Source: Flavobacterium algicola | GTDB lineage: Bacteria; Bacteroidota; Bacteroidia; Flavobacteriales; Flavobacteriaceae | DNA length: 64,000 bases | Assembly: GCF_022399565.1 (NCBI RefSeq) | Contig: NZ_JAJTUT010000001.1 | Coordinates: forward strand, 1,539,336-1,603,335 | Direction of reading: 5' to 3' | Shown: positions 1 to 64,000 of the stretch, one piece after another | Position numbering within the stretch: the stretch's first letter is position 1 | How the letters are laid out: each line of letters begins with the position of its first letter | Program-made: the position numbers and the translations under genes | Notes under the pieces: generated by a model | What the model saw: the letters and a program-made list of their open reading frames with translations, nothing else | Told to the model about the DNA's origin: nothing | Databases searched by the model: none

Positions 1-240
1 CATATCTTCAACTGCTAAAAGTTCATCAAAGGATGCTCCTGCACAAAAAGCTTTTTCGCCACTACTTTGCAGTAAAATCACAGAGACATCATCATTACGG
101 CTCAAAGAATCTAATTCAGCTGTTAAGGCATCTAGCAGAGTCCTAGGAAACGAATTGCTTGCAGGATGACCAAAAGTCACAGTTGCTATTTTATTTGTAA
201 CGGTGCTAGTTAATGTGCCTTCTGAAATTATATGTGCCAT
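1..240 (-). CDS. Enoyl-CoA hydratase/isomerase family protein, N-terminal 80 residues (cut by window edge)
   Basis: Reading leftward from an ATG at 240, the open frame runs off the window. The visible 80 residues have the crotonase layout: a short first strand with FGHP near residue 23, the helix RTLLDALTAELD, then VILLQSSGEKAFCAGASF (residues 54-71). The CAGAS-F stretch matches the loop that forms the oxyanion hole and binds the CoA thioester. The catalytic acids lie in the missing part, so hydratase, isomerase and dehydratase activities cannot be told apart. It points away from the tRNA-Ala gene, and the spacer carries promoter elements for the tRNA. Confidence 0.85.
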   Translation of the reverse strand, partial: MAHIISEGTLTSTVTNKIATVTFGHPASNSFPRTLLDALTAELDSLSRNDDVSVILLQSSGEKAFCAGASFDELLAVEDM

Positions 241-324
241 ACTATTATTGTGTTTGTCGTAAAGTTAAAAATATTAACTGGAAAATAGGCAATAGTATAA
301 TTTTCTAATATAGAATTGTGGCTG

Positions 325-354
325 TTTGAGTAATCAATTATTATGTTATATTTG
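325..354 (+). promoter_or_regulatory. Bacteroidota-type promoter of tRNA-Ala
   Basis: TTTG at 325-328 and TATATTTG at 347-354 are separated by 18 bases, close to the Bacteroidota consensus (TTTG, about 19 bases, TAnnTTTG). The predicted start lies just before the tRNA at 365. Confidence 0.65.
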
Positions 355-364
355 TCACTGTCTT

Positions 365-441
365 GGGGGATTAGCTCATTTGGCTAGAGTGCTTGCCTGG
401 CAGGCAAGAGGTGACCGGTTCGAATCCGGTATTCTCCACCA
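365..441 (+). tRNA. tRNA-Ala (anticodon GGC)
   Basis: The cloverleaf can be drawn from the sequence. Acceptor arms GGGGGAT (365-371) and ATTCTCC (431-437) pair with G-U allowance. The anticodon stem CTTGC/GCAAG encloses the loop CTGGCAG, giving anticodon GGC for alanine GCC codons. The T arm is ACCGG-TTCGAAT-CCGGT. The discriminator A at 438 is followed by CCA (439-441), so the 3' end appears to be encoded. It borders a leftward-transcribed accessory island that ends in a recombinase remnant, so it may once have been an integration target, though no repeat of its 3' end was found at the other island edge. Confidence 0.96.
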
Positions 442-449
442 GTAAAACC

Positions 450-477
450 AAGCCTTACAGAGATGTAAGGCTTTTTT
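450..477 (+). terminator. Rho-independent terminator after tRNA-Ala
   Basis: A 9-bp perfect stem (AGCCTTACA at 451-459 with TGTAAGGCT at 464-472), a 4-base loop and a T run to 477 follow the tRNA directly. Confidence 0.85.
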
Positions 478-620
478 ATTTTTATCTAAGTGTACTTTTA
501 GAGTGTGCTTTTTGAAAAATCATTTGAAGTAACTCTATTTAGTCAAAGAAGGACTTAAGCCATCAATGTGCCAAATACTTATTAGTAGTTGGCATTCCTG
601 TTGACCATGTTTATATTAAT

Positions 621-2606
621 TTAATCTTCAATCTTTGTCTTGTCAAAATACTTTTCTAATACTTCCAATATTTTTTCTTGATGCTTTTTAGCTAAGCCAT
701 CATTCCATGTATCATTACCATAAATTAAATCTGACTTTAATGAGTCATAAGAACCTTTATTTTTCTTGTCAATAAACCTTGCTCGTTTAACTTTATATGG
801 CTGGTCTCCATATTCTGAATTTATACTTCTGGTTACAAGTACCAAATTGCCAATTTTATCGAGTTGTTCAACACAAACTTTATCCCTTTTGTCTCTTGGA
901 TTTTGTGGTCCAATATGCTCAATTGAGTTCTTGGCAGTAACTTTGTAACTATTCCATTGAGTCTTTCTTAATTCCTCTTTTTCGTGCCATAGAATAAAAT
1001 CAATTTTGTAAAACCAATAATGAGGAAAGCCTGTCCCTAATTCTTTAACTAAAATTGAATAATCAATAGGGTGTTTTGGATAATCAGTCATACACTCCCA
1101 AGTTCTTTCGGTTAGCAATTCTTCATCACGATTTGTACAAAACAATATATTGTCAAGTTTTTTCAACCAATCGTAAGCATCTTCAAAACTAGGATGTTCT
1201 AAAAGCCAATTTAAATAAGGTGTCAACCAATATTGAGTAGTGTTTTGTTGTGAATGATATAGTAGTCCTTGTAAGTGTGTAAGTCCACTAAATTGTTCTG
1301 TAATTTCTCTTCTTAAATAATATGTCCGACCTCCCTTTTTTTGATTTTGTTTTCTGACCTTTTTAATCATCAACTCTTCATTATTCTGCCCAATCTCTAC
1401 CCATTTAATTATGTACTTGTCAAAAATTTCTCTGATGTTAAAAAGCAATTCAACGAATTCTTTACAATCATTTTCAAAGTCTCCCCATTCATCTTGGCTT
1501 GTTGGTAGTTTTTTAGGTAAAAAATATTCATCAAATATTTTTAGCAACTCTTTTTCATTAATTCTTTGAATATCCTTTAATCCTCTTTTGTATCTAAAAA
1601 TTCGTAAAGTATGTAGCAAAAGTTGAGGAAATGTCAAAATACTTCTCACTTTTTGAAGTTCATCATCAGTTGTATTAGGATGTAATTCAGCTAAAATTTT
1701 TACTTCGCCTTCTGCGATATCTTCAACTTTTCGCTTAGCTAATATTTTTTCTAAACTTAATAAATCACTTTGTAGATTGTTGCTTTTGTCGAATAGCGAC
1801 CTTATTTTTTTTGTATCAAAAACGTTTGACCATTGATTGTAGGAATCAGCAATACTTCTTGCAGAACCTATTTCATAGCTTAAAGCACGCTCCAAATAAT
1901 TCCTAGTATCATTGCAAGTATTCCAAATTCCTGAATATTTCCATCTAGTTGGACGACTTTGTATGCCTGCTAAAATTCTTGCTTTTAAGATTTCATCCTG
2001 GGATAGTTGTTCCCCTCTATTGTTTAATGTTTCAAAAAGCTTATTTAAGTCTGTTTTCTGTGGTACAATGGTAACAACAAACTTCAATTTTTCAGCAATA
2101 AAGTCAGCGAAATATTTTTTTTCTCTTTCACTCTTAATTTTGGATTGTATCAGCTCTTTCAATCTTCTTCTTGCTAAGTCAATCCTAACTAGGTCCTCAA
2201 ACTCTCGGTTTAGTTCTGTAGAAAACTCTAGATTACTTGATAATTCTTTAAAGTACTTTTCAACTTTAGGTCTAATTGCAAATTCTATCCTTTGTTCTTT
2301 CCCTTTGTTTCTAAAATCAAGGAGTAAATCGCCTAGTTCATATGCCATTAGCCAAAGAGTAGTAAATCTCTGTTGACCATCAACTAAATCAAATAATTCA
2401 CTATCCCATTTATTTTTAACCAAGATTACTCCACCAATATAATACATATCCTTACCAACGATACAAGCTGTATGTAGGTCATTAAATAAAGTTTCAACTT
2501 GTTCATCTTCCCAAACATATAAACGTTGGTATCGTGGAATATTGAACCGAAGTCCTTCAAATACAACTTTATTTATTGTATATAATGACGATGTTATTTT
2601 ATCCAT
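621..2606 (-). CDS. DUF262 and DUF1524 (GmrSD-like) nuclease/NTPase, putative defence protein
   Basis: This 661-residue protein has the DUF262 N-terminal signature: IPRYQRLYVW (23-32), DGQQRFTT (76-83) and, later, FETLNNRGEQLS. The C-terminal part contains a DUF1524-type HNH nuclease region: IEHIGPQ with His564, IGNLVLV with Asn587 and a following SIN and YKVKR. This architecture is known from the type IV restriction enzyme GmrSD and from SspE, where DUF262 binds and hydrolyses nucleotide and DUF1524 cuts DNA. The start overlaps the end of the upstream DUF262 gene by 13 bases, so the two are probably translated together. Target specificity (modified phage DNA or otherwise) is inferred, not visible. 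Confidence 0.85.
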   Translation of the reverse strand: MDKITSSLYTINKVVFEGLRFNIPRYQRLYVWEDEQVETLFNDLHTACIVGKDMYYIGGVILVKNKWDSELFDLVDGQQRFTTLWLMAYELGDLLLDFRNKGKEQRIEFAIRPKVEKYFKELSSNLEFSTELNREFEDLVRIDLARRRLKELIQSKIKSEREKKYFADFIAEKLKFVVTIVPQKTDLNKLFETLNNRGEQLSQDEILKARILAGIQSRPTRWKYSGIWNTCNDTRNYLERALSYEIGSARSIADSYNQWSNVFDTKKIRSLFDKSNNLQSDLLSLEKILAKRKVEDIAEGEVKILAELHPNTTDDELQKVRSILTFPQLLLHTLRIFRYKRGLKDIQRINEKELLKIFDEYFLPKKLPTSQDEWGDFENDCKEFVELLFNIREIFDKYIIKWVEIGQNNEELMIKKVRKQNQKKGGRTYYLRREITEQFSGLTHLQGLLYHSQQNTTQYWLTPYLNWLLEHPSFEDAYDWLKKLDNILFCTNRDEELLTERTWECMTDYPKHPIDYSILVKELGTGFPHYWFYKIDFILWHEKEELRKTQWNSYKVTAKNSIEHIGPQNPRDKRDKVCVEQLDKIGNLVLVTRSINSEYGDQPYKVKRARFIDKKNKGSYDSLKSDLIYGNDTWNDGLAKKHQEKILEVLEKYFDKTKIED

Positions 2607-4015
2607 TGAATGCGCTTTGTTAATTTATATTCCTTTAAACCATAGTAGGAAATAACTCTGTTCTTGTAGTTGTCTCTTACACCATTGTCTGCCTTTAAAT
2701 TTTCATTCTTATAAATTGTTTTTACTTGATTTTGCCTAGAAATAAAATCAAATACCTCCTCAGGTAGATAGGAATGTGCAATAACATCTAATAAGTTGTT
2801 GTCTGATTGGAGAAGACTATTTTTAATAGCTTCTTGCCGAACATAGTATTTTTCAATACGGATACTTCCAATGAAGTAGTCGAAGTATTGAACAGCTTTA
2901 TCTATTTCTAAACTTCCAAATGTATCATAGTACATCACTAAACACAACTGTATATAGTGTCTTAGGTATTCTGACATATTTGAATTATAAATTTCACTAT
3001 AAAACACTCTAACCTTTTGGATACCGCTATCTTCTATATGGGTTTTGTAGAAAAGCAGTTGGTGAATCGCATAGTATTTTTGTGTGAATTGGAAGAAATT
3101 TAAACCTTTGTAAAGTGGTTGCCTAATTGTGAATGGCAGATTACATACATCTTCAAAATGAGTTTCGGTATAAGCAATGAGATTAACAGTATCTTCTTCA
3201 CTTATAACAACTTCTGTGAATTTTACATTGTCTTTTGCTTTAAATAATCTATATGAATTATTTGTAGATTTTATTGTCTTCTTTTGAAAACTGGAAAGTA
3301 TTTGGTCTTTGTTTTCGGGAATTATATTTGATTGTCCTTTCCATTGTCTAGAGCGATAAAGAATTTTATAAAAGAGGTGTAATAATCCTTTTTCTATGTT
3401 CTTTTCGTTTTGAGCTTTTATTGCTGCATGTTCCCATTGTTCTGCTAATTTTGATTGTAATGTTTCTGATTCAATTTCTCGAAGATGATATGCTTTTAGA
3501 TAGTCATCCGCAGCTAATGACACCCCTCTATTGTTTTGAGAATCAAAAAAGGCAAATGATTGGTCTTCTTCATTGCTTAATATGAGTGTAAATACAAGTT
3601 TTTTGAAAAAGTTATTTTTTTGTAATAATTGAAGTAACTCAATCTGTTCTGTCAAGAATTGATAATTTTCTTTTATATGGTAAAACGAAATGTGGTTGTT
3701 ATAGTGAAAGTTTTGCCCCTGTTGAATACTGTCAGTCAGGACATATGAAATCAAGTTGAGTGTTGTTAATCGTTGCTGTCCGTCAATGATTTCATAACAG
3801 TCTTCTTGTTTATTATTGTACAACAAAATTCCTCCAATGTAATAATCTAAGTCTGGCTCAGGTTTGTCTATGAAAAACTCTCTAAGGTCTTCAAGTAATT
3901 CTTTTACTTTTTCTTTGTTCCATCTGTAAGGTCTTTGATAATCTGGTATTTGAATGTTTTGATACTTTTGGATAAAGTCTTTATAATTTATGTTGAGTAC
4001 TTTTACTTCTGCCAT
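2594..4015 (-). CDS. DUF262 domain protein without HNH tail, partner of the downstream DUF262/DUF1524 protein
   Basis: A 473-residue protein with the same N-terminal motifs at the same positions as its neighbour: IPDYQRPYRW (23-32), DGQQRLTT (78-85), then FDSQNNRGVSLAADDYLKA. The rest is helical and I see no DUF1524 HNH motif, so it looks like a regulatory or nucleotide-binding paralogue rather than a complete GmrSD enzyme. It ends 13 bases inside the start of the 661-residue gene. The pair plausibly works as a two-subunit restriction-like defence system; that role comes from family and context. Confidence 0.8.
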   Translation of the reverse strand: MAEVKVLNINYKDFIQKYQNIQIPDYQRPYRWNKEKVKELLEDLREFFIDKPEPDLDYYIGGILLYNNKQEDCYEIIDGQQRLTTLNLISYVLTDSIQQGQNFHYNNHISFYHIKENYQFLTEQIELLQLLQKNNFFKKLVFTLILSNEEDQSFAFFDSQNNRGVSLAADDYLKAYHLREIESETLQSKLAEQWEHAAIKAQNEKNIEKGLLHLFYKILYRSRQWKGQSNIIPENKDQILSSFQKKTIKSTNNSYRLFKAKDNVKFTEVVISEEDTVNLIAYTETHFEDVCNLPFTIRQPLYKGLNFFQFTQKYYAIHQLLFYKTHIEDSGIQKVRVFYSEIYNSNMSEYLRHYIQLCLVMYYDTFGSLEIDKAVQYFDYFIGSIRIEKYYVRQEAIKNSLLQSDNNLLDVIAHSYLPEEVFDFISRQNQVKTIYKNENLKADNGVRDNYKNRVISYYGLKEYKLTKRIQWIK

Positions 4016-4069
4016 TCTTAGTTTTTAAAATTCAGTTTAGGAGTCTTCTTCTCTTTATTGATGTATTAT

Positions 4070-4082
4070 GGGTTATAACCCG
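4070..4082. repeat. Perfect palindrome between two island genes
   Basis: GGGTTATAACCC (4070-4081) is a 12-base perfect palindrome 3-15 bases beyond the stop of the PD-(D/E)XK-like gene, followed by a T-rich stretch. It may act as a short hairpin or a protein site. Confidence 0.45.
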
Positions 4083-4085
4083 TTT

Positions 4086-4565
4086 TTATTCTAATAAATA
4101 ATCCTTTATAAGTTGCCAGTTGTCTATATAACTTTCAAGATTTTTAACTTTCTTAATCTGAACTTTGTTCCAGCCAGTTTCGTTTCTTACTTGTTTTAAC
4201 ACATCAACTGGAAAAACATAAAATGTCGGAGATTTTATTCCGTTATCTTTCAAATTCTTTTTCTTACTAAATCTATAACCACGATTCAAAGCAACATGAA
4301 CTATAAAATCTGTATCCAAACTTTTTAAAGGAAAACTTGAGTCGTAATCGGTTGCCCATCTACTTTTAACTTGGATTCGAGCAACTCTTTTCGATTCAGG
4401 ATTGACAGCTGTTAAATCATAACCAGGAAAATTTATATATGCTTTATATGCAGAAACACCTTCAATAAGTAAAAGCCCTAAAACCAAAAATTCTGCGCCT
4501 TCGGATTCAAGTTTTGTGTCTTGTTTTTTGGCTTTTAGAACGATGTTTTGTTCTTCTATAATCAT
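4086..4565 (-). CDS. Small PD-(D/E)XK nuclease-like protein
   Basis: This 159-residue protein has the pattern expected of a restriction-endonuclease-like fold: a glutamate-containing first helix (KLESEGAEFLVLG, 19-30), then PGYDLTAV with Asp50, and the strand ARIQVKSRW with Gln65 and Lys67, giving D-x14-QxK. It resembles small PDDEXK or DUF4365-type proteins of defence loci. Glutamine in place of the usual acid is tolerated in some families. A fully active nuclease is therefore likely but not certain. It lies upstream of the DUF262 pair on the same strand, 70 bases away, and could share a transcript with it. Confidence 0.6.
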   Translation of the reverse strand: MIIEEQNIVLKAKKQDTKLESEGAEFLVLGLLLIEGVSAYKAYINFPGYDLTAVNPESKRVARIQVKSRWATDYDSSFPLKSLDTDFIVHVALNRGYRFSKKKNLKDNGIKSPTFYVFPVDVLKQVRNETGWNKVQIKKVKNLESYIDNWQLIKDYLLE

Positions 4566-4652
4566 ATTTTCTGCAATTGGTTATAAAATTTTGATATGGT
4601 GTGTGGTTCACAACCTTTCAATTTTTAGTTTTGTTGAAATTTGATGCGAAAC

Positions 4653-4672
4653 CGTAATTCCACTAAATTACG
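4653..4672. repeat. Intergenic hairpin upstream of the PD-(D/E)XK-like gene
   Basis: CGTAATT (4653-4659) and AATTACG (4666-4672) form a perfect 7-bp stem with a 6-base loop. There is no T run, so it does not look like a terminator. The surrounding 140-base spacer is otherwise featureless. Confidence 0.4.
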
Positions 4673-4706
4673 CACTTGCTCAAAACGGCTTTTAGCAGGA
4701 GCTTAG

Positions 4707-5282
4707 TTAGAAGCCTTTTTCTTTATTAAAATCAACCTTTAAATTTTCTGTGAGTTTTCTAAAATCTAATTTGCTTTCATATTTTCCTAGATTAAATCCG
4801 TAAGATATTTTTTCTCCCATTATAGAATCACCAATCAAATTTGCAAATTTAATTAGAGGAAAAAGTTCTTTGTCGAAATTCAAAAATTCGTCCAAATTTA
4901 AGTCTTCACTATAATTTAGATGGGCAATTCGGTAGTTTCTATGATTGTTTTTCAAATTACCTAAATCTCGTCTATATTCTTTTAGCTTATTGTTGAAACT
5001 GTCTCTTTGCTTTTGGTCTTTAATGGTTTTGTTTAATTCTTTAATTACACTTCTAAATGAAAAATTTGAACTGTCATCATCTAGATTGGTCAAATGTAGA
5101 ATTAAGCCATTCTCCATATAACGTAGAGCAACAAATTCCTCGAATATATGATGGCGTGTAGTATTCTTAAAAAGGAAACTAAAACGATTTATCTTTCTAA
5201 TAAATGAATGAGCCAAAATATTGATGTCAATAATTTCAACTCTTAGTGCGGAAAATTTCTCTTTTTGTTCTTTTGTAAGCAT
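4707..5282 (-). CDS. HEPN-like helical protein (AbiU2-like guess)
   Basis: 191 residues, almost entirely helical and charged. The segment NHRNYRIAHLNY contains Arg115 and His121, fitting the Rx4-6H motif of HEPN RNases; AbiU2-type proteins carry a similar R...H pair. Tyr/Arg-rich helices and a short N-terminal helix fit the fold. No nucleotidyltransferase (MNT) partner is next to it. If HEPN is right it would cleave RNA, perhaps during phage infection; the fold call rests on one motif and helicity, so function is tentative. Confidence 0.5.
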   Translation of the reverse strand: MLTKEQKEKFSALRVEIIDINILAHSFIRKINRFSFLFKNTTRHHIFEEFVALRYMENGLILHLTNLDDDSSNFSFRSVIKELNKTIKDQKQRDSFNNKLKEYRRDLGNLKNNHRNYRIAHLNYSEDLNLDEFLNFDKELFPLIKFANLIGDSIMGEKISYGFNLGKYESKLDFRKLTENLKVDFNKEKGF

Positions 5283-5394
5283 TATTATCTTTAGATTACT
5301 ATTAACAAGTTTATTGTTTATATGTGTAGTTGTGTACTATACTTTTTTCAAATCCCAATATACATTTTAATCTTTATAAATAATCAAATGAACA

Positions 5395-5425
5395 TTTTAT
5401 TTGTTGGATACTTTTTGAGCTTAAG
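5395..5425. repeat. 31-bp direct repeat, copy 1
   Basis: This copy matches 8384-8414 at 28 of 31 positions: TTTTATTTGTTG, a 5-base variable core, then TTTTTGAGCTTAAG. It lies 113 bases upstream of the 191-residue HEPN-like start. It could be a shared promoter or operator, or a recombination remnant. Confidence 0.75.
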
Positions 5426-5579
5426 GAAAGTTTACATGTCTTAGATTTTTCTTCTTAAATCCTATCCATCTTAAGCAAAATAGTCATTAAAAACTTTCGA
5501 TTTATAACTACACACCAGCATATTACATTTGTCTTCTTTATCAATGTCAACTTCGATTAAATTACAGTGAGAATCGATG

Positions 5580-6239
5580 TTATTGTTTTAAGTTCCTAAA
5601 TAATTCAGTTAAAATATTTACATCTGGAGAATCTTCAACTAATCTATATTTTGTGGATTCGTCTAATTCATCCCAAATCGGACTAGTTGGTATTGCTTTG
5701 AAAGCCATTAATTCTTCAGGAGTTCTTGTTATAAATGTATAATCTAGTTTTTCAATAAAACCGTCGAGTTCTATTTCCAATTCTACGTTTAAATGTGGTT
5801 TAATTACTTTTATGATTATTCCGCTTATTATATCGGAAAGTCTCTCATAAATAATTAGACAAGTTTCATTTTCAGTAAAAGGGTATGTTTTTAATTCATT
5901 CTCTAATTTCAAATCGTATTTAGAAAGATTTGCATGTGCCAGAATATTTCTAATCTTTCTCACTCCCAATTCGGAATCATTTAAAAAATTTTGTTCTGTT
6001 TCGTTTATTAGGTTTTCAATTTTCAATTTTTTAATTAGATTGAAAAATGTACTTTCAAAATCATTTAATGATGATTTTATTATATTCTCTAATAATGCCA
6101 AAAGATAGAATAAAGAAATATGACCTTTTTCTTGATTGTACAGGCTTTCACATTCGGTAAATTGCCCAAAATAATATTTAGAATAATACGCTAATAAATG
6201 AAATAACTCACTTTTTAATTGCTCTTTTTTTAATGTCAT
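5580..6239 (-). CDS. Second HEPN-like helical protein
   Basis: 219 residues, mainly helical, with LGVRKIRNILAHANL around residue 91-105. Arg97 and His102 give an Rx4H motif like the catalytic pair of HEPN RNases, and the preceding helical SLFYLLALLENIIKSSLNDFE is typical of the hydrophobic HEPN core. I cannot assign a named family. It stands 112 bases downstream of the 638-residue nuclease gene on the same strand, so the two may form a unit. RNA cleavage is inferred from the motif only. Confidence 0.5.
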   Translation of the reverse strand: MTLKKEQLKSELFHLLAYYSKYYFGQFTECESLYNQEKGHISLFYLLALLENIIKSSLNDFESTFFNLIKKLKIENLINETEQNFLNDSELGVRKIRNILAHANLSKYDLKLENELKTYPFTENETCLIIYERLSDIISGIIIKVIKPHLNVELEIELDGFIEKLDYTFITRTPEELMAFKAIPTSPIWDELDESTKYRLVEDSPDVNILTELFRNLKQ

Positions 6240-6346
6240 TTGTCTTTATTTATCTCATTACTAGCTAATGTCACAGAACGTCCAGCCTACTATATTAGGT
6301 TTAGGAATAAATTAAACTCTATTTTCGAATTTGCCAAATCCGTTGT

Positions 6347-6361
6347 GTTAGCTACCATTTT
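6347..6361 (+). repeat. 15-bp inverted repeat, left arm, at the 3' end of the large nuclease gene
   Basis: GTTAGCTACCATTTT is the exact reverse complement of 8287-8301. The stop codon of the nuclease gene lies inside this arm, so the two arms bracket that single gene. Confidence 0.75.
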
Positions 6362-8268
6362 TTCTTCGGTTTTTCGCTTCCTTTTTCAAAATATTCATCT
6401 ATCTCTTTTGAACACTTGTTCAATGAATATTCATCTACTCTTTTTAAAAGCTTTTCATCAACAAGTTTTTCATTTTCAAGAAAGTAACCTAATAGGTCAA
6501 TTTCGTCATTCACTCGTATTTTTGGACTTGTAAACAGTGGAATTCTTTGTTCCAAATAGTTAATAAAATCTTCTTCATTTTCTAATATATCCGAAAATAT
6601 CATTAAGTCGAATAAGCTACAATTCCAAGCGAATTCTACGTCAGGTTTTACAATTCCTAGTTCTTTTAATTCGTGTAGTTTTGATATAAGTCCAGATAGG
6701 TGCTCTAATGTTACCGTAATTCTAAATGTCTTTTTGGTATTATCTACATTTATTGATTTTCCTTGTTTATCGTAAAAAGAATTATTATCATTTTCTATAA
6801 TATATTTGTATGCACGGTGGCTTTGGTATGCTCCATAACCCACTGTTTCTGAAAGCTGACCTGTTAAACTTTTTAAAGCACCTCTTTTAGAAGGCGCCGA
6901 TAATCCTCCAGCTTTTATTTCAATAATATAATTGGCTTTTTCTGAAATAATAAGCAAGTCTAATTCTGTTTCAACTAGATTATTATTTTCATCTAGTATT
7001 CCTGGTTTATATTTAAGATTGAGATATGAAGTTGAATTTATTATAAAATTATCTAGTAAATCGGCTGTTTTGTTTTCTAGATAATTGTCTCTAGAAAGTG
7101 AGTATCTATTACCAAGATATTTTTCTTTATAATATTTTTCATCTACATTTTTTATAAGGAATTCTGCAATATCAAATAGATTTCGAGTTAGAATATTAAA
7201 AGCAAAAAGATAGAATTCGCTTTTGTATTTAATTATAGGTTTCTGGCTTATTAATGAGTCATTTAAGGGTAAACCTTGAAATTTTGGGTTTAGGAATTCT
7301 ACGTTTTCTCCGAAATCTTGGGTAATTGCTTCAACTACTTTTTTATGTTGACTTTTTCTAAATCTTATTTTATGTAAATCTTGAAATTGTTTTGGGTCAT
7401 TGATTAAAAAGCCATCAGGTTTTCCTTCTCGAGAAACAAAATCACGATTTTCACTTTGAAAGTCAATCATTGGCTGTGGGTCATCCGCTCGAAATACTGT
7501 TATTCCTTTTGCTTCATACCATTCCTTAAATCTTTTCAAAGAATTTGGATGTGGTCTTCCATTAGGCAATCTTAACCTACAATAATAAGAATCTTCTAAC
7601 TGGATAAACGTTTCTAGAATATCATTTGAATTAAAACCATAATTATCAATAAAAAATTGGTCGTGTCCAGAGAACATTTCTTTGAATACTTCATAAATAT
7701 GCTTCGTATATCCATCACCTCGCATATGTAAAGCTTCTAAAACAGTTAAAAATCTTAAATGACTTTCCTGCTCGGTATAATTTCCAATTAGCCCTTCTGT
7801 AGAGATATAGGCGTTATATGCCCTTCTGATATTTGTTAGTAAATCCTTAAGTTCCTCAAAAATATCAGCAGTTGGTTGTTCAATAGGATTATTACCAATA
7901 GCGGTTGCGAAACTAGTTGCATACTCTAAATTTACTTCAGCCATCCCATCATCTTCTGGGTTATCATGATTTAGAAATTGATTATAAGAAAGAAATCCTA
8001 AAAGTTGAAAATTATCGAAGGTTTTAAAAATTTCGACTACCCTTTCTATAGATTTTTCAATGAACTCTAGATTATTAGGTCTATTAGCTATTATTTGTTG
8101 AATGTATTCTTCGTGTTGTCTTTTACTACGCTTGTTTTTGATAATAATATTTTTACCATCTAGTTTTAGCTCCATTCCGTTAACAAGTTCTCTTTTTATG
8201 TTTGAAGTTTTTCCAAAGATTTTTTTTGATTTTTTGTTTTTTTTCTTTCTTCCTCTACTTTTTGGCAT
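6352..8268 (-). CDS. Large PD-(D/E)XK-type nuclease-like protein of unknown system
   Basis: 638 residues starting with a very basic tail (residues 1-20, mostly Lys and Arg). A helical N-terminal half is followed by a C-terminal region with the restriction-fold pattern: Glu398 (YLENKTADLL), ETELDLLIIS with Asp437 and YIIEIKAGG with Glu450 and Lys452, i.e. E...D-x12-ExK. All catalytic positions are intact. A conserved-looking block (KRGALKSLTGQLSETVGYG) follows directly. I do not recognise a named family. Neighbouring HEPN and DUF262 genes suggest defence. Inverted repeats bracket the gene, and a 31-bp element lies 116 bases upstream. Confidence 0.6.
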   Translation of the reverse strand: MPKSRGRKKKNKKSKKIFGKTSNIKRELVNGMELKLDGKNIIIKNKRSKRQHEEYIQQIIANRPNNLEFIEKSIERVVEIFKTFDNFQLLGFLSYNQFLNHDNPEDDGMAEVNLEYATSFATAIGNNPIEQPTADIFEELKDLLTNIRRAYNAYISTEGLIGNYTEQESHLRFLTVLEALHMRGDGYTKHIYEVFKEMFSGHDQFFIDNYGFNSNDILETFIQLEDSYYCRLRLPNGRPHPNSLKRFKEWYEAKGITVFRADDPQPMIDFQSENRDFVSREGKPDGFLINDPKQFQDLHKIRFRKSQHKKVVEAITQDFGENVEFLNPKFQGLPLNDSLISQKPIIKYKSEFYLFAFNILTRNLFDIAEFLIKNVDEKYYKEKYLGNRYSLSRDNYLENKTADLLDNFIINSTSYLNLKYKPGILDENNNLVETELDLLIISEKANYIIEIKAGGLSAPSKRGALKSLTGQLSETVGYGAYQSHRAYKYIIENDNNSFYDKQGKSINVDNTKKTFRITVTLEHLSGLISKLHELKELGIVKPDVEFAWNCSLFDLMIFSDILENEEDFINYLEQRIPLFTSPKIRVNDEIDLLGYFLENEKLVDEKLLKRVDEYSLNKCSKEIDEYFEKGSEKPKKKW

Positions 8269-8282
8269 AAGTTGTTTTTTTG

Positions 8283-8315
8283 TGGTAAAATGGTAGCTAA
8301 CTGGTATATATGGTA
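8283..8315. promoter_or_regulatory. Four iterated TGGTA motifs upstream of the large nuclease gene
   Basis: TGGTA occurs at 8283, 8291, 8302 and 8311, spaced 8, 11 and 9 bases, 15-47 bases upstream of the nuclease start. Such spacing on roughly one helical turn could be an operator. The region also includes the right arm of the inverted repeat. Confidence 0.35.
8287..8301 (+). repeat. 15-bp inverted repeat, right arm, upstream of the large nuclease gene
   Basis: AAAATGGTAGCTAAC pairs perfectly with 6347-6361 on the other side of the gene. The arm begins 19 bases upstream of the ATG. Confidence 0.75.
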
Positions 8316-8383
8316 AACGTCACACTTAGCCTATGTTAACAACCAAATATATAAATAATTATGTACAAATAATTGAGGATTTT

Positions 8384-8414
8384 TTTTATTTGTTGATTGC
8401 TTTTTGAGCTTAAG
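8384..8414. repeat. 31-bp direct repeat, copy 2
   Basis: 28 of 31 bases match copy 1 at 5395-5425. This copy lies 116 bases upstream of the 638-residue nuclease start, nearly the same distance as copy 1 from its downstream gene, which favours a shared upstream control element. Confidence 0.75.
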
Positions 8415-8452
8415 AGATGCTGTATATCTCTATGATTTTACAGTTTAACATA

Positions 8453-9205
8453 CTATTCATTAAAATACCCAAATCCCATTTTGTTAATTTCCTTTACAAC
8501 CTGAACTTTATCAATATAATTGTTCAGCGTTACTTTAGCGGACCTTTGATATCCCAAAGATTCAATGAAACCAGTCTTAGTATGTAATTTTGTTAGAAAT
8601 GTTTTTCGCAAATGCTTAATACTAAAATCATCAGACAATCCCGCTTTCTTTCTGAAAAAAGTAAACGAATGGCTTAATTGGGTTTTCAGCGTTTTTCTAG
8701 AAATATCATAATCATCGGCAATCAGATATTTATCAGCACCTAAATACTTTTTATACTCCAATCTATTCAATAAGTTCTCTAACTCAATTGAAGTTGGAAT
8801 CATAACTTTTTTAGGAGCCTTGGTGTTGTTCCAATTATGAGCCCTTTCAAATTTTAAATCTGTTCCAACTAAATGTTGAATATTTCCTTCATTATCTAAA
8901 ACAATATCGGAAAACTTCAAAACCATGGTTTCTTCTATCCTCATTCCAGTGTAGGCTACTAACTCAATAGCATCTTTCGTATAAGGTCTGTACATGTTTT
9001 TTCTTCGTCCATTTGGATGTATTTCAATAGAGTTTTCTCCTGAAATCACTCCTAATAATTTTTTGAAATCATTATCCTTAATACTAGTTGGGTTCATACT
9101 TTCATACTTCAATTTGATTTTTCCAAAATAATTTGGAACATTGAAGCCTTTATGATGGATTAAAAAATTGTTAAAATTCTTTAATGCCTTAGTATTGTAA
9201 GTTGA
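8453..9205 (-). pseudogene. Tyrosine recombinase remnant lacking the N-terminal part
   Basis: The C-terminal catalytic half of a tyrosine site-specific recombinase is present: TGMRIEE (first Arg), HLRKTF (HxxR) and NNYID (nucleophile Tyr), with LGYQ where LGH is usual. In the same frame the open reading extends past the TTG at 9112 to a stop at 9206-9208, adding ALKNFNNFLIHHKGF-type core-binding sequence, which shows that the coding information continues but the remaining roughly 150 residues are gone. No ATG precedes it. The break lies within 15 bases of the terminator of the greA-like gene, marking the island edge. A shortened protein from the TTG cannot be excluded. Confidence 0.75.
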
Positions 9206-9214
9206 TTATCTCTA

Positions 9215-9260
9215 TTGAGAAAAAACCGTAAATCTTATGTAGATTTACGGTTTTTCTCAA
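9215..9260. terminator. Long hairpin terminator between the recombinase remnant and the greA-like gene
   Basis: Arms 9215-9235 and 9241-9260 pair over about 20 bp with one bulge. A-rich and T-rich ends allow termination in both directions. It overlaps the stop codon of the greA-like gene. Confidence 0.85.
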
Positions 9261-9757
9261 TACCCAATACCCAAAATTTTAAACTCCCTATCTTCTTTCG
9301 CTAATTTAAGCACAGCCACATCACCTACTTTTTTATTAATTAAGATTCTCGCTATGGGAGAAATAAACGAGATTTTACCTTTAGCAATATTCGCTTCGTC
9401 TACTCCTACTATTTGATACTTTTGGACCTTTTTATCGTTTCCTATTTGCATGCTTATTAGTGCACCAAATCGTATTTCGTCATGTGGTTGCTTGTCTAAG
9501 TCCACCACTTTTCCGCTAGCAATCCTTTGGTTTAGTAATTGAAACTTGGCGTTAATATAATTTATCGCAATGCGTCTTTCGTTTTCATCGGTGTTTTGAA
9601 CTGTTTCTATTTCGTGTAGTAACGTTTCTTTTTCCTGTAATAATTCGTCCATACCGTTTGGCGTTACATAGTTTACCATTCCGTCAGGTAAATCAGCTCT
9701 AGGTGGTACTATCGGAATTAATTCTTGATCATCTTCTTTTACAAATCCTCTACTCAT
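9257..9757 (-). CDS. GreA/GreB family transcription elongation factor
   Basis: 166 residues beginning MSRGFVKEDDQE, followed by PPRADLP and NYVTPNGMDELLQEKETL, which is the usual opening of the Bacteroidota GreA/GreB-type proteins. An N-terminal coiled coil (residues 30-80) would enter the RNA polymerase secondary channel; the C-terminal half (RFGALISMQIGNDKKVQKYQIVGVDEA and a closing KILGIGY) is the FKBP-like domain. Such factors stimulate transcript cleavage in backtracked polymerase. It is transcribed alone toward the terminator and marks the start of conserved chromosome next to the accessory island. Confidence 0.88.
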   Translation of the reverse strand: MSRGFVKEDDQELIPIVPPRADLPDGMVNYVTPNGMDELLQEKETLLHEIETVQNTDENERRIAINYINAKFQLLNQRIASGKVVDLDKQPHDEIRFGALISMQIGNDKKVQKYQIVGVDEANIAKGKISFISPIARILINKKVGDVAVLKLAKEDREFKILGIGY

Positions 9758-10072
9758 AATCTATATTTTAGCTATTAAAATACTAATACAAAAGCATACT
9801 ATTTTACGCCCTGCTACTATTATTTAGCACCTCAATATTTTTAAATTTCAGTTAACTACAAAATTTTAGTACTTCCCACAACTCATTGATTGCAAGCTTA
9901 CATACTAGAAATTAGGGTAATTACTAAGTTACAAAATATCCTTTTTTTGGTTGTACTATAGCTGCCATCTTTAAGAAAACTTTAGCGCTTTGAAGTCCCA
10001 AGTTGAAACTATTAGAAACAAAAAAACCCCGGAAAATCCGAGGTTTTAAAATTGTAATTGTATTGCTTTAGA
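9758..10072. other. Intergenic region between greA-like gene and aldehyde dehydrogenase
   Basis: 315 bases without a convincing gene. It should hold the greA-like promoter (minus strand) and contains the terminator of the aldehyde dehydrogenase at its right end. I see no RNA gene in it. Confidence 0.6.
10023..10047 (-). terminator. Terminator of the aldehyde dehydrogenase gene
   Basis: A stem formed by AAAACC..GGA and TCCGAGGTTTT just beyond the stop, with A-rich sequence on its left that reads as a T run on the minus strand. Confidence 0.75.
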
Positions 10073-11575
10073 TTAAAAGAAACCCATTGGTTTTTTATCA
10101 TAAGAGATCAACATGTTTTTTACAACACGGTAATGGTCTAATGCCATTTTGTGATTCTCACGTCCAAAACCTGATTCTTTTACTCCACCAAATGGTGCGT
10201 GAGCTGGATACGTATGGTATTGATTTACCCATACTCTACCTGCTTGAATAGCACGTGGAACTTGGTATAATTCATGCGCATCACGAGACCAAACTCCTGC
10301 TCCTAATCCATAAGGAGTGTCATTTGCGATTTCGATTGCTTCTTCAGTACTACTAAATGTCGTTAAGGCAACTACTGGTCCAAAAATCTCTTCTTGGAAA
10401 ACACGCATTTTGTTGTTTCCTTTAAGAACTGTAGGTTGGATGTAATATCCTTCCGAAAGATCTCCCTCATAGTTTCCTGCTTCTCCACCTGCAATTACTT
10501 CAGCACCTTCTTCTTTACCAATGTTGATATAGTTAAGGATTTTGTCGTATTGTGGTTTAGACACTTGAGAACCAATCATAGTTTCTGGATCTAAAGGATT
10601 TCCTGTTTTGATCGCTTTCAATCTAACTTTCATTTTTTCAACAAAAAGATCAACGATATCTTCGTGTACTAAAATTCTTGTTGGAGCAGTACAAATTTCA
10701 CCTTGGTTTAAAGCAAACATTAAGGCTCCTTCGATAGCTTTACTAAAGAAATCGTCATCATGAGCCGCTACCGATGGGAAGAAAATGTTAGGTGATTTAC
10801 CTCCTAATTCCATTGTTACTGGAATAATATTTTCGGCTGCATTGTGATACACTTTCTGTCCTGTTGCTGTTGAACCTGTAAATGATAATTTAGCGATTCT
10901 TTTTGAAGTTGCTAGCGCTTGACCTGCTTCTGCACCAAAACCTGTTACAATGTTTAGAACTCCTGGAGGCAAGGTATCTCCAATTAATTCCATTAACATA
11001 ATTACACTTGTAGGTGTTTGCTCTGCTGGTTTAACTACTGCAGTACATCCTGCAGCTAATGCTGGAGCTACTTTCCAAGCTAACATTAACATTGGGAAAT
11101 TCCATGGAATGATTTCTCCCACTACGCCAATAGGCTCGTGCAATACGATGCTTACTGTATTTTTATCATGCTCAGCAATTGAACCTTCGTCTGCACGAAT
11201 TACTCCTGCAAAATAACGGAAGTGATCTACACAGTAAGGAATATCTGCTGCACGTGATTCGCGAATAGGTTTTCCGTTGTCAATTGTTTCTAATGTTGCT
11301 AGGTATTCTGCATTATCTTCCATCACTTGCGCGATTTTCAATAACATATTACTACGCTCTGTTGCTGATGAAGTACTCCATGCTGGAAATGCTTCGTGTG
11401 CAGCATCAAGTGCTAAATCTATATCTTCTTGAGTTGAACGTGCTGCCTGAGTAAATACTTTACCATCAACTGGTGAAATATTATCAAAATATTGTCCTTT
11501 AACTGGATCAACAAATTTACCTCCAATAAAATTTCCGTATCTTTCTTTAAAGTCCGGTTTCGTTACATTTGCCAT
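10073..11575 (-). CDS. NAD(P)-dependent aldehyde dehydrogenase
   Basis: A full-length 500-residue member of the ALDH superfamily. Visible landmarks are the Rossmann region with VIPWNFP-like [21 protein letters not shown], the general base Glu256 in MELGGKSPN, the nucleophile Cys295 in [21 protein letters not shown] and the closing [13 protein letters not shown]. The overall sequence, with [14 protein letters not shown] near the start, resembles the AldB/ExaC group that oxidises acetaldehyde and similar short aldehydes. An AraC-type regulator is the next gene upstream, about 200 bases away on the same strand, and probably controls it. Substrate is inferred from similarity. Confidence 0.93.
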
Positions 11576-11781
11576 ATTTGTTTGTTTTAACTTGATGTAA
11601 TAATTTTCAAAAACACTTTGTTTTAATTACATCACAAAGATACCTACAACAAAAACCAACTCTATTATCAATACAGTTCATTAACTTATGAAAACAGTTC
11701 AATAGCAAAATAAGCAAACATCAATCATTACAAATCATATATAATTATTTGAATTTCAATTATATAAAAAATTACTGGCTG

Positions 11782-12618
11782 CTAAGAAATATCTGTTGGA
11801 CTTATTCCAAATTTATTTTTGAACGCAATACTAAAATTAGAAAGGTTATTGTAACCCGCATCTAAATACACATCAGAAGGTTTTAAGAGTCCTTCATGCA
11901 ACAAGTCTTTGGCGCGCTGCAAGCGTTTGTCTTGCAACCACTTTCCCGGAGCTTCATTATATTCTACTGTAAAATGACGCTTAAAAGTAGACAAACTCAT
12001 GTTACATAAAAAAGCAATTTCTTCTAGTTTAAGGTTCGAATAAACATTGCTCTCAATAACGTTTTTAAATGGTGAGACCTCTTTTGAAATTAATGAATGC
12101 AGGTAGTATTCGAAAGCAGCTTTATATTTAGCCAAAAGATACAACATGATTTCTTCAAACTTTATTTCTAATAAATTAGCGCTATAACTTGAGTTTTCGA
12201 GATTTAAAATAGATAGCGAATTTAAAAAAGAAACAATATAGTCGTCATTTTCAATCACAAAATAAGCGACATCATTGGCCGCAGGCTGTACGTTTTTAGT
12301 ATGCTTTTTTAAAAACTTCAAAAGTTGCTCTTCTGAGAAAAAGAATAATTTGCAGTAATAAATTGTTTCAGTGTCTAATAATTCCGTCCACAGCCAGTTC
12401 CCTTTTTTTAAAAGCAACGATTGCTGACTATTGACTGCGATTGAGGTATCGCTAAAGTGCACTTGTTTTTTACCTACTTGCAAAAAGCTAAACATATTCA
12501 TGCTTAAATTCACCTTACTTTTTACAACATCACTGGTCATTTTAAAGTCATAAACCAGCAAACCACTGTTTACTTCTTTTTCCTTAATATATACTTCAGG
12601 GATATTTTCTATTGGCAT
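11782..12618 (-). CDS. AraC family transcriptional regulator
   Basis: 278 residues. The C-terminal hundred residues form the double helix-turn-helix: LEEIAFLCNMSLSTFKRHF, then DVYLDAGYNNLSNFSIAFK and the closing KFGISPTD, which is the family signature. The N-terminal part (KSKVNLSMNMFSFLQVGKKQV..., a cupin-like region) would sense a ligand. It is directly upstream of the aldehyde dehydrogenase, so it is a good candidate for its regulator in response to alcohol or aldehyde; this is inferred from position. Confidence 0.88.
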   Translation of the reverse strand: MPIENIPEVYIKEKEVNSGLLVYDFKMTSDVVKSKVNLSMNMFSFLQVGKKQVHFSDTSIAVNSQQSLLLKKGNWLWTELLDTETIYYCKLFFFSEEQLLKFLKKHTKNVQPAANDVAYFVIENDDYIVSFLNSLSILNLENSSYSANLLEIKFEEIMLYLLAKYKAAFEYYLHSLISKEVSPFKNVIESNVYSNLKLEEIAFLCNMSLSTFKRHFTVEYNEAPGKWLQDKRLQRAKDLLHEGLLKPSDVYLDAGYNNLSNFSIAFKNKFGISPTDIS

Positions 12619-12647
12619 GGCGCTTTCTTTCTAAATTAGTGGGTTGG

Positions 12648-13580
12648 TTATAATAAATACGAAAGTCCGATTGAACCGTAAAAATAACCTGTGCCTTTTG
12701 GGCTATGTGATTCTTTCCCTTTGTACATGAAGGTGTAAGATAAATTAAGTTTGTTTTTTCGGTATTTTACACCAGCTTCTCCATTGAAGCGAATCGGAAT
12801 AAGACGAAATGTAACGGGGCTATTATTGCTAAATAGACTGCCTTGAATCGTAGCGTCATACAATTGATAGTTAATGTTGGTTGCTATAAAAAAGTAAAAT
12901 TCGCTTTCATTACTACCTACTGCACCATCATATAAGGTTGAATTATAGACAGGTGCTAATTTTTTCAAGCTCATTCTAGACAATAAACCAGTGGATACTC
13001 CAGTAAAAATTGTACCCAAATTGGCTTTTGATCGAAAATGAAAGTCAACAAATTCAGAATCGTTCTTTTGAAAAACCCTTTTCGAAAACAAAAAATGGGT
13101 TTGTATGGCAAGGGCATTTTGTATTTGATAGTCCCACTCTTTAAATTTGGGATAGCCTACCAGATCGTGAAAGTTATTTTGAACTTCTCTCCCAAATGCG
13201 TTGGGTCCTAAATAGCCAAGTCTCAAATTGGCTTTGAGCACGGATTCATTCTTGTAGAAAAAACTTCTGCCAACTTCTCCAAACAGATAACTAGCATAAG
13301 GCCTCTCCATTGTTTCACTTTCTTCATAAGTCATTAAACTAGGAGTGTAGATATATTGCCCGAGTTTAAATTCGATCGTTTTTTTATAAATTTTAAAGTT
13401 ATTACTAGGAGTGTGATGCCTGTAAAAAATTTCTAAGCCATTAGTGTAGTACATGTCATTAATGGTGGATGTATACAAATCATTATCAGTTATGATTCCA
13501 ATTTCACTATGGGTATCCTGACAGTAGAAGACAGCTGAAAAGAGGAGTAGAGAAATTGTTATTTTTTTTCTAAAACTCAT
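12648..13580 (-). CDS. LpxR-like lipid A 3'-O-deacylase family protein (DUF2219)
   Basis: 310 residues with an N-terminal signal peptide (about 1-20) and a pattern of amphipathic strands ending in an aromatic residue set, as in outer-membrane barrels. LpxR-type features are seen: TDNDLYT with Asn33 and Asp34, YTNGLEIFYR (45-54), LGQYIYTP (73-80), ERPYASYLFGE (92-102) and His138 in NNFHDLVG. In Salmonella LpxR equivalent Asn, Asp and His residues help remove the 3' acyloxyacyl chain from lipid A. Its start codon overlaps the mtgA stop (TAATG), so translation is probably coupled. Confidence 0.82.
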   Translation of the reverse strand: MSFRKKITISLLLFSAVFYCQDTHSEIGIITDNDLYTSTINDMYYTNGLEIFYRHHTPSNNFKIYKKTIEFKLGQYIYTPSLMTYEESETMERPYASYLFGEVGRSFFYKNESVLKANLRLGYLGPNAFGREVQNNFHDLVGYPKFKEWDYQIQNALAIQTHFLFSKRVFQKNDSEFVDFHFRSKANLGTIFTGVSTGLLSRMSLKKLAPVYNSTLYDGAVGSNESEFYFFIATNINYQLYDATIQGSLFSNNSPVTFRLIPIRFNGEAGVKYRKNKLNLSYTFMYKGKESHSPKGTGYFYGSIGLSYLL

Positions 13581-14323
13581 TAATATTTAATAGGACCTAT
13601 TGTCTTCATCACTCTTACGATCTTTGTTTTTCTATTATTGATGTAAGTTGATGATCCAGTGGCTTTGTATCTACGAGGACTTGGTAAGATAGCTGCAATT
13701 CCGGCGGCTTGCGTTGGCGTAAGGCTGTTACAGTCTTTTCGATACCAATACTGTGTTGCGGCCTGAGCTCCATAGATTCCGTCTCCCATTTCGATGCTAT
13801 TAAGATACACTTCCATAATACGTTCTTTTCCCCAAATAAGTTCGATAAGAACAGTAAAATACGCTTCTAATCCTTTTCTTAGATAACTTCTTCCTTGCCA
13901 TAAAAATACATTTTTGGCTGTTTGCTGAGATATAGTACTACCGCCTTTAATCTTTCGACCTCTTTCATTATTCTTATAAGCTTTTTGCAACGCTCCAAAA
14001 TCAAAACCGTTATGTGTTAAGAATAATCCATCTTCGCTAGAAATTACTGCTTTTTGTAAGTTGGTCGAAATATTTTCAATTGGCTCCCAATCGTGACTGA
14101 AGACAGCGTCATTACCTGCGCTTTTATTCTCAATAAGTCGAATTACCATCAAGGGCGTCAATGCAACGGGCACGTATTTGTATAGGAGAACAAAAAATAA
14201 CGAAATACCAAAAAACCATACTATTAGTTTAATAAAAAAATTCTTTATCATACTTGATTTTGTTTTAGTGTCTCTTTTAATAGGTCTTTTTGTGATCTTT
14301 TTGGGAGTTTTTGGAGCTGCCAT
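13580..14323 (-). CDS. mtgA: Monofunctional biosynthetic peptidoglycan transglycosylase
   Basis: 247 residues: basic cytoplasmic tail, one transmembrane segment (about 27-50), then a GT51 domain. Motifs are ISSEDGLFLTHNGFD with catalytic Glu97, KGGSTISQQTAKNVFLW (126-142), KERIMEVYLNSIEMGDGIYGAQAA and the later LPSPRRYKA. There is no transpeptidase domain, which separates MtgA from class A penicillin-binding proteins. The enzyme polymerises lipid II into glycan strands in the periplasm. It is coupled to an outer-membrane lipid A modification gene, an envelope-related pair. Confidence 0.93.
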   Translation of the reverse strand: MAAPKTPKKITKRPIKRDTKTKSSMIKNFFIKLIVWFFGISLFFVLLYKYVPVALTPLMVIRLIENKSAGNDAVFSHDWEPIENISTNLQKAVISSEDGLFLTHNGFDFGALQKAYKNNERGRKIKGGSTISQQTAKNVFLWQGRSYLRKGLEAYFTVLIELIWGKERIMEVYLNSIEMGDGIYGAQAATQYWYRKDCNSLTPTQAAGIAAILPSPRRYKATGSSTYINNRKTKIVRVMKTIGPIKY

Positions 14324-14556
14324 TTGTTTTGTTAGGGTGATTTGGTAAAATTACTTTTTTTACCAAAGCTTACAATTTATTTTGAATATTTTCTCGAATC
14401 AAATTTCACAAAGTTTGCCTTAACACTCTTTATAATTGGGAAACTTCTTGTAAAATGAAGTATTTTGAGTAAATTTATTTGCTCGCAGTATACTTTATCT
14501 ACTGAATCTAATTACGACGTTTTTAAATTATTAATATTACAAGTTAGTCCTCATTT

Positions 14557-16989
14557 ATGGGAAATAAAAGCAGTTACTTACCTTTTAAAGTTTTAATCAG
14601 TTACCTAGTACTTCTCGCACTAGTAGTAAGTGTGGGGTGGGTTTTATATACGGAAAACATTTTTTATTCGAAAATTGAAAATCAGAGTGCCTCCGAAAAT
14701 AGTATTGTCTTAAGAATTAGCAAACTTTTTTCCAGTGTCTATAAAGCAGAGAGTCTCGCTAGAAAAACAATTCAATCAAGCTCTGAAGCAGATTTTATAA
14801 ATTACATCAATCAAACAGATTCTTTGAAGGTGCGCATTGATTCATTGAAAAATGGTGTCTCAAATGAATATCAGATAAAATTATTAGATAGTGTAACTGT
14901 TTTACTGAAAGAGAAAACACAAAACATAAGAAAGCTAAAGACGATTAAAAATAAAAGTTCTGACGATGCATCTGTAAACGATGCGATCAAGGAATTGACA
15001 GAATTAGAATTGTCTCTTCAAAAACTGCAAATCAATGATTTTACAAAAAACCCAGATAAAATGGGGAGCTATGAACGTGGGGTTTTGCAAAATTATGTAG
15101 ATTATCTCAATAAGAATATTCCAGACGATAGTACCAATACTTTGACCAAAAAAGCATCTGATTCTATTTTGGCGGCGTCCAAACGATTGCTTTACAAAGT
15201 AAAAACAAAAGCGGAACAGAAACAAGTATCATTAAATAGGGAAGAGAACAAGCTACTTCGAAATGAGATCTTAATTTCGGAACAACTTCGGAAAGTTTTA
15301 AGAGTAATTGAGAGTGAAATGATTACTTCTTCGATGAAGAACAATGTGGAAAAAGATAAATCACTCAAAAAGATCAACCAAATCGTTACCTATGCTGCTG
15401 GGTTAGGATTGCTACTCACTATTTTCTTTTCATTATTAATTACCAACGATTTCTCGAAATCACAGTCTTATAAAACACAATTGGAAGTGGCCAATTTTAA
15501 AACACGTAATCTTTTAAAGAGTAGAGAACAATTAATTTCGACAGTTAGCCATGATTTAAAGACACCTTTGAGCACGATTGTTGGTTATGCCGAACTTTTG
15601 GGAACATCAGACTTGACTAAAAAGCAATTGTATTATACGAATAATATCAAAAATTCATCGGAATACATTACTAGATTAGTACAAGATCTGTTAGATTTTT
15701 CACAGATAGAAGCGGGTAAAATTGCAATCGAAAAAGCACCATTTTCTTTAGATAATACTATTCGCGAAATAGCAAATAATATTCAATCGGTTCACAAGGA
15801 GAAAAACATTGATCTACAAATTAGTATTGATGAACGTCTCCACCAGAATATTCTTGGAGATGTCTTTCGCGTTAAGCAAGTTTTGATAAATATTTTAGGT
15901 AACGCCTATAAATTTACTTCTGAAGGATATATTGGTATAACGGCTACAATTTCGCCAGATAAAGAATGGGTAATGGTAGCTGTTTCTGATTCTGGTATAG
16001 GTATTGAAAAGGAAAGTCAAGAATTGGTATTTGAAGAATTTGCTCAAGCAAACGAGAGTATTGAAAAGAAATTTGGAGGGACAGGCTTGGGATTAGCCAT
16101 TTCGAAAAAAATAAGTAATCTTCTTGGAGGTGATTTGCAGTTAAAAAGTAGCTCAGAAAAGGGGAGTTGTTTTGAAATTCGACTACCGCTAATTTTTGGT
16201 CAACAAAGCGCTGTGAGTAATTCTGTACTTTACACGCCTACACATCAACATAAGACAATCATTATTATTGATGATGATGCAGACTTGCTAAACCTTACTA
16301 CAGAAGTTTTAAAAAAATATTATAATGTTGTTCCTTTTTCTGATGGGGAAAAAGCTTTGGAATATATGGTTAACGATTCTTTTGACTTATTAATTACAGA
16401 TATTCAAATGCCAATCATTGACGGATTTCAGCTTGTGAGCGCAATTAAGAATTTAGAGAAGAGTAGTTATACATCACAGCCTCTAATGGCAGTTACAGGT
16501 AGAGGAGACCTGAGCGATGAAGTTTACACAAATGCTGGATTTGCCACGGTTGTGAAAAAACCATTGAGTCCCAACTTCCTTTTAAAAACTATAGATGCGC
16601 TTTTTTCTAATGTAGAATTGCCTATAGACGGTGCAGAAACCAAATCGAAAAAAAGTAGTAATAAGTCCTTTTCCTTAGAGTCTTTTCAGTTGTTTTTAAA
16701 CAATGATCAAGAGGCAATAAAAAGTGTAATAGAATCTTTTATGGAGTCTACAAATGATAATTTAATCAATCTCGAAACGGCAATCTATGATTTAGAAAGG
16801 GAACAAATGCAGTCAGTGGCACATAAAATGGCGCCAATGTTTAAACAAATTGAAGCCAAGGAAATTGCCGCTATATTAAATGCGATCGAATTAAATCAAT
16901 ACCAAGAACAGGAATTGACCACAGTGATAGCCGATTTAAAGGTGAGGATCAAGAAACTTTTTATCGAATTGCAGAAAGTCCTTAATTAA
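14557..16989 (+). CDS. Hybrid sensor histidine kinase with receiver and Hpt domains
   Basis: 810 residues. One transmembrane helix near 11-31, a helical extracytoplasmic part to about 270, a second membrane helix near 275-293, then HisKA with phospho-acceptor His332 (STVSHDLKTPL), HATPase with NILGNAYKF, DSGIGI and GTGLGLAISKK, a receiver domain with Asp615 (LLITDIQMP) and Lys in KKPLSP, and a C-terminal Hpt-like part with His756 (AHKMAP). So a full His-Asp-His relay sits in one protein. The logical output is the sigma-54 response regulator on the opposite strand; their 3' ends overlap by 8 bases. Confidence 0.93.
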   Translation: MGNKSSYLPFKVLISYLVLLALVVSVGWVLYTENIFYSKIENQSASENSIVLRISKLFSSVYKAESLARKTIQSSSEADFINYINQTDSLKVRIDSLKNGVSNEYQIKLLDSVTVLLKEKTQNIRKLKTIKNKSSDDASVNDAIKELTELELSLQKLQINDFTKNPDKMGSYERGVLQNYVDYLNKNIPDDSTNTLTKKASDSILAASKRLLYKVKTKAEQKQVSLNREENKLLRNEILISEQLRKVLRVIESEMITSSMKNNVEKDKSLKKINQIVTYAAGLGLLLTIFFSLLITNDFSKSQSYKTQLEVANFKTRNLLKSREQLISTVSHDLKTPLSTIVGYAELLGTSDLTKKQLYYTNNIKNSSEYITRLVQDLLDFSQIEAGKIAIEKAPFSLDNTIREIANNIQSVHKEKNIDLQISIDERLHQNILGDVFRVKQVLINILGNAYKFTSEGYIGITATISPDKEWVMVAVSDSGIGIEKESQELVFEEFAQANESIEKKFGGTGLGLAISKKISNLLGGDLQLKSSSEKGSCFEIRLPLIFGQQSAVSNSVLYTPTHQHKTIIIIDDDADLLNLTTEVLKKYYNVVPFSDGEKALEYMVNDSFDLLITDIQMPIIDGFQLVSAIKNLEKSSYTSQPLMAVTGRGDLSDEVYTNAGFATVVKKPLSPNFLLKTIDALFSNVELPIDGAETKSKKSSNKSFSLESFQLFLNNDQEAIKSVIESFMESTNDNLINLETAIYDLEREQMQSVAHKMAPMFKQIEAKEIAAILNAIELNQYQEQELTTVIADLKVRIKKLFIELQKVLN

Positions 16990-18316
16990 GATTGTAGAAT
17001 TTTAATTTGTTGTACAAAGTTTTTCTCGTAATTTTTAAAAGTTTTGCCGCTTCAGACTTATTATTTTGTGTCTTCACTAGAGCTAACTCTATCGCTTCTT
17101 TTTCATTTTGAGATAAAGACAAGGATTCTGATTTAATCTCTTCATTTTGAAAAAATTCTACAGGAAGAACAGCCGATTCGATAAAATCACCTTGTGTTAA
17201 AAGTGTAGACCGTTTGATGCAATTTTGTAATTCACGTAAGTTTCCAGGCCAAGAATAATTTTCAAAGATGCGTACGACGTCTTTGCTAAAGCCGATTACT
17301 TCTTTGTTTAATTGTGCATTTGCTTTATCGAGAAAGAACTCAGCAAATATCATTAAATCGGCACCACGTTCTGACAGCGAGGGAGAGTGTATAGAGAATT
17401 CATTTATTCTATGATACAAATCTTCTCTAAAATCACCGTTCTTAACCGCTTCTCGCAAATCCTCATTCGTTGCTGTGATGATTCGAATATCAACATCAAT
17501 TTCTTTATTACTACCTACTGGTTTAATTTTTCTTTCTTGCAGGGCGCGTAAAAGCTGGATTTGATTTTCATAAGATAGATTACCTATCTCGTCTAAGAAA
17601 AGCGTACCATTATTTGCAGCCTCAAAATAACCTATTTTATCAGATATAGCACCTGTAAAAGATCCTTTTAAATGTCCGAAGAATTCACTTGCAGCTAATT
17701 CTTTAGGTATGGCACCGCAATCCACTGCTATAAAATTTTGTTCCTTTCGATTACTATTTTGGTGAATACTTTTTGCAATAATTTCTTTACCAGTACCACT
17801 TTCGCCAATTATTAAAACAGACATGTCGGTGGGGCTGACCAAATTGATGTGCTCCCACAACTTTTTTGATTCGGCCGAAATTCCTTGAACATATTCAGAT
17901 GTTGAACTTTTCTTTTTGGTTTTTGGAACTTCTTTTTTTGGAACAACTGTTTCTTCAATAGTCTGAATCGCATTATTGATGACCAACAGAACTTCATCAG
18001 GATTAAAAGGTTTTGAAATGTAGTCACTTGCTCCATTTTTAATAGCTTTTACAGCAGTTGTAACATCAGAGTATCCTGTCATCAAAATGATTGGTACCTG
18101 CGGATGAGTTTGTTTAAATTCGCCTAGGAGGCTTATACCGTCTGTATCAGGAAGGCGCAAATCGGTCAAGATCAAATCAAATGTTTCTTTTTTGACCATT
18201 TGCCTTGCATCGTCTGCAGAAAATGAGGTAGTTACAGAAAATGAATTCTTAGTTAGAAACTTTTCTAACAATTTACAAAATGAAATATCATCTTCGATAA
18301 TTAATATCTTCCGCAT
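16982..18316 (-). CDS. Sigma-54-dependent response regulator (NtrC/AtoC type)
   Basis: 444 residues in the order receiver, AAA+, Fis-type HTH. Asp52 in LILTDLRLP is the phosphorylation site. The AAA+ part has Walker A GESGTGKE (171-178), GSFTGA (218-223, with Ser where GAFTGA has Ala), Walker B TLFLDEIGN and the R-finger region LREDLYHRINEF. The C-terminal helix-turn-helix is NKSEAAKLLKITRKTLYNKL. It would activate RNA polymerase with sigma-54. It follows the seven-gene small-protein array on the same strand, about 255 bases on, and is convergent with the hybrid kinase. Confidence 0.93.
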   Translation of the reverse strand: MRKILIIEDDISFCKLLEKFLTKNSFSVTTSFSADDARQMVKKETFDLILTDLRLPDTDGISLLGEFKQTHPQVPIILMTGYSDVTTAVKAIKNGASDYISKPFNPDEVLLVINNAIQTIEETVVPKKEVPKTKKKSSTSEYVQGISAESKKLWEHINLVSPTDMSVLIIGESGTGKEIIAKSIHQNSNRKEQNFIAVDCGAIPKELAASEFFGHLKGSFTGAISDKIGYFEAANNGTLFLDEIGNLSYENQIQLLRALQERKIKPVGSNKEIDVDIRIITATNEDLREAVKNGDFREDLYHRINEFSIHSPSLSERGADLMIFAEFFLDKANAQLNKEVIGFSKDVVRIFENYSWPGNLRELQNCIKRSTLLTQGDFIESAVLPVEFFQNEEIKSESLSLSQNEKEAIELALVKTQNNKSEAAKLLKITRKTLYNKLKFYNLN

Positions 18317-18379
18317 TAGTGAGGGTGCTTTTTGAGCTAAATTAAGACTTATATTATTACTTTTCTCATAAAATTATGC

Positions 18380-18411
18380 AAAAAAAAAGAGGCCGCAATT
18401 TGCGACCTCTT
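18380..18411 (-). terminator. Terminator after the small-protein array
   Basis: Stem AAGAGGCCGCAA (18387-18398) with TTGCGACCTCTT (18400-18411), one mismatch, followed on the minus strand by eight T residues. It lies 160 bases past the last array gene and before the response regulator start. Confidence 0.85.
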
Positions 18412-18570
18412 CCACTTGGTATTCACTTATCCGTTTTAATGTATTTAAATCAGTATTCATAAACATCTGCTGATACAGTAGCCAATGAATTTGACTGATA
18501 ATTTGATTTTGAAATCGCTTAATTTGAAAATTACTAATAGATACGGATAAGAGTTGATATACTTGATGTA

Positions 18571-18870
18571 TTATTTTTTTATTACAACACCTTCAGCATC
18601 TGTGTAGATGGTATACATACTACCACTCATAGAAATATCTAACTTGTATTGATCTTTCTGCTCATTAGTATACGCTTTTTCTAGTTTTGCTCCAGGAAAA
18701 GAATTTGTTACCGTTTTTTTCACTGCTTCAGGAAGAGTATCCATTCCTACTTCAACAAATTCATCTTGAATCATTTCAGTCGCTATTTTTTGAGCCGTTG
18801 CAGTATTTGTAGTTGCGAATGCACACATTGATCCTACTACAATTGCTGCTGATAAGAATAACTTTTTCAT
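18571..18870 (-). CDS. Small exported PepSY-like protein, array copy 7 (most divergent)
   Basis: 99 residues: signal peptide MKKLFLSAAIVVGSMCAFA, a short linker, then DEFVEVGMDTLPEAVKKTVTNSFPGAKLEKAYTNE and a closing YTIYTDAEGVVIKK. The order (E-V/I, LP-AV, A/S-FPGA/YP-A, K-AY-NE, Y-L-I/V, D-G) is that of PepSY-like domains found in small secreted Bacteroidota proteins. The low-complexity Thr/Ala/Glu linker of copies 1-5 is missing. It is last in the transcript and nearest the sigma-54 regulator. Function unknown. Confidence 0.8.
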   Translation of the reverse strand: MKKLFLSAAIVVGSMCAFATTNTATAQKIATEMIQDEFVEVGMDTLPEAVKKTVTNSFPGAKLEKAYTNEQKDQYKLDISMSGSMYTIYTDAEGVVIKK

Positions 18871-18962
18871 ATTGATTTTATTTATCTATTATTGATTGAT
18901 TTATATTTTAAAGATTCGAATCGCATTATATTAAGGCGATTCGAATCTCTTTTTCTTCAATA

Positions 18963-19259
18963 TTATTTATCCAACCATTTTCCATCTGCGTCTGCAAATA
19001 AAGTTTCTTCTTTATCTCCGACTTTTACTTCAAGTTTGTATTCACTATTTTCATTAACATAAGCTTTTGATATAATAGCTTCTGGATATGCTTTCATTAA
19101 TGATTCTGTTACAGCTGCTGGCAACTCTTCCATTTTAATTTCTGTATATTCATCTGCAACTGTAACTGTTTTTGCAACTGGTGTTACATTATTTATTGGT
19201 GCTGCATAAGTTGATAAACTTCCTAAAACGATTGCTGCTGATAAGATTAACTTTTTCAT
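18963..19259 (-). CDS. Small exported PepSY-like protein, array copy 6
   Basis: 98 residues with signal peptide MKKLILSAAIVLGSLSTYA, almost the same as in copies 1-5, then a short linker and the domain EYTEIKMEELPAAVTESLMKAYPEA, ISKAYVNENSEYKLEVKVGD and ETLFADADGKWLDK. Like copy 7 it lacks the Thr/Glu-rich linker. A 92-base spacer separates it from copy 7, longer than the others. Periplasmic or secreted; function unknown. Confidence 0.85.
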   Translation of the reverse strand: MKKLILSAAIVLGSLSTYAAPINNVTPVAKTVTVADEYTEIKMEELPAAVTESLMKAYPEAIISKAYVNENSEYKLEVKVGDKEETLFADADGKWLDK

Positions 19260-19300
19260 AATTTCTATTTTTTTAAATTGTGATTGAATATTGTAATGTT

Positions 19301-19312
19301 AGACTACAGTCT
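19301..19312. repeat. Array spacer hairpin a (AGACT..AGTCT)
   Basis: AGACTACAGTCT, an inverted repeat two bases beyond the stop of copy 5. The same element follows the stops of copies 4, 3 and 2. Confidence 0.7.
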
Positions 19313-19314
19313 AA

Positions 19315-19674
19315 TTAGTTTTGAATCCATTTTCCAGTTTCATCTGCAAATAAAGATCCTTCTTTATCATCTACTTTGATATCTAACTGATACTCGTTGT
19401 TTTCATTAACATACGCTTTGCTTACTGTAGCATTTGGATATGCTTTTACTAATGCATCTGATACTGCTGATGGAACCTCTTCATTCGAAATTTCAGAATA
19501 TCCTGTTTGAGTTGATGCCGTAGCAGTTGTAGCATCAGTTTCTGTAGCTGTAGCAGCTTCTGCTGGCATTGTCTCTTCCGTAGGAGTTGCACTTTGCTCA
19601 GGCATTGTTTCTTGAGCTGACATTGTTGATAAACCTCCTAATATAATTGCTGCTGATAAGATTAACTTTTTCAT
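19315..19674 (-). CDS. Small exported PepSY-like protein, array copy 5
   Basis: 119 residues: signal peptide ending STMSAQ (about residue 21), a linker rich in Thr, Ala and Glu (about 22-56), then the domain YSEISNEEVPSAVSDALVKA, YPNATVSKAYVNENNEYQL and KEGSLFADETGKWIQN. Very close to copies 3 and 4 in both protein and DNA, so recent duplication is likely. No cysteine in the mature part and no known catalytic motif. Exported, function unknown. Confidence 0.88.
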   Translation of the reverse strand: MKKLILSAAIILGGLSTMSAQETMPEQSATPTEETMPAEAATATETDATTATASTQTGYSEISNEEVPSAVSDALVKAYPNATVSKAYVNENNEYQLDIKVDDKEGSLFADETGKWIQN

Positions 19675-19716
19675 AATTTCTATTTTTTAAATTTTAATTG
19701 AATATTGTATTGTTTT

Positions 19717-19728
19717 AGACTATAGTCT
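19717..19728. repeat. Array spacer hairpin b
   Basis: AGACTATAGTCT, perfect palindrome two bases after the stop of copy 4, equivalent to the element at 19301. Confidence 0.7.
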
Positions 19729-19730
19729 AA

Positions 19731-20093
19731 TTAGTTTTGAATCCATTTACCACTTTCATCTGCAAATAAAGATCCTTCTTTATCATCTACTTTGATGTCT
19801 AATTGGTATTCGTTGTTTTCATTAACAAATGCTTTATTTAGCGTAGCTGCTGGATAAGCTTTTACCAACGCATCAGTCACTGCTACAGGAACTTCTTCAT
19901 TAGAAATTTCTGAAAATCCCGTTTCGGTTGATGCAGTAGCAGTTGTAGCATTTGATTCTGTTTCCGCTGCTGCAGTTTCTGCTGGCATTGTTTGCTCTGT
20001 TGTTGTTGTACTTTGCTCAGGTGCCGCCTCTTGAGCTGACATTGTTGATAAACCTCCTAGTATAATTGCTGCTGATAAGATTAACTTTTTCAT
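19731..20093 (-). CDS. Small exported PepSY-like protein, array copy 4
   Basis: 120 residues with the shared signal peptide, a Thr/Ala/Glu linker that differs from neighbours mainly by small in-frame changes, and the domain FSEISNEEVPVAVTDALVKA, YPAATLNKAFVNENNEYQL, ending GKWIQN. The spacer to copy 5 is 56 bases, the same as between copies 3-4 and 2-3, which supports stepwise unequal crossing-over. Exported, function unknown. Confidence 0.88.
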   Translation of the reverse strand: MKKLILSAAIILGGLSTMSAQEAAPEQSTTTTEQTMPAETAAAETESNATTATASTETGFSEISNEEVPVAVTDALVKAYPAATLNKAFVNENNEYQLDIKVDDKEGSLFADESGKWIQN

Positions 20094-20135
20094 AATTTCT
20101 ATATTTTAATATTTTTAATTGAATGATGTTTTGAT

Positions 20136-20147
20136 AGACTAAAGTCT
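20136..20147. repeat. Array spacer hairpin c
   Basis: AGACTAAAGTCT two bases after the stop of copy 3, equivalent to the elements at 19301 and 19717. Confidence 0.7.
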
Positions 20148-20149
20148 AA

Positions 20150-20515
20150 CTAGTTTTGAATCCATTTTCCATTTTCGTCTGCGAATAAAGAACCTTCTTT
20201 ATCATCGACTTTAACGTCTAATTGGTATTGATTGTTTTCGTTTACATAAGCTTTGCTTACTGTAGCATTTGGATATGCTTTAACTAATGCATCTGATACC
20301 GCTGATGGAACTTCATCATTTGAAATTTCTGAATATCCGGTTTGAGTTGATGCTGTTGCTGTTGCAGTTGTAGCATCAGTTTCTGTAGCTGCTGCAGTTT
20401 CTGCTGGCATTGTTTCTTCTGTTGGAGTTGCACTTTGCTCAGGCATGGCTTCCTGCGCTGACATTGTTGATAAACCTCCTAATATAATTGCTGCTGATAA
20501 GATTAACTTTTTCAT
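20150..20515 (-). CDS. Small exported PepSY-like protein, array copy 3
   Basis: 121 residues, the longest of the mature forms because its linker holds an extra Thr-Ala pair. Signal peptide as in the other copies; C-terminal domain YSEISNDEVPSAVSDALVKA, then YPNATVSKAYVNENNQYQLD and the end GKWIQN. Almost identical to copy 5, which is not its direct neighbour, hinting at gene conversion within the array. Exported, function unknown. Confidence 0.88.
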   Translation of the reverse strand: MKKLILSAAIILGGLSTMSAQEAMPEQSATPTEETMPAETAAATETDATTATATASTQTGYSEISNDEVPSAVSDALVKAYPNATVSKAYVNENNQYQLDVKVDDKEGSLFADENGKWIQN

Positions 20516-20557
20516 AATTTGTATATTTTAATATTTTTAGTTGAATGTTGTCGTGAT

Positions 20558-20569
20558 AGACTAAAGTCT
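20558..20569. repeat. Array spacer hairpin d
   Basis: AGACTAAAGTCT two bases after the stop of copy 2, the fourth of the series. No such hairpin follows copy 1, whose spacer is only 42 bases. Confidence 0.7.
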
Positions 20570-20571
20570 AA

Positions 20572-20907
20572 TTAGTTTTGAATCCATTTTCCAGTTTCAT
20601 CTGCAAATAAAGAACCTTCTTTATCTCCTACTTTAACATCTAACTGGTATTCATTTTTCTCGTTTACTGCTGCTTTTTGAAGAACTGCATCTGGATAGGC
20701 GTTAGATAATGCTGTACTAACAGCTGAAGGAACTTGGTCTGTTGCTATTTCGTTATATCCTGTTTGAGCAGTTGCAGTTTCAGTAGTTGTTTCTGCTGGC
20801 ATAGTTGCTTCAGTTGGAGTAGTGCTTTGTTCAGGAGTAGCTTCTTGAGCTGACATTGTTGATAAACCTCCTAATATAATTGCTGCTGATAAGATTAATT
20901 TTTTCAT
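20572..20907 (-). CDS. Small exported PepSY-like protein, array copy 2
   Basis: 111 residues: shared signal peptide, shorter Thr/Glu linker (about 22-46), then YNEIATDQVPSAVSTALSNA, YPDAVLQKAAVNEKNEYQLD and GKWIQN. The domain is somewhat diverged from copies 3-5 (Ala for Tyr in the K-A-x-VNE segment) and closer to copy 1 in the IA-DQVPSAV part. Exported, function unknown. Confidence 0.87.
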   Translation of the reverse strand: MKKLILSAAIILGGLSTMSAQEATPEQSTTPTEATMPAETTTETATAQTGYNEIATDQVPSAVSTALSNAYPDAVLQKAAVNEKNEYQLDVKVGDKEGSLFADETGKWIQN

Positions 20908-20949
20908 AATTTCTATTTTTTAAATATTTTTATTTGAGTGAGTGTCTTA

Positions 20950-21270
20950 TTATTTTTGAATCCATTTTCCTGTTTCGTCAGCGAATACAGATCCTTGTTT
21001 ATCTCCCATTGTAACGTCAAGTTGGTATTCCTTATTTTCGTTAACATATGCCTTTGTTACTGCTGCATCTGGGTAAGCTGTTTTCAAAGATTCCATTACT
21101 GCAGATGGTACTTGATCCATTGCTATTTCTGTAAATCCAGTTTGAGTTGATGATGTAGTTGTCGTTGTTTGTTCTGTAGTAGTTGTAGTTTCTTCTGGCA
21201 TTGCTTCTTGCGCTGACATTGTTGATAAACTTCCTAATACGATTGCTGCTGATAAGATTAATTTTTTCAT
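20950..21270 (-). CDS. Small exported PepSY-like protein, array copy 1 (promoter-proximal)
   Basis: 106 residues from the ATG at 21270; an upstream in-frame extension to 21339 is unlikely because it would place 23 residues in front of a normal signal peptide (MKKLILSAAIVLGSLSTMSAQ). A linker of mostly Thr and Glu is followed by FTEIAMDQVPSAVMESLKTA, YPDAAVTKAYVNENKEYQLD and GKWIQK. It is first in the presumed transcript, so the control region upstream (21271-21470) should serve all seven genes. Confidence 0.87.
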   Translation of the reverse strand: MKKLILSAAIVLGSLSTMSAQEAMPEETTTTTEQTTTTTSSTQTGFTEIAMDQVPSAVMESLKTAYPDAAVTKAYVNENKEYQLDVTMGDKQGSVFADETGKWIQK

Positions 21271-21326
21271 AATGATATATTTTTTAAATGTTGTTACTGT
21301 GTTACGCTTTAGATAATGAAATAATT

Positions 21327-21447
21327 GTGCCGCAATCATTAGGTAATGCTTAATGCTGCTAAGCCCTTGTTTTTAAAGGGTTTATTGTTTTGTGCTTACT
21401 GTGCCGTAATGAGTAATAGTGGGTAATTGAATGAAAGAGTGTGTAAT
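21327..21447 (-). promoter_or_regulatory. Candidate control region of the small-protein array with iterated motifs
   Basis: GTGCCGCAAT (21327-21336) and GTGCCGTAAT (21401-21410) are near-identical 74 bases apart, and GTAAT recurs at 21343, 21406, 21413, 21423 and 21443. An A/T-rich hairpin lies between (21360-21382). No sigma-54 GG-N10-GC element was found. Iterated motifs suggest a regulator-binding region, possibly for an activator. Confidence 0.35.
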
Positions 21448-21473
21448 AATTACTCATTGCACGAGAATAACGA

Positions 21474-21505
21474 ACAAAAAAAAAGCTACACAGTTTGTGT
21501 AGCTT
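21474..21505 (-). terminator. Terminator of accC
   Basis: Perfect 10-bp stem AAGCTACACA (21483-21492) with TGTGTAGCTT (21496-21505), loop of 3, followed on the minus strand by nine T residues. Confidence 0.9.
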
Positions 21506-21531
21506 AATTATAAGGAAGAATAATTTATGTA

Positions 21532-22878
21532 TTATTCTTTTGGAATCATTTTAAAGGTATCCATGAATGCTGTTGTGTAATCACCAGCTATATATCTAGG
21601 ATCATCCATTAATTGTCTGTGAAAAGGGATTGTAGTTTTAATACCTTCAATTACAAACTCATCTAAAGCTCTTCTCATTTTACTAATTGCTTCATCACGT
21701 GTTTGTGCAGTAGTTATCAATTTTGCAATCATCGAATCATAATTTGGAGGAATTGTATAACCAGAGTATACATGAGTGTCCAAACGTACTCCGTGACCAC
21801 CTGGCATGTGCAAGGTTGTTATTTTTCCTGGAGAAGGTCTAAATTCATTGTATGGATCTTCTGCATTAATACGGCATTCTATAGCATGTAATTTAGGTAA
21901 ATAGTTTTTACCTGAAATTTTTACTCCCGCAGCAACCAAGATTTGTTCACGAATTAAATCGTAATCAATTACTTGTTCTGTTATAGGGTGCTCTACTTGA
22001 ATACGAGTATTCATTTCCATGAAATAGAAATTACGGTGCTTGTCTACCAAGAATTCAACCGTTCCTGCACCTTCATACTTAATGTACTCTGCTGCTTTTA
22101 CTGCTGCAGCTCCCATAGCAAGACGTAATTCATCTGTCATGAAAGGTGATGGAGTTTCTTCTGTTAATTTTTGGTGGCGTCTTTGTACTGAACAATCTCT
22201 TTCAGAAAGGTGACATGCTTTACCAAAAGAATCTCCAACAATTTGAATTTCGATATGGCGAGGCTCCTCGATTAATTTTTCAAGGTACATTCCGTCATTT
22301 CCAAAAGCAGCTGCTGATTCTTGTCGAGCACCTTCCCAAGCTTTCAATAAATCTTCTTCTTTCCAAACAGCACGCATTCCTTTACCTCCACCACCAGCGG
22401 TAGCTTTTAGCATAACAGGAAAACCAAATTCTTTTGAAAGTTGTAATGCTTGTTCGTAAGATTCTAATATCCCAACAGAACCGGGTACGCATGGTACTCC
22501 TGCTTCGATCATTGTTGATTTTGCAGAAGCTTTGTCACCCATACGGTCAATCATTTCTGGAGCAGCTCCAATAAATTTGATTCCGTGTTCTTGACAGATT
22601 TTAGAAAATTTAGAATTTTCAGATAAAAATCCGTACCCTGGGTGTATTGCATCTGCATTTGTAATTTCTGCAGCGGCAATGATATTTGACATTTTCAAAT
22701 AGGACAAGTTGCTTGGAGGTGGTCCGATACAAACTGCTTCGTCAGCAAATCGTACGTGTAAACTTTCTGCATCTGCAGTAGAATATACGGCAACTGTTTT
22801 GATGCCCATTTCTTTACAAGTTCTAATTACACGAAGTGCAATTTCTCCTCTATTTGCAATTAATATTTTTTTAAACAT
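21532..22878 (-). CDS. accC: Acetyl-CoA carboxylase, biotin carboxylase subunit
   Basis: 448 residues from the ATG at 22878 ([16 protein letters not shown], the usual start; an upstream ATG would add 8 residues). Biotin carboxylase landmarks: [22 protein letters not shown]-grasp glycine loop, [20 protein letters not shown] (metal and bicarbonate site) and RINAEDP. It carboxylates biotin on AccB with ATP and bicarbonate, the first step of fatty acid synthesis. It is downstream of accB and fabH on the same strand and ends in a strong terminator. Confidence 0.96.
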
Positions 22879-22989
22879 CTTTTTAATATGAAAATTAAAC
22901 AATTTGACCCGAACAAAATAAGCGTCAGGTAGATCAAAATTTGCAATTATAGTCAGTTAGTAAAAACCAACTTATTATAGTTTACAAAT

Positions 22990-23466
22990 TTATGACGGAT
23001 CAACTAAAAATAAAGGTTGGTCAAATTCTACTGGAGACATATCGTCAACCAATATTTTTACAATTTTACCAGTAACTTCAGATTCGATTTCGTTGAACAA
23101 TTTCATTGCTTCAATTACACAAAGTACATCTCCCTTTGCGATAGTTGTTCCAACTTCAACAAACATTGGTTTGTCTGGAGATGGTTTTCTATAGAAAGTT
23201 CCAATAATTGGAGATTTAACAGTAATGTATTTAGACTCTTCAACAGCTGGAGCAGCTGGCGTAGTGGCAACTGGAGCCGCCGGTGCAGGAGCAATTACCT
23301 GTTGTACTGGAGCTTGTGGTGCTTGTTGTACATAAGTTGTTTCTGTGCTGTTGCCTTCAAGAGTTGTTCTAATGGTGATTTTGATATCATCCATTTCTAA
23401 CTTAACTTCTGCTACACCTGTATTTGAAACAAATTTGATTAGGTTCTGAATTTCTTTTAAATCCAT
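22990..23466 (-). CDS. accB: Acetyl-CoA carboxylase, biotin carboxyl carrier protein
   Basis: 158 residues: N-terminal helix MDLKEIQNLIKFVSNTG, a Pro/Ala/Gln-rich flexible linker (about 45-75) and a C-terminal biotinyl domain with VIEAMKLFNE, Lys122 being the biotin site, and the thumb-like IIGTFYRKPSPDKP. Carries carboxybiotin from AccC to the carboxyltransferase. Located between fabH (24 bases) and accC (111 bases), the common fabH-accB-accC order in Bacteroidota. Confidence 0.95.
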   Translation of the reverse strand: MDLKEIQNLIKFVSNTGVAEVKLEMDDIKITIRTTLEGNSTETTYVQQAPQAPVQQVIAPAPAAPVATTPAAPAVEESKYITVKSPIIGTFYRKPSPDKPMFVEVGTTIAKGDVLCVIEAMKLFNEIESEVTGKIVKILVDDMSPVEFDQPLFLVDPS

Positions 23467-23490
23467 AATTGGTCTATTTTTAGTTTAAAT

Positions 23491-24489
23491 TTATTTTGTG
23501 TCGTATGCCCATTTTAAATAAACAGACCCCCAAGTGAATCCTCCACCGAAGGCTGCAAAAATAATTGTATCTCCTTTTTTAAACAAGTGCTCAAAATCGC
23601 TGATAACAAGTGGTAAAGTTGCCGATGTAGTATTTCCATATCTTTCAATATTCATCAGTACTTTGGAAGGTTCAAGATTCATCCTGTTTGCAGTAGCATC
23701 GATGATTCTCTTGTTTGCTTGATGCGGAATTAACCAATTCACGTCATCGTTGGTTAGGTTATTTCTTTTTAAGATTTGCTCGCTAGCATCTGCCATGTTG
23801 GTAACCGCGTATTTAAATACAGTTTTACCGTCTTGCATAATGTTATGTCTATTGTCCTTTACCGTTTGCATGGTTGTAGGTACTAATGATCCACCAGCAG
23901 GAATTCTAAGAAAATCACGGCCTACACCGTCGCTTCTTAAGTATTCGTCTTGCAAACCTAAACCTTCATAATTTGGTTCGAATAAAACGGCACCCGCTCC
24001 ATCACCAAAGATGATGCAAGTTGTTCTATCTGTATAATCAACTATAGAAGACATTTTATCGGCACCTATTAAAAGCACTTTTTTGTATCTACCTGATTCA
24101 ATATATGCTGCGGCTGTAGACATACCGTATAAAAAACTAGAACAAGCTGCTTGTAAGTCATACGCAAATGCATTTATAGCGCCAATTTCTGTAGCTACAT
24201 ATGCTCCTGTTGCAGCAACAGGCATATCTGGAGTGGCAGTAGCCATGATAATCATATCAATTTCTAGCGGGTCAATATTGCCTTTGGCAATTAACTCTTG
24301 TGCTGCTTTTATTGCTAAAAAAGATGTTCCTTTATCGGTGTCCTTTAAAATTCTTCTTTCTTTAATCCCTGTACGAGAGGTAATCCACTCGTCATTGGTG
24401 TCAACCATTGTTTCTAAAACTTTGTTAGTAAGTACAAAGTCTGGAACATAAGCTCCTACAGCGGTAATTGCGGCGGTCATTTTATTCAT
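23491..24489 (-). CDS. fabH: 3-oxoacyl-ACP synthase III (beta-ketoacyl-ACP synthase III)
   Basis: 332 residues with the complete Cys-His-Asn triad of KAS III: LQAACSSFLYG (Cys), WLIPHQANKRI (His) and ERYGNTTSATLP (Asn). The N terminus AAITAVGAYVPDFVLTN and NDEWITSRTGIKERR are characteristic. Condenses acetyl-CoA with malonyl-ACP to start fatty acid synthesis. The first ATG was kept because the sequence around it matches the usual family start. It is followed closely by accB. Confidence 0.95.
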   Translation of the reverse strand: MNKMTAAITAVGAYVPDFVLTNKVLETMVDTNDEWITSRTGIKERRILKDTDKGTSFLAIKAAQELIAKGNIDPLEIDMIIMATATPDMPVAATGAYVATEIGAINAFAYDLQAACSSFLYGMSTAAAYIESGRYKKVLLIGADKMSSIVDYTDRTTCIIFGDGAGAVLFEPNYEGLGLQDEYLRSDGVGRDFLRIPAGGSLVPTTMQTVKDNRHNIMQDGKTVFKYAVTNMADASEQILKRNNLTNDDVNWLIPHQANKRIIDATANRMNLEPSKVLMNIERYGNTTSATLPLVISDFEHLFKKGDTIIFAAFGGGFTWGSVYLKWAYDTK

Positions 24490-24622
24490 TTCGTCTGACT
24501 ATTTTTGTTCAGATGTTTCCACCTGAAAAAACGTTTAAAAAGGGTTTGAAAAATACAAAAAATTATTCAAACCCACTGTTTTAGAGCTTGTTATTTAAAG
24601 GAAAATTATAAACAACAAAAAA

Positions 24623-24642
24623 AACTCTCACAAGTGAGAGTT
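24623..24642. terminator. Terminator between rpmF and fabH
   Basis: Perfect stem AACTCTCAC (24623-24631) with GTGAGAGTT (24634-24642). On the minus strand a run of T follows, so it closes the rpmF transcript and implies a separate or partly read-through start for fabH. Confidence 0.8.
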
Positions 24643-24668
24643 CATAATATCATCTATAAAAGAATGCA

Positions 24669-24866
24669 TTAAGCAAAAGTAGCTTCTGACTTGTCAATAA
24701 CAACTTGTCCTCTGTAATACATTTTACCTTCATGCCAGTAAGCTCTGTGGTATAAATGTGCTTCACCTGTAATAGGGCAAGTAGCGATTTGAGCTACAGT
24801 AGCTTTATAATGTGTTCTTCTTTTATCTCTTCTTGTTTTCGAGATTTTTCTCTTAGGATGTGCCAT
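24669..24866 (-). CDS. rpmF: Large ribosomal subunit protein bL32
   Basis: 65 residues beginning [21 protein letters not shown], the invariant basic start of bL32, then an [17 protein letters not shown] segment. The typical four zinc cysteines are not all present (Cys in ATCP only), so it appears to be a zinc-independent form. It follows the DUF177 gene by 10 bases, the standard yceD-rpmF pairing. Confidence 0.95.
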
Positions 24867-24875
24867 TTTACTATA

Positions 24876-25418
24876 TTATTTATCCGTTAATAGTTTCTTT
24901 AATTTTTCCCAACGCGGGTCAATATTTTCGTCTTCTTCTTTAATTTCTTTCTCTTCTTTAATTGTCAATTCATTCAGTTTTTCTAGAGCTTCAGATTTTA
25001 AACTTCCATCTTTTACTCCTGGATGAACACGTCTTTGAGGTACCGATAGTACAATCATTTCATAGATGTACTGCGCAACGTCGATTTCAAATTCACCATA
25101 AGGTACAATTAATAATTCTTCATTGTCGTTATTGAATTCCTCTCCAAAGCGAACTATCAATTTCATTTTGCTTTTTACAGCCAAATCAAAATCTTCGCCG
25201 GTTAGATCACAAGGAACATTTACCGTTCCCTTATGTTTGAAATTCAATTCAAGCATATTACTTTGCTTCTCTAAGACTATACTTACCTTGATATCCGAAT
25301 CTTGATATTCGTCATAGTCGAAGATTTTAAAGAACGTATTATTCAATTGATACTCAAAATGATGTTTTCCGTTCTTTAATCCTACAAACGGAATTAAATA
25401 TTCTTTTGTACTACTCAT
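24876..25418 (-). CDS. DUF177 (YceD family) protein
   Basis: 180 residues from ATG 25418, MSSTKEYLIPFVGLKNGKHHFEYQ, which matches the usual start; the longer frame from 25454 adds 12 residues without family support. A pattern of charged strands, NVPCDLTGEDFDLAV with one Cys in a CDL motif, and an acidic C terminus are typical of the YceD group. It sits directly before rpmF, as usual. The family has been linked to 23S rRNA maturation and L32 biology, but the role here is not shown by the sequence. Confidence 0.85.
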   Translation of the reverse strand: MSSTKEYLIPFVGLKNGKHHFEYQLNNTFFKIFDYDEYQDSDIKVSIVLEKQSNMLELNFKHKGTVNVPCDLTGEDFDLAVKSKMKLIVRFGEEFNNDNEELLIVPYGEFEIDVAQYIYEMIVLSVPQRRVHPGVKDGSLKSEALEKLNELTIKEEKEIKEEDENIDPRWEKLKKLLTDK

Positions 25419-25508
25419 TTCAACAAAATTTTGCCCTAAACTTCGGGAGTGCAAAGATATAAAATTATTGTGAACCTAATAAAGTTATTTATCTTTTTTT
25501 ATTAATGA

Positions 25509-26552
25509 CTATTTTTCTCTTACTTTTAGAGGATTCTCACTGATTTCTGCATGCTGAATTCGGGAACGATAAACGTCTATGGCCAAATAAACCGCTTCTT
25601 TAAAGGAATTATAGTCTGCTTTTCCTTTTCCAGCAATATCGTATGCGGTCCCATGATCTGGTGAAGTTCTTATCTTATTTAGCCCTGCAGTAAAATTTAC
25701 ACCGTTTCCAAAGGAAAGTGTTTTAAAAGGAATCAACCCTTGATCGTGATATGTCGCTATAATAGCATCATAATTTTCATATTGACCACTACCAAAAAAA
25801 CCATCTGCTGCAAAAGGACCAAAAACGAGTGTTCCTTTATTGAATATTTTCTGCAAGGTTGGTTTTAATATAGCATCATCTTCACTACCTATAACGCCTC
25901 CATCTCCGCAGTGAGGATTTAATCCTAATACGGCAATTTTTGGTTTGGTAATGCTGAAATCCTGGATTAGAGAATTTTTTACAGTTTCAATTTTTTTCTT
26001 AATTAAGACTTCGGTCAATGCCGCAGATACTTGGTTTAACGGAAGATGATCTGTTAATAGTCCAACTCGTAGATTTCCTTGTACCATCATCATTAGCGCG
26101 TCTCCTTCTAATTCTTGGTCAAGATAATCAGTATGACCAGGGAATTTAAAATCTTCTGACTGGATGTTGTATTTGTTTATCGGAGCGGTGACCAATACAT
26201 CGATTAAATTTTCTTTTAAGGCCTGTGTAGCTGCTACAAAGGATTTAATGGCATAACCACCTACTTTTTCATCATTGGTTCCTAAATTTAGATCAACTCC
26301 TTCTTTCCATACATTAAGTACGTTTATCTTACCGGGTACAATTTGATCTAATTTATCGATACCGTGTAACGAAATGGCAGAATCCAAGTTCTTTTTGATA
26401 AAAGACATTATTTTAACATTGGCAAAAATAACAGGAGTACATAGTTCTAACATTCGAGAATCTTCAAATGTTTTTAATACCACTTCGCTTCCAATACCAT
26501 TCAAATCTCCTATTGAAATTCCAACGATAATATTTTCTGCTTTTTTCATCAT
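25509..26552 (-). CDS. pdxA: 4-hydroxythreonine-4-phosphate dehydrogenase
   Basis: 347 residues from the ATG at 26552 (a GTG at 26558 would add two). PdxA motifs: GISIGDLNGIGSEV, VTAPINK, FPGHTDYLDQE, GLNPHCGDGG, ATYHDQGLIPFK and RTSPDHGTAYDIAGKG, including the metal-binding histidines. It oxidises 4-phosphohydroxythreonine in pyridoxal phosphate synthesis. It diverges from ribE across a 57-base spacer, a shared control point for two cofactor pathways. Confidence 0.95.
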   Translation of the reverse strand: MMKKAENIIVGISIGDLNGIGSEVVLKTFEDSRMLELCTPVIFANVKIMSFIKKNLDSAISLHGIDKLDQIVPGKINVLNVWKEGVDLNLGTNDEKVGGYAIKSFVAATQALKENLIDVLVTAPINKYNIQSEDFKFPGHTDYLDQELEGDALMMMVQGNLRVGLLTDHLPLNQVSAALTEVLIKKKIETVKNSLIQDFSITKPKIAVLGLNPHCGDGGVIGSEDDAILKPTLQKIFNKGTLVFGPFAADGFFGSGQYENYDAIIATYHDQGLIPFKTLSFGNGVNFTAGLNKIRTSPDHGTAYDIAGKGKADYNSFKEAVYLAIDVYRSRIQHAEISENPLKVREK

Positions 26553-26609
26553 GACCACAAGTTATTTATTGCTAATTTTGAAGTGCAAATTTAGTAAAAT
26601 AAAATAAGA

Positions 26610-27197
26610 ATGTTTACAGGTATTATAGAAACCCTTGGTACTATCCAGGAAATCAACAAAGAGAAAGATAATATCCATGTCACAGTGGACTCATCGATAA
26701 CAAATGAACTTAAAATTGACCAAAGTGTTGCGCACAATGGCGTATGTTTGACAGTCGTGGCCATAAAGGACAGTCAATATACTGTTACTGCTATTGACGA
26801 AACGATTCAAAAAACAAATTTAGGGAATTGGATGGTTGGAGATCAGGTTAATCTTGAGCGGGCCATGAAGCTAGGGGATCGATTAGATGGTCACATTGTG
26901 CAAGGTCACGTAGATCAGACGGCAATTTGTATTGCTACAGCTGAAACGAACGGTAGTTGGAGTTATACTTTTGAATACGATGAAGCATTGAGTAATATTA
27001 CAATCGAAAAAGGATCTATTACCGTAAATGGTGTTAGCTTGACTGTAGTTAATTCGAAAAAAAATCAGTTTAGCGTTGCAATTATCCCTTACACTCATGA
27101 ACATACAAATTTTCATGATTTTGTTGTGGGTACGAAAGTTAACCTAGAGTTTGATGTAATTGGGAAATACGTTTCCAGATTATTTGCTAATAAATAA
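26610..27197 (+). CDS. ribE: Riboflavin synthase, alpha chain
   Basis: 195 residues made of two similar lumazine-binding barrels: first MFTGIIETLG, AHNGVCLTVV and GDQVNLERAMKLGDRLDGHIVQGHVD; second GSITVNGVSLTVV and TKVNLEFDVIGKYVSR. The catalytic region G-HIVQGHVD is intact. Converts two lumazines into riboflavin and a diaminouracil. Divergent from pdxA. Confidence 0.95.
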   Translation: MFTGIIETLGTIQEINKEKDNIHVTVDSSITNELKIDQSVAHNGVCLTVVAIKDSQYTVTAIDETIQKTNLGNWMVGDQVNLERAMKLGDRLDGHIVQGHVDQTAICIATAETNGSWSYTFEYDEALSNITIEKGSITVNGVSLTVVNSKKNQFSVAIIPYTHEHTNFHDFVVGTKVNLEFDVIGKYVSRLFANK

Positions 27198-27213
27198 TAG
27201 CAGCTTGTAGATT

Positions 27214-27255
27214 AAAAAGAAAGTCTTTGAATTAATTCAAAGGCTTTCTTTTTTT
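27214..27255. terminator. Bidirectional terminator between ribE and the PID-CTERM-like gene
   Basis: AAAGAAAG and CTTTGAATT pair with AATTCAAAG and CTTTCTTT around one bulge, with A and T runs at both ends. It serves convergent genes. Confidence 0.85.
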
Positions 27256-27444
27256 ATTGAAGTTGTATATTGTGTAAGTACCAAATAAAATCCCACCAAT
27301 CAGTAGAGCAATCAAACCCTCATCAATAGGAAGGCCCGGCGGCGGTATAACAGGTATCGGTGCTGGTGGTTGGGCTATCATGCAAACGGTTCCTGCGAAA
27401 AATGCAATTAATAAATAGTGTTTATTCGAAATTATTTTCATCAT
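27232..27444 (-). CDS. Small PID-CTERM-like exported protein
   Basis: 70 residues from the ATG at 27444 (or 27441): a signal peptide MMKIISNKHYLLIAFFAGTV, then a proline-rich stretch (PPAPIPVIPPPGLP), the PIDEG motif, a hydrophobic helix ALLIGGILFGTYTI and a KKRK end. This Pro-Pro-G-x-P-I-D plus transmembrane plus basic tail is the layout of PID-CTERM sorting signals in Bacteroidota. It could be an exported or membrane-anchored small protein. No larger domain is attached. Gene is short but the order of features is clear. Confidence 0.7.
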   Translation of the reverse strand: MMKIISNKHYLLIAFFAGTVCMIAQPPAPIPVIPPPGLPIDEGLIALLIGGILFGTYTIYNFNKKRKPLN

Positions 27445-27877
27445 TTTTATAATATAAAATAGAAGAACCAGCAGGTGATTTGATTCGATGTTTTTTATAG
27501 GTTCAAAATTTTGGCCAAAGTAATAATAATCAACCAAAATTCGATAAAAATTTTGACTTTTAACTGATTAATATGTTTTTTATCGACAAAACTCTTTTTA
27601 AAATAGCAATTTAGGCTGCGTGTACTCTGTTTATTCAGTTTATATACGTTTAGTTATAGTATTTGGTTTTTATAACTTTCCAGAATATATTAACCTGCTG
27701 CAGTTTTAGAAAATTTAAGTATTTTTCGTCTTCATTTTTTATTGTTGTACTTGAGTAAATTTTAGCATTATAATAATCATTCAATAATAAATTAAATATT
27801 ATCATTTGTTAATCTCCAGTTAACTTTTATAGTGTAATTTATAATTTCTTTTGTCGCTGAATAAAACTTTGACAATT
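27445..27877. other. Intergenic region before the phytase-esterase-like gene
   Basis: 433 AT-rich bases. No open frame or RNA structure stands out. The right part must contain the promoter of the gene at 27878; the left part that of the small PID-CTERM-like gene. Confidence 0.5.
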
Positions 27878-29161
27878 ATGAAATTTTTAAATGCTACCGC
27901 ATATCTTCTCTCTGCAGGATTACTTATTTGCTGCGACAAAAATGATATCGATGATAATGACTCTTTTAATCCTCCCACAATTGAGAATACTGGTGTCTCA
28001 TTACCCTATTCTATTTTAAGTACAAGTAATGGCGTTGAAATCAGAAATGGAGGATTTGGTTCAGCAGCTTGTGCGCATCCTTCAAAATTGGGTGAGTTTT
28101 ACGCGATGACAGACCGAGGTCCGAATGCCGATGCTACAGGTGGAAAGTATTTTCCCGTAGCAGATTACACGCCTAGGATTGGACATTTCAAATTAAATAA
28201 TGATGGAACTGTAAGTAAGGTAAATGAAATTTTATTTAAAACTCCAGCGGGAATACCAATTAGTGGTAGACCCAATCCAGTTGGTTTTGGATCGACAGGT
28301 GAAATAGCATATGATTTATCTGGAAGTGTTCTTGCTACGGATGAATATGGACTTGATTCTGAGGGTTTGGCCGCGATGAATGATGGTTCTTTTTGGGTGT
28401 CTGATGAATATGGACCTCATATCGTTCATTATAGTAATACTGGAATTCAATTGGAGAGAATTAGTCCGGTGGGTATAAATACAGGTATTCGAAAACTACC
28501 AGCAGTATTTGTAAAGCGATGGGCAAATCGCGGAATGGAGGGTTTAACTGTAACGCCAGATCAAAAAACATTGGTAGGGATTATGCAGTCACGATTGTAC
28601 AACCCATCAAATGCAGCTGCAACAAATAAAACGCTAACCAGAATTGTAACTTTTGATATTGCCACCGGTACTACCAAACAATTTTTATACAAGCAAGAAA
28701 TAGATAATAATTCCAATTCAGAGATCACTGCATTGAGTGCTAGTCAGTTTTTAATTATAGAACGTGACGGAAACTTTAGTGCCGATGGTCCGGTTATGAA
28801 ACATATTTATAAAATTGACATTAGCAAAGCAACAGATGTTTCTGGGAATGACTTTAATGCCGAAAATGGATATATGGTTAATGGTAAGACACTGGAGGCT
28901 AATTCTTGGGAAGAATTGGCTCAGGCCAATATTATTGCAGTATCAAAAACACTTGCTGTAGATGTGGTTAAATATTTAGGAGGATATCCTCATGATAAGC
29001 TAGAAGGGATTTGGTTGATTAACGCTAATACTATTGGTATCATCAATGACGACGATTTTGGTATTTGGAGTGATGCTACAAATAAAATTAAATCCAAGAC
29101 TTTATCTCCTACAAGTGGTAGCCAAAAAGATAGTAATAAATTGTATATACTGAAATTTTAA
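27878..29161 (+). CDS. Esterase-like phytase-family lipoprotein
   Basis: 427 residues from the ATG at 27878; the TTG 27 bases earlier is less likely because a signal peptide begins at the ATG. N terminus is a signal peptide with a Cys (LLSAGLLICC) suited to lipidation. The body follows the esterase-like phytase family: FYAMTDRGPNAD, GLDSEGLAAMNDGSFWVSDEYGPHI, the loop NRGMEGLTVTPD and ALSASQFLIIERDGN. The repeated EG/DE patterns mark a beta-propeller. Probably an envelope phosphoesterase-type enzyme; substrate unknown. Confidence 0.82.
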   Translation: MKFLNATAYLLSAGLLICCDKNDIDDNDSFNPPTIENTGVSLPYSILSTSNGVEIRNGGFGSAACAHPSKLGEFYAMTDRGPNADATGGKYFPVADYTPRIGHFKLNNDGTVSKVNEILFKTPAGIPISGRPNPVGFGSTGEIAYDLSGSVLATDEYGLDSEGLAAMNDGSFWVSDEYGPHIVHYSNTGIQLERISPVGINTGIRKLPAVFVKRWANRGMEGLTVTPDQKTLVGIMQSRLYNPSNAAATNKTLTRIVTFDIATGTTKQFLYKQEIDNNSNSEITALSASQFLIIERDGNFSADGPVMKHIYKIDISKATDVSGNDFNAENGYMVNGKTLEANSWEELAQANIIAVSKTLAVDVVKYLGGYPHDKLEGIWLINANTIGIINDDDFGIWSDATNKIKSKTLSPTSGSQKDSNKLYILKF

Positions 29162-29249
29162 TAAGTGCGGGTACATTAATAATATCCATATGATTTTTGA
29201 CCAAGGTGAATTTAAAAGATAGACTCGCAAAATAAACACGTATTAAAGT

Positions 29250-29295
29250 GCTCAAAACGAATTGTAAAATTCTGCTTTGAGCATTTTTTTTTATT
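29250..29295 (+). terminator. Terminator of the phytase-esterase-like gene
   Basis: GTGCTCAAA (29249-29257 region) pairs with TTTGAGCAT, followed by eight T residues, 90 bases past the stop. Confidence 0.7.
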
Positions 29296-29786
29296 TCAAA
29301 ATATCAGTAGTTGATAAGGCATCGCATTTTTTTAGTTCCTTATCCTTTCGTCTTTTTCTTTCTAAATTTCGATACCATTACTTTTTCTATGACAGAGGTG
29401 TTAATATTTATCGTAGTAAGAAGATGTTTTTGAAAGAATAATGGCACTATTTAAAATGATGAACAACTAATCAGTCAAAAAAATAACTGGAATAATATGA
29501 AAATGAGAAAAAATCATGATGAATAGATCGATTGTATATCGTGTATTTATCTAAGAAGAGATAAATTAAATCTAAAATTATTTTAGATGGTAATGATCTC
29601 AATTTATTTTAAGGGTGTAAACTCGCTAAAGTAAGAATTATTAACAAGATTTTAATTATAAAAACAATTAGAGCTTGCTAAAAGGCAACTCGATAATTGT
29701 ATCTTTTAGATTACTTTATTTGTTACGTTAAAAAATTATAAAGTAGTAAATCGGAAATATTGGTATCTTAACTGAAATGTCAATTA

Positions 29787-29821
29787 TTTGAAAATCAGAC
29801 TAAAAATTACATCTACATTTG
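29787..29821 (+). promoter_or_regulatory. Candidate promoter of the fibre locus
   Basis: TTTG (29787-29790), 23 bases, then TACATTTG (29814-29821), matching TAnnTTTG. Spacing is a few bases longer than the Bacteroidota norm. The first gene starts 37 bases later. Confidence 0.5.
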
Positions 29822-29857
29822 CACCAGAAATAAATCAAAAATTTAATATCCCCCCAA

Positions 29858-30379
29858 ATGAAAAATTTAATTATTGCATCTTTTATCTTATTAGGACTAT
29901 CTACAGTTAATGCACAAAACGTTACTTTAAACGTAAAATTAAAACCAATTCAAACCCTTGTTGTTAATACTGCTCAAAAAACTGTTGACTTAGAATACTC
30001 TTCAAAAGATGATTACAAAAACGGTGTTACTTCAACAAATACAGATCATTTGAACATTTATAGCACTGGAGGTTTTCAAGTAAAAGTAAAAAGTGCAACT
30101 GCTTCGATGACTAATGGAACTAAAAAAATTGAAGCAAACAGCATCCAACTTACAGCAACTGCAGGAACGGATGGAATTACTGGAGCTACGTACTCATCTA
30201 ATTTAAAATTGTCTACTGCAGAAACACTTCTTGTATCGTCTACAGCAGGTGGTGTAGATAAAAAAATATCTGTTGCTTATAAAGGAGCTGGAGCAGAAGC
30301 TTACCTTGATAATTACATTGCAGGTCAAACGCCTACTGTTTATACTACTGAACTTACTTATACAATTATAAGTCAATAA
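29858..30379 (+). CDS. Small exported fibre-subunit-like protein
   Basis: 173 residues: signal peptide MKNLIIASFILLGLSTVNA, then an all-beta mature domain of about 150 residues with NVTLNVKLKPIQTLVV, DYKNGVTST, GGFQVKVKSA and a final strand TTELTYTIISQ. The pattern (alternating hydrophobic residues, strand at the C terminus) resembles Ig-like pilin subunits. Its sequence resembles the C-terminal half of the 341-residue protein two genes on (shared NG, FQ-KV, closing Y-I-Q), so they appear to be homologous. It is first in the locus and followed by a hairpin, as expected of an abundant major subunit. No known family is recognised. Confidence 0.75.
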   Translation: MKNLIIASFILLGLSTVNAQNVTLNVKLKPIQTLVVNTAQKTVDLEYSSKDDYKNGVTSTNTDHLNIYSTGGFQVKVKSATASMTNGTKKIEANSIQLTATAGTDGITGATYSSNLKLSTAETLLVSSTAGGVDKKISVAYKGAGAEAYLDNYIAGQTPTVYTTELTYTIISQ

Positions 30380-30404
30380 GTAAACCTTTTCATAATTAAT
30401 AAAT

Positions 30405-30434
30405 AGTGCTGCAAGAAATAGTGGCACTTTTTTA
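30405..30434 (+). terminator. Attenuator-like hairpin between subunit and chaperone genes
   Basis: AGTGC (30405-30409) and GCACT (30424-30428) form a 5-bp stem with a 14-base loop and a T run to 30434. It is weak, so partial termination would leave more subunit than chaperone or usher transcript. Confidence 0.5.
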
Positions 30435-30491
30435 TTTACTAACTTTGTGTTTTTCAATTAAATGTAATTGTAGCCCCAAAGAAAACCTATA

Positions 30492-31283
30492 ATGAACAAA
30501 TTTTTTTTATTTTTTTATTTTTTTATTCTCCAAGCAACTGCCCAAACTGGCATATCTGTATCACCACCTAGAATATACTTTGATTCTAAATTAGGAGGTA
30601 GTAATACACAGCTAATATCAGTGACAAACGTAAGTGCAACAAACACTCTCGATCTCGCTGTAAGCCTTGGCGATTGGGAATATGATGAAAAAGGTGAAAA
30701 CCAGATGTTCAGTGCAAACACTCTTGCAAACTCTTGTGCAAATTGGATTTCGATAAAAAACACCGATAATTATTTTACTTTAAAACCAGGAGAAAGAAAA
30801 GAGCTTGAAATAACTGTTACGCCACCCAAAACGGCAATTGATACACTAGCAGCTCACACTGCGGTATTATATGTCAGTCAAATGAATCCTGTGGATGATG
30901 TTGATAATAAAGGTACCTCCATAAAAGTGAGTATTCGTTCTGGGATTAAAATTTTTCACAGTTATCCTGAGAATTTTATTCGAAAAGTAGAAATAGAGGA
31001 TTTAAAGTACGATCAGTCCCTAAACAAAGTAAATTTAAAATTTCGCAATCAATCTAAATTATGGGTTGACGGAAAGATATCTGGAGAAATAATTAATACT
31101 AAAACAGGTAAAAAATCAGTTTTAAATAATGTTGTTTTTTACACATTACCAGGAAATTTGCGAACGTTAAGTTTACCTGTGTTAGAAACCTTAGAAAAAG
31201 GATCGTATAATGCCTCAATAATTATTGATTATGGGGATGCTGCGCAATTAGAAATGGCTGAACTAAATTTTAATTATGAATAA
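30492..31283 (+). CDS. PapD-like periplasmic chaperone
   Basis: 263 residues: signal peptide ending TAQ, then GISVSPPRIYFD with a strand typical of the first strand of PapD-like domain 1, VTNVSATNTLDLAVSLGDW, FTLKPGERKELEITVTPP (the E-F region that precedes the subunit-binding G1 strand in classical chaperones) and a second Ig domain beginning near residue 155 (IEDLKYDQSLNKVNLKFRNQS). Two Ig domains and length fit the family. It lies between two subunit genes; the downstream start overlaps it by 8 bases. Sequence divergence from proteobacterial chaperones is large, so the role as donor-strand chaperone is inferred. Confidence 0.68.
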   Translation: MNKFFLFFYFFILQATAQTGISVSPPRIYFDSKLGGSNTQLISVTNVSATNTLDLAVSLGDWEYDEKGENQMFSANTLANSCANWISIKNTDNYFTLKPGERKELEITVTPPKTAIDTLAAHTAVLYVSQMNPVDDVDNKGTSIKVSIRSGIKIFHSYPENFIRKVEIEDLKYDQSLNKVNLKFRNQSKLWVDGKISGEIINTKTGKKSVLNNVVFYTLPGNLRTLSLPVLETLEKGSYNASIIIDYGDAAQLEMAELNFNYE

Positions 31284-32301
31284 ATTCATCGTAATTATAT
31301 GTTGTTTATTTTCACTGTTCTCCTTCTCCCAAGTAGCATTTACATCTTGGACAAATTCGTATTTACAGGTAACATCCTATAATGGGAACAGTAGCTCTGA
31401 AGCATTGACAGCAAAATTGGCAGGAAATGGAAATTTTACTATTCCTAACTGGAAATTATCGGCAAAGATCAATCAAACGCTTGTTTCAGATGATGGTAAA
31501 TACACTCTACCTGCAAATAAAATTTCTTTTCAACCTTCATCAACAACGGGTCAACAGTCACCAACGGCGACACCATCATTTACTGAAATTGGCGCGCCTT
31601 TAAATGTAATATTGCAAGAGAATGCAGAAGCATTTTTAATTCCAAATTCGAATAGTCCTATATATAATAATTCATCGCAGACTAGTTCCTATTATTTTTT
31701 ACAAATGAAATTTAATTTCACAGTAATTGGCGGGGCATATTTAGGTGCTTTCCCTGCGTGGACAAAATTTACTGTTCCTATTGAATTTACAACTTATAAC
31801 CAGAGTAACGGAATCATTGGTAAATCTACTCAAACTTACCAAATACAAATCGGTAATATTACTGATGCACCTCCAGTCGCTGATGAAATGTCAATGCAGA
31901 TTAATTTAAGTGCGTCAAAAGGAGTTTTGGAATTTAAAAGTATTCAAGATTACAGCAATGGTGCCAGCGTGACCTACACTGATGGATTATCTGTAAAGAG
32001 CAATACTAATTTCCAAATAAAAGTTCGTTCGCTAAATAGTAATTTACAGTCAGCAACTGGTAACACCATACCAATCGATGTAGTAAACCTTACTTTGTCA
32101 GGAGGTTCAAATTCCAACCAAACAATTACACCAATTGTTTTAAGTAGCTCGAGTCAAGCATTGGTGAAGACGAATACAAGTATTTTAACGACCTACAAAT
32201 ATGACATTAAATACTACACGACTGGTCAAGATCAACGATTAATTAGCGCCAAGTCTGATGATTATGCCACAACGTTACAATATGAGATAACCCCTCAATA
32301 A
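31276..32301 (+). CDS. Two-domain fibre subunit, probable tip or adhesin-like protein
   Basis: 341 residues: signal peptide ending SFSQ, an N-terminal domain of about 175 residues (Ser/Thr/Asn-rich, VAFTSWTNSYLQ, ASFNFTVIG-like strands), then a C-terminal domain from about 200 with DEMSMQINLSASKGVLEF, YSNGASVTYTDGLSVKS, FQIKVRSL and a final LQYEITPQ. The C-terminal domain resembles the 173-residue subunit two genes earlier. A receptor-like N-terminal domain attached to a pilin-like one is the layout of tip adhesins such as FimH. Adhesion is inferred; the N-terminal domain is not recognised. Confidence 0.65.
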   Translation: MNKFIVIICCLFSLFSFSQVAFTSWTNSYLQVTSYNGNSSSEALTAKLAGNGNFTIPNWKLSAKINQTLVSDDGKYTLPANKISFQPSSTTGQQSPTATPSFTEIGAPLNVILQENAEAFLIPNSNSPIYNNSSQTSSYYFLQMKFNFTVIGGAYLGAFPAWTKFTVPIEFTTYNQSNGIIGKSTQTYQIQIGNITDAPPVADEMSMQINLSASKGVLEFKSIQDYSNGASVTYTDGLSVKSNTNFQIKVRSLNSNLQSATGNTIPIDVVNLTLSGGSNSNQTITPIVLSSSSQALVKTNTSILTTYKYDIKYYTTGQDQRLISAKSDDYATTLQYEITPQ

Positions 32302-32311
32302 CCCCCAAAAA

Positions 32312-35107
32312 ATGCCCCTTAATAAATTGAGACTTTTATCGAAATTTATTTTTTTTCTACTTTTCAGCATTCCCATTATAGCACAGAATAGTGATCGTGG
32401 CGTTTTGATGACTGTGGAGAACGATATTTCGTTTAAGCAACCTACTCTACTAAGCTTGGTGGTGGTAATCGAAAATACCAATGCGACTACACTAAGTGGA
32501 AAATTAAAATTTGAAGCGCTTCAAGGATTTCGAAATTTAAGTGGTGATAATTCATCTTTAAAACTGGCTCCCGGAGAAACACGCCACATTCCTGTGAAGT
32601 TTATCATAGGAGCAGACGCTATGGCTGGAACATCAGTATTTATTTGTAAACTAACTTCTGCAGACGGTACGATCATAGCACAGCATAGTACTACTCATAC
32701 TATAAATCAAGACAATACGCTAACGATCACGCCAATTGAAAGTACTATCTATCGCTTATCTAATAATCAACCTATCGCTGTCAAAGTAAAAGTGAGTAAT
32801 AAAGGTAATATTTCGCAAAGTATAACACTAGTTTGTAAGTTTCCTGACCCTTCCAATTCAAACCTTTTTATCGAACAAAATGCTACCCTTGCAGTTAAAA
32901 AAGATTCCATCTTCACGTTTACTTATCTTCCTTCTAAGGTTTTAGTTAAGCAATCTACTTATACTGTAAGAATTTCGGGTTTTAGAAATCCCGACAAAGA
33001 AATCTTTGGAAATACAACTGTTGATATTCAAAATATTTCAAGCACACAACAATACCAAGCAGTTGACTTTACGAATTTTACTCAAGAAACATCTAACGAA
33101 ATTAGCGCCAGTTACAGAAGGCTAGGTGGTGACGTAGATTTTTATCAACTCAAAGGTTCGGGTGGTATAAATATTCCGTCGGGCTATCTGTTCCTGCGCG
33201 GAAATGTTGCATTATCTAATAGTCAGCAAGCGCCATTGGTTACTAATACTAACTTAACATACCGTCAAGGAAGTAATGAGTTTAGTGTTGGAAATATCAG
33301 TAAGTTATTTGAAATGATATTTGTGGGAAGAGGTGCTGAATACAGCCATACATTTAACAAAAAAGAGAAAATCGAGTTTGGCTTTATAGATCAGAATTAC
33401 AATTTATTGGAAGAAAACAGCTGGTTAAAATACGGATATGGTTTCTATGCAAATGCTATTTTAAACCCTGAGAACAGCACCACAAATCTAACTGCGAATT
33501 ACCTGTATAGTTACGATCCATTCGAAAAAGCCAAACATAACATCATTGGAACCACTGCAAAATACGAGTTTAATCGTGATTGGAGTATGATTACCAAATT
33601 AAATGGAGGATTAAGTACCTATGATTTGAATGCATCAACTAAAACGTCATTTGCGGCAGAGTCAAATTATATCGGAAAAATAAAAGACGTTAACTTGAAC
33701 GGAAATTACTTTTTTAGCACAGATTATTATCCCGGTAATCGAAGAGGAAACATACAACTACAGCAAAGTTTTTCAACACCAATAAAAAAACACAACGTAT
33801 ATGCCAACGTAACATATGCTAATTTTGCACCCAAATACTATTCCTTTGATACAACTCAGGAATCTGCGAATACCCGATTAGATATAGGAATCAGATTTCC
33901 AAAATTTAAAAGTTTTAGTTACAATTTAGCATATCAATATCAAAGTGAGCAATCTAATAGTTTTAGCACGCTACTTGGAAACCTCGATAATAATGGAACA
34001 CAAAAAATGGCTGCACATCGTATTGCTCAGCAATTTTCATGGGTCAATAATATTTCAAGACAATCAGCTTTGTTAGGAATTGAAACAGGAGCAGTGCGTT
34101 ATCCGACAATGGCCAATGACCAATATCAGATGAAAATCAATGCGAACTATAACTATAAAAATTTCAATATAAATTCGGTGTACCAATTAGGAAGCTACTA
34201 TCTTTCTGAATACATTTTTTCGTCAGTAATAGCTGCAGATGAAGATTATCAAAAGCTTTCTTTATCATTGTTTTATAACAGTAATTTCTTGAATAATAAA
34301 CTGAACTTTAACAGCGGATTTACTTATGTGGATGACATTATATATGGCAAATCTCCGTCTGCTTTTATAAATACAAGATATAATGGCAAGTCCTTTAGTA
34401 CCTTTCTAAATTCTTCTTGGTATAATTATACGATTGGTGGTTTAATAAACAATAGTATAACGCTAGAGCTAGGTGTTACGGTAAGATTGCAAAATACTAT
34501 TTTGAATCCTGATAAAAAAAGTACAATTAAGGTAACTGCTTTTTACGATAGAAACAATAATAATAGATTGGATTCCGATGAAATTTTAGCTGCAAATTAT
34601 ACTATCAACATCAATACAATCGCCTTAAGAACAGATGAGGACGGAACTGCGTCTTACAAAAAAATCCCTTATGGTATTTATTACTTAAAGCAGTTTACTC
34701 AAGATGGATGGTATTATAATGATGCGGCAATAAATGTAGACCGACACAATTACAACCTCAATTTACCATTGCATCAAAGTGGAAAAGTAGAGGGAAAAGT
34801 TGTCTTTAACTACAATGCCGAAACAGCATTAGATTTTGAAAAGCGAGGATACGGAATTACATTCAACGTTACACAAAACGGAAAATTGATTCAGAAAATT
34901 CAAACCAATGACAACGGTAATTTTACTCTTTTTCTTCCAACTGGTGATTATAGTATAGTAATTGACGAGCAATCGCTACCGGTCAATACGTATTGTACTG
35001 TGAAAAGCCAAGATGCTAAACTTGAAACTGGAAAAATTGTTGTTATTCCTCCTTTTACAATTAATGTTAAGGAGAAAAGAATCAATACAAAGAAATTTAC
35101 AAATTGA
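32312..35107 (+). CDS. Outer-membrane barrel protein, usher-like
   Basis: 931 residues: signal peptide ending PIIAQ, two Ig-like domains (about 27-130 and 135-240), then roughly 500 residues of alternating short aromatic-ended strands (NLTYRQGSNEFSVG, YGYGFYANAIL, ANYLYSYDPF and many similar) that look like a large transmembrane barrel, then a CNA-B/SdrD-like domain (VKVTAFYDRNNNNRLDSDE with the typical acidic Ca-type loop) and another beta domain near the end. Barrel plus flanking Ig-like and C-terminal domains is how ushers are built, but no PapC/FimD signature is visible. Position last in the locus fits. Novel or divergent family. Confidence 0.6.
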   Translation: MPLNKLRLLSKFIFFLLFSIPIIAQNSDRGVLMTVENDISFKQPTLLSLVVVIENTNATTLSGKLKFEALQGFRNLSGDNSSLKLAPGETRHIPVKFIIGADAMAGTSVFICKLTSADGTIIAQHSTTHTINQDNTLTITPIESTIYRLSNNQPIAVKVKVSNKGNISQSITLVCKFPDPSNSNLFIEQNATLAVKKDSIFTFTYLPSKVLVKQSTYTVRISGFRNPDKEIFGNTTVDIQNISSTQQYQAVDFTNFTQETSNEISASYRRLGGDVDFYQLKGSGGINIPSGYLFLRGNVALSNSQQAPLVTNTNLTYRQGSNEFSVGNISKLFEMIFVGRGAEYSHTFNKKEKIEFGFIDQNYNLLEENSWLKYGYGFYANAILNPENSTTNLTANYLYSYDPFEKAKHNIIGTTAKYEFNRDWSMITKLNGGLSTYDLNASTKTSFAAESNYIGKIKDVNLNGNYFFSTDYYPGNRRGNIQLQQSFSTPIKKHNVYANVTYANFAPKYYSFDTTQESANTRLDIGIRFPKFKSFSYNLAYQYQSEQSNSFSTLLGNLDNNGTQKMAAHRIAQQFSWVNNISRQSALLGIETGAVRYPTMANDQYQMKINANYNYKNFNINSVYQLGSYYLSEYIFSSVIAADEDYQKLSLSLFYNSNFLNNKLNFNSGFTYVDDIIYGKSPSAFINTRYNGKSFSTFLNSSWYNYTIGGLINNSITLELGVTVRLQNTILNPDKKSTIKVTAFYDRNNNNRLDSDEILAANYTININTIALRTDEDGTASYKKIPYGIYYLKQFTQDGWYYNDAAINVDRHNYNLNLPLHQSGKVEGKVVFNYNAETALDFEKRGYGITFNVTQNGKLIQKIQTNDNGNFTLFLPTGDYSIVIDEQSLPVNTYCTVKSQDAKLETGKIVVIPPFTINVKEKRINTKKFTN

Positions 35108-35126
35108 TAGATGGAGAGGAAAAATT

Positions 35127-35166
35127 GTTGTTCTAGTATATAAGAAGTAGAACAACCTTTCTTTTA
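35127..35166 (+). terminator. Terminator of the fibre locus
   Basis: GTTGTTCTA (35127-35135) pairs with TAGAACAAC (35148-35156), followed by CTTTCTTTT. It lies 20 bases after the last stop. Confidence 0.75.
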
Positions 35167-35182
35167 AATTTATTCCATAAAA

Positions 35183-35208
35183 TAAGCCTCTCAATTTCTT
35201 GAAAGGCT
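35183..35208. terminator. Hairpin at the 3' side of tRNA-Met
   Basis: AAGCCT and AGGCTT arms enclose a 14-base loop directly past the tRNA 3' end on the minus strand, with T-rich flank; likely the tRNA terminator. Confidence 0.5.
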
Positions 35209-35217
35209 TGTTTTCTG

Positions 35218-35291
35218 TGGTCCCACCTGGGCTCGAACCAGGGACCACCTGATTATGAGTCAGGTGCTCTAACCAGCTGAGCTATAGGACC
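35218..35291 (-). tRNA. tRNA with anticodon CAT (Met; Ile2 not excluded)
   Basis: Seventy-four bases fold as a cloverleaf: acceptor GGTCCTA/TGGGACC, D arm AGCTCAGCTGGTTAGAGCA, anticodon stem CCTGA/TCAGG with loop CTCATAA, and T arm CCTGGTTCGAGCCCAGG. CAT serves Met, or Ile AUA after lysidine modification of the same anticodon; sequence alone does not decide. The 3' CCA is not encoded (CAG follows). First acceptor pairs have the normal G-C, so it is not the initiator type. Confidence 0.9.
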
Positions 35292-35434
35292 GGTTATGAG
35301 AGTGCAATATTACTACTATTTTTCGTTTGCTCCAAATATTTTTTAATTTGTTTTTAAAGATCTGCTACGAACAAAATTTTTATAGATTCAAATGAATTGA
35401 TTATTAGTGTGCTAAAGGGATTTTGAGTAAAAAA

Positions 35435-35836
35435 TTATTTTATTTCCTGACACAGTTCGATCAAAACACCATTAGTATTTTTTGGATGCAAGAAGACAAC
35501 GCGCTTATTATCTGCTCCTTTTTTTGGAAATTCATCTATAAAAATAAAACCTTCCTGCTTTAAACGAATTATTTCCTGCTCAATGTCATCTACTTCAAAA
35601 GCAATATGATGTATTCCTTCTCCCTTTTTTGCTAGAAATTTAGCAATAGAACTTTCAGGATTTGTGGCGGCGAGCAACTCAATTTTGTTTGGCCCACTTT
35701 TAAAAAATAATGTTTCGACACCTTCGTGAGCCACTGATTCAGAATGGTAAGCGGCGACACCAAGCAATTTTTCAAAAAGTTGGTTCGAGAATTCTAAATT
35801 TTCGACTGCGATACCGATATGTTCAATTTTCTTCAT
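35435..35836 (-). CDS. mce: Methylmalonyl-CoA epimerase
   Basis: 133 residues starting at the ATG at 35836 (MKKIEHIGIAVENLEFS, the family start; a longer frame reaches 35923). Glyoxalase-fold motifs: IEHIGIAVENLE, NKIELLAATNPES, KGEGIHHIAFEVDDI and NGVLIELCQ, with metal-binding His6, His86-87 region and Glu near the end. It interconverts the R and S forms of methylmalonyl-CoA in propionate metabolism or odd-chain and amino acid breakdown. Single-gene unit, minus strand. Confidence 0.9.
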   Translation of the reverse strand: MKKIEHIGIAVENLEFSNQLFEKLLGVAAYHSESVAHEGVETLFFKSGPNKIELLAATNPESSIAKFLAKKGEGIHHIAFEVDDIEQEIIRLKQEGFIFIDEFPKKGADNKRVVFLHPKNTNGVLIELCQEIK

Positions 35837-36002
35837 TTGAGAATGGTTTTTCATTAGTCGTGATTTGTACGTAAAGTTAAAACATCTATAATTAGGTTTT
35901 CTATTCTCATTGTGTTTTACCAATTAACCTATAATAATTTATTAAAAATTTCGATAGCCGTAAATATAATTGTTATTTTGTACTCTTTAATTTTGATAAC
36001 AG

Positions 36003-37700
36003 ATGTTCAAAAAAATTTTCATTGCTTTTTGTTTGATTCTTGCACTATCGCTTTTAGGCTGCGCCAAAAGAGGAAGTATTACTGGTGGTCTTAAAGATAC
36101 TTTACCTCCAGTACTTAAGAGTAGTTTTCCAAAAAATTTCACGACTAACTTTACAGCCAAAGAAATCAATCTTACGTTTGATGAGTATATAAAATTGAAA
36201 GACATGAGCAAGCAACTCGTGATTTCGCCACCAATGAAAAATGAACCATTGATTTTACCAACAAACGCAACAAAGTTTTTAAAAATTGAAATCAAAGATA
36301 CGTTGCAACCCAATACAACTTATAGTTTCAATTTTGGGCAAAGTATTACCGATAATAATGAAGGAAATGCGTTAAACCAATTTAAGTATGTGTTTTCTAC
36401 AGGGAGTTATATCGATTCCTTATCACTTGCTGGGACTATTAAAGATGCTTATAATAAAGAGTTTGATAATTTTGTATCAATAATGTTATATGAGATGGAT
36501 GATAAATACACTGATTCCATCGTTTACAACCAAATGCCGCGCTATATAACGAATACACTCGATAGCATGAAAACTTTTAAACTTGAAAATTTAAAAGCAG
36601 GTAAGTATATGCTCGTGGCATTAAAGGACGCTAATAAAAACAACAAGTTTAATTCTAAAGAAGATAAAATCGGATTTATAAAGCAAGCGATTACCATACC
36701 AAATGATACTTTATACGAGCTTGAATTATTTAAAGAAACAATTCCTTTTAAAGCATACAAACCAACGCAAGCGAGTGGGAACAGATTGTTTTTAGGTTAT
36801 GATGGTACACAAAACTTTAAACTTTCAAAACCGACTGTTGTACTAAAAAGGGGCAGCGAAATTCTTCCGACAATTATAACGCAGATGCCAAAGAAAGATT
36901 CCTTACAAATTTGGTACAAGCCTTTAAAAAATGATAGTCTTTCTATTGAAATAAAAAAGGATCAATATGCAAAAGATTATAGTTTTAAGATAAGAGATCA
37001 AAATAAGAAAGACACACTGAACGTTTCAACTTTGCAAAGTGGAACAATAGGATTCAATGATAGATTTACACTTGATGCTTCTACACCGTTGGTTACTATT
37101 GATAAGACCAAGATGAGGTTGATTAATAATGCAAAAGAAGAAGTGCCTTTTGAAACGGAACAAGATATTTTTAATCAAAAATTATATTTTGACTTTAAAA
37201 AAGAACCCGCAGAGAAGTACAGTCTAACGCTTTTGCCAGGCGCATTGACTGACTTTTTTGATGAAAAGAGCGATACATTGACCTATAAATTTGATACAAA
37301 ACCTTTAGATCAAGTAGGGAATCTCAAAATTCAATTGCAAAATGTTAAAAAATTCCCTGTGATTGTGGAGCTTACAAATGATGCAGGAGATGTAAAAGCT
37401 TCAAAATATACTAGTGGTGAAACTGTAATAAATTTTAATTTGATTGAACCGTCGCTCTATACGCTTCGTATTATTTATGATGATAACAAAAATGAGCAAT
37501 ATGACACGGGTAGCTTTTTAGAAAAACGATACTCAGAGGAAGTAGTCTATTATTCGAAGCAGATTGATGTTCGAATTAACTGGGATGTCGAGCAATCTTT
37601 TGATGTAAGTCTTCCTTATATTCCCGAACCCAAAGATAAAACAGGTAAAAAGAACGAAAAAGGCGCAAAACCAGCAAATAGAAAACCCGAGTTAAATTAA
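36003..37700 (+). CDS. Ig-like domain (Big_5) lipoprotein
   Basis: 565 residues: lipoprotein signal peptide with lipobox LLGC, Cys20, then TGGLKDTLPPVLKSSFPKN and an Ig-like N-terminal domain (NLTFDEYIKLKDMSKQLVISPP) typical of Bacteroidota Big_5 proteins, a DKDANK-like segment (LVALKDANKNNKFNSKEDKIGF) in the middle, and a C-terminal DNKNEQYDTGSFLEKR stretch of the same kind. A Lys-rich end follows. Outer-membrane-associated protein of unknown function, common in this family of bacteria. Confidence 0.82.
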   Translation: MFKKIFIAFCLILALSLLGCAKRGSITGGLKDTLPPVLKSSFPKNFTTNFTAKEINLTFDEYIKLKDMSKQLVISPPMKNEPLILPTNATKFLKIEIKDTLQPNTTYSFNFGQSITDNNEGNALNQFKYVFSTGSYIDSLSLAGTIKDAYNKEFDNFVSIMLYEMDDKYTDSIVYNQMPRYITNTLDSMKTFKLENLKAGKYMLVALKDANKNNKFNSKEDKIGFIKQAITIPNDTLYELELFKETIPFKAYKPTQASGNRLFLGYDGTQNFKLSKPTVVLKRGSEILPTIITQMPKKDSLQIWYKPLKNDSLSIEIKKDQYAKDYSFKIRDQNKKDTLNVSTLQSGTIGFNDRFTLDASTPLVTIDKTKMRLINNAKEEVPFETEQDIFNQKLYFDFKKEPAEKYSLTLLPGALTDFFDEKSDTLTYKFDTKPLDQVGNLKIQLQNVKKFPVIVELTNDAGDVKASKYTSGETVINFNLIEPSLYTLRIIYDDNKNEQYDTGSFLEKRYSEEVVYYSKQIDVRINWDVEQSFDVSLPYIPEPKDKTGKKNEKGAKPANRKPELN

Positions 37701-37707
37701 GCCGTAG

Positions 37708-38475
37708 CTAAAGTTCAATTTTAAAAGTATCACCATCATTCAGGAAATTGAATTGTTGTCTGGTATTTCGAACTAATTCTAGATCAATCTCATCTACAAA
37801 AATACTTTCGGTTTCTGTAGGTGCAATGCAATATTCTCCTAGTGGAGCGATCAACTGTGAGTGGCCATTATACGATAGGTGATTGGCGTCTTGTCCAACT
37901 CTGTTTACACCAATGGTGTAGCATAAATTTTCGATTGCACGAGCGCGTAGTAAGCTGTCCCATGCTAGAATTCTTGTTTCTGGCCAGTTGGCGACATATA
38001 CTAGTAAATCGTAATTTTCTTTATTTCGAGAAAAAACTGGGAAACGTAAATCATAACAAACTAGTAAACAAATCTTCCATCCTAAATAATTTACAATCAA
38101 TTTTTGGTTTCCAGCGCTGTAAATTTTCTCCTCGCCTGCAAGCGTAAATAGATGTCTCTTATCGTAATGTTGAATGCTGCCAGAGGGTGAGACAAATAGC
38201 AGTCGATTATAATAGTTTTCATTTTCAGTAATGACGACGCTTCCTGTAATCGCACAATTTCTAGACTTTGCTATTTTTTGCATCCAGACAACTGTATCGC
38301 CAGTCATAGTTTCTGCAATTTTGGTAGTATTCATTGTAAATCCCGTACTAAACATTTCGGGTAGCACAATTAATTCGATATCTGTATTTAAATCGCTGAT
38401 TTTTTTCTCAAACTCAGTTCTGTTGACTGTTGGATTTTCCCAGACCAAAGCCGATTGTATCAAAGCTATTTTCAT
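37708..38475 (-). CDS. Nitrilase-superfamily amidohydrolase (omega-amidase YafV-like)
   Basis: 255 residues from the ATG at 38475 (the frame from 38574 adds an unrelated leader). The Glu-Lys-Cys triad is present: Glu40 in VLPEMF, Lys106 in HYDKRHLF and Cys140 in LLVCYDLRFP, together with a VGIN-like motif GVNRVGQDAN and a GHSQLIAPLGE strand. The YafV/omega-amidase branch hydrolyses 2-oxoglutaramate-type substrates; this assignment comes from the H-YDKRHLF and CYDLRFP context. Convergent with the preceding lipoprotein gene. Confidence 0.85.
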   Translation of the reverse strand: MKIALIQSALVWENPTVNRTEFEKKISDLNTDIELIVLPEMFSTGFTMNTTKIAETMTGDTVVWMQKIAKSRNCAITGSVVITENENYYNRLLFVSPSGSIQHYDKRHLFTLAGEEKIYSAGNQKLIVNYLGWKICLLVCYDLRFPVFSRNKENYDLLVYVANWPETRILAWDSLLRARAIENLCYTIGVNRVGQDANHLSYNGHSQLIAPLGEYCIAPTETESIFVDEIDLELVRNTRQQFNFLNDGDTFKIEL

Positions 38476-38855
38476 TTCTAAATTTTTTATAAAGGTAAGT
38501 ATTCTGTAGAAAAGTGAAGGAGTAGGGAAGTAGGCTTTTTTAAGAGTAGCTTCTGTCGCTCCCGGATCTTCCAATGGCTATCTTTTGCTGTGGCAAAATT
38601 AAGGTAATGATACTTTTATCGAGGGTTAATGGCTACTCTCTATCGTTATGATGTTATATTCAAATTTTTTGACTAGAATATTATAAAGAAGTTTTTTAGG
38701 ATTCAGGAATACTTTTAGAATGCTACTGCATAATCTGTTTTTAGACGATGAATGTTGTAATTCTTGATGGCAATAAAGGGACTTTCTCATCTTGCATTTT
38801 CTAGGCTGTCAATTCTCAATTCAATTCACTAAATTTGCATTCAAAATAAAACCAA
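38476..38855. other. Intergenic region between divergent amidohydrolase and queD-like gene
   Basis: 380 bases carrying promoters for both neighbours. No gene or RNA structure recognised. Confidence 0.5.
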
Positions 38856-39308
38856 ATGAGCAATATTAGAATCACCAAACAATTCAATTTTGAAACCGGA
38901 CATGCCCTTTATGGGTATGATGGTAAATGTAAAAACGTACACGGTCATAGTTATAAATTGTCTGTAACGGTTATGGGGCGCCCAATTAAGGACCGTAATA
39001 ATGTGAAGTTTGGAATGGTGATAGATTTCTCTGACTTGAAAAAAATTGTCACAGAAGAAATTGTAGATCAGTTTGATCATGCAACAGTTTTTAATGAAAC
39101 AACTCCGCATATTGAATTGGCAAGAGAATTGCAAAATCGCGGACACCACGTGATCTTGGTTGATTACCAACCTACAAGTGAAAACATGGTGATTGATTTT
39201 TCTAAAAGAATCATTAGTCGTTTACCAGAAGGGATCGAACTATTTTCTTTGAAATTACAAGAAACTGAATCATCTTTTGCAGAATGGTTCGCGAGTGATA
39301 ACTTATAA
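38856..39308 (+). CDS. queD: 6-pyruvoyl-tetrahydropterin / 6-carboxytetrahydropterin synthase family
   Basis: 150 residues with zinc ligands His16, His29 and His31 (FETGHALYG, NVHGHSYK), a Cys25 nucleophile candidate, FDHATVFNE and LKLQETESSFAEW with the substrate-binding Glu. In most bacteria this family makes 6-carboxytetrahydropterin for queuosine; pterin synthesis is the alternative. The next gene, lpxH, follows by 23 bases, so both may be in one transcript. Confidence 0.88.
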   Translation: MSNIRITKQFNFETGHALYGYDGKCKNVHGHSYKLSVTVMGRPIKDRNNVKFGMVIDFSDLKKIVTEEIVDQFDHATVFNETTPHIELARELQNRGHHVILVDYQPTSENMVIDFSKRIISRLPEGIELFSLKLQETESSFAEWFASDNL

Positions 39309-39331
39309 TTTCAATTTTTGAAAATTATTTC

Positions 39332-40087
39332 ATGCTATTAGCCAATAATAAAAAAATATATTTTGCTTCTGATCAACATTTTGGAGCACCAACAGCTGAG
39401 TTGAGCTTACCACGAGAAAAGAAATTTGTCGCTTGGCTGGACGAGATTAAACAAGATGCCGAGGCGATTTTTCTACTAGGCGATTTATTTGACTTTTGGT
39501 TTGAATATAAAACAGTTGTTCCAAAAGGTTTCATGCGCGTATTGGGTAAGCTAGCCGAAATACGAGATAGTGGCATTCCGATTTACTTTTTTGTGGGAAA
39601 CCACGATTTATGGATGCGCAATTATTTTGAAACCGAATTAAATATCCCTGTCTATCACGATAATCAAGAATTTACCTTTGGAGGTAAAACTTTTTTGATA
39701 GGACATGGTGACGGCAAGGGACCAGGAGATTTAGGATACAAACGCATGAAGAAAGTATTTGTTCATCCGGTTTCTAAATGGCTTTTTGGATGGTTGCACC
39801 CAGATATAGGTGTTGGACTAGCTCAGTATTTGTCAGTCAAAAACAAAATGATATCAGGAGAAGCCGATGTGAAGTTTCTGGGAGACGATAAAGAATGGCT
39901 TATCTTATATGCCAAACGAAAACTAGAGACCAAGCATTATAATTATTTCATATTTGGCCATCGCCACTTACCCATGATTAAGTCTATTGGTGAAAATTCA
40001 GAATACGTCAATTTGGGAGATTGGATTACCTATTTTACTTTTGGTGAATTCAATGGAGATACATTCGAAATAAAAGAATATAAATAA
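39332..40087 (+). CDS. lpxH: UDP-2,3-diacylglucosamine diphosphatase
   Basis: 251 residues of the calcineurin-like phosphoesterase fold: Asp14 and His16 (ASDQHFGAP), Asp51 (LLGDLFDFWFE), Asn90-His91 (FFVGNHDLW), His125 (LIGHGDGKG), and FGHRHLP. The DLFDFWFEY and GHGDG sequences mark LpxH, the lipid A enzyme that removes UMP from UDP-2,3-diacylglucosamine at the inner membrane. It links with the LpxR-like gene elsewhere in the window as lipid A biology. Confidence 0.92.
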   Translation: MLLANNKKIYFASDQHFGAPTAELSLPREKKFVAWLDEIKQDAEAIFLLGDLFDFWFEYKTVVPKGFMRVLGKLAEIRDSGIPIYFFVGNHDLWMRNYFETELNIPVYHDNQEFTFGGKTFLIGHGDGKGPGDLGYKRMKKVFVHPVSKWLFGWLHPDIGVGLAQYLSVKNKMISGEADVKFLGDDKEWLILYAKRKLETKHYNYFIFGHRHLPMIKSIGENSEYVNLGDWITYFTFGEFNGDTFEIKEYK

Positions 40088-40187
40088 AATTTGATTTTGT
40101 TTTGACGCAATATCTTAACGCTATTTGTTTTTTCTTTTTTGTAAAATTTTGTTTATTAGCTCTCGATTATAACATTTAAATTTAAAT

Positions 40188-41003
40188 ATGAAAAATTTAA
40201 TTTTGGCACTGACAGTCAGTGTAGGTTTTGCAAGTTTTGCCGCTCCAAATTGGGGTAAAACGGGGCATAGAACAGTGGGAGAAATAGCTGCCAAACATTT
40301 AAAAAGTAGCACCTCAAAAAAGATTAGTGCTCTTTTGAATAATGAATCTATGGCAGTTGCAGCCGTTTTTGCAGATGATATTAAAAGTGATTCCCAGTTC
40401 AATAAATTTGGATCTTGGCATTATGTTAATTTCGATGGAGAAAAGAAATATAAAGAAGATCCCATCAATCCAGAAGGTGATGTATTGCAAGGGATAAAAG
40501 CATCTATTGAGAAAATTCGCTCTGACGAGACATCAAATGATGAAAAGAAATTTTACCTAAAATTATTAATTCATTTTGTTGGTGATTTGCACATGCCTTT
40601 ACATGCAGGTAACCTAGCCGATAAAGGAGGAAATGATGTTAAAGTAAAATGGTTTGGAGGAGATTCAAACTTGCACCGCGTTTGGGATTCTGACATGATT
40701 GATGATTACCAGATGAGTTACACAGAATTGGCGACCAACAATGATGAAATGGTTACTAAGGCACAAATTGAAGAATTTGAAAAAGGTACCTTGTTGGAGT
40801 GGGTTGTCGAATCAAGACAATTGGCGTTGAAATTATATAGTGAAACACACCAAGATGAAAAGTTAGGGTACAAATACATGTATCAAAATTTTCCGATTGC
40901 TCAAAATCAATTAGAAAAAGGTGGAGTACGATTGGCATTGATCCTAAATGAAGTTTTCAAAAATAAATCAAAATGGTTAGATGGTTTCCTTGCTGATTTG
41001 TAA
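40188..41003 (+). CDS. S1/P1-type nuclease, exported
   Basis: 271 residues with a signal peptide (MKNLILALTVSVGFASFAA). The mature protein begins near Trp22, the metal-ligating N-terminal residue of this family, followed by GHRTVGEIAAKHL with His27. Further zinc-site motifs: SWHYVNFD, FVGDLHMPLHAGN and NLHRVWDSDMI. Zn-dependent cleavage of single-stranded RNA/DNA in the periplasm or outside. A strong terminator follows. Confidence 0.9.
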   Translation: MKNLILALTVSVGFASFAAPNWGKTGHRTVGEIAAKHLKSSTSKKISALLNNESMAVAAVFADDIKSDSQFNKFGSWHYVNFDGEKKYKEDPINPEGDVLQGIKASIEKIRSDETSNDEKKFYLKLLIHFVGDLHMPLHAGNLADKGGNDVKVKWFGGDSNLHRVWDSDMIDDYQMSYTELATNNDEMVTKAQIEEFEKGTLLEWVVESRQLALKLYSETHQDEKLGYKYMYQNFPIAQNQLEKGGVRLALILNEVFKNKSKWLDGFLADL

Positions 41004-41041
41004 TATCAAAAATTAAAATAATTATCAATTTATATTTTATA

Positions 41042-41074
41042 ACAAAAGCTCCAAAATTATTTTGGAGCTTTTGT
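41042..41074 (+). terminator. Terminator of the S1/P1 nuclease gene
   Basis: CAAAAGCTCCAAAA and TTTTGGAGCTTTTG form a long perfect stem; the T run is within the arm. The promoter and the first possible start codon of the next gene begin inside it. Confidence 0.85.
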
Positions 41075-41094
41075 ATTTAAGTTTACTATTTTTG
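41061..41094 (+). promoter_or_regulatory. Candidate promoter of the LuxE-like gene
   Basis: TTTG (41061-41064), 22 bases, TATTTTTG (41087-41094) match TTTG and TAnnTTTG. The -33 element is inside the preceding terminator. Confidence 0.5.
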
Positions 41095-41106
41095 CTAAAA
41101 AAAAAC

Positions 41107-42087
41107 TTGATTTCAACTTCAGATATATTTACGATCTCATCTCAAAAGCAATTTGAAAAAATAGCTTTAAAAACCTTTCGTTTCCAGTACGAAAATAATC
41201 TTGTGTATCGAGAGTTTTGCAATCATTTAAAAACAGATGTGCACAAAGTAAAATCGTTGAAGCAAATCCCGTTTTTACCAATTCAGTTTTTTAAGAGTCA
41301 TAGCGTTGTAAGCAATCACGATCCCGTTGAAACTACATTTACCAGCAGTGGAACCACAGGAATGATCACTAGTAAACATCTAGTTACAGATGTGTCTATA
41401 TATGAAGAAAGTTATCGAAATGCATTTTCGGAGTTCTATGGCAATATTGAGGACTACGTAGTTTTGGCACTTTTACCATCGTATTTAGAAAGAGAAGGTT
41501 CTTCTTTAATTCATATGGTCGAAAACTTAATAAACCTATCCAATCATGCCGAAAGTGGGTTTTACCTTCACAATCACGACGATTTGATTCAGAAATTAAT
41601 TAAGTTAAATCAGGATGGACAAAATGTACTTTTGATTGGGGTTACTTATGCTTTATTAGATTTGATCGAAAAACAGCGCTTTCAACTTCAAAACATTATT
41701 ATCATGGAGACTGGTGGAATGAAGGGAAAGCGCAAAGAAATGATTAGAGAAGAATTACATGATATTCTCTGTGATGGTTTTGGCGTAAATGCAATTCATT
41801 CTGAATATGGTATGACCGAGCTGCTTTCTCAGGCCTATTCTCTAGGTGATGGTATATTTGAATGTCCGTCTTGGATGCAAATTTTAGTTAGAGATACAGA
41901 AGATGCCCTAACTTATGTCCCAACCGGAAAAACAGGCGGAATCAACGTAATTGACCTTGCAAATATCAACTCGTGCTCATTTATTGCGACTCAAGATTTG
42001 GGCAAAAAATATCCCAATAATTCTTTCGAAGTATTGGGACGTTTTGATAATTCGGATATTCGTGGTTGTAACCTAATGGTACTTTAA
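41107..42087 (+). CDS. LuxE-like acyl-protein synthetase / acyl-adenylate family protein
   Basis: 326 residues if read from the TTG at 41107 (LISTSDIFTISSQKQFE). Upstream TTG codons lie inside the terminator of the previous gene or the promoter, so they are unlikely; no in-frame ATG exists upstream of the conserved part. Motifs: TFTSSGTTGMITSKHLV, an adenylate-forming Ser/Thr/Gly-rich loop, VLIGVTYALLDL, MKGKRKEM, and SEYGMTELLSQAYS. LuxE-type enzymes activate fatty acids as acyl-AMP and transfer them to a protein. The role in this organism is unknown; a polysaccharide or lipid pathway is possible. Confidence 0.75.
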   Translation: MISTSDIFTISSQKQFEKIALKTFRFQYENNLVYREFCNHLKTDVHKVKSLKQIPFLPIQFFKSHSVVSNHDPVETTFTSSGTTGMITSKHLVTDVSIYEESYRNAFSEFYGNIEDYVVLALLPSYLEREGSSLIHMVENLINLSNHAESGFYLHNHDDLIQKLIKLNQDGQNVLLIGVTYALLDLIEKQRFQLQNIIIMETGGMKGKRKEMIREELHDILCDGFGVNAIHSEYGMTELLSQAYSLGDGIFECPSWMQILVRDTEDALTYVPTGKTGGINVIDLANINSCSFIATQDLGKKYPNNSFEVLGRFDNSDIRGCNLMVL

Positions 42088-42139
42088 ATTTTTTATAATT
42101 TTCGAAAAAAAATAAGATGCTAATCGATTTAATTACCTC

Positions 42140-42919
42140 TTATTTGGAAATTGTATGTTGTAGTATTTTCATTTTTTCGGAATATCTCACACCCAATATT
42201 CGAGCCGATGGCGTATCAAAATGCAAATGATCACCTTTATCTGTCAAACCTTCAGAGGAAACTACAGCCGCGTTAGGAATTTCGTTTTCTACAGAGTTGA
42301 TCGCTTTATTGATGAAATGGTCTTTGTTGAAGTGACCAATTTCGCCAGCAACAAAAGGTAGGTTAGGAGTACCTAGATCCCTTCTTAAATTTGCAACTAG
42401 TACTTTAAGCTTGTGGAGGTATTCTTTAGAATCTTTTTCATTATTATCAGATTCTCCTTGATGCCAAAGTATTCCCTTGAGCTTTCCAGATTCCATAGCT
42501 TTTTTTGTGCGTGCAATGGCTTCATCATAGGGATGATGCTGTGAATACTCTGCTCCCGAAACCCAGACTGAAAGTGGAGAACCTCCCCAGGCAGCCGGAA
42601 TAAGACCAATTTTTAAATCTTTATTACCGTTAAGCATTTCTTCTGCAAAACTTATACCAGGTCCCACTCCTGCTATCGCTTTGTCAAAATGCAACGGATC
42701 TTTTGCAATGACCCATTCATTGTTTTTGTTCAGCATCAAAATATTGCTTGACAATGCAGGTGTAATCTCTTCTAGTGGGCCTCTTCCAGCCATATTAGAT
42801 TGCCCAATAAGTAAATACACATCATCTGGCGTATTACTATTTTGACTATGGGCTTCGCAGGCAAAGAAAATCACTAAAAGTGCAAACAAACGAAAAGTGA
42901 TAGATAGATTGACCTTCAT
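42140..42919 (-). CDS. Sialate O-acetylesterase (SASA/DUF303) family protein
   Basis: 259 residues from the ATG at 42919; the TTG nine bases upstream is less suitable. Signal peptide MKVNLSITFRLFALLVIFFA ends near EAHSQ. The SGNH-like triad is visible: Ser in LIGQSNMAG, the WHQGESDNN block and Asp/His in KGDHLHFDTPSA. Removes O-acetyl groups from sugars, by family. Exported to the periplasm or beyond. Single gene between convergent/divergent units. Confidence 0.88.
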   Translation of the reverse strand: MKVNLSITFRLFALLVIFFACEAHSQNSNTPDDVYLLIGQSNMAGRGPLEEITPALSSNILMLNKNNEWVIAKDPLHFDKAIAGVGPGISFAEEMLNGNKDLKIGLIPAAWGGSPLSVWVSGAEYSQHHPYDEAIARTKKAMESGKLKGILWHQGESDNNEKDSKEYLHKLKVLVANLRRDLGTPNLPFVAGEIGHFNKDHFINKAINSVENEIPNAAVVSSEGLTDKGDHLHFDTPSARILGVRYSEKMKILQHTISK

Positions 42920-43003
42920 TTTATGCAATTTATAAAGCTGATGATTATTTATGAAATTTATAAATAACCATCAGCTGTAGTTTTTCTGTTGAACAGTATA
43001 TAT

Positions 43004-44302
43004 TTAAACGACTCTCACTACAAAGTAATTTTTCTTACCGCTTTGCAATAATACAAACTGATTGTTTATCAAATCGGCTGAAGTAAGTATAAAATCTTCT
43101 TTGACTTTTTCTCTATTGATCGAAATTGAATTAGCGGTTAATGCTCTTCTCGCTTCTCCATTCGATTTGAAAAATCCTGTTTTTTCATTTAAGACCGTAA
43201 TAATTTCAATTCCAGTTTCGATTTCAATTTTAGAAATTTCTGCTTGTGGAACACCATCAAAAACTTCGAGAAAAGTAGCTGCATCAAGTGTTTTTAAATC
43301 ATCCGAAGTCGCATTTCCAAAAAGTATCGTAGAAGCTTTTTGTGCTTTTTCTAGCTCTTCTTGTGAATGAACAAAAACAGTCAGTTCTTCGGCCAATCTT
43401 TTTTGTAACACTCTTAAATGTGGCGTAACTTGATGCTCAACAATTAAAGCTTCGATAGCTTCTTTATCTAAAAATGTAAAGATTTTAATATATTTCTCAG
43501 CATCTACGTCAGTAGTATTTAACCAAAATTGGTAAAATTTATAGACAGATGTTTTGTCACTTGTTAGCCAAACATTTCCTCCTTCAGATTTTCCAAATTT
43601 AGAGCCATCTGCTTTTGTAATCAACGGACAAGTCATTGCATATGCTTTGGCTTCTTCGCCTACATTCATACGACGTACTAACTCTGTTCCTGTAGTGATA
43701 TTACCCCATTGATCTGATCCACCCATTTGTAGCATACAGTTGTATTCTTTATGCAAATGGTAAAAATCGTAACCTTGAATTAACTGGTATGTAAACTCAG
43801 TAAATGACATTCCTTCCCCTTCGCCATTGATACGTTTTTTTACAGAGTCTTTTGCCATCATATAGTTAACTGTAATTCGCTTTCCTACATCACGAGCAAA
43901 ATTTATAAACGATAGTTCTTTCATCCAGTCGTAATTATTTACTAAGACTGCTGCATTTTCATCTTTCGAATTAAAATCTAGAAAATGACTTAAAACTCCT
44001 TTAATACCATTCACATTATGTGCTAGAGTTTCTTCGTCAAGTAAATTACGTTCGTCTGATTTTCCAGAAGGGTCTCCAATCATACCAGTAGCTCCACCTA
44101 CTAATGCAATAGGTTTGTGACCAAAATTTTTAAGATGTACTAGAAGTATAATTGGCACCAAACTTCCAATATGCAAGGAGTCTGAAGTAGGATCAAAGCC
44201 AATATAAGTTGCTGTCATTTCCTTTAAAAGTTGTTCTTCTGTTCCCGGCATAATGTCGTGAACTAAACCGCGCCATTGTAATTCAGTAATAATATTTTTC
44301 AT
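43004..44302 (-). CDS. tyrS: Tyrosyl-tRNA synthetase
   Basis: 432 residues from ATG 44302 ([16 protein letters not shown]). The class I signatures are HIGS ([12 protein letters not shown], residues 43-54) and [12 protein letters not shown] for [25 protein letters not shown] and the C-terminal S4-like domain ([18 protein letters not shown]) complete the TyrRS architecture. Charges tRNA-Tyr in the cytoplasm. A longer frame to 44344 has no family support. Transcribed alone. Confidence 0.96.
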
Positions 44303-44461
44303 CTTTTTAATCAATTTCAGCAAAGATAACAATTCAAATGTCAAATTTCAATATCTATCCCATTCGTGCTCAAAATTATAATAAAATCTTAAAATTTATA
44401 AAATGTAACAATCTGAAAATGTGTTAGGTCTCGATTTATTTGTTCTTACTGCGGTTGAATA

Positions 44462-44491
44462 TTGTCATTGCTATTGAATTTTATACCTTTG
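44462..44491 (+). promoter_or_regulatory. Promoter of the NAD-dependent epimerase gene
   Basis: TTG (44462-44464), 19 bases, TACCTTTG (44484-44491). The ATG at 44497 begins five bases after this element, so the leader is very short. Confidence 0.6.
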
Positions 44492-44496
44492 TATTT

Positions 44497-45486
44497 ATGG
44501 TATTACTTACAGGAGGAACAGGACTGGTTGGGGCACATTTGTTAATTCGTTTGATAGAAAACGGTGAAAAAGTGCGTGCTACTTATCGTAATAGAAATGC
44601 AATCGAGAAAACAAAAGCGCTATTTGCATATTACCAGAAAGAGACTCTTTTTGATGCGATAGAGTGGAAGGAAGCAGATGTTACCAACATCACGCAACTA
44701 GAAGAAGCTTTTATTGGTATCGAATATGTATACCATTGCGCTGGACTAATTTCTTTTCAACCATCTGATGAAGGTCGACTTCGTAAAACTAATATTGAAG
44801 GTACGGCAAATGTCGTGAACTTTTGTCTTGCCAATAATGTAATAAAATTATGTTACATCAGTTCTGTAGCTGCTTTAGGTGATTTGGCAGAGCATGAAAC
44901 TGTAGTAACCGAATCAACAGAGTGGAATCCTGAAAAACCTCATTCTGATTACGCCATTTCAAAATATGGTGCTGAGATGGAGATATGGCGAGGGCAACAG
45001 GAAGGTCTGCAAAGTGTTATCATTAACCCTGGAATAATTCTTGGGCCAGGTTTTGATGATCAAGGAAGTGGTTTGCTGTATAAAAGAGTCGCCAAAGGCT
45101 TATCATTTTACACTACAGGTGTTACCGCATTTATTGCAGTTCCTGATGTTGTCGAAATTGCGATCAAACTTATAAATAGTTCTATCGTAAATGAGCGCTA
45201 TACACTTGTGGCGGAGAATAGTTCTTACCAACAAATTTTGAACTCAATGAGTGATGCGTTAAATGTAAAGCGTCCTAGTATACATGCCAAAGGTTGGTTA
45301 CTTGAGATTGCTTGGCGATTGGATAAATTTGCTTCGTTTTTATTTCGATCGAAAAGAAATCTAACAAAGTACATGGCTAGATCCAGTTATAATAGTAGAA
45401 TCTTCTCAAATGAAAAAATAAAAGCTGATTTAAAAATCAGCTTTATAGATGTTCATCAGTATATTAAAAAGATTGCAAAAGTTTAA
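44497..45486 (+). CDS. NAD-dependent epimerase/dehydratase family protein
   Basis: 329 residues from the ATG at 44497, placed by the promoter and the Rossmann start VLLTGGTGLVGAHLL. The frame from 44440 would precede the promoter. NAD-binding GGTGLVG near residues 6-12, then the YHCAGLIS strand and the catalytic SDYAISKYGAE (Tyr-x3-Lys). It is an extended SDR, of the dihydroflavonol/NAD-dependent group; the substrate is not visible. Its 3' end overlaps the DUF4296 lipoprotein gene by 4 bases. Confidence 0.85.
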   Translation: MVLLTGGTGLVGAHLLIRLIENGEKVRATYRNRNAIEKTKALFAYYQKETLFDAIEWKEADVTNITQLEEAFIGIEYVYHCAGLISFQPSDEGRLRKTNIEGTANVVNFCLANNVIKLCYISSVAALGDLAEHETVVTESTEWNPEKPHSDYAISKYGAEMEIWRGQQEGLQSVIINPGIILGPGFDDQGSGLLYKRVAKGLSFYTTGVTAFIAVPDVVEIAIKLINSSIVNERYTLVAENSSYQQILNSMSDALNVKRPSIHAKGWLLEIAWRLDKFASFLFRSKRNLTKYMARSSYNSRIFSNEKIKADLKISFIDVHQYIKKIAKV

Positions 45487-45953
45487 TTTAAGACACCTTC
45501 TGTTTCTACAGGTGCTTGTTCTAGCTTTTCCTTTATGTTAGTTTTCTTAGCCACCGAATCATTTTTGATGGTTTTTGATTTCTTGGTCTTCAATGAATCG
45601 GCACGTTCTTTTATTCTTATTAGCGTGTCCACTTTTTTTAAATCAGATTCAATTCGAACTTTGACTTGATCAAAAATGTCTTTGTAATTTTTATAATCAG
45701 CAGCATAATAACTGTTGCTTTTTGAAAACTGGACACTATCGATATTATACTTCTTAAAAATATATTCTAATTCTGTACCCTTGTACTTCTGTAAAGTGGC
45801 AGCATTTTGGTACCTAATCACATTTAGTAATGACAAATCATAAAGTATATCTACCATCTCTTTTTTGTCAATAAGGTTGTCAGGTTTCTCCATAACCTGA
45901 TCTTTACACCCTACCCAAAAAAATAAAAAAAGGAGTATGCCTATCTTTTTCAT
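45483..45953 (-). CDS. DUF4296 lipoprotein
   Basis: 156 residues. Signal peptide with Cys at the lipobox (LLFLFFWVGC), then KPDNLIDKKEMVDILYDLSLL, YNIDSVQFSKSNSYYA, and a Lys/Asp-rich coiled C terminus. This is the DUF4296 pattern, a conserved Bacteroidota lipoprotein of unknown function. Genes for dihydroorotase and the glycosyltransferase lie directly upstream on the same strand, and the order DPM1-like, pyrC-like, DUF4296 is a common cluster in the phylum. Confidence 0.85.
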   Translation of the reverse strand: MKKIGILLFLFFWVGCKDQVMEKPDNLIDKKEMVDILYDLSLLNVIRYQNAATLQKYKGTELEYIFKKYNIDSVQFSKSNSYYAADYKNYKDIFDQVKVRIESDLKKVDTLIRIKERADSLKTKKSKTIKNDSVAKKTNIKEKLEQAPVETEGVLN

Positions 45954-45983
45954 AACTTGAATTTTATGATGTAATTCTGGTAA

Positions 45984-47330
45984 TTAAAAATCTCTATCAA
46001 ATAACAGTCTACGTCCAGCTTTGACGTCCTTCACTTTAAAAGCTTTGTAAATTAACTGACCATTTACAAAAGTATGTGTAATTCTAGATTTAAAAGTGAA
46101 ACCTTCAAAAGGAGACCATCCACATTTTGCTAGAATATTTTCTTTCTTAACACTCCACGGCAAACCTGCGTTGACAATCACCAAATCGGCATAATATCCC
46201 ACTTTGATAAAACCTCTCTTCTCAATTTGAAAGATTTTTGCAGGGTTATGACACATTTTTTCAACGATTTTCTCAATGCTAATTTTTCCTTGGTGGTAAG
46301 CTTCAAACATGGCTACTACTGCATGCTGTACCAAAGGTCCTCCAGAAGGAGCTTTTAAATAAGATTGTTTTTTCTCTTCAAGCGTGTGAGGAGCGTGATC
46401 AGTAGCGATAACATCTATTCGATCATCTAATAGTGCTTTCCATAATGCATCTCTATCAGTGGCAGTTTTTACTGCAGGATTCCATTTTATTAAATTTCCT
46501 TTTGTAGCATAATCATCATTTGAAAACCAAAGATGATGAATACAAACTTCAGCAGTAATTCTCTTTTCTGCCAATGGGATTTTATTGGTAAACAAATCCA
46601 TTTCTTTTGCAGTCGAAAGATGAAAGATGTGTAAGCGAGCCCCAGTTTTTTTGGCAAGAGCTACAGCTTTTGATGAGGATATATAGCAAGCTTCCTCAGA
46701 ACGAATCAAATGATGCGCTGTTACAGGAACATCATCTCCATACTCTGCAATATACTTTGCTGTATTTTCTTTAATAGTTGTTTCGTCTTCACAATGAACT
46801 GCGATTAGCAAAGGAGTACTAGAGAATATTTTTTCTAGCGTAGCTTCATTATCAACTAACATGTTACCAGTTGAAGATCCCAAGAATATTTTGATACCAG
46901 CAACATTTTTTGAATTGGTTTTCAGAACCTCTTCAAGATTGTCATTGGTTGCTCCCATCATAAATGAATAATTCGCATACGATTTTTCGGCAGCCAATTC
47001 GTATTTTTGTTCTAGGATTTCTTGAGTAACGGCGTTAGGGATGGTATTAGGTTGTTCGATAAACGATGTAATTCCACCTGCAACTGCTGCTCTTGATTCT
47101 GATTCAATATCACCTTTGTGAGTTAAACCGGGCTCTCTAAAGTGAACTTGATCATCGATTGCACCGGGCATTAAGTAATTCCCTTCGGCGTCAATAATTA
47201 CGTAATCGGATGATTTTGCACTAATGCTTTCTGAAATTTCAACAATTAAGTCATTTTCAATTAAAACATCGCCCTCAAAAATCACTCCCTCATTTACTAT
47301 TTTGGCATTCTTAATTAAAACCCTGTTCAT
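45984..47330 (-). CDS. Dihydroorotase (amidohydrolase, PyrC/AllB type)
   Basis: 448 residues. Metal-binding motifs: DDQVHFREPGLTHKGD, GIKIFLGSSTGN (Lys suited to carboxylation), VHCEDE, HIFHLST, ATDHAPHT. The sequence is the type I dihydroorotase or allantoinase type; in this gene neighbourhood (with the DPM1-like and DUF4296 genes) dihydroorotase of the pyrimidine pathway is the usual annotation. The alternative is allantoinase. Overlaps neither neighbour. Confidence 0.88.
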   Translation of the reverse strand: MNRVLIKNAKIVNEGVIFEGDVLIENDLIVEISESISAKSSDYVIIDAEGNYLMPGAIDDQVHFREPGLTHKGDIESESRAAVAGGITSFIEQPNTIPNAVTQEILEQKYELAAEKSYANYSFMMGATNDNLEEVLKTNSKNVAGIKIFLGSSTGNMLVDNEATLEKIFSSTPLLIAVHCEDETTIKENTAKYIAEYGDDVPVTAHHLIRSEEACYISSSKAVALAKKTGARLHIFHLSTAKEMDLFTNKIPLAEKRITAEVCIHHLWFSNDDYATKGNLIKWNPAVKTATDRDALWKALLDDRIDVIATDHAPHTLEEKKQSYLKAPSGGPLVQHAVVAMFEAYHQGKISIEKIVEKMCHNPAKIFQIEKRGFIKVGYYADLVIVNAGLPWSVKKENILAKCGWSPFEGFTFKSRITHTFVNGQLIYKAFKVKDVKAGRRLLFDRDF

Positions 47331-47341
47331 TGTACTAATTC

Positions 47342-48067
47342 TTATAATGTATTAAATAATTTTTTTAATCTCAGAGAAATTACTCCAAACACAGCTTCTA
47401 TAATAATAGAATTACTCATTTTGGACTGTCCTTTGGTTCTATCGGTAAAGATAATAGGAACTTCGGTAATTTTAAATTTGCGACAGTAAGTTCGGTATTT
47501 CATTTCAATTTGAAAAGCGTAACCAACAAATTTTATCTTATCTAGTTTTATAGTTTCAAGCACGTTTCGTTTGTAACAAACAAATCCTGCTGTAGCGTCG
47601 TGAATTTGCATTCCGGTTATCATGCGTACATATACAGAGGCAAAGTAAGACATTAAAACTCTGCTCAGTGGCCAGTTTACAACATTTACACCTGTTACAT
47701 AACGGGAACCAATGGCTAAATCGGCATCTCCAAAATGACAAGCGTTGTAAAGTTTTTCTAAATCGTTGGGATTGTGTGAGAAATCGGCATCCATCTCAAA
47801 TATAAAATCATATTTTCGAGCGATAGCCCATTTAAAGCCGTGAACATAGGCAGTACCAAGTCCCGCTTTTTTCATTCTTTTTTCCAAAAACAATCGATTT
47901 TCAAATTCAGACTGCAATGCAATAACCTTATCTGCCGTGTGATCTGGCGAATTATCATCTATTACAACTATATGAAAGTTCTTATGCTGCGACAGCACAG
48001 AACGGATGATACTTTCGATGTTTTCAATTTCGTTATAGGTAGGAATTATAACAATACAGTCACTCAT
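47342..48067 (-). CDS. Polyprenol monophosphomannose synthase-like glycosyltransferase (GT2)
   Basis: 241 residues, GT-A fold: VIIPTYNEIENI at the start, VIDDNSPDHTAD nucleotide binding, FEMDADFSHNP (DxD variant), AIGSRYVTG and TEVPIIFTDRTKGQSKMS. Nearly all the motifs are those of bacterial dolichol/polyprenol-phosphate mannose synthases. It moves a mannose from GDP-mannose to polyprenyl phosphate at the membrane for glycosylation. Upstream of dihydroorotase by 11 bases. Confidence 0.9.
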   Translation of the reverse strand: MSDCIVIIPTYNEIENIESIIRSVLSQHKNFHIVVIDDNSPDHTADKVIALQSEFENRLFLEKRMKKAGLGTAYVHGFKWAIARKYDFIFEMDADFSHNPNDLEKLYNACHFGDADLAIGSRYVTGVNVVNWPLSRVLMSYFASVYVRMITGMQIHDATAGFVCYKRNVLETIKLDKIKFVGYAFQIEMKYRTYCRKFKITEVPIIFTDRTKGQSKMSNSIIIEAVFGVISLRLKKLFNTL

Positions 48068-48171
48068 TTTTCAAATAATTTCAACGCAAAAGTAAACTTT
48101 TTAAAGCATTTCAATGATAATAAAACTATAATAAAAAGTTTGAAACAAAAATTTACTAATTTTGTCGCAAT

Positions 48172-48843
48172 ATGACAGAACATTTACTTCATCCAAGAAT
48201 TATTGAGAGCAAAGATTGGGCAACAATTTTATTTGTACTGTCGTTTATGCTTATAGCCGTAACCCGATCAACCAATGAAGGTCGATTTGGAGATTTTATG
48301 AATCTTCTCTTTTCTGATAAGTATTCTAAAATATACCGTGACCCAACTCACTTAAAAAGCACCTTCACAATTGTCTTGTTTTTTGTTCAAGCAATCTCTT
48401 TTGCTTTTTTTATACAACTGTCTTTGAGTGTTTTTGGATCAGCCTCCAAGACTGATTTTATACTTTATATTCAAATTGTAACATTTGTTATTTTCTTCAT
48501 TTTATCAAAATACCTGATTGAGAAAATAATCGCAACAGCATTCAATATTGAGGATTTTGCTGCGCAGTTTAACCTTCAAAAAGTTACATATCGAACATAT
48601 ATTGGTCTTTTGATACTTCCTTTTAACATAATTTTGTTTTACCACGATACTATTTCTATTATAATACCACAAGTAATTATAGCTATGTTGTTGATAGCTA
48701 ATGTTTTGATTTATTTGGTATCAATAAAAAATTATCAAAATCTAATATTCAGCAAGTTGTTTTATTTTATTTTATATCTTTGCACTCTCGAAATAGCCCC
48801 CTATTTTTTTATGTATTATTTGTACACAAAAGGTAGCGCTTAG
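48172..48843 (+). CDS. DUF4271 membrane protein
   Basis: 223 residues. Hydrophobic segments: about 18-32, 65-85, 95-115, 140-160, 163-183 and 195-217, giving a five- to six-helix integral membrane protein. The sequences RIIESKDWATILF and LLFSDKYSKIYRDP near the N terminus match DUF4271. The gene directly precedes hemD in the same direction, 13 bases apart, the usual context of this family. Function unknown. Confidence 0.85.
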   Translation: MTEHLLHPRIIESKDWATILFVLSFMLIAVTRSTNEGRFGDFMNLLFSDKYSKIYRDPTHLKSTFTIVLFFVQAISFAFFIQLSLSVFGSASKTDFILYIQIVTFVIFFILSKYLIEKIIATAFNIEDFAAQFNLQKVTYRTYIGLLILPFNIILFYHDTISIIIPQVIIAMLLIANVLIYLVSIKNYQNLIFSKLFYFILYLCTLEIAPYFFMYYLYTKGSA

Positions 48844-48856
48844 AAACTGTTAAAAT

Positions 48857-49606
48857 ATGAAAGTGAAAACTATTTTGGTGTCACAACCTGAGCCTAAAGT
48901 TGAGAATTCTCCTTACTTTGAATTGCAACAAAAGCATAAAATAAAAATTGATTTCAGACCTTTTATCCATATAGAAGGAGTTAATGCAAAAGAGATTCGT
49001 CTACAAAAAATCGATCTTAATAATTTTACTGCAATTATTTTAACGAGTCGCAACGCCGTAGATCATTTTTTTAGAGTAGCTGAAGAAATGCGTTTCAAAG
49101 TTCCTGAAGGATTAAAGTATTTTTGCCAATCGGAAGCTGTTGCTTTCTACTTGCAAAAATATGTGGTGTATAGAAAACGTAAAATTTATGTTGGAGGAAA
49201 AGATTTTGCAGATTTATCACCGCTGATTAAAAAGTATAAGGATGAGAAATTCCTATTACCTGCGTCTGATCAATTGAATGCTGATGCACCTACTACATTA
49301 AATAACTTGAAAGTAGACTGGACTCAAGCCACTTTTTACAAAACTGTAATGAGTGATTTGTCTGATCTTGCTGATGTTTATTATGATGTTTTGGCTTTTT
49401 TCAGTCCAACTGGAATCAAGTCATTGTTTAAAAACTTTCCAGATTTTAAACAAAACGAAACTAGAATTGCTGTTTTTGGTAGTACTACCCAAAAAGAAGC
49501 CTTGGATTGTGGTTTGAGAATTGATATTCTTGCTCCAACTCCTGGTACACCTTCAATGACAATGGCAATCGAAAAATACATTGTAGAAAATAATAAATCA
49601 AAGTAA
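48857..49606 (+). CDS. hemD: Uroporphyrinogen-III synthase
   Basis: 249 residues, two similar alpha/beta domains as in HemD: KTILVSQPEPKVEN opening, ILTSRNAVDHFFR, then YFCQSEAVAFYL, and the second VLAFFSPTGIKSL with IAVFGSTTQKEALDCGLRIDILAPTPGTPSM. The STGIKSL-like TSPNA analogue and the APTPG motif fit. It closes and inverts the fourth ring of the tetrapyrrole. Preceded by DUF4271 gene and followed by a terminator. Confidence 0.86.
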   Translation: MKVKTILVSQPEPKVENSPYFELQQKHKIKIDFRPFIHIEGVNAKEIRLQKIDLNNFTAIILTSRNAVDHFFRVAEEMRFKVPEGLKYFCQSEAVAFYLQKYVVYRKRKIYVGGKDFADLSPLIKKYKDEKFLLPASDQLNADAPTTLNNLKVDWTQATFYKTVMSDLSDLADVYYDVLAFFSPTGIKSLFKNFPDFKQNETRIAVFGSTTQKEALDCGLRIDILAPTPGTPSMTMAIEKYIVENNKSK

Positions 49607-49629
49607 TTTTTTACTAGAATTATATAAGT

Positions 49630-49662
49630 CAAAAAAAAACCGCAACTAATTGCGGTTTTTTT
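49630..49662 (+). terminator. Terminator of hemD
   Basis: AAAAACCGCAA and TTGCGGTTTTT pair with a 4-base loop and T run. Also suitable on the minus strand for the metallopeptidase gene. Confidence 0.9.
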
Positions 49663-49700
49663 GTTTCCTGTTTTTTTGAATAAAAGAGCTATAGCTCTAA

Positions 49701-50390
49701 TTAGTCTCTTCTGCTTCCACCCATATAAATTGAAATATAATACAGTAACGTAGCGATAGAACCTAATGCAGCTACAACGTAGGTGCGAGCTGCCCATTTC
49801 AAAGAATCTTCTGCTCCGGCGTACTCGGCATGATTTAGCATGTTTTTGTTTTTAAGCCAGGCTAGAGCTCTGTTACTTGCATCGTATTCTACTGGTAATG
49901 TAACAAGTGAGAAGATAGTAGTCGCTGCAAACAAAACGATACCAGCCAACAATAACTGCGGAAAACTATTTAATAACAATATACCTCCCAGTAAAACCCA
50001 TTGCATATAGCTAGAAGCTACATTTACAAAAGGTACCAATTTGGAACGCATCGTCAACCACTGGTAACCAACAGCATGTTGTACAGCGTGTCCGCACTCA
50101 TGAGCAGCCACAGCAGCCGCCGCTGCATTGCGTTGGTTGTATACAGCTTCGCTTAAGTTTACTGTTTTGTTTACTGGATTGTAGTGGTCGGTCAATTGAC
50201 CTGGAGTCGAAATAACGCGCACATCATAAATACCATTATCGGCGAGCATTTTTTGAGCAATCTCAGCTCCGCTCATATGATTTTGCAAATGCAGTTTCGA
50301 ATAAAATTCAAATTTGCTTTTAAGTCTTGAACTAACCAACCAGCTGAAAAGCATTATGATTCCAGCCAATACAAGATATCCTGTTCCCAT
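49701..50390 (-). CDS. Zinc-dependent membrane metallopeptidase (YugP-like)
   Basis: 229 residues: N-terminal membrane helix, then NHMSGAEIAQKMLADN, DHYNPVNKTVNLSEAVY and VAAHECGHAVQHAVGY (zinc motif HExxH, with glutamate: H-E-C-G-H), followed by three hydrophobic helices (about 125-145, 150-170, 200-220). Pattern and length fit the DUF zinc peptidase family (PF04298). Probably integral; target unknown. Single gene. Confidence 0.88.
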   Translation of the reverse strand: MGTGYLVLAGIIMLFSWLVSSRLKSKFEFYSKLHLQNHMSGAEIAQKMLADNGIYDVRVISTPGQLTDHYNPVNKTVNLSEAVYNQRNAAAAAVAAHECGHAVQHAVGYQWLTMRSKLVPFVNVASSYMQWVLLGGILLLNSFPQLLLAGIVLFAATTIFSLVTLPVEYDASNRALAWLKNKNMLNHAEYAGAEDSLKWAARTYVVAALGSIATLLYYISIYMGGSRRD

Positions 50391-50515
50391 GTTTTTTATT
50401 TTAAGTTTTTTATTTGACTATTAGATAGCAAATTCTGAACCAATTTGATAAAAGTGTCATTGTGGCAATGGTTAATTATTTATTAAATAGAACTTTAGAT
50501 TAAAATTTTAAAAAA

Positions 50516-50559
50516 AAATCCAAATTCCAATTAACTAATTGTTAATAGAATTTGGATTT
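50516..50559 (-). terminator. Terminator of leuS
   Basis: AAATCCAAATTC (50516-50527) pairs with GAATTTGGATTT (50548-50559), 12 bp perfect, 20-base loop, A/T-rich ends. Confidence 0.75.
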
Positions 50560-50613
50560 AAGTTGTTGCTTTATATTCAGGTTAAAGCAATAATTATTTA
50601 ATTAGTACAATTG

Positions 50614-53600
50614 TTACCCTACCAAATTGATGATTTTTCCTGGTACAATAATTATTTTGTTAGGAGTCTTTCCGTCCAATTGTTTAATCGTTCTTTCATC
50701 GTTCAAAACAATTTCTTGAATTTGATCTTTGCTCAAGTCCAATGGTAAAGTCAACGTGAAACGCATCTTACCGTTAAAAGATACTGGGTATTCTTTTTCA
50801 GATTCTACCAAATGTTTCTCTTCAAAAACTGGGAAAGCAACCGTAGCTATAGATCCTTCGTTTCCTAATATTGACCATAATTCCTCTGCAATATGTGGTG
50901 CATAAGGAGAAATTACAATAGCCAAAGGTTCCAAAATGGCACGTGAATGGCATTTTTGAGTAGACAATTCATTTACACAAATCATGAATTGTGACACAGA
51001 GGTATTAAAAGAGAAATTCTCTATATCATCTGCTACTTTTTTAATCGTTTTATGTAATGTTTTTAAGTTGTCTTTGGTCGGTTCATCGTTTGTGACTACC
51101 AATGTGTCTTCTTCATAATACAAACGCCATAATTTTTTTAAGAAACCAAACACTCCCGAAATACCTGCCGTATTCCAAGGCTTTGCTTGTTCCAGTGGCC
51201 CTAAAAACATTTCGTACAAACGTAAGGTATCTGCTCCATACTCCGTGCAAATATCATCTGGTGTTACAACGTTGTATTTCGATTTAGACATTTTCTCTAC
51301 TTCGCGACCTACAATGTATTTACCATTTTCATCTAGTACGAATTCAGCATTGTTATACTCTTCTCTCCATGATTTGAATTTTTCAATATCTAATTCATCA
51401 GATGAATTAACCATTGAGACATCAACATGAATTGGTTGGATACTGTGTCCTTCAATCTTATTTTTCGAAACGAATGAATTTGTTCCTTCCAATCGATATA
51501 CAAATGCACTGGTACCTAAGATCATTCCTTGATTAATCAATTTTTTGAACGGCTCTTCTGTAGGTGCATACCCTTTATCTTTTAAGAATTTATTCCAAAA
51601 ACGGGAGTACAACAAGTGACCTGTTGCGTGCTCACTACCTCCTATATACAAATCCACAGATTCCCAATACGCTAGCGCTTCTTTGCTTGCAAATTCATTT
51701 TCATTACTCGCATCCATATAACGCATCCAATACCATGATGAACCTGCCCAACCTGGCATCGTGTTCAACTCTAACGGGAAGATGGTTTGATTATCGACAG
51801 TGGTCGACTCGACAACTTTATTGTTTATGCTGTCCCAAGCCCAAACAGTTGCATTTCCTAATGGAGGCAAACCGTCTTCGGTTGGTAAATATTTTTCTAC
51901 TTCTGGTAATATGATTGGTAAATATTGTGCATCAATCATTTGTGGTAACTCATTTACATAATAAACTGGGAATGGTTCTCCCCAATATCTTTGGCGGGAG
52001 AAAACAGCATCACGTAAACGGTAATTTATTTTTCCTCTTCCTTGGTTTATTTTTTCTAAGGCTTCAATAATGACTTTAGTAGCTTCTTTGTAACCTAGTC
52101 CATTTAAGAAATCAGAATTTTCTAAAACAAACCCTTCTTTAGCTCCAAACGCAGCTTCGGAAATGTCCTTGTCGAATATGTTCTTAATTTCTTGCATTCC
52201 GTTTTGCCCTTTAAAGAAATTAGCGAAAGCGAAATCTCTTTCGTCTCCACAAGGAACGGCCATTACAGCACCTGTACCATATCCTGCCAGAACATAGTCT
52301 CCAATCCAAACCGGAATTGGCTCTTTGGTAAACGGATGTTCTGCATAAGCTCCTGTAAATACTCCAGAGATTGTTTTTACATCAGCCATACGTTCTCTTT
52401 CAGAACGTTTAGAGGTTTTTTCGATATAAGCAGCTACTGCATCTTTTTGATCTGCTGTCGTAATTTGTGCTACCAACTCGTGCTCTGGTGCTAGTGTCAT
52501 AAAAGTAACAGCAAAAATAGTGTCGGGACGTGTAGTGAAAACACTAATGGTACCGTTAGCTCCAGAAGGGTAGTCTCCAATATTGTCTAATTCTATTGTG
52601 ATGGTATCTAAAACACCTGCTAGATTTCTGATGATTTCTTCGTTTGTAAAACGAATTATTTTAAAACCATTTTCATTTAATACTCTAACTTTTTCAGGAT
52701 CGATCGCTATAATTTCACCTTTTACTTTACCATCAACTTCGATTACCAATTTTTTCGAAAGACATACAAAATCAACCGTATATCCTGCGATTAAATGTTG
52801 TTGCTTGAATTTATAATCTAAAGCTTTTGATTGTAAACTTAGCCATAAGGTCTTTTCAATTTCGGTTGAATTAGCCAAAGGATCTCTAGATCCCATGTTT
52901 TCTTCTCCTTCGGGGAAAGTTATAATAGGAAAGTCTACCATAGCACCAATGCTTTTTCCAATCCAATTGCGTTGACTTTCTTTGATACTTTCTGTCCAGT
53001 CAATCGTATTCAATCCTTGCAACAAACGTTCTGCATAAGCAGAAATACGCATGCTCCATTGTGTCATCTTTTTACGTACTACAGGGTATCCTCCTCGTTC
53101 AGAAACACCATTTATAATTTCGTCATTGGCCAAAACCGTTCCTAAGCCAGGGCACCAGTTTACTTCGGTTTCTGCTAGATAGGTCATTCTATATTGTAAT
53201 AGAATTTTCTCTTGTTTTTCTTTGTCGAAAACATTCCACTCAGAGGCGGTGAAAACAGTAATATTGTCATCGCAAACCGCGTTAATTGCAGCATTACCTT
53301 CTGATGCTAGGGTAGTTATTAAAGTCGAAATATCTTCTGCTTTATCGCTGTCTTTATTATACCATGAATTAAATAACTGAATAAAAATCCATTGTGTGTG
53401 TTTGTAGTAATCAGGATTCGAAGTTCGCACTTCTCTATCCCAATCAAATGAAAACCCAATAGTGTCTAGTTGTTTTCTGTACCCCGCAATTTGATTTCCC
53501 TCTTTGTCAAATCCACCATCAATATTTACACGTGTAGTATCTTCTGGGCGCTGTCCTGTTTGTATTGCATATTGCTCTGCTGGCAAACCAAAACTGTCAT

Positions 53601-53832
53601 AACCCATTGGGTGTAAAACATTAAAACCTTGGTGGCGCTTGTACCTTGAGTAGACATCTGAAGCTATGTATCCTAACGGATGACCTACATGTAATCCTGC
53701 TCCCGACGGGTAAGGAAACATGTCTAAAACATAATGTTTAGGTTTATCCGAAGTGTTAGACGCAGCAAAAGTTTTGTTGTCTGCCCAGTATTTTTGCCAT
53801 TTGGCTTCAATTTCGTTTGGATTGTATTTCAT
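50614..53832 (-). CDS. leuS: Leucyl-tRNA synthetase with an embedded DUF559 nuclease-like domain
   Basis: 1072 residues, longer than the roughly 930-950 expected. Class I motifs are intact: HVGH within PYPSGAGLHVGHPLGY (about 41-55) and EKMSKSKYNVV. The zinc-type and editing segments (VFTTRPDT near 431-438) are recognised. Between VDFPIITFPEGEE (299-311) and the editing entry at 428 there is an extra segment (about 317-413) with LWLSLQSKALDYKFKQQHLI, YTVDFVCLSKKLVIEVDG, and GFKIIRFTNEEI. This is a DUF559-type domain. Other parts read as normal LeuRS to the C terminus. So the fusion is in frame and presumably a working synthetase. Confidence 0.95.
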   Translation of the reverse strand: MKYNPNEIEAKWQKYWADNKTFAASNTSDKPKHYVLDMFPYPSGAGLHVGHPLGYIASDVYSRYKRHQGFNVLHPMGYDSFGLPAEQYAIQTGQRPEDTTRVNIDGGFDKEGNQIAGYRKQLDTIGFSFDWDREVRTSNPDYYKHTQWIFIQLFNSWYNKDSDKAEDISTLITTLASEGNAAINAVCDDNITVFTASEWNVFDKEKQEKILLQYRMTYLAETEVNWCPGLGTVLANDEIINGVSERGGYPVVRKKMTQWSMRISAYAERLLQGLNTIDWTESIKESQRNWIGKSIGAMVDFPIITFPEGEENMGSRDPLANSTEIEKTLWLSLQSKALDYKFKQQHLIAGYTVDFVCLSKKLVIEVDGKVKGEIIAIDPEKVRVLNENGFKIIRFTNEEIIRNLAGVLDTITIELDNIGDYPSGANGTISVFTTRPDTIFAVTFMTLAPEHELVAQITTADQKDAVAAYIEKTSKRSERERMADVKTISGVFTGAYAEHPFTKEPIPVWIGDYVLAGYGTGAVMAVPCGDERDFAFANFFKGQNGMQEIKNIFDKDISEAAFGAKEGFVLENSDFLNGLGYKEATKVIIEALEKINQGRGKINYRLRDAVFSRQRYWGEPFPVYYVNELPQMIDAQYLPIILPEVEKYLPTEDGLPPLGNATVWAWDSINNKVVESTTVDNQTIFPLELNTMPGWAGSSWYWMRYMDASNENEFASKEALAYWESVDLYIGGSEHATGHLLYSRFWNKFLKDKGYAPTEEPFKKLINQGMILGTSAFVYRLEGTNSFVSKNKIEGHSIQPIHVDVSMVNSSDELDIEKFKSWREEYNNAEFVLDENGKYIVGREVEKMSKSKYNVVTPDDICTEYGADTLRLYEMFLGPLEQAKPWNTAGISGVFGFLKKLWRLYYEEDTLVVTNDEPTKDNLKTLHKTIKKVADDIENFSFNTSVSQFMICVNELSTQKCHSRAILEPLAIVISPYAPHIAEELWSILGNEGSIATVAFPVFEEKHLVESEKEYPVSFNGKMRFTLTLPLDLSKDQIQEIVLNDERTIKQLDGKTPNKIIIVPGKIINLVG
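52594..52884 (-). other. DUF559-like domain inside leuS
   Basis: Residues about 317-413 of LeuRS form a restriction-fold-like unit: a first helix (TEIEKTLWLSL), a KFKQQHLIAGY strand, VDF with Asp354, IEVDG with Glu365 and Asp367, and the final FKIIRFTNEEIIRNL. These match the Vsr-like DUF559 set. The His typical after IE-DG (as in GGQH) is absent. The segment is not part of the normal editing domain. Confidence 0.8.
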
Positions 53833-53992
53833 CAGATTGTGTTTCTAAAGTATAAAAACGCTAAGTTTCTAGGATTAACGATATAATAAAGGCGCAAATT
53901 TACGTTTATTGTACGAAAGTCAAAACTTTGAACGTTATTAACTTCAAATAAAGAAATACTTTATTATTTTTACGGCATAATTAAAACACACT

Positions 53993-54868
53993 ATGAGTTC
54001 TTCATTTGATAAGTTTCAAAAACGCAGATTAATTTCTTCTTATTTTTCAGTTGTGCTAAGTATATTCTTGGTTTTGTTTCTGTTAGGGACCCTTGGTCTT
54101 TTCATTATCAATTCTCAAAAACTAGCAGATGATTTTAAGGAAAAAATCGCCATGACTATATTTTTCAAAAACAAAGCTACTGATGCGGAATTAAAAGCTT
54201 TTGGTGCAGAACTGAAAAAAGCGCCTTTTGCTAAATCATCGGTTTTTGTAACTAAAGATGAAGCTGCTAAACAACATACAGATATTATTGGTGAAGATTT
54301 TTTAACCTTTTTGGGCGAAAACCCTTTGCAGAATTCGTATGATATCCATTTTAAAGCGGCTTATGTAGAACGTGATAGTATTGCGGCAATCGAAAAAGAG
54401 TTTAGGCTTAACAAACAAATTGATGATATTGTTTATGACAAACAACTTGTTAACTTGGTAAATGATAATATTAAAAAAGTAAGTATGTGGATTCTAATCA
54501 TCAGCTGCTTTTTGACTTTTATAGCAGTTTTACTTATTAATAGCTCTCTACGTCTTTCTATTTATTCGAACAGATTTATCATCAAAACCATGCAGATGGT
54601 AGGAGCTACCAAATCTTTTATTAGAAAACCGTTTGTAATGCGTAGTGTGAAACTTGGGGTTATCGGTGCAACATTGGCCATCATCGCTCTAATTGCGATG
54701 CTAACTTATGTTCAATCAAACTTTCCTGAACTTGAAATTCTTGAAAACAAAGCATTAATTGGGATTGTGTTTGCTGCTGTTATGGCAATGGGAATTTTGA
54801 TCACTTGGATCAGTACTCATTTTGCAACACAACGTTTCTTAAACTTAAGAACAGACGATTTATATTAA
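53993..54868 (+). CDS. ftsX: Cell division protein FtsX
   Basis: 291 residues, four transmembrane helices (about 20-42, 168-190, 218-240, 255-277), with a large extracytoplasmic loop between helix 1 and 2. The FKTMQMVGATKSFIRKPFV sequence, SSFDKFQKRRLISSYFSVV at the start, and the last TWISTHFATQRFL are FtsX typical. With FtsE (not in window) it forms an ABC-like complex that controls peptidoglycan hydrolases at division. Followed by DUF3098, uppP, truB in the same direction, a common operon in the phylum. Confidence 0.92.
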   Translation: MSSSFDKFQKRRLISSYFSVVLSIFLVLFLLGTLGLFIINSQKLADDFKEKIAMTIFFKNKATDAELKAFGAELKKAPFAKSSVFVTKDEAAKQHTDIIGEDFLTFLGENPLQNSYDIHFKAAYVERDSIAAIEKEFRLNKQIDDIVYDKQLVNLVNDNIKKVSMWILIISCFLTFIAVLLINSSLRLSIYSNRFIIKTMQMVGATKSFIRKPFVMRSVKLGVIGATLAIIALIAMLTYVQSNFPELEILENKALIGIVFAAVMAMGILITWISTHFATQRFLNLRTDDLY

Positions 54869-54911
54869 TAGTAGAATTATAATCGAAAGATAAAAAAAGA
54901 CAAACGACAGC

Positions 54912-55145
54912 ATGATGGAAGAAAATAAATCAGAATTTTTATTTGATAATGTAAATTACAAAATCCTATTGGTAGGAGTGGGGGTTATTGCCTTAGGCTT
55001 TATTTTGATGTCTGGTGGAGGTAGTGATGATCCAACTGTTTTTAACGAAGAAATATTTAATTTTAGAAGAATTCGATTAGCACCTACTACGGTCTTAATT
55101 GGCTTTGGTATTACTGTTTTTTCAATACTTAAAACACGTAAGTAG
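54912..55145 (+). CDS. DUF3098 small membrane protein
   Basis: 77 residues with two hydrophobic helices (about 17-33 and 55-71), between them GGSDDPTVFNEEIFNFRRI, which is the DUF3098 motif. It stands between ftsX and uppP. Two starts (54912, 54915) are adjacent; either gives the same protein less one residue. Role unknown, membrane related by context. Confidence 0.85.
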   Translation: MMEENKSEFLFDNVNYKILLVGVGVIALGFILMSGGGSDDPTVFNEEIFNFRRIRLAPTTVLIGFGITVFSILKTRK

Positions 55146-55182
55146 TTACTTTTATCTCTTCTCACTATTTTAAATATCATTA

Positions 55183-56001
55183 ATGAATACATTACAAGCA
55201 ATTATCCTTGCGATTGTCGAAGGACTTACGGAATACTTACCAATTTCTTCTACAGCTCACATGGGTTTTACAGCCTCTCTCCTAGGAATGGAAGAGACGG
55301 AATTCTTAAAAATGTTTCAAGTATCAATACAATTTGGAGCAATATTATCAATTGTTGTCTTGTATTGGAAGAAATTTTTTGACTTCAAAAATTTTAATTT
55401 CTACATAAAATTAGTGTGCGCAGTAATTCCAGCTTTGGTTTTGGGTTATCTTTTTGATGATGCAATAGAGGCAGTTCTAGGAAATCAAATAGCAATATCT
55501 ACTGTTTTGGTGCTAGGCGGTGTCGTTCTTTTGTTTGTAGATAATTGGTTTAAAAATCCAGTAATACTTGACGAAAAAGACATCACTGTAAAAAAAGCAG
55601 TAATCATTGGTTTCTGGCAATGTCTTGCTATGATGCCTGGAACTTCGCGTTCTGCAGCCTCGATTATTGGTGGTATGACGCAAGGGTTAAGTAGAAGAGC
55701 GTCTGCTGAATTTTCATTCTTTTTGGCTGTTCCTACGATGTTGGCAGTTACAGTATATTCTGTGTTTGTAAAAACATGGGGAAAAGGAACGGTTACCGAA
55801 ATGAAAGGTTACGAGATGATTATGCAAGATGATAGTCATATACAACTATTTATTTTGGGTAATGTTTTGGCATTTATTGTTGCCCTGATTGCAGTGAAGA
55901 CATTTATAACTGTTTTGACTAAATATGGTTTCAAATTTTGGGGTTGGTACCGAATTGTTATCGGTATTGGATTATTGATCTATTTTTATACTACTAAATA
56001 A
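55183..56001 (+). CDS. uppP: Undecaprenyl-diphosphate phosphatase
   Basis: 272 residues, eight hydrophobic segments. Two active-site motifs: VEGLTEYLPISSTAHM (with the EGLTE glutamates) and AMMPGTSRSAASIIGG (Pro-Gly-x-S-R-S). Recycles the lipid carrier for peptidoglycan and other envelope polymers. The stop codon overlaps the truB start by one base, so the two are coupled. Confidence 0.95.
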   Translation: MNTLQAIILAIVEGLTEYLPISSTAHMGFTASLLGMEETEFLKMFQVSIQFGAILSIVVLYWKKFFDFKNFNFYIKLVCAVIPALVLGYLFDDAIEAVLGNQIAISTVLVLGGVVLLFVDNWFKNPVILDEKDITVKKAVIIGFWQCLAMMPGTSRSAASIIGGMTQGLSRRASAEFSFFLAVPTMLAVTVYSVFVKTWGKGTVTEMKGYEMIMQDDSHIQLFILGNVLAFIVALIAVKTFITVLTKYGFKFWGWYRIVIGIGLLIYFYTTK

Positions 56002-56708
56002 TGGACACATTAACTCCAGAAGAGTACTTAACCGGACAAATATTGTTGATAGACAAACCATTAAAGTGGAGTTCTTTTCAGGCAGTTAATAAATTAAAGT
56101 ACGCTTTGATAAATACAATCGGCTTGCCAAAGAAATTCAAAATTGGGCATGCAGGAACTTTAGATCCGCTTGCTACTGGTTTGTTAATTGTTTGCACGGG
56201 AAAATTTACTAAGAGAATTACTGAAATTCAAGCTCAAGCCAAAGAATACACAGGAACTTTTTATATTGGTGCAACTACACCATCATATGATTTGGAAACA
56301 GAAGTTGATCAAGAATTTCCGACTTCACATATCGATGAAGCATTAATTCACGAAACAGTAAAGCAATTTTTAGGCGAAATTGATCAAATTCCTCCGATCT
56401 ATTCGGCAATTAAGAAAGACGGTGTTCGACTTTATGAGCATGCTCGTGCAGGGGAAACAGTCGAAATTGCTTCTAGGAAAACGACCATACACGAATTTGA
56501 AATTACACGGATAGCATTACCAGAAATTGACTTTAGAGTGACTTGCAGTAAAGGGACTTACATTCGATCATTAGCTTTTGATTTTGGTAAAGCTATGCAG
56601 TCAGGATCACACCTAACGGCTTTGCGAAGAACTAAGATTGGAAACTATGATGTTGACGATGCGATTGATGTAGAATTATTCGAAGAAAACTTAAAAAATC
56701 TTCAATAA
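56001..56708 (+). CDS. truB: tRNA pseudouridine-55 synthase
   Basis: 235 residues with the TruB catalytic motif KIGHAGTLDPLATGLLIV (Asp of GTLDPLATG) and the KAYTGTF-like KEYTGTFYIGATT, QIPPIYSAIKKDG and CSKGTYIRSLAFDFG. Converts U55 to pseudouridine in the T loop of most tRNAs. Last in the ftsX-DUF3098-uppP-truB run, followed by a long inverted repeat. Confidence 0.95.
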   Translation: MDTLTPEEYLTGQILLIDKPLKWSSFQAVNKLKYALINTIGLPKKFKIGHAGTLDPLATGLLIVCTGKFTKRITEIQAQAKEYTGTFYIGATTPSYDLETEVDQEFPTSHIDEALIHETVKQFLGEIDQIPPIYSAIKKDGVRLYEHARAGETVEIASRKTTIHEFEITRIALPEIDFRVTCSKGTYIRSLAFDFGKAMQSGSHLTALRRTKIGNYDVDDAIDVELFEENLKNLQ

Positions 56709-56721
56709 TAGCTATAAAAAT

Positions 56722-56762
56722 TTCACGATTTGAGTTTTGTATGCCAAAGCTCAAATCGTGAA
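56722..56762. terminator. Terminator-like inverted repeat after truB
   Basis: TTCACGATTTGAG (56722-56734) and CTCAAATCGTGAA (56750-56762) are a perfect 13-bp pair. There is no clear T run, so it may also be a protein site or serve the small gene on the other strand. Confidence 0.65.
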
Positions 56763-56801
56763 TAGATTAAGACTACATTAACTATCAAATCCCTTGATAG
56801 A

Positions 56802-56879
56802 TTAATAATGTGACATACGTTCATTTCCAAATAGAAAACGAGAAAGCATATCATACATTTTTTCGAATAATTTTTTCAT
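56802..56879 (-). CDS. Possible 25-residue protein
   Basis: A short frame, ATG at 56879 and TAA at 56802, gives MKKLFEKMYDMLSRFLFGNE followed by RMSHY. An amphipathic helix (basic and hydrophobic) occupies most of it. It is alone between truB and the thioredoxin-like gene. No Shine-Dalgarno sequence, as is usual in this phylum, and no homologue I can name. Could be chance. Confidence 0.35.
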   Translation of the reverse strand: MKKLFEKMYDMLSRFLFGNERMSHY

Positions 56880-57005
56880 GACGATATTTTTTAATTGTTA
56901 AACAATAATTAAATACACATAAAAATCAAATAGGAAATGATAGACTTGATTGGGAATCACTAAGTTACGTAATTTATTTAATAAATTTTGAATTATAACT
57001 ATTTT

Positions 57006-57617
57006 TTAACTCAACTCAAATTCCATCATTGTAGTGGCAATTTCATTTTGAATAGATTGCCCTTTGTCATGCAAATACCATAACTGTAAATTGGTTTTGG
57101 CAGTTTCATCGAGTACGCCATGCGTTTTTTTGTATTCTTGAATTAGTTTAGTTGCTCCTTCTGGTCTAGGCCCCCAGTGCACTAATACTTCTGTAGTTTC
57201 TTGATCGATAATAATTAATTTCGGAATCGCTTTTGTGCCCTTGGTCAAAAAGAGTTTCATTAATTCCTCGTTTTCATCACGCAGTACAATCTTCAAATCT
57301 ATTTTACCTTCAGAGGCTGTTGCTAGCTTGTCTATTACGGGTAATATTTGTGCAGCATCTCCACACCAACCTTCTGTAATCACCAACCAAATGTATTCCT
57401 TTTGTAGACTTTTCATTTTGTTGTTTGACTCATGATTCAATCTCACGGTTTTATCCAATCGATTCATTCTCGTGTCGTTTAGGTGACTATAATTGGTAAG
57501 ATCTTCTGTTTGTTCTTGGGCAGTAGATTTATTTTCTATAAGTAAATCAGAGACTAATTTGCGGTACTCTAAGTAAGAATGGCTGTTGAATAATGCTTTT
57601 GCAATTACTGTCTTCAT
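57006..57617 (-). CDS. Thioredoxin-fold family protein with a WCGDA site
   Basis: 203 residues. N-terminal helical part, then WLVITEGWCGDAAQILPVIDKLA, where the WCGDA replaces the WCGPC-type redox centre: one Cys and Ala. Then VLRDENEELMKLFLTKGTKAIPKLIIIDQE with cis-Pro in AIPKL, as in thioredoxins. It therefore cannot form the usual internal disulfide. Proteins of this sort are common in Bacteroidota. Function unknown. Confidence 0.8.
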   Translation of the reverse strand: MKTVIAKALFNSHSYLEYRKLVSDLLIENKSTAQEQTEDLTNYSHLNDTRMNRLDKTVRLNHESNNKMKSLQKEYIWLVITEGWCGDAAQILPVIDKLATASEGKIDLKIVLRDENEELMKLFLTKGTKAIPKLIIIDQETTEVLVHWGPRPEGATKLIQEYKKTHGVLDETAKTNLQLWYLHDKGQSIQNEIATTMMEFELS

Positions 57618-57759
57618 AGTTCAATTTTTTATTTTAGTAAATTTAGCAGAAATAGTACGAACTAGTAATGATAATAATCATTAGCGCTAATCATAAATAT
57701 GTTTTAGGCTAATAAAATAAATAATCGCTAGTCAAAGCTTGTAATATCTCTGAAAACAA

Positions 57760-57797
57760 CAACCCCAAAACAACTTGAAAAAGTCATTTTGGGGTTG
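57760..57797. terminator. Terminator of the alcohol dehydrogenase gene
   Basis: CAACCCCAAAA (57760-57770) pairs with TTTTGGGGTTG (57787-57797). It lies 45 bases past the minus-strand gene end. Confidence 0.75.
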
Positions 57798-57841
57798 CTA
57801 GATGTTATGAATAATAAAGTAAAATTACTTTATTTCAACTT

Positions 57842-58888
57842 TTATTTCAATGATGCCATATCAATTACAAAACGATATTTCACATCGCTTTTATTCATAC
57901 GATCGTAAGCTTCATTGATATAATTCATATCGATTACTTCAACATCTGATGTAATGTTATGCTCTGCACAATAATCAAGCATTTCTTGAGTCTCTGCAAT
58001 ACCGCCAATTAAACTTCCCATGATGCTTCTACGTTTCATTACCAAAGTAGCAGCAGGAATAATAGCTGGAGAATTAGGAATACCTACAATGATCATTGTA
58101 CCATTTGTGTTCAATAAGTTTAAGTATGCATTGTAGTCGTGCTCTGCAGATACAGTATTCAAAATCACATCAAATTTACTTGCAAGTGATGCCATTACTT
58201 CTTCATTTGATGTCAAAGCAAAATGATGTGCTCCTAACTTTTTAGCATCTGCCTCTTTAGATGGCGAGTGGCTTAGCATGGTTACTTCTGCACCAAAAGA
58301 AGCTGCAAATTTTACTGCCATATGTCCTAGACCTCCAAGTCCTAAAACAGCAACTTTATGTCCTTTACCCACTTTTAAATAACGTAGTGGAGAGTAAGTT
58401 GTGATTCCAGCACATAATAAAGGTGCAACTCCAGATAATTCTAATTTATCAGATACGTGCAAAGTATAATTTTCATCAACAGTAATACTAGTAGAATATC
58501 CGCCATAAGTTGGTATAGTTGTTCCTCTTTCGTAACTATTGTATGTTCCTGTCATACCTTCGTCACATAACTGCTCGTCACCTGCTTGACAACTAGGACA
58601 TGTTCTGCAAGAATCTACAAAACATCCTACTCCTGCAAGTTCTCCAACTTTAAATTTAGATACACCACTACCAACTGCTGTAATTCTACCTACAATTTCG
58701 TGACCTGGTACCAATGGGTAAATAGCTGGTCCCCAATCCCCTTTTGCTGTATGTATATCTGAGTGACATACTCCACTATAAAGGATCTCTATTTGAATTT
58801 CTTTTTCGCCAATTTCTTTTCTTTCGAAAGTAAATGGTTTTAAAGGGGTTTCTGCATCGTATGCTGCATATGCTTTTATTTCTGTCAT
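57842..58888 (-). CDS. NAD(P)-dependent zinc alcohol dehydrogenase (YahK/cinnamyl alcohol dehydrogenase type)
   Basis: 348 residues, medium-chain dehydrogenase. Catalytic zinc: SGVCHSDIHTAKGDWG and PGHEIVGRI; structural zinc: CFVDSCRTCPSCQAGDEQLCD with four Cys. Rossmann: VAVLGLGGLGHMAVKFA. The DWGPAIYPLVPGHE and MTGTYNSYE parts place it near YahK-like aldehyde reductases using NADPH. Substrate not visible. Strand opposite to the following peptidase. Confidence 0.93.
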   Translation of the reverse strand: MTEIKAYAAYDAETPLKPFTFERKEIGEKEIQIEILYSGVCHSDIHTAKGDWGPAIYPLVPGHEIVGRITAVGSGVSKFKVGELAGVGCFVDSCRTCPSCQAGDEQLCDEGMTGTYNSYERGTTIPTYGGYSTSITVDENYTLHVSDKLELSGVAPLLCAGITTYSPLRYLKVGKGHKVAVLGLGGLGHMAVKFAASFGAEVTMLSHSPSKEADAKKLGAHHFALTSNEEVMASLASKFDVILNTVSAEHDYNAYLNLLNTNGTMIIVGIPNSPAIIPAATLVMKRRSIMGSLIGGIAETQEMLDYCAEHNITSDVEVIDMNYINEAYDRMNKSDVKYRFVIDMASLK

Positions 58889-59106
58889 GATATCTTAATT
58901 TATTTAAAAGGCAAAATTACAAAACGATAGTGCGTTAATTGTTAAGAAATATGTAAATGAGTAAGCTCTCATTGCGAATTCCTATAACTGTTTGATAATC
59001 CTAGTTGTAAAATGGTAGCGTTTAAACAACTCCTAAATTTTCTTCAGAACCTTATTCTTCCTCTTTTTTTACTTATTTTTATTTCTAAAATAAAATTCTT
59101 CATAAA

Positions 59107-60459
59107 ATGAAACATATCACTACTTTATTTATTTGCTCTCTTCTATTTGTGACTCAAACTAATTTTGGTCAAATTACTCAGGAAGATCCCGAAATAACAA
59201 AAATGATTTCTGAAATAAAGGCAGATAACCTTGAAATCACTGTAAAAAAATTAGTTTCTTTTGGAACCCGACATACTTTGAGTGATACCAAAAGTAAAAC
59301 GCGCGGTATTGGTGCGGCGCAACAATGGGTGAAATCTGAATTTGAAAAATACGCATTAGAATCTGGAGGTAGGTTAACATCAATCATCGATTATTTTACC
59401 GTAAAAGCAGATGGAAAACGCATCGCTACTGATAGTCAATTAGGGAATGTGATGGCGACTTTAAAAGGAACGGATCCTTCTGATAATCGAGTACTTATAA
59501 TAAGCGGTCATCTAGATTCACGTGTTACAGATGTTATGGATGCAAAATCGGATGCTCCAGGAGCAAATGACGATGGTTCTGGTGTAGCGGCCATGATGGA
59601 ACTGGCTAAAATTATGAGTAAAAGAGCTTTTCCTTATTCAATAATTTTTGTTGCAGTAACAGGTGAGGAGCAAGGCTTGTATGGGGCACGTCATCTTGCA
59701 GAGGTTGCCAAAAAAGGAAATTGGAATATAATTGCGATGCTAAATAATGATATGATTGGTAATAGCTTATCAAGTGGTACAAAGTTACGCGACAATACGC
59801 AAGTACGTGTCTTTAGCGAAGCCACACCATATTTAGAAACTAATGAGGAGGCCAAAATGCGTGTACTTACAAATAGAGATAATGACAGTCCGTCAAGACA
59901 ACTTGCCCGATATATCAAGGCAACTACCAATCAATATGTAGCACAACTTGATATCAATCTAGTCTATAGAAATGATCGCTTTTTACGTGGTGGAGATCAT
60001 ACTCCCTTTAGTCAAAATGGATTTACAGCCATTCGCTTTTGCGAGATGAATGAAAATTTTGACCACCAACACCAAGACTTACGTACTGAGGATAATATAA
60101 AATATGGCGATTTACCCGAATTTATGGACTTTGAATATTTGAGAAAAGTTGCAGCGTCAAATTTGGCCACATTAGCAAATTTGGCAGGAGCTCCAAATGC
60201 TCCTCAAAATGTGGGTATCGAAGTTAAAGACCTTACAAATTTTTCTACACTAACGTGGACAGCCTCAAAGACGACTAATGTTTATGGTTACCAGATATTA
60301 ATTAGAGAGACATCTGACAATAGTTGGCAGAAAGCAGTCTTTGTAAAAGATACTAAAGCTACTATACCTTATTCGAAAGACAATTTTTTGTTTGCTGTAC
60401 AAGCAATTGATGAATTGGGTCACGCAAGTTTACCAGTTTTTCCTATTCCTATTCGCTAA
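59107..60459 (+). CDS. M28-type metallopeptidase with C-terminal fibronectin-like domain
   Basis: 450 residues with a signal peptide ending TNFGQ. Zinc ligands: GHLDSRVTD with His, PGANDDGSGVAAMMELA with Asp, VTGEEQGLYGARHL with Glu-Glu, NNDMIGN with Asp, and HTPFSQNGFTAIRFCE with His. These are the M28 (aminopeptidase Y) residues. A C-terminal Ig/FnIII-like region (about 365-450) begins PQNVGIEVKDLTNFSTLTW. Exported; digests peptides outside the cytoplasm. Confidence 0.9.
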   Translation: MKHITTLFICSLLFVTQTNFGQITQEDPEITKMISEIKADNLEITVKKLVSFGTRHTLSDTKSKTRGIGAAQQWVKSEFEKYALESGGRLTSIIDYFTVKADGKRIATDSQLGNVMATLKGTDPSDNRVLIISGHLDSRVTDVMDAKSDAPGANDDGSGVAAMMELAKIMSKRAFPYSIIFVAVTGEEQGLYGARHLAEVAKKGNWNIIAMLNNDMIGNSLSSGTKLRDNTQVRVFSEATPYLETNEEAKMRVLTNRDNDSPSRQLARYIKATTNQYVAQLDINLVYRNDRFLRGGDHTPFSQNGFTAIRFCEMNENFDHQHQDLRTEDNIKYGDLPEFMDFEYLRKVAASNLATLANLAGAPNAPQNVGIEVKDLTNFSTLTWTASKTTNVYGYQILIRETSDNSWQKAVFVKDTKATIPYSKDNFLFAVQAIDELGHASLPVFPIPIR

Positions 60460-60669
60460 AAACGCATAAAATAGAATAGATTAAATTGTAAACACATCAT
60501 CTTGTAAAATAATTTTATGTTTTTCCATGGAAATATTTACATTATCAATGAACGTAAGGAAAGGGTAAATTGGTATGTTGTCAGGATTGGTGCTCTAATG
60601 CAAATCAATAAAATAGGAACTTAATTTGTAATAATTATGCATCCCTATTTCAAAAAAAAAGAATATTAC

Positions 60670-60677
60670 TATATTTG
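60670..60677 (+). promoter_or_regulatory. Candidate -7 element of pyrH
   Basis: TATATTTG exactly matches TAnnTTTG, 23 bases upstream of the pyrH ATG at 60700. No good TTG is seen at the -33 position. Confidence 0.4.
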
Positions 60678-60699
60678 CACCAAACAACTCAACAAACTC

Positions 60700-61407
60700 A
60701 TGAAATATAAAAGAATTCTTCTGAAATTAAGTGGTGAAGCTCTAATGGGAGATAAGCAATACGGAATTGATCCTGTGAGATTGGCCGAATACGCTGAAGA
60801 AATCAAAAAGATCCACAATAAAGGAGTAGAAATCGCCATCGTTATTGGTGGAGGAAACATCTTTAGAGGAGTTGCTGGTGCAAGTGCGGGTATGGATCGT
60901 GTACAAGGAGATTACATGGGGATGCTAGCCACTATAATAAATGGTATGGCTTTGCAAGGTGCTCTTGAAGACAAAGGGATCTTAACTAGGTTACAAACAG
61001 CTTTAAAAATTGAAGCAATTGCAGAACCTTATATCAAACGTAGAGCAGTACGTCACCTTGAGAAAGGTAGAATCGTAATTTTTGGTGCAGGAACAGGGAA
61101 CCCATACTTTACTACAGATACAGCGGCAGTATTAAGAGGTGTTGAGATTAATGCAGATGTTATTTTAAAAGGAACTAGAGTAGACGGTGTTTATGACTGT
61201 GATCCTGAGAAAAATGATAGTGCTATTAAGTTTGATACTATTTCATTTGAAGACGTTCTTAAAAAGGGATTAAATGTAATGGATACAACAGCCTTTACTT
61301 TAAGTCAAGAAAATAAATTACCAATTGTCATTTTTGATATGAACAAAATAGGTAATCTTGAAAAAATTTGTAACGGAGATAACATAGGAACAGTAGTAAA
61401 CGTATAG
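60700..61407 (+). CDS. pyrH: UMP kinase
   Basis: 235 residues from ATG 60700 ([17 protein letters not shown]), chosen because the upstream extension crosses the promoter. AAK-fold landmarks: [71 protein letters not shown]. Phosphorylates UMP for pyrimidine nucleotides and is usually allosterically controlled by GTP and UTP. Frr follows 77 bases after, as in most bacteria. Confidence 0.96.
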
Positions 61408-61484
61408 TTTATAATGTTATTTTAAGATCATGACAATGATGCTTAAAATGGCAAATGATTCCACAAAAAATAAAACTCAAAAAG

Positions 61485-62048
61485 ATGACTGAAGAAATAG
61501 ATTTTATATTAGACAGCGCAAAAGAATCAATGGAAGGTTCTATTACACACTTAGAGAAAGAATTTACAAATATTCGTGCGGGAAAAGCTTCACCTGCAAT
61601 GATAGGAAGTGTTTTTGTTGATTACTACGGTTCTTCAACACCACTTTCTCAGGTTGCAAAAATAAGCACGCCAGATGCTAGAACAATTACCTTACAGCCT
61701 TTTGAAAAAAATATGTTGCATCCTATAGAAAAAGCAATTATGATTGCTAATCTAGGATTCAATCCAATGAATAATGGAGATTTAATCATCATCAGTGTTC
61801 CGCCTTTGACAGAAGATAGAAGACGTGATTTGGCTAAACAAGCCAAGTCTGAAGCTGAGGATGCTAAGATCGGTATTAGAAATTCACGTAAAGATGCTAA
61901 TAACGATATTAAAAAATTAGAAAAAGATGGTACTTCTGAGGATGTTTGTAAAAGTGCAGAAGATGAGGTTCAAATTTTGACTAACAACTACATCAAAAAA
62001 ATTGATGAATTGTTGGTAGTTAAAGAAGCTGAAATAATGAAAGTATAA
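61485..62048 (+). CDS. frr: Ribosome recycling factor
   Basis: 187 residues from the ATG at 61485 (MTEEIDFILDSAKESMEG); the frame from 61455 adds 10 residues not in the family. Domain I helix with FTNIRAGKASPAMIGSVFVDYYGS, domain II with ARTITLQPFEKNMLHPIEKAI, and NDIKKLEKDGTSEDVCKSAEDEVQ. Splits post-termination ribosomes with EF-G. Downstream of pyrH, ends in a terminator. Confidence 0.96.
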   Translation: MTEEIDFILDSAKESMEGSITHLEKEFTNIRAGKASPAMIGSVFVDYYGSSTPLSQVAKISTPDARTITLQPFEKNMLHPIEKAIMIANLGFNPMNNGDLIIISVPPLTEDRRRDLAKQAKSEAEDAKIGIRNSRKDANNDIKKLEKDGTSEDVCKSAEDEVQILTNNYIKKIDELLVVKEAEIMKV

Positions 62049-62070
62049 TCATTTTCAAACTATTTATTAA

Positions 62071-62102
62071 AAGTCCGTTTACACTGTAGACGGACTTTTT
62101 TA
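62071..62102 (+). terminator. Terminator of frr
   Basis: AAGTCCGT (62072-62079) pairs with ACGGACTT (62091-62098), followed by a T run. Confidence 0.9.
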
Positions 62103-62105
62103 TTC

Positions 62106-62113
62106 TATTTTTG
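62106..62113 (+). promoter_or_regulatory. Candidate -7 element of the DUF5686 gene
   Basis: TATTTTTG, matching TAnnTTTG, 45 bases upstream of the ATG at 62158. No clear -33 element. Confidence 0.35.
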
Positions 62114-62157
62114 CCATAACAAATTGACGTCCTTTACGTTTGATTAGAAACTTTTTT

Positions 62158-64000
62158 ATGAAATATTTTTATTTCTTTCTTTTATTTACTTCATTAACCC
62201 TACAAGCACAAGTGCGAATAAGTGGTGTTGTGAAAAATGCAGAGACGAGCAAAGGACTTCCGTTTGCTACGATAACTTTCGATACTAATCATAAAACTAT
62301 AACAGACGTAGATGGGAAATTTGCGGTAACCATCCCAACATCCAACCCTGTCTTTGAGGCTTCTTATATTGGGTATACAACTACGCAGCATATTATTACG
62401 GGCAGCGTTAGCTATTATCTTGTCAATCTCCTACCTAAGACCACCGCTCTAGAGGAAGTACTTAGTAACAATATCAATCCTGCGACACTAATAATAAAGA
62501 AAGCTATAGCATCAAAAGAGGCAAATAATCCAAAGGTGAAGCTTAATAGTTTTGAATTTAAATCATATAATAAGCTATTAGTAAGTGCACATCCAGATTC
62601 GATAGTCGGAAAATTAGATTCAATTTTTATTCAGAAAAGGCGCGGACTTATTTTTCAAAAAGTAGATTCCACAAAGTTTAAATTCAAAGAAGTAATTGAC
62701 AAACACCATCTTTTTCTAACAGAAAAAGTGTCAAATTTTCAATATAAAGACAATGCTTTAAAAGAAACTATTTTGGGGACAAAAATGGCGGGATTAAAGC
62801 AGCCTATTTATGAAATTATTGGATTTAACTTGCAGTCGTTTTCTGTCTATGATGAACGATATGAGTTATTTGAAACCAAATATAGTAGTCCATTATCCAA
62901 AAATGCACTTAAAGAATACAGTTATAAATTGCTCGACACTTTAGAAATAGAGGGCAGAATGACATATATGGTTCACTTTAAAAACAAGAAGAAGAGTAAG
63001 GCTGCAGGTTTAGAAGGAATTTTATATATAGACAAAAGTAGTGCTGCTGTCGCAAAGGCAGTAATGAGAATTAAAGGTGTTTTAGACATCAGTGGCACGC
63101 ATGAGTTTGAGTATGTTCCTCAGGAAAAGATGTGGTTTCCTATTTCGAAAAAATTCAGGATTGTAAAGGGTAAAAATGACGATGATATCAAAATATTAGG
63201 AGGGACTATTCAGTTTGATGGTGATTTTGAAGACAACCTATCAACAAGAGAAAAACAGCCATCCGATTATGTATACGTAACCTCAGAAACTGATAATTTT
63301 GACTTTCGGTTTAATGCACCTTTAACTGTCAAGAAATCATTTGTTAGCATTGAAATTAAAGACAATGCACTGAATAAAACCGAAGACTTTTGGGATAAAT
63401 ACCGTAAAGATTCTTTGGATGTAAGGGAGCAAAAAACTTATCTGGCTCTGGATAGTTTGTTTTTAAGAAAGCGATTGGAGAGTAAAATTCGTTTTGGACG
63501 AAAAGTATATAATGGATATTTACCTTTAGGCTTTTTTGATTTGGACTTGCGCAGAATATTTCGTTACAACAATTACGAAGGCTTTCGTTTGGGTTTTGGT
63601 GGTGTAACAAATGAACGTTTTTCAAAAATAATTAAGATCGACGGATACTCCGCCTATGGTACGAAAGATGGTGCATTCAAATACCATTTGGGAGCTGCAG
63701 TGCGCGTTGGTAAGTTTTCTAATTCGTGGATTGGAGCTTCATATACAGATGATGTAGGTGAGATTGCAAGTACTACTTTTGCCATCGATAAAAAGCCGTT
63801 TAAACTCTATGATCCAAGACCAATCAACATAAGTACTTTCTACAACTATGTGAGTTATAAATCTTATATTGAGACTGCTATCATTCCTAAAACGGAAAGT
63901 ATTTGGGAATTGTCACATACAGAGGTTTTACCGAAATTTGATTATGTATACAATCTGAATAACCGACTTTATACTTACTATCAAATGACAACGGCCAAGG
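62158..64000 (+). CDS. DUF5686 / carboxypeptidase-regulatory-like outer-membrane protein, 5' part (cut by window edge)
   Basis: The frame from ATG 62158 continues open to the window end (614 codons). Signal peptide MKYFYFFLLFTSLTLQAQ, a CarboxypepD_reg-like plug domain (VRISGVVKNAETSKGLPFAT, TITDVDGKFAVTIP), then a large DUF5686 body with FLTEKVSNFQYKDN and FPISKKFRIVKGKND. Late strands (GFRLGFGGVTNERFSK, HLGAAVRVGKFSN) look like a barrel beginning. Outer-membrane protein of unknown role, common in Bacteroidota. Frr ends just upstream. Confidence 0.85.
   Translation, partial: MKYFYFFLLFTSLTLQAQVRISGVVKNAETSKGLPFATITFDTNHKTITDVDGKFAVTIPTSNPVFEASYIGYTTTQHIITGSVSYYLVNLLPKTTALEEVLSNNINPATLIIKKAIASKEANNPKVKLNSFEFKSYNKLLVSAHPDSIVGKLDSIFIQKRRGLIFQKVDSTKFKFKEVIDKHHLFLTEKVSNFQYKDNALKETILGTKMAGLKQPIYEIIGFNLQSFSVYDERYELFETKYSSPLSKNALKEYSYKLLDTLEIEGRMTYMVHFKNKKKSKAAGLEGILYIDKSSAAVAKAVMRIKGVLDISGTHEFEYVPQEKMWFPISKKFRIVKGKNDDDIKILGGTIQFDGDFEDNLSTREKQPSDYVYVTSETDNFDFRFNAPLTVKKSFVSIEIKDNALNKTEDFWDKYRKDSLDVREQKTYLALDSLFLRKRLESKIRFGRKVYNGYLPLGFFDLDLRRIFRYNNYEGFRLGFGGVTNERFSKIIKIDGYSAYGTKDGAFKYHLGAAVRVGKFSNSWIGASYTDDVGEIASTTFAIDKKPFKLYDPRPINISTFYNYVSYKSYIETAIIPKTESIWELSHTEVLPKFDYVYNLNNRLYTYYQMTTAK

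Follow-up and report, generated by a model that had tools for sequence, protein, structure and literature searches.

In chaperone-usher pili, the chaperone carries a conserved basic pair (Arg8 and Lys112 in PapD) that anchors the subunit C-terminus, the barrel of the usher FimD has 24 strands, and the usher plug domain sits between barrel strands 6 and 7. Archaic chaperone-usher systems are a widely spread class, and Bacteroidota are not named as their carriers in the available portions of two papers on them (PMC9452303, PMC10104325). WxLIP is described, in the accessible part of a further paper, as held on the Gram-positive surface by a transmembrane-helix anchor and as binding WxL and the host, with no fibre-assembly role given there (PMC10599100). 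Among the matches listed from open-licence PMC articles, judged by title and the start of the abstract, we recognised no paper describing a chaperone-usher system in Bacteroidota.

Within the window, by which we mean the whole 64,000-nucleotide stretch of Flavobacterium DNA analysed here, four adjoining open reading frames likely encode a divergent chaperone-usher route for building an adhesive fibre on the cell surface. Such a fibre has not been observed, and the structural evidence comes from models of single proteins. A sequence-only reading had assigned pilin, chaperone, tip, and usher roles to these genes and was undecided whether the barrel protein was a divergent usher or an independent solution. 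The roles are supported by our analysis, and the divergent-usher option is favoured but not proven.

Cluster layout and recurrence

The order and positions of the four genes, all on the + strand, agree with the open reading frame list. A small exported beta subunit, the proposed major (shaft) pilin (29858..30379, 173 aa), is followed by a PapD/FimC-type periplasmic chaperone with two Ig domains (30492..31283, 263 aa), a two-domain subunit proposed as the tip adhesin (31276..32301, 341 aa), and a usher-like outer-membrane protein (32312..35107, 931 aa). The 8-base overlap of the chaperone and tip genes and the 10-base gap before the barrel gene were also described correctly. We note that signal peptides were judged by eye and not by a program.

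A Bacteroidota-type promoter-like site, TTTG-N23-TACATTTG, lies on the + strand, 36 bases before the start codon of the pilin gene (29787..29821). The pattern follows the Bacteroidota promoter consensus and has 13 matches in the window compared with 6.0 expected; a single match is weak evidence. The cluster had been described as one transcription unit ending in a single terminator, and this has to be corrected. When 29100-35400 was scanned, the only terminator-like hairpin on the + strand, followed by a T run, was located inside the cluster, between the pilin and chaperone genes (30405..30428), not at its end. At least 9 of its 10 inner pairs form in 18 of 19 chosen loci, and 7 of 12 pairs show compensatory changes (0/500 shuffles). 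Since a covarying hairpin separates pilin and chaperone in nearly all of these loci, the "single terminator" is wrong.

A synteny search had been proposed as a check, and the gene set does recur. Our set comprised 47 loci (46 fetched plus the window), after removal of L096, a duplicate, and of L064, which is decayed. All 47 contain the barrel by construction, because loci were collected by barrel. The two-Ig chaperone was also present in 47/47, the small subunit in 46/47, and a two-domain protein with a C-terminal half resembling that subunit in 44/47. One or more subunits, chaperone, two-domain tip, and barrel, the last in the usher's place, were clustered in 44 of the 47 loci, with up to five tandem small subunits in one locus. 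Barrel identity to the window protein drops to 18% across 25 aligned barrels. No Pfam usher scored above cut-off in any of 296 Bacteroidota genomes, and the window's whole genome had no match to PF00577 (E. coli control positive) or to DUF4402 at E up to 1. No relative was found in viral contigs by tblastn, and none of the barrel or chaperone on plasmids.

Chaperone

The description of a PapD-like chaperone with two Ig domains is borne out by both predicted fold and profile comparison. In the chaperone model (mean pLDDT 88.7), the Ig domains are placed as in PapD/FimC, and fold matches by Foldseek and VIA-align include FimC (VIA Z 13.7, rmsd 3.2, 186 aligned), CfaA (VIA Z 13.8), Caf1M, and CsuC. 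The top fold match is WxLIP of Enterococcus faecium (Z 16.4, rmsd 6.2), which is not a pilus chaperone, and the WxLIP Pfam models weakly match 8 and 3 of 25 chaperones (best E 0.0058 and 0.0011). A WxL/WxLIP cluster is recognised by a DUF916-DUF3324 pair with a transmembrane helix and by the presence of WxL domains. By HHalign, the chaperone family aligns with E. coli chaperones over both domains (prob 96.6, P 4.9e-10), with a score of 72.2 compared with 21.4 for the best of 200 column shuffles. Pfam PapD_N reached 13.4 bits on the window chaperone, under its cut-off of 23, and a PDB sequence search with the chaperone gave no pilus match.

Residues R27 and K153 of the window chaperone align to the FimC residues equivalent to PapD Arg8 and Lys112. 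The first anchor position is R or K in 45/47 chaperones. The second is K in 36/47 and H in 9/47, and is therefore not kept in all chaperones. Predicted fold, profile match, and anchor positions together place the chaperone in the PapD/FimC superfamily; failure to match PapD, named beforehand as a refuting result, did not occur.

Small subunits and proposed tip

The C-terminal half of the tip protein does resemble the small subunit, as had been suggested: a profile of 103 subunits matches residues 204-341 of the window tip (E 3.3e-18), beginning at profile position 35 of 175. The small subunit has an N-terminal extension, the proposed donor strand. In 37 of 45 tips the profile match begins at position 33 or later, beyond this extension, and the pilin-type domain of the window tip, which follows an N-terminal domain, lacks it. 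The other eight tips (seven of type B and that of L100), in which the match begins between positions 17 and 27, may retain a portion of the extension. The lack of the extension in 37 of 45 tips gives indirect support to the proposal that subunits have an incomplete Ig fold, to be completed by the N-terminal extension of a neighbour.

Sequence comparison did not clearly connect the subunits to known pilins. HHalign against E. coli pilins was not significant (prob 5.6), the subunit profile had no significant pilin match among solved structures, and the window subunit alone found nothing in the PDB. The profile's matches to PDB chains named TLP-1 (E 0.03) and TLP-2 (E 0.02) and to BclA, a spore protein (0.019), were not significant and were discarded. 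FimH_man-bind, the only pilin-family match among the families listed for 32 subunits, came from a single member (E 0.0064). The families listed did not include a spore-coat-U type pilin family, nor was FimA/Mfa in the 25 of 26 families listed. No lipobox-like motif was found in any of the 103 subunits, and the window subunit has no cysteine. The subunit N-terminus may resemble that of class 5 pilins.

Outer-membrane barrel

The predicted structure of the barrel protein (mean pLDDT 82.9, pTM 0.50) matches the earlier picture of a barrel between beta domains. Two N-terminal Ig-like domains (~31-247) precede the barrel (263-725) and C-terminal beta domains (736-919), and the CNA-B-like part is recognised as Pfam SpaA (25.9 bits, cut-off 23.1). 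The prediction gives a barrel of 26 strands that lacks a plug: in the model a three-residue loop joins strands 336-348 and 352-360, and the longest insertion at the plug site across 47 aligned barrels is 12 columns, in L101. The earlier reading had seen no PapC/FimD signature, and Pfam usher PF00577 had no match to the protein at E up to 5.

In Foldseek searches with the barrel model, ranks 1-9 were all FimD (E 2.6e-14 to 1.2e-11), and PapC was rank 11 (E 1.9e-10), right after an axoneme Ig-repeat chain. The first outer-membrane barrel other than ushers was LptD (E 1.1e-8), and BtuB also appeared. A barrel falling in a TonB or LPS-assembly family would have refuted the proposal, and this ranking of FimD and PapC above LptD and BtuB goes against that outcome. 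VIA-align ranked the barrel of the Mtr complex (Z 19.9) above PapC (15.9), with porins and TonB receptors at ~14-16, and by this method the barrel alone did not separate ushers from other barrels.

A profile check against ushers gave a signal for one segment but not for the whole barrel. Trimmed residues ~272-347 (strands 2-6) aligned with FimD (HHalign prob 19, P 0.0012) at a score of 29.5, compared with 20.9 for the best of 300 shuffles and 18.5 when reversed; the alignment ends where FimD's plug begins. The whole barrel family compared with six E. coli ushers was not significant (prob 0.6). Over region 250-732, three TonB receptors scored 24.5 (P 0.047) versus 23.0 (P 0.1) for the six ushers, and LptD and single TonB receptors were at noise level. 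The strands 2-6 alignment was not reproduced by the seven type B barrels, and a "rest" group of 26 barrels gave just 30 columns of it. No match was seen between the N-terminal domains and that of ushers (prob 0.3), and the tandem-Ig module scored 38.1 against the chaperone profile (best of 200 shuffles, 21.4). Similarity of the barrel family to EcpC (prob 36) was confined to the C-terminal domains. A PDB sequence search with the barrel gave no pilus match; the sole low E-value of the barrel profile, to NOMO2 repeats (2e-6), was not to a pilus protein and was set aside. Overall, the evidence favours a divergent usher without proving it.

A second usher-like family, which has a plug, is present in other Bacteroidota (L124-L129). 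Its match to the window family is strong over the final barrel strands together with the C-terminal domains (P 7.7e-12), and the latter by themselves give P 5.6e-13. With FimD it aligns over 256 columns, a stretch that takes in the plug (prob 61, P 8e-5). Because its isolated plug and N-terminal domain showed no significant alignment with those of FimD, and because only one of six members had a Pfam usher match, below cut-off, this putative bridge between the window barrels and ushers is only suggestive.

Proposed assembly and rival explanations

We infer a pathway in which Sec would export each subunit and the periplasmic chaperone would hold it, with the chaperone's own G1 strand completing the subunit fold. 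The complex would dock at the barrel, perhaps via the barrel's N-terminal Ig domains, an inferred site. Donor-strand exchange, likewise inferred, would occur as the N-terminal extension of the incoming subunit displaces the chaperone strand from the subunit added before it, and the fibre would presumably exit via the barrel as it grows. The two-domain protein may start the fibre and form its adhesive tip, its pilin domain accepting a strand and, in the window's type, unable to donate one, while the small subunit would form the shaft. The hairpin after the pilin gene could act to leave shaft subunits in excess, an effect we infer. A more tentative idea, to which we give slightly less than even weight, is that Bacteroidota hold their own deep chaperone-usher branch and that the usher of the window's lineage lost the plug, widened to 26 strands, and had its N-terminal chaperone-docking domain swapped for a tandem-Ig module distantly related to the chaperone. 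Without a plug, pore gating would then need other means, perhaps the Ig or C-terminal domains.

The main competitor to a divergent usher is a convergent fibre system, in which a true PapD-related chaperone works with an outer-membrane protein that is not related to ushers and was recruited to serve as the pore. The missing Pfam usher match, the Mtr complex as best VIA match, the plugless 26-strand prediction, N-terminal domains unrelated to the usher's, and TonB receptors equalling ushers over the whole barrel region all fit this explanation. We consider it unlikely, though still to be reckoned with, given that FimD leads the Foldseek matches, that the strands 2-6 score exceeds all 300 shuffles, and that the broad domain order, a barrel with beta domains on both its N-terminal and its C-terminal side, is that of an usher. 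If the barrel were instead an uptake or efflux channel of TonB or LptD type with accessory proteins, its TonB matches by VIA (Z ~14-15), the appearance of LptD and BtuB in Foldseek, and the TonB receptor profile (P 0.047) would be accounted for. In Foldseek, LptD and BtuB trail FimD, profile comparison leaves LptD and single TonB receptors at noise, the model has no plug domain, and a pilus-type chaperone accompanies the barrel in 47/47 loci, which makes a channel very improbable.

Two further explanations were weighed. A WxL-cluster-like adhesin complex would involve no polymerisation, and its Ig pair would keep the small and large domain proteins stable on the cell surface. WxLIP tops the chaperone fold matches (Z 16.4), and according to the available part of one source, WxL clusters also combine an Ig pair with two proteins, one small and one large, that have a domain in common, and an Ig-pair strand is predicted to insert into WxL (PMC10599100). 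We regard this complex as improbable in a Gram-negative setting with a large conserved barrel, where the chaperone has PapD-type anchor residues and a FimC profile match, as many as five small subunits stand in tandem, and most tip domains lack the extension. Type V (FimA/Mfa1) fimbriae have the right phylum and exported beta subunits in their favour. In the accessible part of the source, the fimbrial precursors of P. gingivalis are lipoproteins and no helper proteins are identified for them (PMC5789003), whereas the subunits here include no lipobox-like motif (0/103) and no FimA/Mfa family in the 25 of 26 listed for 32 of them; this identification is scarcely credible.

If a chaperone-usher route does operate in Flavobacterium and relatives, it would be a second fibre pathway for the phylum and could be tested by ordinary gene deletion and microscopy. 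A plugless usher would be a natural experiment on the purpose of the plug. Such systems escape the Pfam usher model at its cut-off.

Comparison with known systems

Type V fimbriae of Porphyromonas are alike in being Bacteroidota fibres with a proposed donor strand mechanism, and differ, in what is available of their description, in having lipoprotein precursors matured by a protease and no identified helper proteins (PMC5789003). The WxL cluster shares with the window system a best chaperone fold match (WxLIP) and, from the accessible text, a small and a large protein with a common C-terminal domain, beside an Ig pair; it differs in Gram-positive surface anchoring and in a binding role instead of fibre assembly (PMC10599100). 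Archaic pili (Csu, CupE) are alike in having several subunits and a two-domain tip adhesin, as far as the available portion of one paper goes (PMC9452303). Their chaperone CsuC is among our fold matches, and they differ in that no spore-coat-U type pilin family was among those listed for 32 subunits here.

The E. coli type 1 pilus (FimA/FimC/FimD/FimH) differs in that neither the Pfam usher model nor the PapD model reaches its cut-off on the window proteins and the pilins are not recognisably related by sequence. The window barrel also has an Ig-like N-terminus that is not of FimD type, and it is plugless, with 26 predicted strands compared with 24 in FimD. The two systems are alike in the roles of their genes and in how these cluster, in the predicted fold and the anchor residues of the chaperone, and in having a two-domain tip with a pilin-like second domain, and FimD is the nearest barrel by Foldseek.

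Organization and conservation of the gene cluster

Four consecutive open reading frames (ORFs) on the plus strand encode a small pilin-like subunit (29858–30379, 173 residues), a chaperone (30492–31283, 263 residues), a two-domain subunit proposed as a tip adhesin (31276–32301, 341 residues) and an outer-membrane barrel (32312–35107, 931 residues). The sequence-only reading had taken this row for a chaperone-usher-like fibre system, and our ORF check reproduced both the order and positions of the genes and the 8-base chaperone/tip overlap and 10-base tip/barrel spacing on which it drew. We consider it likely that the cluster works like a chaperone-usher pathway. The genome has a single copy of the barrel gene. 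Upstream of the pilin gene is a promoter-like site of the Bacteroidota type, which stops 36 bases short of the ATG; since the pattern matched 13 times in 64 kb against 6.0 expected, a single match is weak evidence. Directly after the cluster lie a hairpin with a T run and a tRNA-Met gene on the minus strand (35184–35291).

The synteny check suggested earlier was carried out by scanning every ORF in the neighbourhoods of barrel relatives with subunit, chaperone and barrel profiles. The set comprised 46 loci plus the window, leaving out a duplicate (L096, which repeats the Flavobacterium frigidarium type strain locus L035) and a decayed copy (L064); matches to a profile of 25 barrels were fetched only in part. 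The barrel was present in 47 of 47 loci by construction, as loci were collected by barrel. The chaperone was also found in all 47, one to five small subunits in 46, and a long protein with a C-terminal match to the subunit profile in 44, with all four parts together in 44 of 47. Four of the 103 subunit ORFs (L098, L105, L107 and L108) had shorter matches, confined to the N-terminus and covering fewer than 100 columns of the profile. Gene order was either that of the window (subunits, chaperone, tip, barrel) or "type B" (subunits, chaperone, barrel and a tip of ~477 residues; L061–L063, L104, L106, L109 and L111), with two loci rearranged (L100 and L101). No tip was found in the fetched stretch of L101, L102 or L103, and L103 also lacked a subunit. 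By eye, an ORF resembling an AraC-type regulator lay upstream in several loci.

The chaperone

The predicted chaperone structure (AlphaFold2, 25 sequences, pLDDT 88.7) consisted of two Ig domains. In Foldseek searches, the top match was WxLIP of Enterococcus faecium (2.3e-12), followed by human CEP192 (1.2e-9) and then the pilus chaperones YadV, FimC and Caf1M (~1e-8). VIA-align likewise scored WxLIP highest (16.4, rmsd 6.2), with CfaA (13.8, rmsd 4.7) and FimC (13.7, rmsd 3.2) behind it. When the profile of the 47 chaperones was compared by HHalign with that of a set of seven from E. coli K-12, the alignment covered 200 columns and both domains (prob 96.6, P 4.9e-10), scoring 72.2 against 21.4 for the best of 200 column shuffles and 16.5 for the reversed profile; for scale, the K-12 set reached a prob of only 0.5 with the annotated fimbrial chaperone EcpB. 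R27 and K153 of the window chaperone aligned with the FimC counterparts of PapD Arg8 and Lys112, the residues by which a subunit's C-terminus is anchored. The first position was R or K in 45 of 47 chaperones, and the second was K in 36 and H in nine. The chaperone thus met three tests of PapD/FimC superfamily membership, in support of the system proposed from sequence.

The barrel and its probable relation to ushers

The barrel was modelled (pLDDT 82.9, pTM 0.50) as N-terminal beta domains, strands from 263 to 725 (counted as 26) and C-terminal beta domains, with a longest intra-barrel loop of ~20 residues. FimD occupied Foldseek ranks 1 to 9 (2.6e-14 to 1.2e-11), followed by an axoneme chain at rank 10 and PapC at rank 11 (1.9e-10); the first non-usher outer-membrane barrels were LptD (1.1e-8) and BtuB (2.1e-7). 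VIA-align of residues 253–727 was not specific, scoring the Mtr complex barrel at 19.9, PapC at 15.9, and porins and TonB receptors at 14 to 16.

In the barrel sequence, Pfam identified SpaA and carboxypeptidase-regulatory-like domains, and TcfC, an E-set domain with an usher-derived name, in two of 25 barrel members (best E 0.023). Whole-length HHalign of the barrel family with six K-12 ushers gave noise (prob 0.6), and the whole barrel did not discriminate, because residues 250–732 scored 24.5 with three TonB receptors (P 0.047) and 23.0 with ushers (P 0.1). When trimmed to 250–440, the best usher alignment covered strands 2 to 6, ending where barrel G-N...G-R-G-A falls on usher G-D...R-G-A, the usher's final strand ahead of its plug. 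This region scored 22.5 with K-12 ushers (P 0.015); the best of 200 shuffles reached 19.7, TonB receptors 19.0 and LptD 16.9. Adding six Bacteroidota usher-like proteins to the usher set raised the score to 29.5 (P 0.0012), against 20.9 for the best of 300 shuffles and 18.5 reversed. We note that trimming was done after the motif was noticed, which flatters these values. By group, 14 barrels repeated the alignment (P 0.023) and 26 aligned over the first 30 columns (P 0.0064), but it was not reproduced in the seven type B barrels. The first 25 barrels all shared G327, G339, R340 and G341; in the wider set, five distant loci had lost R340. The proposal of a divergent usher therefore stands on the Foldseek ranking and the strand 2–6 alignment but gains nothing from whole-length comparison. 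We interpret the barrel as a probable homolog of ushers that has lost its plug, which falls short of proof. Because two defining features were not met, we call it usher-like and do not file it in the Pfam usher family.

The N-terminal domain pair did not match the usher N-terminal domain in profile comparison. With the chaperone family it gave a match of prob 65.7, scoring 38.1 where the best of 200 shuffles reached 21.4; in profile terms, the tandem Ig region at residues 25–250 is a distant relative of the chaperone from the same cluster.

Subunits and tip

None of the 103 small subunits carried a lipobox-like motif, and none firmly matched known pilin families. The subunit profile, whose seed excluded tips, opens with a signal peptide and then a short extension with an alternating hydrophobic pattern. 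Subunits matched from positions 1–9, since the profile was built on them. Tip matches (45 tips, including the duplicate L096, none used in profile building) began at position 33 or later, past the extension, in 37 and at 17–27 in eight (seven type B and L100). A two-domain protein that ends in an acceptor-only domain has what a tip adhesin requires. Separately, the subunit N-terminal profile weakly matched chains TLP-1 and TLP-2, present in 16 copies each, in PDB 9ikj and 9ikk (E 0.03 and 0.02).

A hairpin between the pilin and chaperone genes

A terminator-like stem-loop with a T run lies at 30405–30428, between the pilin and chaperone genes. The scan of the region means little alone, because three sites were found with 2.7 expected. 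A strict scan found the hairpin in 13 of 42 loci, and we aligned the 75 bases 3' of the pilin stop from these and six near relatives (the window, L035, L036, L040, L044 and L110). Across the alignment, 95.1% of cells paired and both sides had changed in seven of 12 pairs; none of 500 shuffles reached either value, and slid versions paired at 35–61%. At least nine of 10 inner pairs formed in 18 of the 19 chosen loci, while L054 formed seven in the common register and had its own hairpin further on. RNAalifold independently recovered the same stem. The choice of loci followed the first scan and left out the type B and short-gap loci, in which no hairpin was seen. Related sequences may exceed shuffles without structure, although the slid versions argue against this. 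A partial terminator 3' of the shaft gene could yield more shaft than machinery.

Distribution and a second usher-like family

The window barrel matched 29 of 299 genus genomes, and the 25-barrel profile matched 37 of 398 genomes (E up to 1e-20); the barrel was also present in G420, of the same genus, and F. frigidarium DSM 17623. The family sample gave five matches in 199 genomes, comprising two true relatives (the window's own genome and G094) and three short C-terminal-domain matches. Of 395 genomes sampled across the phylum, 56 matched (E up to 0.001); 12 were true relatives by our own count and the remainder short domain matches. The system is thus scattered and absent from most sampled genomes. 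One genome (G473) carries two open barrel copies on contig C3 besides the decayed extra copy L064, with many in-frame stops, on contig C4.

No Pfam usher exceeded the cut-off in 296 Bacteroidota genomes, which gave three weak matches. Two of these, together with C-terminal matches in the phylum barrel search, pointed to a second usher-like family, seen in L124–L129, whose proteins are about 950–1170 residues long, occur mostly in other Bacteroidota classes and show a plug-like insertion in alignment to FimD. In loci L124–L128 its genes adjoin a chaperone related to that of the window (HHalign prob 98.9) and one to four ORFs that are subunit-like in size, C-terminus and weak profile matches. 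Its profile matched 86 of 390 genomes (E up to 1e-10), 56 of them at E 3.6e-67 or better by our own count. Together with the family of the window barrel, this suggests two usher-like branches within the phylum.

Comparison with known systems

Among the matches listed for open-licence PMC papers, judged by titles and abstract openings, we recognised no report of a chaperone-usher system in Bacteroidota. Fimbriae of P. gingivalis derive from lipoprotein precursors and have no identified helper proteins (PMC5789003). Beyond the phylum, the WxL cluster of Gram-positive bacteria, to which the chaperone's top fold match WxLIP belongs, combines a small domain protein, a large protein with the same domain and an Ig pair, and so resembles the pilin, tip and chaperone described here. 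A common origin of the two sets is worth testing.
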